Below are positions 1-32,094 of a stretch of DNA of 32,094 nt, in pieces. Within the stretch, counting starts at the first letter, position 1, and each line of letters starts with the position of its first letter. Below the pieces are notes generated by a model. That model was not told the DNA's origin. It saw only the letters and a list, made by a program, of their open reading frames with translations, and did not search any database. Position numbers and translations under genes: made by a program. Origin of the DNA: Nitrospirota bacterium (lineage in GTDB: Bacteria; Nitrospirota; Nitrospiria; Nitrospirales; Nitrospiraceae). The stretch is from the NCBI GenBank assembly GCA_013388555.1, contig JACAFD010000197.1:1-32094 (forward strand), in the 5' to 3' direction.

Positions 1-345
1 GGTGAGAGCCTCAGTGGCCTGAACCTGAGCAACACGACACACACCAACGCCGGCACCTACATCGATGTCGTGACGTTTACCGACGTGACGGGGAATTACA
101 AGAACACCATCAAGAACGTCAAGTCTATCATCAGCAAAGCGACAGTGACGCTCACGGTGACCGGCTACAGTGTGATCTTCGATGGCCTGCCGCATACAGC
201 AACAGGCACGGCGACTGGGGTCTTGGGCGAGAGCCTCAGCGGCTTGAACCTGAGCAGCACGACACACACCAACGTTGGGACTTACCTCGATGTCGTGACG
301 TTCACTGACGTGACGGGGAACTACAAGAATACCGTCAAAAACGTC
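1..345 (+). repeat. 225-bp tandem repeat inside the MBG-domain gene
   Basis: Bases 1-120 recur at 226-345 with few substitutions, giving a 225-bp (75-codon) period. Most changes look synonymous or conservative, such as GGT/GGC and AAC/AGC. Such recently homogenised coding repeats allow copy-number change by recombination. The number of copies to the left of the window is unknown. Confidence 0.85.
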
Positions 346-363
346 AGCAGCAGGATCCTCTAG
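1..363 (+). CDS. MBG-domain tandem-repeat surface protein, C-terminal fragment
   Basis: The reading frame is open from the first base and stops at TAG 361-363, so the start lies to the left of the window. The visible 120 residues are one and a half copies of a 75-residue repeat. Each copy contains a TVTLTVTGYSVIFDGLPHTA-type segment followed by GESLSGLNLS and a YLDVVTFTDVTGNYKNT segment. This pattern matches the MBG (Ig-like beta-sandwich) repeats found in very large secreted or cell-surface bacterial proteins. It is probably an adhesin or matrix protein, but function cannot be assigned from this piece. The protein ends abruptly, five residues after the repeat (SSRIL), with no visible anchor or secretion-sorting domain. 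Secretion by a type I or other C-terminal-signal route is therefore not supported here. Confidence 0.75.
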   Translation, partial: GESLSGLNLSNTTHTNAGTYIDVVTFTDVTGNYKNTIKNVKSIISKATVTLTVTGYSVIFDGLPHTATGTATGVLGESLSGLNLSSTTHTNVGTYLDVVTFTDVTGNYKNTVKNVSSRIL

Positions 364-999
364 GCTTTAACAATGGAGCCACGCTACGCGAAGAGAATCG
401 CATCCACGTGAGAGAGATGGGTGAAAGAGATGGGGTCGTTGCTTGACTTTGTACCTGGCCAACTCTATAGCAGCCTGAGCGAGCAAGGTCTGTGCAGGCA
501 ACCGACCGATCCTTCCCTACCCTACGCCGTCTACACTGAACATGAACAATCCCAGTTACCCTATCCTAAGCAGTTCCGTCCGGCGCGAGGGGGGAGCGGG
601 TCGGCACCCGTTGTCGGAGGGGCGGGGACCCACCGAGGCGTGACCGAAGTGGAAAGCCGGAACTGACGGCACCGCGATCGTATGATCGCGGCCGCGGGAA
701 TTCCGGAAGGATTCCACGAGGTCACGCCCGGAAGGGTCGCCCCGGGAGATACGAGGGCCGACCCGCTTCCCCCTCGCGCTGTGTTAGGTGTTGCGATCCA
801 ACATCTATAAGCCTTACATGCTTTGCTCCCGCTATACGCCATCAGCTATCAGCCATTCGCTCCCTTGTCCCTAAAGCATCGGCTTCTACCCTCCTGTACC
901 CCGCAGATCCTGCGCTCTCACAGAGGTTGTGGGAAATTTCATGGAGACCTGCTATAAGGCTTGGCCAAGGTGTTGATTTATTAGAGCCAAGCAGGACTA
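364..999. other. Gene-free stretch carrying structured element A
   Basis: No convincing gene is seen between the MBG-protein stop and the small gene starting at 1000. Open frames crossing this stretch on both strands are low-complexity and overlap the long palindrome at 583-779. The remainder (364-582 and 780-999) shows no terminator with a T-tract, no tRNA fold and no clear promoter. Confidence 0.6.
583..779 (+). ncRNA. Structured element copy A, possible HEARO/omega-RNA-like ncRNA
   Basis: The ends, 583-604 and 758-779, are complementary over 22 positions; the only non-Watson-Crick position is a G-U pair. This closes a 197-nt element. Inside are short hairpins, including one around CGCGATCG at 673-690 and one in GGGAATTCCGGAAGGATTCC (696-715). 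Three internal blocks recur at 18860-19038: 651-667 (15 of 17 identical), 696-715 and 727-748. The closing stems of the two copies are unrelated in sequence, yet both pair. That points to conserved RNA (or single-strand DNA) structure. The GGAAAGC..GAACTGAC block and overall size remind me of HEARO/IscB omega RNAs, but no IscB or HNH gene is in the window. Strand is chosen by that resemblance only. Confidence 0.5.
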
Positions 1000-1242
1000 G
1001 TGGGCACACGTGAACAGAATGAGCGAAAGTTCTCCAGTTGGGACATTCTCCCTACCGGGGGACGGCGGTATTGGTTCGATGTGTTGGGCAAGCAAGGCTG
1101 GAAGGCTCGGTACGTAAAAGAGGTTGACGCCGATGAGGTCACGGTGCGATTTTATCAGGAGATTTACGACGACACCGGCAAGCTTGTTGAAATCCATTAC
1201 AAGTATCCGGTGGACCAGGGCCACCAAAAGGTCACATCATGA
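1000..1242 (+). CDS. Small conserved-type protein, first gene of a two-gene module
   Basis: An 80-residue protein starting at GTG 1000. No strong ribosome binding site is visible, so the start is uncertain. It is charged and aromatic-rich with no membrane segment. Recognisable features are GGRRYWFDV near residue 21, then a beta-rich middle (EVTVRFYQEIYD) and a C-terminal HYKYPVDQGHQKV motif. I recall similar small proteins paired with the type of protein encoded next, but I cannot name a family. Its stop overlaps the next start by four bases (ATGA at 1239-1242), so the two are translationally coupled. The compact two-gene layout next to repeats is typical of toxin-antitoxin-like modules, but nothing in the sequence proves a toxin fold. 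Confidence 0.6.
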   Translation: MGTREQNERKFSSWDILPTGGRRYWFDVLGKQGWKARYVKEVDADEVTVRFYQEIYDDTGKLVEIHYKYPVDQGHQKVTS

Positions 1243-1505
1243 AAGAAATCATCACTCACCAGATGGTTGCCGACAAACTGGCAGCTTACCTCCAACACGA
1301 TCTGTCACTGGCCGACCTCGTTGCCTGGGCTGAATCTGCCATGATGGAGGGGGAATTCGACCCCCAACATTTCACCGCTATCCGCGATGTCGTAGCATGC
1401 CTTGGTGTGGCCGACGTTCGCGCCTTCGGGTTGACCTGGGATGACTGTGAACATTTGCTAAAGCGATTGGGCTATGCGGCTCACATCCAAATCATGGCCA
1501 CATAA
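1239..1505 (+). CDS. Small acidic protein, second gene of the module
   Basis: An 88-residue soluble protein predicted to be mainly alpha-helical. The N-terminus reads as a short helix-turn-helix-like or dimerising segment (QMVADKLAAYLQHDLSLADL), followed by a WAESAMMEGEF helix. The C-terminal half holds the FGLTWDDCEHLLKRLGY stretch. Its start codon overlaps the upstream stop (ATGA), so co-translation with the 80-residue partner is expected. Function is unknown. In a toxin-antitoxin reading this would be the antitoxin or partner, which is an inference from size, overlap and setting only. Confidence 0.65.
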   Translation: MKEIITHQMVADKLAAYLQHDLSLADLVAWAESAMMEGEFDPQHFTAIRDVVACLGVADVRAFGLTWDDCEHLLKRLGYAAHIQIMAT

Positions 1506-1792
1506 CTCGCGATCCCGGACTGCTTCATCACCGCCACATATCCCAAAACAGCACAGAGTGGAGCTGCCTGCCGGTTTATCACCTGGCTCTCTACTACCGG
1601 ATTAGGCAGGCATTCTCCCCCTTCTTCTAGGGATGTGGCCAGGTTGGCTTTTACTGCGCGCATGGAGCGACATAACTATTCCCTCCAGGTTTGCTCGTTT
1701 GCCCTTGTTTGGAACGGTACCCGTATCAGACCTGACTGCGGCCGTCGAACAAGGTCACAGATAATCCCTCCAAGCTCGCTAGTATTCTCTTC

Positions 1793-2003
1793 AGGGATGG
1801 GAGCTGATGGATCTTCTATTGCGCGCGTTATCCCAATTCCTCATTCGCGTTCAAGGGTAGCCTGGGCGATCCTCGATTGCGCGCGTAGAACGAGCACATT
1901 CTGATCGTGCGCGTTCCGCGAGCAGGAGGACGACTAGGCTGCCCTTGCCATCCTTCGGAGGCCGCGCGTTGCGCAAACACAAGAGATCAGCAGACTACCC
2001 TCC
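1793..2003. repeat. Hairpin element 1, interrupted by element 2
   Basis: The left arm (1793-1828) nearly matches the left arm of the element at 2165. The right part (1964-2003) is homologous to the right arm of that same element: GCGCGTTGCGC, then a GAGATCAGCAG-type arm. In between sits the separate hairpin 1852-1947. The simplest reading is one copy of this family split by insertion of another. Confidence 0.5.
1852..1947. repeat. Hairpin element 2, nested
   Basis: The arms 1852-1874 and 1926-1947 are complementary over about 22 bp with a few mismatches. The cap (1875-1925) contains GCGCGCGT, GAGCACATTCTGATCGTGCG and CCGCGAGCA. It lies between the two halves of element 1. Confidence 0.75.
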
Positions 2004-2034
2004 TTTCCCCCTCCAAACTCGCTCGTTTCTCTTT

Positions 2035-2135
2035 GGTGAGGAGTAACCCAACTGCCCTTCATTGCGCGCGTCGAGGGAGCACATTCCGATCGTGCGGCCT
2101 CCGCGAGCACAAAGGGCAGTGGGCTACTCCTCACC
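2035..2135. repeat. Hairpin element 3
   Basis: The arms begin GGTGAGGAGTA at 2035 and end with TACTCCTCACC at 2135. They pair over about 24 bp with two single-base irregularities. The cap 2060-2110 is nearly the same as that of element 2 (GAGCACATTCCGATCGTGCG, then CTCCGCGAGCAC), while the arms are unrelated to those of element 2. Confidence 0.8.
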
Positions 2136-2164
2136 CCTTCCTTCCAAGCTCGCTCGTTATTCTT

Positions 2165-2263
2165 AGGGATGGGGGCTGATTGATCTTCTACTGCGGGCGT
2201 CCAACGAGGGGAGTCCGCGACCGCGCGTTGCGCGAGCACAGAAGATCATCAGCCTCCATCCCC
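2165..2263. repeat. Hairpin element 4
   Basis: The left arm from 2165 (AGGGATGGGGGCTGAT) pairs with the right arm ending at 2263 (ATCATCAGCCTCCATCCC) over about 24 bp. The cap is a divergent form of the family cap and ends GCGCGTTGCGCGAGCAC. The arm sequence matches the split element 1. Confidence 0.75.
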
Positions 2264-2326
2264 CTCCCCTCTTCCCCCCATACGTAGGATTGCGGTTCTT
2301 ACGGTGATACCCTTACTCTACGCAGT

Positions 2327-2779
2327 ATGACGGAGAGGAAACAGCCTATCCAGTGGCGAGCGATCATGCAGGGGGTAGCCATCGTGTATGGAGTCACCTT
2401 TGTGGCTGGATTGCTGTTGGCCTTCAACGGGATCACGCCACAGTCCAATCATATAGCCTTCCCCCTCCTCGCATGGCTCACTGGTGGGGTTGGAGTCGCT
2501 ATCGCTCTGAGAGTTGCTGAAACCACACGGCTCTCCTATCTTGTGGCACTTGGTGTCGGGGTCTGGCTCCTGAGTTCGACAAGTGTCTTGCTCGGAGCAC
2601 AGACCGTGACTGCGTGGTTAGATAGTGGCCTGTTCATCGCAATCACGGTCCTCCTGGGCCGACTTCTGCTGGGAAGAGACTTAGAGACTCTGCCGATATC
2701 CGATCAGTCCCGTTCACAAATGATCTCCAAGAACAACCCGCAGGTACCGGCGCATCGAGGAATGAGATCGACTCTATAG
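2327..2779 (+). CDS. Four-helix integral membrane protein of unknown function
   Basis: A 150-residue protein starting at ATG 2327. It has about four hydrophobic helices at residues 13-36, 43-65, 69-91 and 96-116, linked by very short loops, and a polar cytoplasmic-type tail (from about 120) rich in Ser, Gln and Arg. The short positively charged N-terminus (MTERKQ) suggests that end faces the cytoplasm. I do not recognise a family or catalytic motif. The gene stands alone between the hairpin array on its left and a minus-strand unit on its right. No clear promoter or intrinsic terminator of its own could be placed. Confidence 0.6.
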   Translation: MTERKQPIQWRAIMQGVAIVYGVTFVAGLLLAFNGITPQSNHIAFPLLAWLTGGVGVAIALRVAETTRLSYLVALGVGVWLLSSTSVLLGAQTVTAWLDSGLFIAITVLLGRLLLGRDLETLPISDQSRSQMISKNNPQVPAHRGMRSTL

Positions 2780-2884
2780 CCAATCAACTCCTGATATCTC
2801 ACGCCAAGTCCGATCGGCTCAGAACCCTTCTGGCTTGGGGGTAACCAAGCATGGCATGAACTCTACCAACAGATTTGCGGTGAG

Positions 2885-2922
2885 GGAGAAAACAAAACAG
2901 CCAGCGCAAGAGGGCCGGCTGT
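2885..2922 (-). terminator. Intrinsic terminator for the sigma-54 micropeptide unit
   Basis: Read on the minus strand, ACAGCCGGC pairs with GCTGGCTGT (one mismatch) around a short loop and is followed directly by TTTTGTTTTCT. The T-rich tail exists only on the minus strand, so it ends leftward transcription. It lies about 145 nt past the stop of the 34-residue peptide gene. Confidence 0.7.
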
Positions 2923-3067
2923 CTGGTATGAGAACTACGTCTTGAGGGCTATAATCGCGCGCTATATTTAGGAAGCGCGCTGGAGTTGAGTCTTACAATC
3001 CAACAGTTTACGCCTCATAATGAGAGGCAGAGAATGGATGAAGTAGCGGGGTGAACCTGATTCCCTG

Positions 3068-3172
3068 TTACTTCCCTGCTGCCATTCCCATTCCCATCGC
3101 CAGAACTCCGACCAATACTGCGATCGAAATTCCTGCGTATAACATGCCATTGATTAGCGCAACAGTCGTCAT
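3068..3172 (-). CDS. 34-residue single-span membrane peptide
   Basis: A short open frame with ATG at 3172 and TAA at 3068-3070. It is preceded by a strong ribosome binding site (GGGAGGAGG, about 6 bases before ATG), which is the main reason to believe it. The peptide begins MTTVALINGMLYAG and has one hydrophobic helix over roughly residues 3-30. It is rich in Ala, Gly, Val and Met (MGMGMAAGK end), with a single lysine at the C-terminus. I recognise no family; it could be a small regulatory or accessory subunit of a membrane complex. It lies about 70 nt downstream of a consensus sigma-54 promoter and upstream of an intrinsic terminator, so it seems to have its own transcript of about 360 nt. 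The sigma-54 activator gene next door is the obvious candidate regulator. Confidence 0.6.
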   Translation of the reverse strand: MTTVALINGMLYAGISIAVLVGVLAMGMGMAAGK

Positions 3173-3255
3173 GGTGTTCCTCCTCCCTGAGAATCTTTGC
3201 ATCCCTACTCAACCCAGGAGATGAGTGAGTCGTACATGCTATACCAACTTAGTAC

Positions 3256-3272
3256 AGCAATGGCCGTGCCAA
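3256..3272 (-). promoter_or_regulatory. Consensus sigma-54 (-24/-12) promoter
   Basis: The minus strand reads TTGGCACGGCCATTGCT. This matches the RpoN consensus TGGCACG-N4-TTGCW in full, with the invariant 10-base gap between GG and GC. Transcription would start near 3245 and run leftward into the 34-residue peptide gene. The neighbouring minus-strand gene encodes a sigma-54 activator. Confidence 0.85.
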
Positions 3273-3366
3273 TCTTTCTTGCTTCGGCTGCAAACCCATA
3301 ACTAGTTGATATATTATAATAATATTACGAGCGCCTTCAGGCCACTTCACGGAATCATCAGATAAT

Positions 3367-3437
3367 CCGCGATCGGCCGCGAGGGCAGCCACGACTATTC
3401 GTGGGCTACTCCGCGAGAGAGTATAGAGATCGTGCGG
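3367..3437. repeat. Long dyad between the activator gene and the sigma-54 promoter
   Basis: The outer arms CCGCGATC (3367-3374) and GATCGTGCGG (3428-3437) pair imperfectly. An inner dyad AGCCACGA-CTAT-TCGTGGGCT lies at 3387-3407. The CCGCGAG and GATCGTGCGG words resemble caps of the hairpin array at 1793-2263. It could act as a terminator for the activator gene, an enhancer for the sigma-54 promoter, or simply be a repeat copy; position fits all three. Confidence 0.5.
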
Positions 3438-3455
3438 AAAGGGTGTTGTCGTTCT

Positions 3456-4979
3456 TTAGCTCGAGGAGGGTCTCTTCATTCCAAACTGCTTCATCCGGCT
3501 GCGCAGCGTGCTGGGAGGGATTCCCAAGCGCGCAGCTGCGCCTTCGGGACCTTCGATGTGCCAATGCGTCAATGTGAGGGTCTGCAAAATGTGTCGGCGC
3601 TCGACTTCTTTAAGGTCGGCTGGCGGCGAGGCAGCGGAGGAAGAAGCCTGCGACTCCAAGACTCGCTCGTCGACCCGCAACACCGGTCCATGAGAGAGAA
3701 TCAGCGCTCGCTCGATCACATTTTCCAATTCACGGACATTGCCAGGCCAGGTATAGCGCATCAGCCGTTCTAGCGATTCCTGATCAATGTCCTTGCATGA
3801 ACGGTTGAATTTCACACAGTACTGTTTGAGGAAGTGCCGAGCCAATTCAGGGATATCCTCCGGGCGATTCCTGAGCGGAGGCAAGACGAGGGGAAAGACA
3901 TTCAGACGATAAAAGAGATCGGCGCGAAATGTCCCTTCCTTGACAGCGGCAGGCAAGTCGCTATTGGTGGCAGCGATCACCCGAACATCGACACGAATGG
4001 GCTGCTTCCCACCCAGCCGGTCCACCATGCCATCTTGTAAAACTCGCAACAGCTTGGCCTGCGTCTCCAGTGGCATTTCACCAATTTCATCCAAGAAGAG
4101 GCTGCCGCCATGGGCCAGTTCAAACCGGCCCTCATGGGTTCGGTCCGCCCCAGTGAACGCACCTCGCTCATGGCCAAAGAGCTCGCTTTCGACCAACCCG
4201 GCCGGGAAGGCAGCACAGTTCACCCGCACCAAGGGTTTCCGATGCCGTGGACTCCAATCATGGATCGCTTGCGCAATCAGTTCCTTGCCGGTGCCCGTTT
4301 CCCCCATAATGAGCACGGTTGTAGGATTCGGCGCGACCTCTCGTGCCAGAGCTATCACATTTTGAAAGGCCGGGCTCTTCCCCACCAAGGAATCGCTGTT
4401 CTTCGTGAGTTTCAGTTCTTCGATCAAATACACGTTTTCTTTGTCCAGTTGGTGCCGCAATCGGTTGATCTGTTCGTAGGCTTGAACATGGTCGATCGCA
4501 TAGGCAATTTGCATGGCCACTTGTGTCAAGAACTCGAGGTCCCCCGGGTCCGGCACTCCTGACTCAATGCTGCCGATATTGAGAATACCCAGACACTTAT
4601 CTCCCACGAGTAGAGGGAGATTGATGATTCGTCCAAGCCCTTCTTGCACGTACATTTTGTCTTCAGGGAACACTTGCACCCGTTCAAGCTCCGGACGACA
4701 GTGGACGGTTTTGTGATCATAGGCCCACCCCATCCCGCTTCCGATACGGGGAATCACGGCATCGCGCGGGAGGAACACATGCGCCATCGTCGTGGCAACG
4801 ACATAAAACCTGAACCCGTCAACCTCCGGATCATAAAGCGTGACTGTACACCGTGCCCAGGGAATCACCTTGGTGATCTCCGCGGTGATCGCTTCCCACA
4901 GGCTGGCCATCTCCCGCTGCGAATTGAGCACCACTGCCACAGTCAAGAGGGCTCGATAGTTTCTCTCAATTCGATCCAT
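3456..4979 (-). CDS. Sigma-54-dependent transcriptional activator, GAF-AAA+-Fis type
   Basis: A 507-residue bacterial enhancer-binding protein in the FhlA/NtrC class. An N-terminal GAF sensor domain (about residues 15-170) is followed by a short coiled linker and the AAA+ domain. Walker A GETGTGKE is at 226-233, the sigma-54-contacting GAFTGA loop at 273-278, then Walker B GGSLFLDEIGEM. A C-terminal Fis-type helix-turn-helix occupies roughly 465-503. There is no receiver domain, so activity is likely controlled by ligand or redox binding to the GAF domain. ATG 4979 was chosen because it gives the usual N-terminus; a GTG at 5000 in frame would add seven residues. It ends 184 bases before a perfect sigma-54 promoter on the same strand, a likely target. 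Confidence 0.93.
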   Translation of the reverse strand: MDRIERNYRALLTVAVVLNSQREMASLWEAITAEITKVIPWARCTVTLYDPEVDGFRFYVVATTMAHVFLPRDAVIPRIGSGMGWAYDHKTVHCRPELERVQVFPEDKMYVQEGLGRIINLPLLVGDKCLGILNIGSIESGVPDPGDLEFLTQVAMQIAYAIDHVQAYEQINRLRHQLDKENVYLIEELKLTKNSDSLVGKSPAFQNVIALAREVAPNPTTVLIMGETGTGKELIAQAIHDWSPRHRKPLVRVNCAAFPAGLVESELFGHERGAFTGADRTHEGRFELAHGGSLFLDEIGEMPLETQAKLLRVLQDGMVDRLGGKQPIRVDVRVIAATNSDLPAAVKEGTFRADLFYRLNVFPLVLPPLRNRPEDIPELARHFLKQYCVKFNRSCKDIDQESLERLMRYTWPGNVRELENVIERALILSHGPVLRVDERVLESQASSSAASPPADLKEVERRHILQTLTLTHWHIEGPEGAAARLGIPPSTLRSRMKQFGMKRPSSS

Positions 4980-5265
4980 AGACTTGTCGCATCCTCTCAC
5001 ATTGCAAATTCAATCATAGATCCTGCGTTCATATCTAGCATGTCCTTACGAAATACTCGATCCTCTGATAAACCATGCACTGCTGTCCATTCGCCTCAGC
5101 TCTGAGGCAGCCAAACGGGAAGGGGTCGGAAATGGCGCAAAGGCGTGAGGAGCTTTCATTGCTCCCGGAGCGCGCGCCCTCCGAAGGGCCTTGTTCGACG
5201 GCGCAGTTAAGGGAGCCCTGGCCGCTTTCCCCCTGATCCCCCCCTAATACCCCGCTAACGATAGG

Positions 5266-5295
5266 TTGACAGCCGGAAATCCAATCGCTGAGAAT
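5266..5295 (+). promoter_or_regulatory. Possible sigma-70 promoter giving a leaderless folB-fusion mRNA
   Basis: TTGACA at 5266-5271, an 18-base gap, and GAGAAT at 5290-5295 resemble a sigma-70 promoter. The transcript would start at or next to ATG 5302, which has no ribosome binding site in front of it. A TTG that could serve as a longer start coincides with the -35 box. Confidence 0.35.
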
Positions 5296-5301
5296 GCTCC
5301 C

Positions 5302-6252
5302 ATGGCTGGAAAGATCATCATCGAACGGCTGGAGTTTCACGGTCGCTGCGGCGTGACTCCGGAGGAACGTAAGCAGCCTCAACCGTTGGCAGTGGACCTG
5401 GAACTGGAGTGTCAGACTGAACCGGCGGCGATTTCGGATGACATCCACCGTGCGATTGACTATGCGCAGATAGCAGATCGAGTTCTCGCGGTCGGGGCGA
5501 CGCAGAACTGTGCCCTGCTGGAAACTTTCGCAGAGCATCTCCTTACGATGCTCTTTTCGGAGTTTCCCATTGAAAAGGCTAAGATCTTGGTGCGGAAGCT
5601 TGCGCCACCCCTGAAGCATGTGACCAACTCGGTGGGTGTGCAACTCGAACGATCGCGCCTGCTTCACCATATTCAGGATCCAGGACCGACTCCAGCTCGG
5701 TTTCTCACGCAGCAACTCCACCGCCTACCCAAAGGCAAAGCGCTCGACGTCGCGGCCGGGTCTGGACGCAACGCACTCTATCTCGCCGCACAGGGCTTTC
5801 ACGTCGATGCGATAGACCGCGATGAAGAGACAATGACCAAACTCGCCGCCACGGCAAAGCAACACAACCTTCCAAATCTGACTGCCCGGACGATTGACCT
5901 CGAACGAGCAACCGATGAACGGCCGGAATTTCCTCAGCACGAGTATGACGTGATCATCGTGTTCTTCTATCTCCATCGGGCACTGTTTCCGGCACTCATC
6001 GAATCCCTGAAGCCCAACGGGGTCTTGCTCTACGAAACCTTTCTCATCGACAACTACTTGCGCCGTCACCATCCTCGCCGATGGGAGTTTTGCCTCGCAC
6101 ACAACGAATTGCTTCGGTTGACATCCACGCTCCGGGTACTGTCATACGATGAAGGCGAACACAACGGCAGCCATGGGCCCGGGTCTGCCTTTACCGCCCA
6201 ACTCGTTGCCCAGCAGGCAGGCCCCAGCAGACTGTTACACGAGGCGACATGA
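5302..6252 (+). CDS. folB: Dihydroneopterin aldolase fused to a class I SAM methyltransferase
   Basis: A 316-residue fusion. Residues 1-125 are a FolB domain, which cleaves 7,8-dihydroneopterin to 6-hydroxymethyl-dihydropterin and glycolaldehyde in folate synthesis. The start fits the family (IIIERLEFHGRCGVTPEER), with the conserved Glu at 22 and the catalytic-type Lys at 99 in VRKLAPP. Residues about 140-315 form a TehB-like Rossmann methyltransferase: motif I LDVAAGSGRN at 148-157, acidic post-I segment VDAIDRDEE, and YDVIIVFFYLHR followed by GVLLYETF. The frame is continuous through the junction, and no stop or internal start with a ribosome binding site separates the halves. The methyl acceptor is unknown. 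The gene overlaps the PHP gene by four bases (ATGA). Start 5302 was chosen over TTG 5266 on family alignment. Confidence 0.9.
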   Translation: MAGKIIIERLEFHGRCGVTPEERKQPQPLAVDLELECQTEPAAISDDIHRAIDYAQIADRVLAVGATQNCALLETFAEHLLTMLFSEFPIEKAKILVRKLAPPLKHVTNSVGVQLERSRLLHHIQDPGPTPARFLTQQLHRLPKGKALDVAAGSGRNALYLAAQGFHVDAIDRDEETMTKLAATAKQHNLPNLTARTIDLERATDERPEFPQHEYDVIIVFFYLHRALFPALIESLKPNGVLLYETFLIDNYLRRHHPRRWEFCLAHNELLRLTSTLRVLSYDEGEHNGSHGPGSAFTAQLVAQQAGPSRLLHEAT

Positions 6253-7106
6253 GCCGCATCGATCTCCATCTACATACGACCCACTCCGATGGAAGCTTCT
6301 CGCCGGCTGAAGTGCTCCGGCTTGCCCATAAGGCGGAAGTTACAGCTCTGGCCATCACGGACCACGACATTGTGTCCGGTATTCCCGAAGCCATAACGGC
6401 CGGGGCTGAGCTGGGAATTGAAATCATTCCAGGCGTGGAAATCAGTTCCCGCATCGGCAATACAGAGCTACATATCCTTGGCTATTGCTTACGTTGGCAA
6501 GACCCTGAGCTGAATCAACGCTTGGCTGCCTTACGGGAGAGTCGACATAGCCGCAATCCACAGATCATCGAACAACTACGCTCATTGGGATTGGACGTGA
6601 CCTATGAGGAAGTGCGGGCTTTAGCTGGTACGGATTCGGTCGGCCGACCACATATCGCGCGGCTCTTGATGGACAAACGATATGCCACCTCTGCTAAAGA
6701 CGCTTTTGACCGGTATCTGGCAGAGGGACGCCCGGCCTATGTGGCGCGTGAACTGCCTATGCCGGCGGATGCTATTGCATGGATTAGAGCCGCCGGCGGG
6801 GTGGCCGTGCTGGCCCATCCAACCTGGGCCAAGGTTACTGGAGAAGGGCTGAACAGGCTCTTGACGACTTTGAAAGCCGAGGGCCTCGGCGGGATCGAGG
6901 TCCACTACAGTACACATACAAAGCGACAGACTACGGAGTACCTCGACCTGGCCAAGCGGTTAAATTTATTGGTAACCGGCGGAAGTGATTTCCACGGCAT
7001 CACCAAACCGGATATTGAAGTCGGCACAGGCCGGGGTGATTTAAAGGTTTCCAAGCGACTGCTTGATCCGCTCAAAGAAGCTGCCCTCTTTGCCAGTCCT
7101 TCGTGA
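6249..7106 (+). CDS. PHP-domain phosphoesterase (TrpH/YciV, RNase AM-like)
   Basis: A 285-residue metal-dependent phosphoesterase of the PHP family. Metal ligands are visible: HLHTTHSDG at residues 7-15, ITDHD at 36-40, PGVEISS near 63, LAHPTW in the second half and GGSDFHG near the end. This arrangement fits the TrpH/YciV group, whose members hydrolyse 3',5'-nucleoside bisphosphates or trim RNA 5' ends. The ATGA overlap with the folB-methyltransferase fusion implies one operon. An inverted repeat (7103-7182) starts at its stop codon. Confidence 0.9.
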   Translation: MSRIDLHLHTTHSDGSFSPAEVLRLAHKAEVTALAITDHDIVSGIPEAITAGAELGIEIIPGVEISSRIGNTELHILGYCLRWQDPELNQRLAALRESRHSRNPQIIEQLRSLGLDVTYEEVRALAGTDSVGRPHIARLLMDKRYATSAKDAFDRYLAEGRPAYVARELPMPADAIAWIRAAGGVAVLAHPTWAKVTGEGLNRLLTTLKAEGLGGIEVHYSTHTKRQTTEYLDLAKRLNLLVTGGSDFHGITKPDIEVGTGRGDLKVSKRLLDPLKEAALFASPS

Positions 7107-7182
7107 AGCGTCGTTCGTATCTCGTTGGCCTGGCTCGTCGTTCGTATGTGGAGAACTTCCTATCTCGCGAGATACGCTTCAC
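7103..7182. repeat. Inverted repeat after the PHP gene
   Basis: GTGAAGCGT (7103-7111) and ACGCTTCAC (7174-7182) are perfect complements, extended by ATCTCG/CGAGAT with a small bulge. The interior carries a direct repeat CGTCGTTCGTAT. There is no T-tract, so it is more likely an interspersed palindrome than an intrinsic terminator. Confidence 0.55.
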
Positions 7183-7282
7183 GGATGTCAAGAGCGCCTC
7201 TGCCTGTTATCTCCCAATTCGTTGACTCTCCCCTCCCATCGGTTACACTTTGAGACGTTCACAGACATTCTCAAAGATTCCT

Positions 7283-8683
7283 ATGCCGAAATCTTGGACT
7301 TGGATTGCTCCCTATACCTTTGCCATCCTGGCCGTGCTCTTAACTGGCCCACTGCTGAGCAGCCTTTCCTTGGTCCAATCTCTCTCGGTCCCGCATCTAC
7401 ATCTCAGTGGATCTCAAGCTATTCGGTTGGCCGCACAGCTCCTTGCGCTCACCATCCTCTGGTTCCTCGCATTCGCTGCCTATCAGCGCATCCCAGACAA
7501 TGGCCGAGGATCGACTTTTCTCAGAAACCTTGTCCTTCCGTTCACAACCCTTATCATTGTCTTGTTCGCCAACAAATCGTTCAGGACCGTTGGCCTGTCG
7601 CTAATTGAACAGATGGGCCCTTCTCAATTTGCCTCAAGCTATGCAGTCGGCCTTGTCGGCTCTGGTCTCTGGCTTACAGCAGCCTGGATCCTTAATCAGG
7701 GTTCCCTACGCGCAGCCTTGGCCCCCCCCAGCCAGGCACAAGGCCACACGGCTCAGCCTCTCTCCGAGCACACGAATACAGGGTATGAAGAAGAGGCACC
7801 CGACCAATTGGATTCAAAGACTCCAACCGCCACATCGACAATCATCGGCTCTACACCAGGCATGCTTGGGCGCTACAAGGTGCTGAAGGAACTTGGACGC
7901 GGTGCCATGGGGCTTGTCTACTTGGGAAAAGATCCAACCATCCAGCGTTTCGTGGCCATCAAGACCATGCAACTCGACCAGATAGATCACGATGACAAGC
8001 TCCAAGATGTTAAGGCGCGGTTTTTTCGCGAGGCCGAGTCCACCGGGCGTCTCTCCCATCCCAACATCGTGACCATTTATGATGCAGGGGAGGAAAATGA
8101 TCTAGGATACATTGCGATGGAACTCATCGAGGGAACTCCCTTAAAACAGTGGGCCAGGAAACCCAATTTGATGCCGGTCAACGAAGTGCTCCTGACTGTG
8201 GCCACTGTTGCGGACGCATTGGATTACGCCCATCAACAAGGCGTTGTTCATCGCGACATCAAGCCGGCGAACATCATGCTGACGAGGGATCGCATCGTGA
8301 AGGTCATGGATTTCGGTATTGCGAAGATGGCTTCGAGCAGCAAGACAGAGACGAATATCGTGATGGGCACGCCGACATATATGTCACCGGAACAAATCGC
8401 CGGCAAGAAAGTGGATGGCCGGTCGGATATCTTTTCACTAGGAATCGTGCTATTCGAACTCCTTACGGGGCAATTGCCGTTCACGGCCGACAACCTGTCA
8501 GCCGTCCTGTTCAGCATCGCCCATCATCCCCACCCTGCCATTCAGACCTTGAGGCCGAACCTTCCCCCGATGGTGCAGGAGATCGTGGATCGTGCCTTAC
8601 AAAAAGAGTTGCCGCACCGCTATCGGCGTGCGGAAGAGTTTGCGGAAGAGCTCCGGGTCTGTGTGCAGGGTCTCGCCGCCTAA
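7283..8683 (+). CDS. Membrane-anchored Hanks-type Ser/Thr protein kinase
   Basis: A 466-residue eukaryotic-like kinase with unusual topology. The N-terminus holds about four transmembrane helices (residues 4-28, 46-70, 80-101, 117-140), then a Pro/Thr-rich linker to about 190, and the catalytic domain is C-terminal. Kinase motifs are complete: glycine loop GRGAMG near 204, VAIK with Lys227, HRDIKPAN with Asp325, DFG with Asp343, and a MSPEQ-type P+1 loop. PASTA or other extracellular ligand domains are absent, so any sensing is by the membrane part. A PP2C phosphatase gene follows 11 bases later, and its ribosome binding site overlaps this stop codon. ATG 7283 was chosen over an upstream TTG at 7250; neither has a strong ribosome binding site. 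Confidence 0.93.
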   Translation: MPKSWTWIAPYTFAILAVLLTGPLLSSLSLVQSLSVPHLHLSGSQAIRLAAQLLALTILWFLAFAAYQRIPDNGRGSTFLRNLVLPFTTLIIVLFANKSFRTVGLSLIEQMGPSQFASSYAVGLVGSGLWLTAAWILNQGSLRAALAPPSQAQGHTAQPLSEHTNTGYEEEAPDQLDSKTPTATSTIIGSTPGMLGRYKVLKELGRGAMGLVYLGKDPTIQRFVAIKTMQLDQIDHDDKLQDVKARFFREAESTGRLSHPNIVTIYDAGEENDLGYIAMELIEGTPLKQWARKPNLMPVNEVLLTVATVADALDYAHQQGVVHRDIKPANIMLTRDRIVKVMDFGIAKMASSSKTETNIVMGTPTYMSPEQIAGKKVDGRSDIFSLGIVLFELLTGQLPFTADNLSAVLFSIAHHPHPAIQTLRPNLPPMVQEIVDRALQKELPHRYRRAEEFAEELRVCVQGLAA

Positions 8684-8694
8684 GGAGGGGTTGC

Positions 8695-9510
8695 TTGGCC
8701 CTCGAACGATCGCATAGCGCCAAATCCGATACCGGTCTCAAACGACAGCACAACGAGGATCGCTTTGTGGTCGACCCTCGGCTAGGACTCTATGTCATCT
8801 GTGACGGCATGGGTGGCAACAATGCCGGTGAAATTGCCGGGGCCCTCGCAGTCCGGGCCATCCACACGCATCTCGCCAAAGCAGCTAAGGATGCGGACCT
8901 GCCGCTTATCGGTCCAGGTAACGCTGCGTTATCTAACCAGGCCAACCGTCTCGCCAGCGCGATCCATGCTGCAAACCATGTTATTTATCGAGAGTCGTGG
9001 AGACGACTTGATTATGCCGGGATGGGCACAACAGTGGTCGCGGCACTACTTCACGAGGAAGTACTTGCCATCGCCCATGTCGGAGACAGCCGGCTCTACC
9101 TCGTTCGAAACGGGACAATTCAATCCCTCACTACGGACCATTCCTGGGTTGCCGAGCAGATTCTTACGGGGTTTATCACGGAAGAAGAAGCCGAACGCTC
9201 CCCCAGCAGAAACATCGTGACCAGAGCTCTAGGCGTCGAGAGCAGCGTCGACGTGGAGCTGGCCGAGGTTTCGGTCAAGAATGGAGACCGATTGCTATTA
9301 TGCTCAGACGGACTCACCCGCGCGGCCCGCTCGAAGGACATCCTTCCTATACTCAGTGGATCCGAAGACCTCGCCGCCATGTCAGACCGCCTCATCGCCA
9401 TGGCAAATGAAGCCGGCGGCGACGACAACACGACTGTGATCATCGTGGCCCTGGGGGGTGAGTTTCAAACAGGACTGTGGGAACGGCTAAAAAAACGCTT
9501 TGTCGCCTAA
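8695..9510 (+). CDS. PP2C-family (PPM) Ser/Thr protein phosphatase
   Basis: A 271-residue soluble metal-dependent phosphatase. Signature motifs in order are GLKRQHNEDRF, CDGMGGNNAGE, GMGTTVVAAL, AHVGDSRLYLVR, LTTDHSWV, LLLCSDGLT and GGDDNTTVI, which supply the metal-binding aspartates. The start is TTG 8695, set by an AAGGAGGGG ribosome binding site (8682-8690) that overlaps the kinase stop. Translation is thus coupled to the kinase, and the pair should form a phosphorylation/dephosphorylation switch. The frame remains open far upstream inside the kinase gene, but that part is out of frame with the kinase and not coding. Confidence 0.93.
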   Translation: MALERSHSAKSDTGLKRQHNEDRFVVDPRLGLYVICDGMGGNNAGEIAGALAVRAIHTHLAKAAKDADLPLIGPGNAALSNQANRLASAIHAANHVIYRESWRRLDYAGMGTTVVAALLHEEVLAIAHVGDSRLYLVRNGTIQSLTTDHSWVAEQILTGFITEEEAERSPSRNIVTRALGVESSVDVELAEVSVKNGDRLLLCSDGLTRAARSKDILPILSGSEDLAAMSDRLIAMANEAGGDDNTTVIIVALGGEFQTGLWERLKKRFVA

Positions 9511-9544
9511 CGAATAGCCTCAACCTTCCAAGAGCATTGTGCGA

Positions 9545-10177
9545 CTACTTAAAGACGACTGTGCCCTTTGGAAGAATCTGGTAGCATCCGTCCGAAACTT
9601 CCTGACCATGTGATTGCAGACACTGGAGAATTTCCCTGCTCTCAAGTTTGACTGCTCTGCAATACCGTCTGATATCCCCGTCGCACACTGCAATCAATCG
9701 ACTTCGATCTTCCTTCCACTTTACGAACCGCTCATGCAACTGGCTTTGACAGGGCAGCGTAAGCCGTTTCGCTCGCTGTTCGAGACAATAGGCATGTGCC
9801 GATCCGTCCGGAGAGTCAGGACACAATTGATCGATCTCCGCTTCACACTTCAATCTGGTCGCTTGCAGCGTGGAAGGATCCAACCGTGTCACGGCCGGAA
9901 CATCAACCGGAGAATCGTGCAACCCGTCATCATCTGGTTTTGACAGAGCTGCGTCTAAAGGTAGCGGAGGAGAGGTGGGAATGGTTAAGTCCAGCGTGGG
10001 TGGTGTAGACAGAGAAGACGGCGAATTTGGCGCCCGATAAGTCTCAGCTGGCATCTCACCAGAAAATAACTCCTCTTGTGAAGGGAAATTGGCAGACACC
10101 GTCACCCACACAAGCCCGAGCCCCAAGAGGGTGATTGTGCCGGCAATAAATCCGCTTGAAGACTGCCGCTGAGCCAT
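9545..10177 (-). CDS. Membrane-anchored protein with GLG1-like cysteine-rich repeats
   Basis: A 210-residue protein starting at ATG 10177 behind a good ribosome binding site (AAGGAG). It has one transmembrane or uncleaved signal segment (about residues 9-30), a Ser/Pro/Thr-rich linker to about 105, and a cysteine-rich C-terminal half. That half has about eight cysteines in a CEAEIDQLCP...YCL...PC then CDGDIRRYC...ILQCL...GC pattern. This spacing resembles two copies of the Cys-rich repeat of Golgi apparatus protein 1 (GLG1/ESL-1), which also occurs in some bacteria. The topology predicts a periplasmic domain with disulfides. Partner and function are unknown. It is convergent with the phosphatase gene, with only 34 bases between stops. 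Confidence 0.7.
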   Translation of the reverse strand: MAQRQSSSGFIAGTITLLGLGLVWVTVSANFPSQEELFSGEMPAETYRAPNSPSSLSTPPTLDLTIPTSPPLPLDAALSKPDDDGLHDSPVDVPAVTRLDPSTLQATRLKCEAEIDQLCPDSPDGSAHAYCLEQRAKRLTLPCQSQLHERFVKWKEDRSRLIAVCDGDIRRYCRAVKLESREILQCLQSHGQEVSDGCYQILPKGTVVFK

Positions 10178-10266
10178 GCGTGCTCCTTATCTGTTCAGAC
10201 CCAGCATAGGGTAAGCTGGCGAAAAAATCGACGAATTGTCAGGTTCCCACCAGCAGCGCGCGAGGA

Positions 10267-10384
10267 GCGAGACACGCGGGACTCAACAATCTGAGTTCTA
10301 AGTTCTGGGTTCTGAGTTGTCCGGAACGAACTCAGCACTCAGAACCACCAAGTGACTCAGCACTTCTAGTCTCGCCCGTCTCGC
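10267..10384. repeat. Double inverted repeat between two minus-strand genes
   Basis: The inner arms 10302-10318 and 10329-10345 (GTTCTGGGTTCTGAGTT against AACTCAGCACTCAGAAC) pair over 17 bp with two irregular positions around a 10-base loop. The outer arms 10267-10283 and 10368-10384 (GCGAGAC... against ...GTCTCGC) also pair partly. The CTGAGTTCT words repeat in tandem. It may end transcription of the 10397-11410 gene, but no T-tract is seen. Confidence 0.55.
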
Positions 10385-10396
10385 TTGGATTATGGG

Positions 10397-11410
10397 CTAG
10401 TTCTCTGGAGTTTCGACGATGTGGTTTTCAAACCTGGTGCAGCCCTCGGCAAGCAATCGATTGGTGAGCATTTCTCCCGGCCATTCGATGGGCAAATCCG
10501 CCGTGAAGATCCATACATCCGGTGAAGTCCACACTGGACCATGACCTTCAGGTAATTCAGGATCAAACAGATCGGTCCATACCGGCATATACACGCCGTT
10601 TCCACATTGCGTATGGAGATGAACGATCGTGCGGGCGCGGACCAGCGGATCCAAATCACGCCAAACTGCCGCAGTCTCATCCGCTAATCGATGGAGCCGC
10701 ACGGCATTTTGGGCATCGAACATGGCATAGGCTGCATAGACCGGTGCGTCGATCATATCGGGAGCCAGCGCCAACTCTGGGCATTGTGCCACGAGGCCTT
10801 CCAGGAGAGCTCGACGATGCCGATCCTCCAGCGAATCGGGCAACCCAGAGTCCGGCACACCGATCAACTCGAAGAAGAGAAATGCGGTACTTTCGACGGG
10901 CGGGTAAAGCCGGGCTGCAATTGACGTGGCCCGCTGGGAATCCGCCACCGTACTCAAGTGATCGTTCAAACCCTGAAGGCTGAGCGGTTCCAGCGTTGAG
11001 TCAGTCAATAAGCGCGCCTCCACACGCACCACCGTCCCGGCAGAAAGCCGGAGATGTCGATGGAGCAGATCCGCTGTCGCGACCGGATCGATTTTCAACT
11101 TGAGCGGATGGGCCAGATTTGCTTGGAGAGGAAGCTCCAAAGCCGCCATGATGGCATAGGATAATTTGTCATCGGCCGGCCCATCGATGAGTACCGAACA
11201 GGATGCCTCAGCGAGAAGATCAAAGAGCCATTCCGCCATGTCTTCGTCCAGCGCCGCCAACACCGTTAACAGATCATACTCCCTTCCCTGCTCCAGAAAG
11301 GCCTGTAGCGTATCGATTGCCGCATCGGTATCGCCATGGTCATGGCGCCGAGCATTGATCAAATGAACAAGATCTCTTGTGAGGGGGTCAGGGCGAGACC
11401 AACTCAACAT
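10397..11410 (-). CDS. Protein of unknown function, 337 residues
   Basis: A soluble, acidic protein with ATG 11410 behind AGGAG at a spacing of about 9. The first 90 residues look helical and Leu/Asp-rich (DTLQAFLEQGREYDLLTVLA), and the middle is an alternating alpha/beta pattern. The last third has an aromatic, beta-rich stretch (GVYMPVWTDLF, GPVWTSPDVWIFTADLP), ending in a CTRFENHIVE motif. I see no transmembrane helix, nucleotide-binding loop or known catalytic signature. It is not obviously in an operon: an inverted repeat follows it and about 130 bases separate it from the yjbQ-family gene upstream. Coding is supported by length and codon usage like the neighbours. Confidence 0.75.
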   Translation of the reverse strand: MLSWSRPDPLTRDLVHLINARRHDHGDTDAAIDTLQAFLEQGREYDLLTVLAALDEDMAEWLFDLLAEASCSVLIDGPADDKLSYAIMAALELPLQANLAHPLKLKIDPVATADLLHRHLRLSAGTVVRVEARLLTDSTLEPLSLQGLNDHLSTVADSQRATSIAARLYPPVESTAFLFFELIGVPDSGLPDSLEDRHRRALLEGLVAQCPELALAPDMIDAPVYAAYAMFDAQNAVRLHRLADETAAVWRDLDPLVRARTIVHLHTQCGNGVYMPVWTDLFDPELPEGHGPVWTSPDVWIFTADLPIEWPGEMLTNRLLAEGCTRFENHIVETPEN

Positions 11411-11538
11411 ACAGACGGACTCCTACCGTAAAGCCATGGATAACAGTTACCCCATGTTGTCAAAATTTCCTTATGGTAGCAAGCAGTCGAGCAATTTTTC
11501 TCTCCCGGGTCCTGGGCACCGATCGGACAACATCCTGC

Positions 11539-11952
11539 TCACGATCCGATGACCTTTACCAACACCCGTTTACGTCTCAAACCGTCAAACTCTCCGTAGA
11601 AAATTTGTTCCCATGGGCCGAAGTCCAATCGGCCTTCTGTAATCGCGACGACAACTTCCCGTCCCATCAGCTGTCGCTTAAGATGCGCGTCGCCGTTATC
11701 CTCTCCGGTCTCGTTGTGGCGATAGGTCGCCCCCTGAGGGGCGAGCGTCTCTAAGAATCGGTCATAGTCCTTGAGTAGGCCGGGTTCGTCATCATTAATA
11801 TAGACACTGGCCGTGATATGCATGGCATTCACCAGGACAAGCCCCTCACGAACGCCGCTCTTCTGGACCGCTGCCTCAACCTGCTGCGTGATGTTAAGGT
11901 AGGCGCGTCGCGTCTTCGTCTCGAACCAGAGTTCTTCGCGATAGGATTTCAT
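11539..11952 (-). CDS. YjbQ/UPF0047 family protein
   Basis: A 137-residue protein of the YjbQ (UPF0047) family, annotated elsewhere as secondary thiamine-phosphate synthase because members can rescue thiE mutants weakly; the true role is unsettled. Family hallmarks are all present: [18 protein letters not shown], the [19 protein letters not shown] block with the conserved metal-type histidines, and the C-terminal [18 protein letters not shown]. Length is normal for the family. It stands alone on the minus strand, starting at ATG 11952 with only a weak purine-rich ribosome binding site. Confidence 0.9.
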
Positions 11953-12263
11953 GGGTCCCCGTCAGTGGGCGTCATTCTGACGAACTAGGCCCTCAAGATG
12001 CAAGGCGGACCACTCTCCCCTCCACCATCGATCAATCAGGCTGTGCCCCGCTGCTCGCCTGTCAACTTGGAGTTAATGGCCTTCCCCTGTTTCGGAGGGA
12101 CGGCTGCAGGCAACAAGCCTTTTCGCAGTTCCTCACGTCCTTGCTGAAGCTCGTTGCTTACGGGTACAATTCTCCAACAAAATTGACACTACCTGGTGAT
12201 GGTGATAAGTATTTTCACAGATTAGGCTATGCAGGATTGAATGGTTCAGTAGGGAGGTGCTCG
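11953..12263. other. Intergenic region between divergent genes
   Basis: About 310 bases between the yjbQ-family gene (minus) and the SH3-like gene (plus). A TTGACA hexamer occurs at 12183-12188 on the plus strand, but no good -10 box follows at 16-18 bases. The only clear signal is the GGGAGG ribosome binding site at 12251-12256. An in-frame TTG at 12141 would extend the downstream protein by 41 unlikely residues. Confidence 0.5.
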
Positions 12264-13007
12264 ATGACAGCGCTTGTTGGGAACCTGACTTCCGTCGGGA
12301 CTCCCTTTAATTGGACTCTCCTCTTCGCCCGCCAACCGGAGCCCGACTTGGAATTCACGGAAGAGGAACTCGATCAAACAACCTCTACAAGAACACCCAG
12401 TCCGCTCCCCCCACGCAAAAGATCCAGTGGGGGAAGCCCGATCCTCTGGATACTTCTCTTTGCCCTCGTCGGCGGCATCGCTTATATCTCCGTCATGGAG
12501 CCGGAGCTGTTGACAGAATTGCTGGCCCCCTACATGGGCGAAAGTACGCCGCCACCGGTAGCTACGAAGCCAAAGCCGTTTGCACCGGCGCCTGTGCCAC
12601 CACCGGCACCCACGCCACAAGCGCCTCCAAGCCCAAGCGGCGATGCTTCAGCCCCATTGTCTCCATCAACCTCTCCGACTACTGCTGTCGTCACTCCCAC
12701 AGTCCCGGCAGTCAATCCACCAATCCAAACGCCAGCGGCACCAGCCACATCTGTCACACCTCCTCTCGACCCGATGTTCAGCGAAGGCCAGAAAGTCACC
12801 GTTACGGCAGACGACATGGCCCCCGGAGGAAGTATTCCGCTGTTCGCAGATTCAGCGAGCAGCAGGCCAGGTCCAGTTGTTCGTCCGGGCGTCTCACTGA
12901 CCATCATGGACGGAGATCTCCAGCCAGGAGGCTGGATGTATTTAGTTCGAACGGAAGAGGGGATCAAGGGTTGGGTAACGGAAAAACGTCTTCGCCTGAA
13001 GTTCTGA
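12264..13007 (+). CDS. Membrane-anchored protein with proline-rich linker and SH3-like domain
   Basis: A 247-residue protein from ATG 12264, chosen because GGGAGG sits seven bases upstream. Residues 1-60 are polar and contain an acidic stretch (EPDLEFTEEELDQ) and a basic PPRKRSSGG flank. One transmembrane helix follows (about 62-82, ILWILLFALVGGIAYI), then about 90 residues of Pro/Ala/Thr-rich linker. The C-terminal 70 residues read as a bacterial SH3-like fold (GQKVTVTADDM...PLFADSAS...GWMYLVRTEEGIKGWVTEKRL), a type often found in envelope proteins that bind peptidoglycan or partner proteins. Inside-to-outside topology is inferred from the flanking charges. The specific role is unknown. Confidence 0.75.
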   Translation: MTALVGNLTSVGTPFNWTLLFARQPEPDLEFTEEELDQTTSTRTPSPLPPRKRSSGGSPILWILLFALVGGIAYISVMEPELLTELLAPYMGESTPPPVATKPKPFAPAPVPPPAPTPQAPPSPSGDASAPLSPSTSPTTAVVTPTVPAVNPPIQTPAAPATSVTPPLDPMFSEGQKVTVTADDMAPGGSIPLFADSASSRPGPVVRPGVSLTIMDGDLQPGGWMYLVRTEEGIKGWVTEKRLRLKF

Positions 13008-13076
13008 CCTCCCCACATTGTTTCACGAGCGGCCTGCTACACAGAGACGTTCCCACCTGTTCCGGCAATCTTCCTG

Positions 13077-13085
13077 TGCTATAAT
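13077..13085 (+). promoter_or_regulatory. Extended -10 promoter for the HAD hydrolase gene
   Basis: TGCTATAAT lies at 13077-13085, a TG dinucleotide one base before a perfect TATAAT. The -35 region is poor, as expected for extended -10 promoters. The start point would be near 13092, about 40 bases before ATG 13135. Confidence 0.6.
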
Positions 13086-13134
13086 CCGACCGTTTTCAAT
13101 CCCGAAACCAAACCCACAGGCTTGAGACGATTCC

Positions 13135-13830
13135 ATGACCTCTCTGGCGACGATTATCTTTGACTTCGATGGGGTGATCGCGGACACCGAGCCACTCCAT
13201 TTTGCCGGTTTCCGGCAGACGCTGGCTGAAGTCGGCATCAGCCTGGCTGAAACCGACTACTATGCCAACTACTTAGGATACGACGATCGGGGCTGCTTTA
13301 TCACGGCCCTCACCGCACACCGACACCCCGTAGACCCAGCAACTCTCACACAACTGATGCAGCGAAAAGCCCATGCCTACCTGGAATCTGTGAAGGATCA
13401 TCTTGTGATTTTTCCCGGTGTACGCGAGTTCGTGCGCGAGGCCGCCACGGTTTACCCGTTGGCCATTGCGTCCGGTGCTCTCCGTCATGAAATCGAAGTA
13501 ATCCTGGAACAGGCCGGACTCCGGAAAGAATTTCTACACATCACTAGCGCAGAAGACGTGATCAGGGGGAAGCCCGATCCCCAACCCTTTCTCCAAGCCC
13601 TTGCGGCCTTGAATCGACAATGCGGGGATCAGGCCATCACCGCAGGATCCTGTTTGGTTATTGAGGACTCGATTCCTGGCATCCGCAGCGCCAAAACCGC
13701 CGGAATGAAAGTCCTCGCCGTGACAAACACTCACACGATCCACGATCTCCATGAAGCCCATATGGTTACCCAGAGCCTGTCACAGATTCGCCTCGGCGAA
13801 CTCCGCGAACGGCTGTGGCCGGCCGCATGA
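13135..13830 (+). CDS. HAD-superfamily hydrolase, phosphoglycolate phosphatase/beta-PGM-like
   Basis: A 231-residue HAD subfamily IA enzyme. Motif I DFDGVIADTEPLH is at residues 10-22 with nucleophile Asp10 and acid/base Asp12. The helical cap follows. Motif II lies in LAIASGALRHE, motif III Lys in RGKPDPQPF, and motif IV in VIEDSIPGIRSAKTAGMKVLAV. The KPDP and EDS motifs are the classical sugar-phosphate phosphatase/mutase set, so the substrate is likely a small phosphorylated sugar or glycolate, but cannot be named. It is followed after 12 bases by the BtuF-like gene and probably heads the transcript through hpnE. Confidence 0.9.
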   Translation: MTSLATIIFDFDGVIADTEPLHFAGFRQTLAEVGISLAETDYYANYLGYDDRGCFITALTAHRHPVDPATLTQLMQRKAHAYLESVKDHLVIFPGVREFVREAATVYPLAIASGALRHEIEVILEQAGLRKEFLHITSAEDVIRGKPDPQPFLQALAALNRQCGDQAITAGSCLVIEDSIPGIRSAKTAGMKVLAVTNTHTIHDLHEAHMVTQSLSQIRLGELRERLWPAA

Positions 13831-13842
13831 GAGCCGAGTAAG

Positions 13843-14778
13843 ATGAGAATCTGCTCACTGCTTCCCAGTGCCACTGAAGTGATCACCCTACTTGGCCTGC
13901 GCGATGAGTTGGTTGGAGTCAGTCACGAATGCGACTATCCGCCATCAGTCAAAAGCTTGCCCGTCATGGTTGAGCCGATGATTCCTTCTGGCAGACTGAC
14001 CAGCGCCGACATCGATCGGCAAGTGAGTCAGCTGATGGCATCTGGGCAACGCCTCTATCGGCTAAACGACTCTCTGTTGCGACAGGCACAACCGGATCTG
14101 ATCTTGACCCAAGACCTCTGCCATGTCTGTGCCATCACGCCGGACCAACTACACGATGCCATTTACTCCTTGCCTCGGCGACCACAGGTCCTCACGTTGA
14201 ACCCCGGTACTGTTCATGATGTGATCGATGATGTCGTTCGCATCGGCCATGCCGCCCATCGGTCGGCAGAAGGACAACGCCTCGCTGCACACTTGCGGGA
14301 AAGGCTCAATGCTGTTCATACTCGCGTCCGGGACCTCTCGCATCGCCCTCGCGTGGTCTGCATCGAATGGCTCTCTCCTCTCTATATCGCAGGACACTGG
14401 GTTCCTGAAATGGTCCAGATCGCCGGTGGCCATGACGTCCTCTCGGAACCTGGTAGTCTCTCGCGAATTGCGACGTGGGAGGAGGTTCTGGCCGCGACTC
14501 CGGATATTCTTATCGTCATGCCCTGTGGATTTTCCGTTGAGCGGACGCACCATGAGCTATGTCAGTTAATACAACAGCCAGGGCAATGGCGCTTGCCTTC
14601 CGACCTGGGGCAGCATACATTCCTGGTCGATGCCGCCTCCTATTTCAGCCGTCCAGGCCCTCGTTTGATTGACGGCATCGAACTCTTGGAAGCGCTCCTA
14701 CATCCATCAGATCACGAGCCTATTCACGAATCCAAGGCCCGCCGCCTTGGGCCACTGCCGATGTACCAACGTCCATGA
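13843..14778 (+). CDS. BtuF-like cobalamin/siderophore-binding fold protein, no signal peptide
   Basis: A 311-residue protein with the bilobed periplasmic-binding-protein fold of the BtuF/FhuD class. The start MRICSLLPSATEVITLLGLRDELVGVSHECDYP is the typical lobe I of that class. A second-lobe segment RVVCIEWLSPLYIAGHWVPEMVQIAGG and the WEEVLAATPDILIVMPCGF motif follow. There is no signal peptide or lipobox, so it should be cytoplasmic, unlike transport-associated BtuF. The HECDYP and DLCHVCAI cysteines are conserved in this cytosolic subfamily as I know it. Ligand is unproven, with a corrinoid the best guess. Its stop overlaps the hpnD start (ATGA). Confidence 0.85.
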   Translation: MRICSLLPSATEVITLLGLRDELVGVSHECDYPPSVKSLPVMVEPMIPSGRLTSADIDRQVSQLMASGQRLYRLNDSLLRQAQPDLILTQDLCHVCAITPDQLHDAIYSLPRRPQVLTLNPGTVHDVIDDVVRIGHAAHRSAEGQRLAAHLRERLNAVHTRVRDLSHRPRVVCIEWLSPLYIAGHWVPEMVQIAGGHDVLSEPGSLSRIATWEEVLAATPDILIVMPCGFSVERTHHELCQLIQQPGQWRLPSDLGQHTFLVDAASYFSRPGPRLIDGIELLEALLHPSDHEPIHESKARRLGPLPMYQRP

Positions 14779-15644
14779 CCTCCCTTTCCGTCAGTGACGC
14801 ACAAGCCTACTGCACGGCTCTCACAAAGAAGAGCGGAAGTAATTTTTATTATTCATTCCTCTTCCTCCCAAAACAACGACGCGCAGCGATGTACACCATC
14901 TATGCCTTCTGTAAGGAGGTCGATAATGCGGTCGATGAACCGCCTGCAGGGAGCAACCCCCAGGATGAACTACGGCGGTGGCGGACCGAACTTGAAGCGG
15001 CCTACCGTGGCACGCCGACCTTTCCTGTGACTGTGAGTCTGGCAAGCCATGTCAAGCAACTGTCTATCCCGCGGGCCTACTTCGATGAGCTGATTAAGGG
15101 AGTCGAAATGGATCTCGTGGTCTCACGGTATGCATCCTTTCAAGATCTCTCGCTCTACTGCTACCGGGTCGCGTCTGTCGTAGGACTGATCTGCCTCCAT
15201 ATCTTCGGACCGACCTCGGCCAGGGCACAAGACTATGCCGTCGCTCTCGGAATGGCGTTTCAATTGACGAATATTCTGAGAGACATCGGAACCGATGCCG
15301 CTCAAGGGCGCATCTATCTGCCACAAGATGATCTCCAAAAGTACGGTTGCACCGAGCAGGCAATTCTCCAGCGTCAGGAGAGCACAGAGCTCCGCACGTT
15401 GGTCCAATTTGAAACCACGAGGGCCCATGAGTACTACGCAAAGGCACAGGCGGCGTTCGATGCCCTGCCCGCATGTGACCAGAAAGCCCTGACTGTCGCT
15501 GAAATCATGCGTGCCGTCTATTTCCGTATTCTCCAAAAGATTGAAGGGCCCAAATATCGGATATTCGGCCCTAGAGCCAGGCTCACAACGAGCCGCCGTC
15601 TGGCCGTGGCTGCTGGAGTGTGGCTCCGATCCCGATCCTCGTGA
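14775..15644 (+). CDS. hpnD: Presqualene diphosphate synthase
   Basis: A 289-residue trans-isoprenyl diphosphate synthase of the squalene/phytoene synthase family. It couples two farnesyl diphosphates to presqualene diphosphate. The N-terminal signature SGSNFYYSFLFLPKQRRAAMYTIYAFCKEVD leads to the first Asp-rich motif (D50xxxD54) and the second, NILRDIGTD with D170 and D174. Both bind magnesium-diphosphate. The combination with hpnE directly downstream distinguishes it from a plain phytoene synthase. It overlaps the BtuF-like gene by four bases at the 5' end and hpnE by four at the 3' end. The companion hpnC is not in the window. Confidence 0.88.
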   Translation: MTSLSVSDAQAYCTALTKKSGSNFYYSFLFLPKQRRAAMYTIYAFCKEVDNAVDEPPAGSNPQDELRRWRTELEAAYRGTPTFPVTVSLASHVKQLSIPRAYFDELIKGVEMDLVVSRYASFQDLSLYCYRVASVVGLICLHIFGPTSARAQDYAVALGMAFQLTNILRDIGTDAAQGRIYLPQDDLQKYGCTEQAILQRQESTELRTLVQFETTRAHEYYAKAQAAFDALPACDQKALTVAEIMRAVYFRILQKIEGPKYRIFGPRARLTTSRRLAVAAGVWLRSRSS

Positions 15645-16966
15645 CAACCACCACCGCTCAGTCCGTCGTGATTGTCGGAGGAGGCCCGGCCGGTCTCACC
15701 GCCGCCCTCCTCCTTACCCGTCATGGCTATCGAGTGACAGTCATTGATCGTCCTTTCTTGATTGAAGGGATCAGCACAAGGTCAGATCTTTCTGACACCC
15801 TCGAGCCGTTCACCATCTTGGGCTGCCACCGCACAACGCGATCCTTGATGGACTCTCTGCATCCCGCTCCACCACAGCCGTCAGAGACCGAGATCTCAAT
15901 GGAGTTTCATCTCCTTGACAATTCCCTTGTTCATTACCCGCGCACTTCCTTCCCTGCTCCTCTTCACACGTGGGTGAATCTCCTGAAATTTGCCGGCATT
16001 CCCTGGAAAGAACGATGGCGGCTGGCTTCATGGGTGGAGCAGCTCTGGGAAGGTGATGAGCAACTGCCTGCCGATCTGGAGCAGCGGACCGCTGACGAAT
16101 GGCTAGCCTTCATCCAACAAAACGCACGGACACGCCGCGTTGTCTGGAATCCTCTCGCACGATGGCTCACAGGCAATGCTCTCTCGACGATGTCCGCCGA
16201 TGCCTTTGTCACATCAATAAGACCATTTTTCCTGAGAGCTCGTTCTGATAGCCGCATCTCGGTTGTTCAGGACTCGCTCCAGAGCCGCATCATACAACCA
16301 ATAACCGACAGACTAACCCAACTCGGCGCGATCATTTTGTACAATCCGGACGCCATACAGCTCCGATTTGCGCGCGACGAGATCTCCGGCGTTCTGCTAC
16401 GGGACGGTTCCCAGCTACAAGCCGACTGGTATGTGGCGGCTCTGCCCCCTCACGAGCTCACCCCCTTACTTCCAGAGCGCTGGCTGACCCGCTATGCTTA
16501 TTTTCAGCAACTCACCGAATTACGATCTGTCGACAGCACAACCTTTTACGTGTATGCCGAACAACCCTGTGCCACTCCCCGTCTCGTTCTGCTGAATGAC
16601 CCATCGTTTCACTCGGTACTCGCCACGGCGACAACGTCTGACCGCACAGTTTTTTCTATAGTCACGAGCGATCCTCATCTCTCTCAGCCTCGTCCAGACA
16701 CAAATCTTGACGTTGTTCCCCTTGATTTGCTCAGATCCTTGGGGCTCCTCAAGCCTGAAAGCAAGATCTCTTCGATCTGCCGCAGAATCATTCCCAACGG
16801 TATCCTCTCGCTCAAACCGGGAACAAAATCACACCGCCCCCTCCAGCGCAGTCCGATTGCCAACTTGCTTGTGGCAGGAGCCTGGACCGATACAGGCTGG
16901 CCCCCCAACCTCGAAAGCGCCATTGTTAGCGGTAACCGGTGCGCTGAGGCCATCGCCCTCCGCTAG
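15641..16966 (+). CDS. hpnE: Hydroxysqualene dehydroxylase, FAD-dependent
   Basis: A 441-residue amine-oxidase/desaturase-type flavoprotein. The Rossmann motif VVIVGGGPAGLTAALLL (G13, G15, G18) binds the FAD ADP moiety. The C-terminal NLLVAGAWTDTGWPPNLESAIVSG segment is the conserved FAD-contacting end of this family. HpnE reduces hydroxysqualene to squalene in the HpnC-D-E route to hopanoids. GTG 15641 was chosen because it overlaps the hpnD stop in a GTGA; a GTG at 15620 would add seven residues and has GGAG almost adjacent, so it cannot be excluded. In related organisms the squalene-hopene cyclase acts next; it is not in this window. Confidence 0.88.
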   Translation: MTTTTAQSVVIVGGGPAGLTAALLLTRHGYRVTVIDRPFLIEGISTRSDLSDTLEPFTILGCHRTTRSLMDSLHPAPPQPSETEISMEFHLLDNSLVHYPRTSFPAPLHTWVNLLKFAGIPWKERWRLASWVEQLWEGDEQLPADLEQRTADEWLAFIQQNARTRRVVWNPLARWLTGNALSTMSADAFVTSIRPFFLRARSDSRISVVQDSLQSRIIQPITDRLTQLGAIILYNPDAIQLRFARDEISGVLLRDGSQLQADWYVAALPPHELTPLLPERWLTRYAYFQQLTELRSVDSTTFYVYAEQPCATPRLVLLNDPSFHSVLATATTSDRTVFSIVTSDPHLSQPRPDTNLDVVPLDLLRSLGLLKPESKISSICRRIIPNGILSLKPGTKSHRPLQRSPIANLLVAGAWTDTGWPPNLESAIVSGNRCAEAIALR

Positions 16967-17014
16967 CAAGATGCCGACGAAATCCACCCGCCTTCAACCG
17001 TCGTTCTCTCTCCA

Positions 17015-17043
17015 TTGACAAGAAAAACTAGCCCGCCTAGAAT
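17015..17043 (+). promoter_or_regulatory. Sigma-70 promoter for the uracil-DNA glycosylase gene
   Basis: TTGACA at 17015-17020, exactly 17 bases, then TAGAAT at 17038-17043: five of six -10 positions and a perfect -35. Transcription would start near 17050, giving a leader of about 26 nt before ATG 17076. Confidence 0.75.
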
Positions 17044-17075
17044 CCCGTGAGTTTTTCCACTCTCACAATGTCATC

Positions 17076-17726
17076 ATGATGACGCTCCTCGAACTCAGCA
17101 ACTCACTGCAAGACTGCCAGCGTTGCAAGCTCGCGAAGATGGGCCGGACCCAAGTAGTGTTCGGTGTAGGGAATCCACACGCAAGCGTGATGTTCGTGGG
17201 GGAAGCGCCCGGTTTCCACGAAGACCGGCAAGGGGAACCGTTCGTCGGAGCAGCGGGAAAACTCTTGAACGACTTGCTGCAATCGGCAAGCTTGTCACGC
17301 GGAGATATCTACATCGCCAACGTAATCAAGTGCCGACCACCTGACAACCGCGACCCGGAAATGGATGAAGTCGAAACGTGTAAGCCCTTCTTGATGCAAC
17401 AGATTGCGATGATACATCCGAAACTGGTCTGCACATTAGGGAACTGGGCAACACAGACATTGCTGGAACGGAAGGTGGGAATTACAAAGGTTCGTGGCCA
17501 GGCGTTCTACTTGAAGGATTTTGTTCTCTTTCCCTTGCTCCATCCCGCCGCAGCTCTACACCAAGGAAACCTGCTCGAACCGCTTCGTGAGGACTTCAAG
17601 AAGCTGAGGGAATTTCTGGATCGAAATACGAAACCAGCCGGACCCACAACGGCAAAACCGGTTGCTGCCCCCACGCTACACATCGAACCACCGCCACCGA
17701 CCCAGATGGATCTGTTCGGGTCATAA
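17076..17726 (+). CDS. Family 4 uracil-DNA glycosylase with iron-sulfur cluster
   Basis: A 216-residue base-excision-repair enzyme that removes uracil from DNA. Cluster cysteines are present at C14 and C17 (CQRC), C86 (IKCRPP) and C102 (ETCKPF). Active-site motif 1 [20 protein letters not shown] is at 42-61, and the second motif [12 protein letters not shown] lies near 165. Family 4 enzymes are usually about 190-220 residues. After residue 190 the protein becomes a Pro/Thr-rich tail ending QMDLFGS, which fits the bacterial beta-clamp-binding consensus QL(S/D)LF. The tail resembles flexible clamp tethers in other repair enzymes, so processive or replication-coupled repair is inferred. It has its own promoter. 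Confidence 0.9.
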
Positions 17727-18213
17727 CTCACACGTTTCTCTCATCGCATGTGTTTGACGCCGCCTGTCAGGAAAGCGCTTCATCCTCATCTAGTACTCAA
17801 GGGCGTAGAAGAAGGCCTCGGCTGACGAAGGGTGGACAGAACCGGTTACGCCAGGCGCGATGGAACAAGCCTGCAAATGGGCGCTTCGCTGTTGGCCGTG
17901 CGCCTTACCGTTGACGTTGGCCCCCTGGTCTCAGCTTATTCCTCACAGTCGCTCGGGAGGATCGTTGCCGTCGATGACCGGATGAATCGGAACACAACTT
18001 GCCCCAGCTCGCGGCCGTTGCTCTTCCGCTGCAAGGGCGAAGCCTGTACTGTTTGAGGCTCGGCGAGTTTACAGGCTTCGAGCGAGCAAGGCCTAGTTGG
18101 GTGATTCAGGAGGTCCTGCGGCGGCACGCATCTTCCCGAGCGACATTTCCCTGCTGGCAAGAGCGAAGGCAAGACGGTTGAACGCACGGCTTGCGAGGCT
18201 TCGTTATAGGAAC
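17727..18213. other. Gene-free stretch downstream of the antitoxin-like gene
   Basis: No credible gene is seen. Open frames on both strands here are Arg/Ser/Cys-rich with no recognisable domain. The one structure that stands out is a perfect 11-bp inverted repeat at 18038-18080. The base composition suggests decayed mobile or repeat DNA, but no transposase motif could be read. Confidence 0.45.
18038..18080. repeat. Perfect 11-bp inverted repeat
   Basis: CGAAGCCTGTA (18038-18048) and TACAGGCTTCG (18070-18080) are exact complements around a 21-base loop. No T-tract follows on either strand. It could be a terminator relic, an insertion end or a protein site. Confidence 0.5.
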
Positions 18214-18494
18214 TTAACTGGCGAGCTTGTGAAAAGAAATGCCGGTCATGTCGAGATCTTTGCCGGCACGGAACAGCCGTTCGACTGCAGCGCTGATCTT
18301 GAGGGCCATCTTGCCTGGCACACTCCTCGTCCCACAGCGACCGCAGAGCATCGCGTTGACGTTTTCCACATCGGCATAAAACCCGCCGCGTTCGAAGTGT
18401 AGCGTGGTTCGCCCCTGGCGCATCGCCGTACCGCACTCAGGACAGGCCTTGCTGCCTAGCGCTTTCTTTTTTTCGAATTTGGCTTTTTATCCAT
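18214..18494 (-). pseudogene. YgiT/MqsA-type zinc-finger antitoxin-like gene, frameshifted at an A7 tract
   Basis: The minus-strand frame ending at 18214 encodes ACPECGTAMRQGRTTLHFER...NAMLCGRCG, a YgiT-type CxxC...CxxC zinc finger. It is followed by a PGKMALKISAAVERLFRA segment. These are features of antitoxins of the MqsA/YgiT class. In the sequence as given, no ATG, GTG or TTG opens this frame before the first CxxC. If the run of seven A (18467-18473 on the plus strand as T7) had eight, the frame would begin at ATG 18494 as MDKKPNSKKKK and read through to the zinc finger, giving 93 residues. The same extra base would end the upstream DUF4258 protein naturally at a TAG (18456-18458). A one-base loss, by mutation or sequencing error, is therefore likely. 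A shorter product from ATG 18423 would lack the first zinc knuckle. Confidence 0.7.
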
Positions 18495-18763
18495 TGGTCC
18501 TGTTGGGGAACGTACGTAGTGACAATATCCACCGATCGCCCCGCGCTGAAGTCTACCACAACATGAACAGGAGTCGTATCCGCGCTGTGTCCATAGATCA
18601 GATACCACTTCCTGTCCGGATACTGGTCAATGATTTTCCTCGTCTGGATCACGTGGAGGATGTCAGCCACGCTGATCCCGTCTTTGAATCCCTCAGTGAG
18701 GGCATGGTCCGTAACAAAGAAGTTGCCCTTACTGATGGATGTCCTTATAGCGTCAATCTCCAT
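18437..18763 (-). CDS. DUF4258 protein, putative toxin of a toxin-antitoxin-like pair
   Basis: A 108-residue protein from ATG 18763; an upstream TTG at 18799 is less likely. It shows the DUF4258 pattern: FFVTDHALTEGF near residue 17, IIDQYPDRKWYLIYGH in the middle, and PVHVVVDFSAGRSVDIVTTYVP...W at the end. The conserved histidines and Tyr-Pro-W end suggest a small BECR/RelE-like fold, and such genes often lie beside YgiT zinc-finger genes as toxin and antitoxin. The last residues (after IRKK) are probably read in the wrong frame because of the A7 tract at 18467-18473. With eight A, the protein would end RKKRKR and overlap the zinc-finger gene. Toxicity is inferred from family context only. 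Confidence 0.75.
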   Translation of the reverse strand: MEIDAIRTSISKGNFFVTDHALTEGFKDGISVADILHVIQTRKIIDQYPDRKWYLIYGHSADTTPVHVVVDFSAGRSVDIVTTYVPQQDQWIKSQIRKKESARQQGLS

Positions 18764-18859
18764 TGCGCGCAGGGTAGCGAAACATGGGGAAGGGGTCAAA
18801 CACTGAGAAAGATTGCCATTTACTGGCGCGGAAACAATGTGGACATTGTACTTTTCGCG

Positions 18860-19038
18860 GTGCGATGCCGAGGCTCAGAGCGGACATCACCGAAGGAGCG
18901 GGGCCCCGTCGAGGCTCCGCTGAGAAGGAAAGCGGAAACTGACCGAGTCTGCGAGGGAATTTCCGAAGGTTTCCGCTCGGCGGGGCCCGAACGGGTCGCT
19001 CTGGGAGGTGTGGGAGCGGTTGAGCCTCGGCATCGCAC
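18860..19038 (+). ncRNA. Structured element copy B, possible HEARO/omega-RNA-like ncRNA
   Basis: The ends 18860-18877 and 19021-19038 are perfectly complementary over 18 bp and close a 179-nt element. The inside contains GGAAAGCGGAAACTGAC (18927-18943), GGGAATTTCCGAAGGTTTCC (18955-18974) and CCCGAACGGGTCGC...GGGAG (18986-19007). All three match the blocks of copy A in order and spacing. Neither closing stem resembles the other, so the pairing is kept while the sequence changes. It lies between the DUF4258 gene and the unknown gene at 19067. No protein partner is adjacent. Confidence 0.5.
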
Positions 19039-19066
19039 ACGACCGAGCCCTGACGATACGTAATTG

Positions 19067-19522
19067 TTACGCTTTGGATTTGATCGTCGACGAGGTGTCT
19101 GACTCCGCGGCCTCGCCACCTTCTTCTTGGGCAAGCTTTTCTTCTTCCGGCACATCGAACCACTGAACCAGCATCTCGTCCCACCAGGTTTCATCAATCT
19201 CTTTGCCAGGATCGTTGCCGAGAAACGCGACATCATCCTTTGTGATGTCGGGACCGACAAGCTGAGGCTGGAACTTCGCTCGTTCGACAATCTCTTTTGT
19301 GGCATATCCTCCGATGATCCACGAATCTGGGTCGGCCCGACGGGATTTGTAACCCTTGAGCCCGATCTTGAGATACATGAATATCTGTTGTTGCGCAGGG
19401 TCCCCGACACCGGATTGCGGCAAACCTAATGTTTTTTCAATCTTTTTACGCCAATGCCGGTCGTCGTATCGGGACGTGATCAGTTGGAGGATGGTCTTTC
19501 CCTGTTCGGCATCAAGCGGCAT
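19067..19522 (-). CDS. Protein of unknown function, 151 residues
   Basis: A soluble protein from ATG 19522, fixed by AAGGAG about seven bases upstream; a GTG two codons earlier would leave the ribosome binding site too close. The N-terminal half is basic and helical (EQGKTILQLITSRYDDRHWRKKIEKTLGLP). The middle has Trp/Gly-rich segments (SWIIGGYATKEIVERAKF), and the end is strongly acidic (EEEKLAQEEGGEAAESD) before a basic tail. No known motif or transmembrane helix was recognised. It follows the dienelactone hydrolase gene on the same strand after 116 bases, so co-transcription is possible. Confidence 0.7.
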   Translation of the reverse strand: MPLDAEQGKTILQLITSRYDDRHWRKKIEKTLGLPQSGVGDPAQQQIFMYLKIGLKGYKSRRADPDSWIIGGYATKEIVERAKFQPQLVGPDITKDDVAFLGNDPGKEIDETWWDEMLVQWFDVPEEEKLAQEEGGEAAESDTSSTIKSKA

Positions 19523-19638
19523 AAACACTCCTTCGTGTCGTCACGCCTTAGAGTCGAATGCCATCAAGTCATCCTCAGAATTTCCGGAGACCTGTGACGT
19601 GATGACTTTCCACTTGAAGACGTTAGACGGATACTTCC

Positions 19639-20346
19639 TTACGATTTCAGATGTTGCTTGAAAAAAGCTGTGGCCCGTGCCCAGGCATCCTTGGCCGCTT
19701 CCGGCCGATACACAGTCTTATCTGTATCCCGGAAAAATGCGTGCGGCGCGCCGGAATAGGTCTTAATCTCTCCGGGTTTATTGTACTTCTTCAGCGCCGC
19801 CGCGAGCCGCTGCACGTCCGCCTTGGTAATCCAGCCATCATCCTCCCCATAGAAATACAGCACTGGACCTGACAGCTGTTGCAGCGGCGCCTCCGGATTC
19901 GGAACTTGACCATAGAACGGCACTGCTGCTTTGATATCGGCGTTGATGCAGGGTAGCATCAAGGCATACGACCCGCCCATGCAGAATCCGGTGACTCCGA
20001 TTCGCTTTGCGTCTACTTCTGGAACGGTCTTAAGATACGCCACTGTCGCATTTAAGTCCGCCAGCCCATCGTCTTGCTTCAGCGTATTCATCAGCTTACC
20101 TGCTTCGCCTGGATCGGTCGTGAGGGCGTTCCCCAACCGGGAGTACAGATCCGGCGCGATGGCAACATAACCCTCAGCGGCATAGCGCCGTGCCACGTCT
20201 TTGATATGGTCCGTGAGTCCCCACCATTCCTGAATCACTATAATCGCAGGGCGACGTTCCTTCGTTTGGGGCGCGGCGACATGGGCGCGAACCGTCACAT
20301 TTCCACTGGGATACTGCACCGTCGTTTCTCTCGTTACTTCAGCCAT
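19639..20346 (-). CDS. Dienelactone hydrolase-family alpha/beta hydrolase
   Basis: A 235-residue alpha/beta hydrolase. The family triad is visible as Cys122 in GFCMGG, an Asp in GEDDGW (about 169-170) and His202 in GAPHAF. The conserved early Glu is in VIQEWWGL (Glu40). A cysteine nucleophile in place of serine is typical of dienelactone hydrolases, which open lactone rings such as carboxymethylenebutenolide. Many genomic members have other, unknown ester substrates, so the pathway is not assigned. It is cytoplasmic, with no signal peptide. The start at 20346 has a strong GGAGGTGA ribosome binding site. It is on the same strand as tldD-pmbA, separated by about 120 bases with two inverted repeats. 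Confidence 0.9.
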   Translation of the reverse strand: MAEVTRETTVQYPSGNVTVRAHVAAPQTKERRPAIIVIQEWWGLTDHIKDVARRYAAEGYVAIAPDLYSRLGNALTTDPGEAGKLMNTLKQDDGLADLNATVAYLKTVPEVDAKRIGVTGFCMGGSYALMLPCINADIKAAVPFYGQVPNPEAPLQQLSGPVLYFYGEDDGWITKADVQRLAAALKKYNKPGEIKTYSGAPHAFFRDTDKTVYRPEAAKDAWARATAFFKQHLKS

Positions 20347-20379
20347 AACTCACCTCCAGCCTGACGCAATGATGAATGA

Positions 20380-20471
20380 GGAATTTTGAATTATGAATGT
20401 GGCGAGGGAAGCCATTCAGCACTCACAATTCAACATTCAAAATTTCAGCTGATCGCGAGAGTGATCAGCTG
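20380..20471. repeat. Two inverted repeats at the 3' end of pmbA
   Basis: An AT-rich dyad pairs AATTTTGAAT...ATGAATGT (20380-20400) with ACAATTCAACATTCAAAATT (20425-20444) imperfectly. Next to it, CAGCTGATC (20446-20454) and GATCAGCTG (20463-20471) form a perfect 9-bp stem whose right arm overlaps the last codons of pmbA. Read leftward, the second stem is followed by GAAATTTTG, a weak terminator at best. Confidence 0.5.
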
Positions 20472-21832
20472 CCTGCCACCATCATCTCTGCAATCTTTAC
20501 AGTCGGACTGGCAATGCGCCCACGAAACACAAGATCGCTGCCGATCATCTCAATCCCTGCAAACATGTCTTTGAGATTAGCTGCAATCGTGATCTCTTCC
20601 ACGGGATACGCCAGCTCGCCCCCCTCGATCCAAAACCCGGCAGCCCCCCGTGAATAGTCACCCGTCACCATATTAATGCCAAAACCAATGAGGTCCGTAA
20701 CATACAGACCCTGCTTCACCGTCTTAATAATTTCGTCCGCCGTTTTTGTCCCGGGCACGAGATAGAAATTGGTCGGACCGACCGAGGGATTTTCACCGAC
20801 GCTGCGCGAGGCGTTCCCAGTCGAAGCCAACCCGAGCTTCCGTCCCGAATAGGTATCAAGGAGATAGTGCTTCAATATCCCTCGTTCCACCACCGTTGTC
20901 TTCCTAGTCGGCAGACCTTCCCCATCTAATGGTCTGGAACCCAGCCCTCCGACCACTTGTCCATCGTCGTAAACCGTCACATACTCCGGGGCCAGCGGTT
21001 TGTCTAATTGGCCTGCCAGGAAGGAAGCCCCTTTATAGAGTGAATATCCTGAGACCGCGCTGCAGAGATTTCCCATGAGACTCCCGGCCGTTTCGGAATC
21101 GAAGACGACAGGAACCCGCTGGGTAGCAATTTTCCTCGCTCCGAGCTTTCGGACCGTCCGCCGTGCCGCCTCGAGTCCTACAGCTTCCGGAGAATCCAAT
21201 TTGGCGAATTTCCGTTGTATGGCATACCAGGAATCGCGCTGCATCGCTCCGGTCTGTGAATCAGTGGCGACGGGCGACACAGACATCGAAAAACTGGAAC
21301 TCTGGTACTCCCCAAGGAATCCATGACTGTTGCCCAACACTACACGCCCCGAAGAGGAATCGAAGTCAGCTCCTTCAGAGTTGGTCACGCGCTCGTCCAT
21401 AGACATGGCGGCAGCCTCTACCCGCTTGGCCAACTCTATTTGCTGTTCCGTGTTCAATTTGGTCGGATCATAGAGATCCAAATCCGGCCACGTGCCTGCC
21501 ATCTGATTCTCCTCCGGCAAGCCGGAAACCTGATCTTCCACGACGGCTTTCGCCAAATTACAGGTCTCGACGACGAGATGATTCAATGAATCCGCTGAGA
21601 AATCGGATGTGGAGGTGCTGGCGGAGCGTTTCCCTACAAACACACGTAAGCCGAGATGTTTCTCTCGCGCTTTCGTGAGGCGATCGACGGCGCCCAACCG
21701 AACTTGCACCGAAAAGGTTTCGCCGTCGGCAATAATAATGTCCGCTTCCGTCGCCCCACTCCGTTTCGCCTTGGCCAAGAGGTCCATCGCGAGCTGGCTA
21801 TAACCATCGCGTTGCTGTAGCTGCTGACTCAT
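20465..21832 (-). CDS. pmbA: TldE/PmbA, partner subunit of the TldD/E metalloprotease
   Basis: A 455-residue protein of the PmbA/TldE family. TldD and TldE form a heterodimeric cytoplasmic protease that trims unfolded or modified peptides, known from microcin B17 maturation and CcdA turnover. It has the family fold, including SVGENPSVGPTNFYLVPG and the GLYVTDLIGFGINMVTGDYSRGAAGFWIEGG block, and lacks the metal-binding HExxxH, as expected for the non-catalytic partner. ATG 21832 overlaps the tldD stop by four bases, giving tight stoichiometric coupling. No peptide-modification genes are nearby, so a housekeeping role is likely. Confidence 0.93.
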   Translation of the reverse strand: MSQQLQQRDGYSQLAMDLLAKAKRSGATEADIIIADGETFSVQVRLGAVDRLTKAREKHLGLRVFVGKRSASTSTSDFSADSLNHLVVETCNLAKAVVEDQVSGLPEENQMAGTWPDLDLYDPTKLNTEQQIELAKRVEAAAMSMDERVTNSEGADFDSSSGRVVLGNSHGFLGEYQSSSFSMSVSPVATDSQTGAMQRDSWYAIQRKFAKLDSPEAVGLEAARRTVRKLGARKIATQRVPVVFDSETAGSLMGNLCSAVSGYSLYKGASFLAGQLDKPLAPEYVTVYDDGQVVGGLGSRPLDGEGLPTRKTTVVERGILKHYLLDTYSGRKLGLASTGNASRSVGENPSVGPTNFYLVPGTKTADEIIKTVKQGLYVTDLIGFGINMVTGDYSRGAAGFWIEGGELAYPVEEITIAANLKDMFAGIEMIGSDLVFRGRIASPTVKIAEMMVAGS

Positions 21833-23259
21833 CCCTGCGTCCCACCTACAGTGATTTCGTCGATTCGAATAGTCGGCAGGCCAACTCCCACTGGTACGGA
21901 CTGCCCGTCCTTGCCACAGGTGCCAATGCCCTCGTCAAGTTTGAGGTCGTGTCCAACCATCGAAACTTTGGTGAGAATTTCCGGTCCGCTGCCGATCAAC
22001 GTCGCGCCCTTGACCGGCCTCGTCACCTTACCCCCCTCGATCATATACGCTTCGCTGGCGGAAAATACGAATTTCCCGTTCGTGATATCCACCTGGCCGC
22101 CTCCGAACGACACGGCATACAGCCCGCGATCGACCGAGCGAATGATCTCATCAGGGTCTGAAGTCCCAGCCAACATAAATGTATTCGTCATTCGTGGCAG
22201 AACTACACTTTGGTAACTTTCTCGTCTCCCATTGCCGGTTACTGGAATCCCCATAAGACGCGCATTTAATTTGTCAGTGATGTAGCCGCGTAGAATCCCG
22301 CGCTCAATGAGCACGGTGCGACCGGTCGGAGTCCCTTCATCATCCATATTGAGCGAGCCCCGCCGGCCTGGCAGCGTTCCATCATCCACGATCGTACAGA
22401 CCTCGGACGCTACCCGCTTACCGAGAAGGTGAGAGAATGCTGAGGTTTTCTTGCGATTGAAGTCTGCTTCCAGACCATGGCCAATAGCTTCATGCAACAA
22501 AATCCCGGGCCAGCCTCCACCCAGCACGACCGGCATGACACCAGCCGGCGCCTCCACGGCAGAGAGGTTGAGAATCGCTTCACGCGCCGCTTCACGCGCA
22601 AATCGTAAATGCCGATCGCCGTCGTGATAAAACTCAAACCCTACACGGCCACCCCCGCCGAATGAACCGGCCTGTCGTTGGCCATTCTCCTCGGCAATGC
22701 AGGTCACTTGCAGCCGCGATAGTGGCTGCCTATCCCCGATGAGTAGCCCGTCCGATGTGGCGACCACCACCACCTTAAACTCCGTATTGAACGAGGCCAT
22801 CACATTCTTAATACGCGGATCATACCGGCGCGCCTCCGCATCGATGGCATTCAATAAGGACACACGATCCGCCGTGGCGACTTCGGCTTGTGCCCGTTCG
22901 ATCGGATAGAGATTTCGCGTTGGGCGTTGGTTGACCGGTACCGAAACCCGGCCAGCCTCGCTCGGCGAATTGGCAATGTACCGAGCCGTATCGGCCGCGA
23001 GTTCGAGAGCCGCCTTCGTCAGTTCATCGGAATAGGCAAAACCGGTTTTTTCTCCCGCCGTCGCTCGCACCCCTACACCCTGCGACACACTCTTCGTCGC
23101 ACGCTTAACGAGGGATTCCTCCATTGAGACGGATTCGGACACACAGGACTCGAAGTAGAGGTCAGCATAGTCAACATCACGAACCTTGACGCGCCCAAGC
23201 GCCCCGAGCACCTCTCCTTCAGTCAGACCAAAGGACGTTAGCTGAACAAGTTCACCCAT
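21829..23259 (-). CDS. tldD: TldD, catalytic subunit of the TldD/E metalloprotease
   Basis: A 476-residue zinc protease subunit. The metal-binding motif HEAIGH is at residues 256-261 within LHEAIGHGLEADFNRKKTSAF. Other family segments are EEGTPTGRTVLIERGIL-like (DDEGTPTGRTVLIERGILRG) and GGQVDITNGKFVFSASEAYMIEGG near the C-terminus. ATG 23259 was chosen because GGAG lies about nine bases upstream and the family starts near here; a TTG at 23289 would add ten residues. It is the first gene of a tldD-pmbA operon with a promoter at 23300-23329. Confidence 0.93.
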   Translation of the reverse strand: MGELVQLTSFGLTEGEVLGALGRVKVRDVDYADLYFESCVSESVSMEESLVKRATKSVSQGVGVRATAGEKTGFAYSDELTKAALELAADTARYIANSPSEAGRVSVPVNQRPTRNLYPIERAQAEVATADRVSLLNAIDAEARRYDPRIKNVMASFNTEFKVVVVATSDGLLIGDRQPLSRLQVTCIAEENGQRQAGSFGGGGRVGFEFYHDGDRHLRFAREAAREAILNLSAVEAPAGVMPVVLGGGWPGILLHEAIGHGLEADFNRKKTSAFSHLLGKRVASEVCTIVDDGTLPGRRGSLNMDDEGTPTGRTVLIERGILRGYITDKLNARLMGIPVTGNGRRESYQSVVLPRMTNTFMLAGTSDPDEIIRSVDRGLYAVSFGGGQVDITNGKFVFSASEAYMIEGGKVTRPVKGATLIGSGPEILTKVSMVGHDLKLDEGIGTCGKDGQSVPVGVGLPTIRIDEITVGGTQG

Positions 23260-23299
23260 GGCTAGATCTCCAGGACAGTTGGCGCGCAAAGAGACCGTG

Positions 23300-23329
23300 A
23301 GTATAGCTGATCACCTCCAAGAGGCGCAA
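23300..23329 (-). promoter_or_regulatory. Sigma-70 promoter for tldD-pmbA
   Basis: On the minus strand TTGCGC (23324-23329), an 18-base gap, then TATACT (23300-23305). Transcription would begin near 23293, about 34 bases before ATG 23259. A TTG at 23289 that could serve as a longer tldD start would then lie almost at the transcript 5' end. Confidence 0.5.
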
Positions 23330-23379
23330 CGACGACTCCTACAACTCATCGCTTTTACAGGCCTTTTACGAAAATCTAT

Positions 23380-23408
23380 TTGACATTACTTCTTCTCACC
23401 AGTAGACT
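23380..23408 (+). promoter_or_regulatory. Sigma-70 promoter for the uppS-cdsA-dxr cluster
   Basis: TTGACA at 23380-23385, exactly 17 bases, then TAGACT at 23403-23408. The start point near 23415 gives a leader of about 45 nt before ATG 23461. The TTG at 23380 that would extend uppS is part of the -35 box, which supports the shorter protein. Confidence 0.7.
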
Positions 23409-23460
23409 TTGCCACCTACCCACATTCCTCCTGAGAGGGGTCATTACCAACAGCACGCAT

Positions 23461-24246
23461 ATGGACACGAAAGACTCGTCGGCTGTGGACCAGCTATCCG
23501 TCGAAGAGCTCGCAGCAAAACTCGAACCAGACCTACTACCCAAGCACGTCGCCATCATCATGGATGGCAATGGCCGCTGGGCGGAGCTGCGAAGCCTCCC
23601 TCGTATTGCCGGTCACCGGGAAGGAATCAAATCAGTTCGGGAAATGATCACGGTCTGCTTGGAATTGGGCATCCATGCCCTGACAGTGTATGCGTTTTCA
23701 CAGGAGAACTGGAACCGCCCCATTCAAGAAATCTCCTCGCTCATGGGCTTGCTTGAATACTACCTCTCCACGGAGCGGGCAAAACTCATTGAGCAGGGCG
23801 TCCGGTTGCGCACAATCGGCCGACTCGACTCTCTCCCTGCCTCCGCACTCCAATGGGTACGGGCCGCCGAACAGGAAACCGCCCATCTCGATCGACTGCA
23901 TCTCACGGTCGCCCTCAGCTATGGTGGCCGCGCCGAAATCGTGGATGCGGTGCGTGAACTCCTTCAAGAAGCAGAGGACGGAAAGCTGCAACCGGATGAC
24001 GTGGATGAGGCGCGTATCCAGCAATACCTCTATACCCACGATCTGCCAGACCCAGATCTGTTGATTCGCACCAGCGGAGAAACACGAATCAGCAACTTTC
24101 TCCTCTGGCAGGTCGCCTATACCGAGCTTTATTTCACTCCAACCCTGTGGCCCGATTTCCGTCGCCGGGAACTCTTGCTGGCCCTGCTGGAATACCAGCG
24201 ACGCGAGCGGCGATTTGGTCGCGTCCTCAGCACCATTTCTCCATAG
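23461..24246 (+). CDS. uppS: Isoprenyl transferase (undecaprenyl diphosphate synthase)
   Basis: A 261-residue cis-prenyltransferase that extends farnesyl diphosphate with isopentenyl diphosphate to the C55 lipid carrier for peptidoglycan and O-antigen. Family signatures are HVAIIMDGNGRWA (catalytic Asp), GHREGIKSVREM, TVYAFSQENWNRP, ALSYGGRAEIVDAV, and the C-terminal DPDLLIRTSGETRISNFLLWQVAYTELYF with the conserved RTSGE. The start at ATG 23461 gives the normal length; the longer version from TTG 23380 would begin inside the promoter. The cdsA GTG shares the last base of this stop codon. Confidence 0.95.
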   Translation: MDTKDSSAVDQLSVEELAAKLEPDLLPKHVAIIMDGNGRWAELRSLPRIAGHREGIKSVREMITVCLELGIHALTVYAFSQENWNRPIQEISSLMGLLEYYLSTERAKLIEQGVRLRTIGRLDSLPASALQWVRAAEQETAHLDRLHLTVALSYGGRAEIVDAVRELLQEAEDGKLQPDDVDEARIQQYLYTHDLPDPDLLIRTSGETRISNFLLWQVAYTELYFTPTLWPDFRRRELLLALLEYQRRERRFGRVLSTISP

Positions 24247-25133
24247 TGGCCGATCTCAACCTCCAGATGCAGGAATACAAAGCCACCGGCGAGCAGCAGG
24301 CTAAACCAGCAGCATCCCGGTTTGATCCCCGTCGGATCTATACCATTCTGGTCCTTGCTCCAGTTGTGTATGCCGTCACCCGTTACCTTCCGCCCCTCGT
24401 ATTCTCCGGCGTCGTGGTGCTGGCGGGAGCACTTGCCCTCTACGAATTCTACCGATTATGTTTCTGCGGCCGCAGCCATTCCTGGCTGATAGGAATCGGG
24501 CTGGCAGGGTTCGCCGCCCTGATCTTCAGCTCACACCGGCCGGACATCATCGGCCCAACCCTCCTGGCCACATTGGTCTGTGTCATGTCTGTCCCGCTCT
24601 TCAGTCGCTCGCCACTCGAACAGACCCTAAAAGATGGGGCGATGACCCTGTTCGGCGTGCTCTATCTGAGTTTCACCCTGGGCACACTCTCGATGACGAG
24701 ACTCCTGCCTCAGGGAGAATGGCTGATTTTTTTTCTCCTGCTGGTAACCTGGGCATCCGATACCGGCGCCTACTATGCCGGCACTCTGTACGGACGACAT
24801 CCCTTGGCCCCCAGGATCAGTCCCAAAAAAACGATCGAGGGCTTGGTGGGCGGCTTGATAACTGCCATAATCGTCGGGTACGTCGCTCGTTGGTGGTTTC
24901 TCCCAGAGTTATCAAGTTTTGACTGTCTGATCTTGGCCATCCTACTGACCTTCACAGGTCTCTGGGGTGATCTGACCGAATCGGTCATGAAACGCAGCGT
25001 TGGAGTGAAGGATTCCGGCGGAATACTGCCGGGCCATGGCGGTATGCTGGATCGTCTGGATAGTCTCTTGTTCGCTGCCCCTGCGTTCTACTACTATATA
25101 ACCTTGGCAAGCCGGCTACGAGTCAGTGAGTGA
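24246..25133 (+). CDS. cdsA: Phosphatidate cytidylyltransferase (CDP-diglyceride synthase)
   Basis: A 295-residue integral membrane enzyme making CDP-diacylglycerol from phosphatidate and CTP, the branch point of phospholipid synthesis. About seven or eight hydrophobic helices follow a polar 35-residue N-terminus. The CdsA signature is intact near the C-terminus: GLWGDLTESVMKRSVGVKDSG followed by LPGHGGMLDRLDSLLFAAP, with the metal- and substrate-binding Asp residues. GTG 24246 overlaps the uppS stop by one base (TAGTG); ATG 24267 is the alternative. Position between uppS and dxr is a widely conserved order. Confidence 0.93.
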   Translation: MADLNLQMQEYKATGEQQAKPAASRFDPRRIYTILVLAPVVYAVTRYLPPLVFSGVVVLAGALALYEFYRLCFCGRSHSWLIGIGLAGFAALIFSSHRPDIIGPTLLATLVCVMSVPLFSRSPLEQTLKDGAMTLFGVLYLSFTLGTLSMTRLLPQGEWLIFFLLLVTWASDTGAYYAGTLYGRHPLAPRISPKKTIEGLVGGLITAIIVGYVARWWFLPELSSFDCLILAILLTFTGLWGDLTESVMKRSVGVKDSGGILPGHGGMLDRLDSLLFAAPAFYYYITLASRLRVSE

Positions 25134-25143
25134 AGGAGTTCCT

Positions 25144-26304
25144 ATGAAAACTATCATCATTCTCGGTTCCACCGGGTCAATCGGCACCAATACCTTGGAT
25201 ATCGTGGAACGGTTCCCCGACAAGTTCCGCGTAGCAGGCCTCACTGCCCACAGCAATGATGAAAAACTCGAGGACCAGATCCGAGTATTCAAGCCTCGCG
25301 TGGTCGCTCTATCGGATGCCTCCGCTGCCGCCAAACTCCGGCAACGTTGTGCGAGTCTACCCGTCGAAATTCTAGCAGGAGAAGAGGGATTGATTCAGGT
25401 TGCCTCTACGCCCGAAGCGGAACTCGTCATATCAGCTATCGTCGGTGGCGCCGGCCTTGTGCCTACCCTTGCGGCCATCCGAAGTGGGAAGCAAATCGCC
25501 TTGGCCAATAAAGAGCCGATGGTCATGGCTGGAAAACTGATGCAGGACGAGGCGCGACGGCATGGGGTTCGTATCTTTCCGGTCGACAGCGAACACAGTG
25601 CAATCTTCCAGTCATTGGAAGGCCATCGCATCGAGGATGTCCGCCGCCTGATCTTGACGGCATCCGGAGGAGCGCTTTGGACCGTAGGCCGTGAGGATCT
25701 GCAGGATGTCACACCAGAGCGAGCGCTCCAACATCCCAACTGGAAGATGGGCGCAAAAATCACGATTGATTCTGCCACATTGATGAACAAAGGGCTCGAG
25801 GTCATCGAAGCCCGTTGGCTCTTCGACATACCGGCATCCAAGATCGAAGTCATGATTCATAGGGAAAGCATCATTCACTCTCTGGTAGAATATAGCGATC
25901 GTTCAATGATCGCGCAGTTGGGATTACCGGATATGCGGACACCTATTTCATACGCCATGCAATATCCAGGACGCCTGTCGATGGATCTCCCTTCGCTGGA
26001 TCTAACGGAAATCGCAACGTTGACATTCTGTAAACCGGATCACGACCGGTTTCCTTGTTTAGGTCTTGGATATGAATCACTTCGGATCGGCGGTACCATG
26101 CCGGCCACGATGAATGCTGCGAATGAGGTTGCGGTTGAGGCGTTCTTGAATGGAGGTATCCGGTTCACCAACATTGCGGAAATCATTCGCAGCACGATGG
26201 ACGACCACAACCCCAAAGAGGTGGAGACGTTGGAAGATGCACTGGAAGCAGATCGTGAGGCCAGGGAAAAAGCCGAATCATTGGTTGTGGCGTTAGCACG
26301 CTAG
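25144..26304 (+). CDS. dxr: 1-deoxy-D-xylulose 5-phosphate reductoisomerase
   Basis: A 386-residue NADPH-dependent enzyme of the MEP pathway, converting DXP to 2-C-methyl-D-erythritol 4-phosphate. The N-terminal GSTGSIG nucleotide loop, ALANKEPMVMAG, the metal/substrate motif DSEHSAIFQ, SATLMNKGLEVIEA and HRESIIHSLVEY are all present. ATG 25144 is supported by AAGGAG six bases upstream; the frame extends 18 bases further to a GTG overlapping cdsA, which is less likely. It supplies isoprenoid precursors used by the neighbouring UppS and by HpnD elsewhere in the window. Confidence 0.95.
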   Translation: MKTIIILGSTGSIGTNTLDIVERFPDKFRVAGLTAHSNDEKLEDQIRVFKPRVVALSDASAAAKLRQRCASLPVEILAGEEGLIQVASTPEAELVISAIVGGAGLVPTLAAIRSGKQIALANKEPMVMAGKLMQDEARRHGVRIFPVDSEHSAIFQSLEGHRIEDVRRLILTASGGALWTVGREDLQDVTPERALQHPNWKMGAKITIDSATLMNKGLEVIEARWLFDIPASKIEVMIHRESIIHSLVEYSDRSMIAQLGLPDMRTPISYAMQYPGRLSMDLPSLDLTEIATLTFCKPDHDRFPCLGLGYESLRIGGTMPATMNAANEVAVEAFLNGGIRFTNIAEIIRSTMDDHNPKEVETLEDALEADREAREKAESLVVALAR

Positions 26305-26366
26305 CAGAATGCTAAAACACTCGCTTTTTGTGCGAGGCGATGCGGTGATAGTGCCTGAATAGTGAA

Positions 26367-26519
26367 CAGGATGCTCAAAAAGGCAGTCCAGCAAGGCCGC
26401 AACGGATGAAGAAGGCTTAGGTCGGGGTTGAGGTTAAGCGTCGAACAGGTTCTTGTTTGCTCAACCTTAGCCTCAGCCTTAACCTTCCAATAACGCTGGC
26501 GGACTTTTTCAGCATCCTG
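26367..26519. repeat. Large palindromic element between dxr and rseP
   Basis: The outer arms 26367-26392 (CAGGATGCTCAAAAAGGCAG...) and 26495-26519 (GGACTTTTTCAGCATCCTG at the end) pair over about 25 bp with a few mismatches. The inner part holds a second dyad of GGTTGAGGTTAAG against CTTAGCCTCAGCCTTAACC type. From memory, palindromes with GGATGCTGAAAAAG ends recur in Nitrospira genomes. It may also reduce read-through into rseP. Confidence 0.65.
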
Positions 26520-26546
26520 CTAGGTCTACACGAAGGAGCATACACT

Positions 26547-27938
26547 GTGTTCATGGCGTTTACCTGGTCCCCTGATACCATCTGGTTGTTGCTTCAGAAG
26601 GCCTGGTGGTTCCTGGTCGTTCTGGGCGTGTTGGTCGCGTTCCATGAACTCGGGCATTTTTTGGCCGCTCGCTGGGTTGGAGTCAAGGTGCTCAAGTTTT
26701 CTCTTGGATTCGGACCAAAGCTGTTCGGCCGCCAAATGGGTGAAACTGAATATCTCCTCTCGGCCATTCCGCTTGGTGGTTATGTAAAACTCTTCGGCGA
26801 AGATGAAGCTGAGGCGACGACACAGGAGGACCGTGCTCGATCCTTTGCGCACAAAGGCCTTTGGGGAAAAGTCCTGATCGTCGCCGCAGGACCTGGGTTT
26901 AACTTCATTCTGGCATATTTCATTTTTGCCGGATGGCTTGCAACAGGAACTCCGCTTTTTGTTCCAACGTTCCAGGATCTGACTCCGGATATCGAAGCGA
27001 TGGCCCCCGGCTCTCCAGCCGATACCGCAGGCATCCAGATTGGAGATCGCGTCAGTCGAGTCAACGGACAGGCGATTTCGACCAGAACTGAACTCTTCGA
27101 TGCTGTGGCGAAAAGCAACGGCCAGACGCTGACGCTGGAGATTAAACGAGACGGACAACTCAAGACGCTGAAGGTCACACCCACCACCGCCTCGAGTCCA
27201 CAGACATCTTCACAAGAACCAGGATATTACCTAGGCGTCGAAGAAGCTCCCCCTCTGGTCACCTCAGTCATGCAAAGCTCTCCGGCAGCCAAAGCGGGGC
27301 TTCAAACCGGGGACCATGTAGTCAGCATCGACGGTCGGACGATCCATACCTGGTCCCAAATGACTGGCATCGTGAAAGAAAGCCCCAACCGCCAGTTACA
27401 GGTGGAAGTGTTGCGGGAGGGACATCGGATTTCGTTGTCTGTGACGCCCAGTGTTGAGAAAACGATGGTCAACGGTCAGTCAGTCGACATCGGCAAAATC
27501 GGCATTTCAGGCCCAGGCCGTTCGATCATGCGCTCCAGCACTCCTCTACTGTCTCTGTATGATGGTTTGGTAGCCACATGGGGCTGGACCGAACTGACCG
27601 CGATCGGTCTCTACAAGATGATCGTAGGGGATATCTCCAGCAAGAATATCGGCGGCCCGCTCACCATCGCCAACATATCCGGTGAAGCCGCTTCTCAAGG
27701 GGCATCAAGTGTGGTCTTCCTCATCGCCATTCTGAGCATCAATCTGGGTGTCCTCAACCTGCTCCCCATTCCCATCCTCGACGGCGGCCATCTCTTGTTT
27801 TTTCTGATCGAGGGCATCCTCCGAAAACCTCTCGGTGAACGACAGAGAGAACTCGCCCAGCAGGCCGGTCTCGTGCTGTTAGTAGGCGTCATGATCTTCG
27901 CATTCTGGAACGACCTTGAGCGGATATTCATTCGTTAG
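26547..27938 (+). CDS. rseP: RIP metalloprotease RseP (site-2 protease)
   Basis: A 463-residue intramembrane zinc protease that releases membrane-held anti-sigma factors and clears signal-peptide remnants. The active site HELGH is at residues 33-37 in the first helix, and the second metal motif NLLPIPILDGGH has Asp412. Two PDZ domains lie between them: one around DIEAMAPGSPADTAGIQIGDRV and one around VTSVMQSSPAAKAGLQTGDHV. GTG 26547 was chosen because AAGGAG ends eight bases earlier; ATG 26553 is two codons on and further from the site. An upstream TTG extension would begin inside the palindromic repeat and is rejected. The partner anti-sigma factor is not in the window. Confidence 0.94.
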   Translation: MFMAFTWSPDTIWLLLQKAWWFLVVLGVLVAFHELGHFLAARWVGVKVLKFSLGFGPKLFGRQMGETEYLLSAIPLGGYVKLFGEDEAEATTQEDRARSFAHKGLWGKVLIVAAGPGFNFILAYFIFAGWLATGTPLFVPTFQDLTPDIEAMAPGSPADTAGIQIGDRVSRVNGQAISTRTELFDAVAKSNGQTLTLEIKRDGQLKTLKVTPTTASSPQTSSQEPGYYLGVEEAPPLVTSVMQSSPAAKAGLQTGDHVVSIDGRTIHTWSQMTGIVKESPNRQLQVEVLREGHRISLSVTPSVEKTMVNGQSVDIGKIGISGPGRSIMRSSTPLLSLYDGLVATWGWTELTAIGLYKMIVGDISSKNIGGPLTIANISGEAASQGASSVVFLIAILSINLGVLNLLPIPILDGGHLLFFLIEGILRKPLGERQRELAQQAGLVLLVGVMIFAFWNDLERIFIR

Positions 27939-27980
27939 CACATGCCACAACCCCCCTCCAGATCGATGCATCCATAGCCC

Positions 27981-29681
27981 ATGCGGACCTCTCACGTCTT
28001 AATCCCCACATTGCGAGAAGACCCTGGCGAAGCGGAAACCGTCAGCCATAAGCTGATGCTTCGAGCCGGTCTGATCCGCAAAGTAGCCGCCGGCATCTAC
28101 ACATACCTTCCCCTTGGACTCCGGGTCATCCGAAAAGTCGAACAGATCATTCGAGAAGAGATGAACCGGGCTGGCGCCCAAGAACTCCTCATGCCCATCG
28201 CCTCCCCAGCAGAATTATGGCAAGAAACAGGCCGCTGGAGCTTCTACGGCAAAGAGCTACTGCGATTTAAGGATCGCCATGAACGGGAATTCTGCTTAGG
28301 ACCAACCCATGAAGAAGTGATTACAGACTTGTTTAGGCGAGAAGTCCGTTCCTATCGGCAGATGCCGTTGAACTTTTATCAGATTCAAACAAAATTCCGC
28401 GACGAAATACGCCCTCGCTTCGGGCTTATGCGGGGGCGCGAATTTATCATGAAAGATGCCTACAGCTTTGACCAAGACGAAGCGGGCGCCAGACTCAGCT
28501 ATCAGAAGATGTACGACGCCTACCATCGCATTTTCACGCGCTGCGGTCTCACATTCCGTGCTGTGGAAGCCGACACCGGCCTGATCGGCGGGAGTTCATC
28601 GCACGAATTCATGGTACTCGCAGATACCGGCGAAAACACAATTGTCTACAGTGATGGCGGCACCTATGCTGCCAACATCGAACAGGCGGAAGTATTTCCT
28701 CCCACTGAAGTAGATGCCGAGCCCCCGCGCCCCCTGCGCACCGTACAGACGCCTGGATGCCGAACTGTCGAAGAAGTCACGAAGTTTCTCAACACCTCCT
28801 CCGCACACCTCGTCAAAACGCTCCTCTATTCAACGGGAGGAAATACAGTCGCAGTGTTAGTACGGGGAGACCATGAGGCAAACGAGGTGAAAATTCAACG
28901 ACTCCTTCGAATAAATGGTCTTGAACTCGCAACTCCCACTGTCGTGGCGCAGGTCACTGGCGCTCCGGTAGGGTTTGCCGGCCCCATCGGCCTCAAAGAT
29001 GTTCGAATCATTGCTGATCACGCGATCAAAGCCATGCGCAACGTGGTCGTCGGCGCCAATCAGATCGATACGCACTATGTCGATGCGAATTGGGATCGCG
29101 ATTTTCATGTCGAACAGTTTGCCGATCTTCGCAGCGCTTGTGCAGGGGATCCGTCACCGAAGAGGGACGGGATATTGAGGATGGCGAAAGGCATTGAGGT
29201 CGGACATGTCTTTATGCTCGGCACCAAGTACAGTGAAACCATGAAAGCCACCTTTTTGGATCTTCATGGCAAAGAATGTCTCGCCGTCATGGGATGCTAC
29301 GGGATCGGTGTTGGGCGGACCGCAGCTTCGGCAATCGAACAGAATCACGACCCTAAAGGGATTATTTGGCCTTTCCCCATCGCACCATTCCACGTACATC
29401 TCCTCCCGCTGACTCAATCGACCCAGACCGCCAAAGTCACAGCACAACTCTACGACGACTTACAAACAGCAGGACTAGAAGTACTCTGGGATGACCGGGA
29501 CGAACGAGCTGGCGTAAAGTTCAACGATGCCGACCTGATGGGAGCTCCATTCCAAGTCGCCATCGGAGACAAAAGCCTCGCCGAAGGAGTTGTAGAGATT
29601 AAGACTCGGAAAGACGGGAAGAAGGTTAAGCTGCCGCCCGCCCAAGTCGTTGGTCATCTCACAGAAGCACGACCCAGCTGA
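27981..29681 (+). CDS. proS: Prolyl-tRNA synthetase, bacterial type with editing insertion
   Basis: A 566-residue class II aminoacyl-tRNA synthetase of the long bacterial type. Motif 1 lies around [24 protein letters not shown], motif 2 around [32 protein letters not shown], and motif 3 is [15 protein letters not shown]. The INS editing domain, which hydrolyses Ala-tRNA(Pro), lies between motifs 2 and 3, roughly residues 225-400. The anticodon-binding domain closes the protein ([29 protein letters not shown]). It follows rseP after 42 bases and probably shares its transcript. Confidence 0.95.
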
Positions 29682-29893
29682 GTACCCTACCACCAGCAAC
29701 GGTGTCATGGCTTCTGTCTCTCCGTAACCACACCAGTCTAAAACTGCCTTTTCCTTGCCTTCCATCCCTGATCAGCTAGACTGAAATTCGAGCGCTGCCT
29801 CAAGACACTTGCGATCAGGTGGATCACACCCACGCTTCATTGAGCGGATAAACCCGGCAACGCCCTTCGGGTCGATGGTCAGGAGCCCAGCTG

Positions 29894-32094
29894 ATGCAGG
29901 CTAATCCTATCCCTAAAAATCTTCAGGAACTTCAGCAGAAAGTGGCCTTCGCCGAGAACGTCAAGCGCATCACAGACCAAATCCTTGTGGCCAGCGATCT
30001 TGACCATATTCTTCTTGATATGCGGAAAGAAATACTCAGCATCTTCGATGCTGAAGCCGTCAGCATCTTTGCGTTCGATTCAGAAAAAAAAGAAATTTTT
30101 TCAAAGGTCCCTCACATCGACAGCGTCGAGGAATTCCGCATTCCCATCACCGAACAAAGCTTGGCTGGATTCTGCGCAAAGTATCTCCGCCCAGTGAGTA
30201 TTGCCGATGCCTACAATATCGCCGAACTGCAAAGCATCCATCCTTCGCTCCTCCATGACAGTTCCTACGACAAGCGAACGGGATTCAAGACGAAACAGGT
30301 TCTGACCTACCCGATTGTAGCGGATAACAAATATTTGATGGGAGTGTTTCAACTCCTAAACAAAAAAAGTGGAACTCGGTTCACAAGGAAAGATGAAGAA
30401 TCCGTTGCGGAAATCTCGAAGGCACTTGGTATCGCCCTCTTCAACCTCCGCAAAATTACCAAAAAGAATCCGAGTAAATTCGATCTTCTAGTCTCGAGTA
30501 ACCGCATTACACAGAATGAACTGGATCAGGCAATCGCCGAATCCAAGAAAGGTGTGTCGGATTTCGAGAGCATCCTGATTGAGAAATATAAGGTACCCAA
30601 ACTCGAGATCGGGAAGTCACTCGCCCAGTTTCACAAATGTCCGTACATTGAATACAACGATCGAACAATCGTCGATATCGAACTCCTGAAAAATCTGAAT
30701 GTCGACTACCTCAAGAAAAACCACTGGATGCCCCTCAAGCGCGACCGGACCGCCATTGAAATCCTGACTGATGACCCGAGCGATCTCGACCGCGTGGCGG
30801 ATATCAAGCGAACCTTCCCGGGTCTTAATATTCGCTTTGCAATCAGCCTCCGCCGTGATATCGCCCAGTTCCTTGGCTCTGCCACAGGGCAAGCGCTTGG
30901 CGAGACCGGCGGCACACGAAAGCTGGACGAAAATGTCTCTGATATTCTCGGCGAACTTGTCAACGAAGCCCAAGAGGCGGCGGCAGATGACTCCGGAACC
31001 GGGCTCGATGAAAACGACAATGCCATCGTGCGACTTGCCAATCAAATTATCGCCGACGCCTATCGACAAGGCGCATCCGATATTCACGTCGAACCCTATG
31101 GAGAAAAGCGAGAAACGCTTGTTCGATTCCGGGTAGACGGTGACTGTTTCGAGTACATGAAGATTCCGCAAAGCTACCGGCGCGCTATCGTGTCTCGCCT
31201 CAAGATTATGGCCAGCCTCGACATAGCGGAACGGCGCAAACCCCAGGACGGAAAAATCAAATTTAAACTGTCGGATAGCAAGGAAATTGAGTTGCGCGTC
31301 GCAACGATTCCAACTGCTGGATATAATGAAGACGTCGTCATGCGCTTGCTTGCAGCCAGCGAGCCCTTGCCTCTCGACAAGATGGGGTTCTCGGACCGAA
31401 ATCTCGCAGCGATCAAGCAGATTGCCGCTAAGCCCTACGGCATCATTCTCTGTGTCGGGCCAACCGGCTCAGGAAAAACCACGACCCTGCACTCCGTCCT
31501 CGGTTTCATCAATACGCCAGACATCAAGATCTGGACGGCAGAGGACCCAGTCGAAATCACTCAATATGGACTCCGGCAGGTTCAAGTTCTTCCCAAGATC
31601 AACTTTACATTTGCCGCTGCCATGCGCGCGTTTCTTCGTGCTGATCCCGACGTGATCATGGTCGGAGAAATGCGAGATAAAGAAACGGCCGATATCGGCA
31701 TCGAAGCCTCATTGACCGGACACCTCGTCATGAGCACACTCCATACAAACAGTGCAGTAGAAACCGTCACCCGACTTCTCGATATGGGCTGCGACTCGTT
31801 TAGTTTTGCCGATGCGATGTTGGGAGTCCTTGCCCAGCGTCTGACTCGCCGAATTTGCAAGGACTGTAAAGAGCAGTATGTCGGGACACCGGTAGAATAT
31901 GAGGAAATGCGCCAGGGCTATGGATCTGAACATTGGGACAAGCTCGGCATCCCACAAGACAACACCTTCCGCCTCGCCCGCGGGAAGGGATGTGAAAATT
32001 GCAATCGCACTGGCTTTAAGGGACGCGTGGCTCTGCATGAGTTGCTACTAGGATCGGACAATATTAAACGCATGATTCAGGCAAAGGCGAAAAC
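29894..32094 (+). CDS. GAF-domain GspE/PilB-type secretion or pilus assembly ATPase, 3' truncated
   Basis: An open frame from ATG 29894, with AGGAG about eight bases upstream, to the window edge: 733 residues without a stop. Residues about 20-185 are a GAF domain (ITDQILVASDLDHILLDMRKEILSIFDAEAVSIFAFD...). Next comes an MshEN/GspE N-terminal-like domain, then the hexameric ATPase. Walker A GPTGSGKTTTL has Lys528, and the Walker B region DPDVIMVGEMRD is at about 585-595, with the His-box TLHTNSA following. A tetracysteine zinc motif uses C655/C658 and C700/C703. Such ATPases power type II secretion or type IV pilus extension. A sensory GAF domain in front suggests ligand control. A possible promoter TTGCCT-16-TAGACT lies at 29755-29782. 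Confidence 0.92.
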   Translation, partial: MQANPIPKNLQELQQKVAFAENVKRITDQILVASDLDHILLDMRKEILSIFDAEAVSIFAFDSEKKEIFSKVPHIDSVEEFRIPITEQSLAGFCAKYLRPVSIADAYNIAELQSIHPSLLHDSSYDKRTGFKTKQVLTYPIVADNKYLMGVFQLLNKKSGTRFTRKDEESVAEISKALGIALFNLRKITKKNPSKFDLLVSSNRITQNELDQAIAESKKGVSDFESILIEKYKVPKLEIGKSLAQFHKCPYIEYNDRTIVDIELLKNLNVDYLKKNHWMPLKRDRTAIEILTDDPSDLDRVADIKRTFPGLNIRFAISLRRDIAQFLGSATGQALGETGGTRKLDENVSDILGELVNEAQEAAADDSGTGLDENDNAIVRLANQIIADAYRQGASDIHVEPYGEKRETLVRFRVDGDCFEYMKIPQSYRRAIVSRLKIMASLDIAERRKPQDGKIKFKLSDSKEIELRVATIPTAGYNEDVVMRLLAASEPLPLDKMGFSDRNLAAIKQIAAKPYGIILCVGPTGSGKTTTLHSVLGFINTPDIKIWTAEDPVEITQYGLRQVQVLPKINFTFAAAMRAFLRADPDVIMVGEMRDKETADIGIEASLTGHLVMSTLHTNSAVETVTRLLDMGCDSFSFADAMLGVLAQRLTRRICKDCKEQYVGTPVEYEEMRQGYGSEHWDKLGIPQDNTFRLARGKGCENCNRTGFKGRVALHELLLGSDNIKRMIQAKAK

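Follow-up and report, generated by a model that had tools for sequence, protein, structure and literature searches.

A 32,094-nucleotide contig of a Nitrospirota bacterium (the window, meaning the whole stretch of DNA analysed) carries two elements whose internal blocks agree while their paired stems differ, and the question they raise is whether such an element is an RNA that works through its fold or a piece of mobile DNA. An earlier note, made from the sequence alone, had reported the pair and read it as a functional structured RNA or a transposed single-strand hairpin.

Copies A and B and their family

Coordinates and sequence bore out that description. Copy A lies at 583..779 and copy B at 18860..19038, both on the + strand, and each forms one near-continuous full-length hairpin. 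The closing stem of copy A pairs 583..605 with 757..779 (GCGCGAGGGGGGAGCGGGTCGGC and GCCGACCCGCTTCCCCCTCGCGC, with one G-U) and that of copy B pairs 18860..18877 with 19021..19038 (GTGCGATGCCGAGGCTCA and TGAGCCTCGGCATCGCAC); the two differ in sequence and both are paired, as the note had it, and the inner stems differ too. Three blocks keep the same order in both copies (GGAAAGCCGGAACTGAC/GGAAAGCGGAAACTGAC, GGGAATTCCGGAAGG/GGGAATTTCCGAAGG and GCCCGGAAGGGTCGC/GCCCGAACGGGTCGC), the first being a conserved internal-loop motif located by pattern match at 651..667 in copy A and at 18927..18943 in copy B (both +). GGAAAGCNGNAACTGAC occurs without mismatch at two places in the window, copies A and B only. 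Minimum free energies were -152 kcal/mol for copy A and -113 kcal/mol for copy B (z = -10.3 and -7.5), and none of 200 shuffles equalled them. The reverse strands fold nearly as well as the forward strands, which a palindrome would lead one to expect; the strand of copy A is taken here as the one whose loops read GGAAAGC...AACTGAC, and the family alignment is further evidence for the element.

A covariance model was built from copies A and B (240.7 and 229.9 bits to the model, by construction). In their own genome it matched 11 places, of which one is copy A read in antisense and one or two others are fragments, leaving about 8-10 copies; in the genus, all 32 sampled genomes had matches, 1 to 17 each, some of them perhaps antisense or fragments. 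A refined model from 94 copies was run against 246 sampled genomes of the phylum. It matched 24 genomes that belong to nine further genera of the family, and five from f18, a second Nitrospirota family and the only other one with matches in this sample. The further copies in related genomes that the earlier note had asked for thus exist in the genome, the genus, the family and f18, and their presence excludes a chance match of A and B. An exact-motif scan of species genomes gave, among the matches listed, mostly Nitrospira and Nitrospirae MAGs, with a few Patescibacteria (Chisholmbacteria, Yanofskybacteria, FK_Sedi_B_Bin.260) and two unplaced MAGs. The Patescibacteria and unplaced MAG matches scored 28-64 bits with the refined model, inside the range of antisense readings, and the Patescibacteria link therefore rests mainly on the motif. 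Viral contigs had no match to the family, and plasmids had short weak matches only. The family is not represented in Rfam, and the searched literature held no description of it, the palindrome and MITE papers returned being concerned with other elements. Copies A and B are members of an undescribed family of dispersed, gene-free, hairpin-shaped elements of about 200 bases.

Insertion sites and IS66-type relatives

The elements have the behaviour of non-coding DNA that has been inserted. Orthologous sites with and without a hairpin are clear within the genus at purQ-purL, where seven genomes run from purQ straight into purL and eight have a hairpin starting at, or a few bases from, the purQ stop; in one genome (G007) the order is purQ, hairpin, purL fragment, HicBA, purL. 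The 3' side of purQ carries a different hairpin repeat in 10 other genomes. The region after fdx varies between genomes: it can hold either of two stem types that are unrelated to each other, half hairpins whose break lies at the apex, or a second family of repeats. Among the loci read, of which many belong to the fdx set, isolated 5' halves outnumber isolated 3' halves. Insertion into pre-existing terminator hairpins was considered and rejected, as the empty purQ-purL sites and the fdx site of G026 have no such stem. Two more hairpin repeat families, of the GGGGTAGCCTGGCC...GGCCACCCC type and the CCGCGGGTCCTGCCGCTGACC type, use the same stop codons (fdx 3' ends, L139-L158; purQ 3' ends, L162-L171), one nested inside the other. 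A MITE-like repeat (GCGCATGATTCATG...CATGAATCATGCGC) interrupts some hairpins (L067 480-837, L097 2276-2633, L052 3700-3890).

In f18 the copies are young, the core being identical over 126 of 126 bp at two unrelated sites (L319 and L321). Their ends resemble GTAAtgCCTCGGTGAA...TTCACCGAGGcaTTAC, i.e. GTAA...TTAC, and target duplications matching at 7-8 of 8 bp flank 6 of 20 copies, against 0 of 380 mismatched-pair controls. A 2.4-kb f18 transposon (G085:C135:732-3109) has the same terminal repeat, GTAACCCCTCGGTGAA, at both ends and encodes an IS66 transposase (PF03050, E = 1.7e-36) and a DruA-like protein; this transposon copy has no target duplication of its own. IS66 elements, including the one-ORF ISBst12 group, are reported to have GTAA-type ends and 8-bp repeats (PMC12898284, PMC12888890, PMC3281130). 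With the ends, the duplications and an IS66 transposon bearing the same repeats all found, the f18 hairpins are palindromic MITEs of an IS66-type transposon, and it follows that pairing kept despite sequence change is by itself no proof of a functional RNA. The earlier note had named membership of a known IS end as a finding that would count against its reading; f18 comes close to this, as the hairpin there fills the space between IS66-type terminal repeats.

The Nitrospira copies have their fold, loop order and motifs in common with those of f18, and the link between the two is the covariance model, to which most f18 matches score 82-102 bits against up to 57 for antisense readings of the family. 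The Nitrospira copies, the two of the window included, have no GTAA ends and show no duplication signal (3.2% versus 2.7% in mismatched pairs); a 9-bp repeat, AGACGGTGA, flanking the ychF copy of G019 is one suggestive case. No IS66 gene was found in the five Nitrospira genomes tested, including the genome of the window, whose assembly consists of 327 contigs; controls matched. The window copies are short, non-coding, dispersed and bounded by terminal inverted repeats, as MITEs are, and lacking GTAA ends and an 8-bp duplication they are therefore not filed as IS66 MITEs. Judged by the common fold and loop motifs, and not by ends or duplications, the Nitrospira copies including A and B would be older members of the f18 kind. 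A DruA-like protein gene is present in the genome of the window (L381 1414-2316, G000:C112), with no IS66 gene found beside it.

We give a probability of about two in three to a reading in which the family consists of palindromic, MITE-like DNA elements that do not move autonomously. Their ends would be recognised by a transposase acting in trans, which would insert the hairpin elsewhere; inserted copies would persist for long and decay, often to halves; and the fold may be kept since the folded strand matters for mobility or serves at gene 3' ends. This is favoured by the dispersal in many copies, the empty and filled purQ-purL sites, the differing states after fdx, the half elements, the f18 ends, duplications and IS66 gene, and the occurrence of copy A at unrelated sites as part of a larger unit (below). 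Against it stand the missing ends, duplication signal and IS66 gene in Nitrospira, where the tie to f18 is the covariance model, and the orthologous copies, which persist and keep their pairing beyond what is expected of dead insertions.

Covariation, strand and genomic surroundings

Over the 94 copies, standard pairs fill 93.9% of the pair cells and compensatory changes on both sides occur at 53 of 62 pairs, which upholds the claim that stem sequence changes with pairing kept. The covariation score was 0.543, compared with 0.159 in shuffled and at most 0.093 in slid alignments, its level being inflated by the fitting of the 94-copy alignment to the model. Arms that are wholly different between loci still pair under a strand-neutral alignment. 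The internal loops, the motif at 651..667 among them, are near-invariant, and the apex takes two forms, one short and one with an added hairpin. That the closing stems were taken from the insertion target was rejected: between different loci, core similarity of 0.90-1.0 goes with stem similarity of 0.79 and core similarity of 0.65-0.75 with about 0.5 (shuffled, 0.48), so that stem divergence grows with core divergence and the stems are therefore not set by the target. One apparent stem swap remains (L075 and L035).

Pairing-keeping double changes also exceeded the independent expectation at fixed sites (outer stem 65.7 versus 27.8, inner 15.5 versus 5.2, apical 2.5 versus 0.6), the clusters of loci having been defined by hand on matching flanks. 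Such an excess could come from repair between the arms of a palindrome. Since repair of that kind would be apt to remove the conserved mismatched loops, and these persist, some selection on structure is plausible. Pairing appears to be constrained after insertion, and the fold may have a retained use.

These observations bear on the strongest alternative, a structured RNA or mRNA-end element (insulator or stabiliser) that was dispersed and then kept for what its fold does in the cell. The strong covariation, the near-invariant loops and the excess of double changes even at fixed sites speak for it, as does the inner stem, where G-U outnumbers A-C by 22 to 7 under the strand-neutral alignment; the outer stem has no bias (36 versus 35), and in both counts related copies enter at full weight. 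The inner-stem figures hint that the folded strand is the + strand of the window copies, but single-stranded DNA would give the same bias. The position of the elements fits an mRNA-end element as well: on the 3' side the nearest gene is convergent in 44 of 73 cases, with its stop at a median distance of 29 bp, and the 5' side has no such preference (neighbours called by a simple codon-usage script). These genes are read opposite to the hairpin strand, however, no T-run follows either arm, which also rejects an intrinsic terminator, Rfam has no match, and the f18 relatives are transposable. On balance we regard this alternative as rather unlikely. Of the earlier note's reading, the structured family with compensatory stems stands, and a transposed single-strand hairpin was one of its two options; the pairing does not prove an RNA, and MITE-like palindromic DNA is favoured.

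The flanks show the same asymmetry. Pairs of loci share the 3' flank in 89 cases and the 5' flank in 20, and when only one flank is common the counts are 72 versus 3; in part this follows from the position at gene ends. Nitrospira copies often have their 3' side against gene stop codons and variable DNA on the 5' side, often toxin-antitoxin, HicB or restriction-like genes (names read from sequence, mostly without a family test). At copy B, a gene on the - strand (19067..19522, simple codon-usage call) faces the 3' side of the element with its 3' end, 28 bp away; its product has no Pfam match, and in G002 a hairpin occupies the same place beside this gene, with a shared flank. On the 5' side of copy B, positions 18214-18763 hold a DUF4258 gene (PF14076) next to a small one of zinc-finger-like type; the two probably form a toxin-antitoxin pair. 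All inverted neighbouring copies seen are arranged (-)...(+), with 5' ends facing. Between inverted hairpins, trypsin-like peptidases occur in two genomes (L051 1280-2089 and L260 2847-3593); the match to LmuA of Lamassu defence is weak, and the peptidases are dissimilar to each other. At L310-L318 (G260), L072, L135 and L260 the element is preceded by a leader of conserved sequence, CTGAACGTGGCGAAGCG, and by a second hairpin, a short one whose loop is conserved and whose paired stem varies; what had looked like a common gene upstream of the G260 copies is in fact this non-coding leader with the second hairpin.

Copy A is preceded by a leader of about 155 bp (427..582, +), and the two are conserved together at several loci of the genus. 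Over roughly its first 28 bases the leader is similar to RAYT-type terminal repeats, and its sequence at 427-455 (GATGGGGTCGTTGCTTGACTTTGTACC) matches the terminal repeat of RAYT (Y1) elements and of 60-bp MITEs that occur throughout the genus (e.g. L099, L118). The unit of copy A and leader is found at several unrelated sites and is present in G003, G008, G016 and G019; probably a RAYT-type repeat landed beside the copy A hairpin and the pair then moved or recombined as one. A promoter for copy A (TTGACT-17-TATAGC) looked plausible by eye, and a promoter scan called none.

The leader could suggest that the elements are very large REP-like sequences which RAYT (Y1) transposases move in the form of single-stranded hairpins, and the RAYT-type terminal repeat that also adjoins L034, the hairpin shape and the (-)...(+) arrangement of neighbours would agree with this. 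Single-strand Y1 transposition is not known to make target duplications, yet the f18 copies carry them; most copies are without RAYT-type ends, on which ground RAYT mobility was rejected, and the genome of the window has a single Y1 fragment, below cut-off and at a contig edge. We consider this origin improbable.

That the elements are HEARO/omega RNAs of IscB systems standing alone, trans-acting or decayed, as the earlier note had suggested from a likeness of the loop motif, is hardly credible: apart from that likeness and a similar length nothing points to it, Rfam release 15 gave no match in the window even at E <= 1, divergent family copies matched neither the HEARO model nor any other in Rfam, no neighbouring ORF inspected resembles an IscB/IsrB nuclease, and RF02033 and PF14239 (the IscB N-terminal family) had no matches in the genome, in searches that had no control match either and so leave absence unproven.

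Significance and known systems

Strong covariation together with conserved loops is usually taken to mark a functional RNA. Here it occurs in a family whose relatives are transposable, and covariance-based RNA discovery therefore needs a check for mobility. The family occurs about ten times in a nitrifier-type genome, where its copies lie at gene ends and mark places with variable genes, and the f18 transposon offers a direct way to test what makes a palindromic element keep its precise fold. A bolder possibility, which we put forward tentatively, is a mobile hairpin that would inherit its fold and not its sequence, its loops being fixed while the two arms of its stems drift together, even where the chromosomal site stays the same. 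It would form a one-sided border at gene 3' ends where toxin-antitoxin and other variable genes gather, and act as a structure-selected insertion signal (single-stranded DNA or RNA) common to Nitrospirota and Patescibacteria.

Among known systems, HEARO RNA (RF02033) resembles the hairpin family in length only, neither a model match nor an IscB signal having been found. The enterobacterial RU-1 and RU-2 repeats (127 and 168 bp; PMC2759123) are likewise small, MITE-like, palindromic and intergenic, in an unrelated host group, the likeness being one of description. REP/BIME sequences with RAYT (PMC2817692, PMC3733652) are dispersed intergenic palindromes too, and copy A lies beside a RAYT-type terminal repeat; however, REPs are palindromes of 20-40 bp beside a RAYT gene, while the present elements measure about 190 bp, are few in number and have relatives with target duplications. 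With the MITEs of IS66-family insertion sequences (ISBst12 group, one transposase ORF) the f18 copies share GTAA...TTAC ends, an 8-bp duplication, the lack of a gene and a full-length transposon with the same ends. The Nitrospira copies differ from these in ends and duplications, and the family as a whole is set apart by a hairpin fold that takes in the entire element, its internal loops conserved and its paired stems free to drift.
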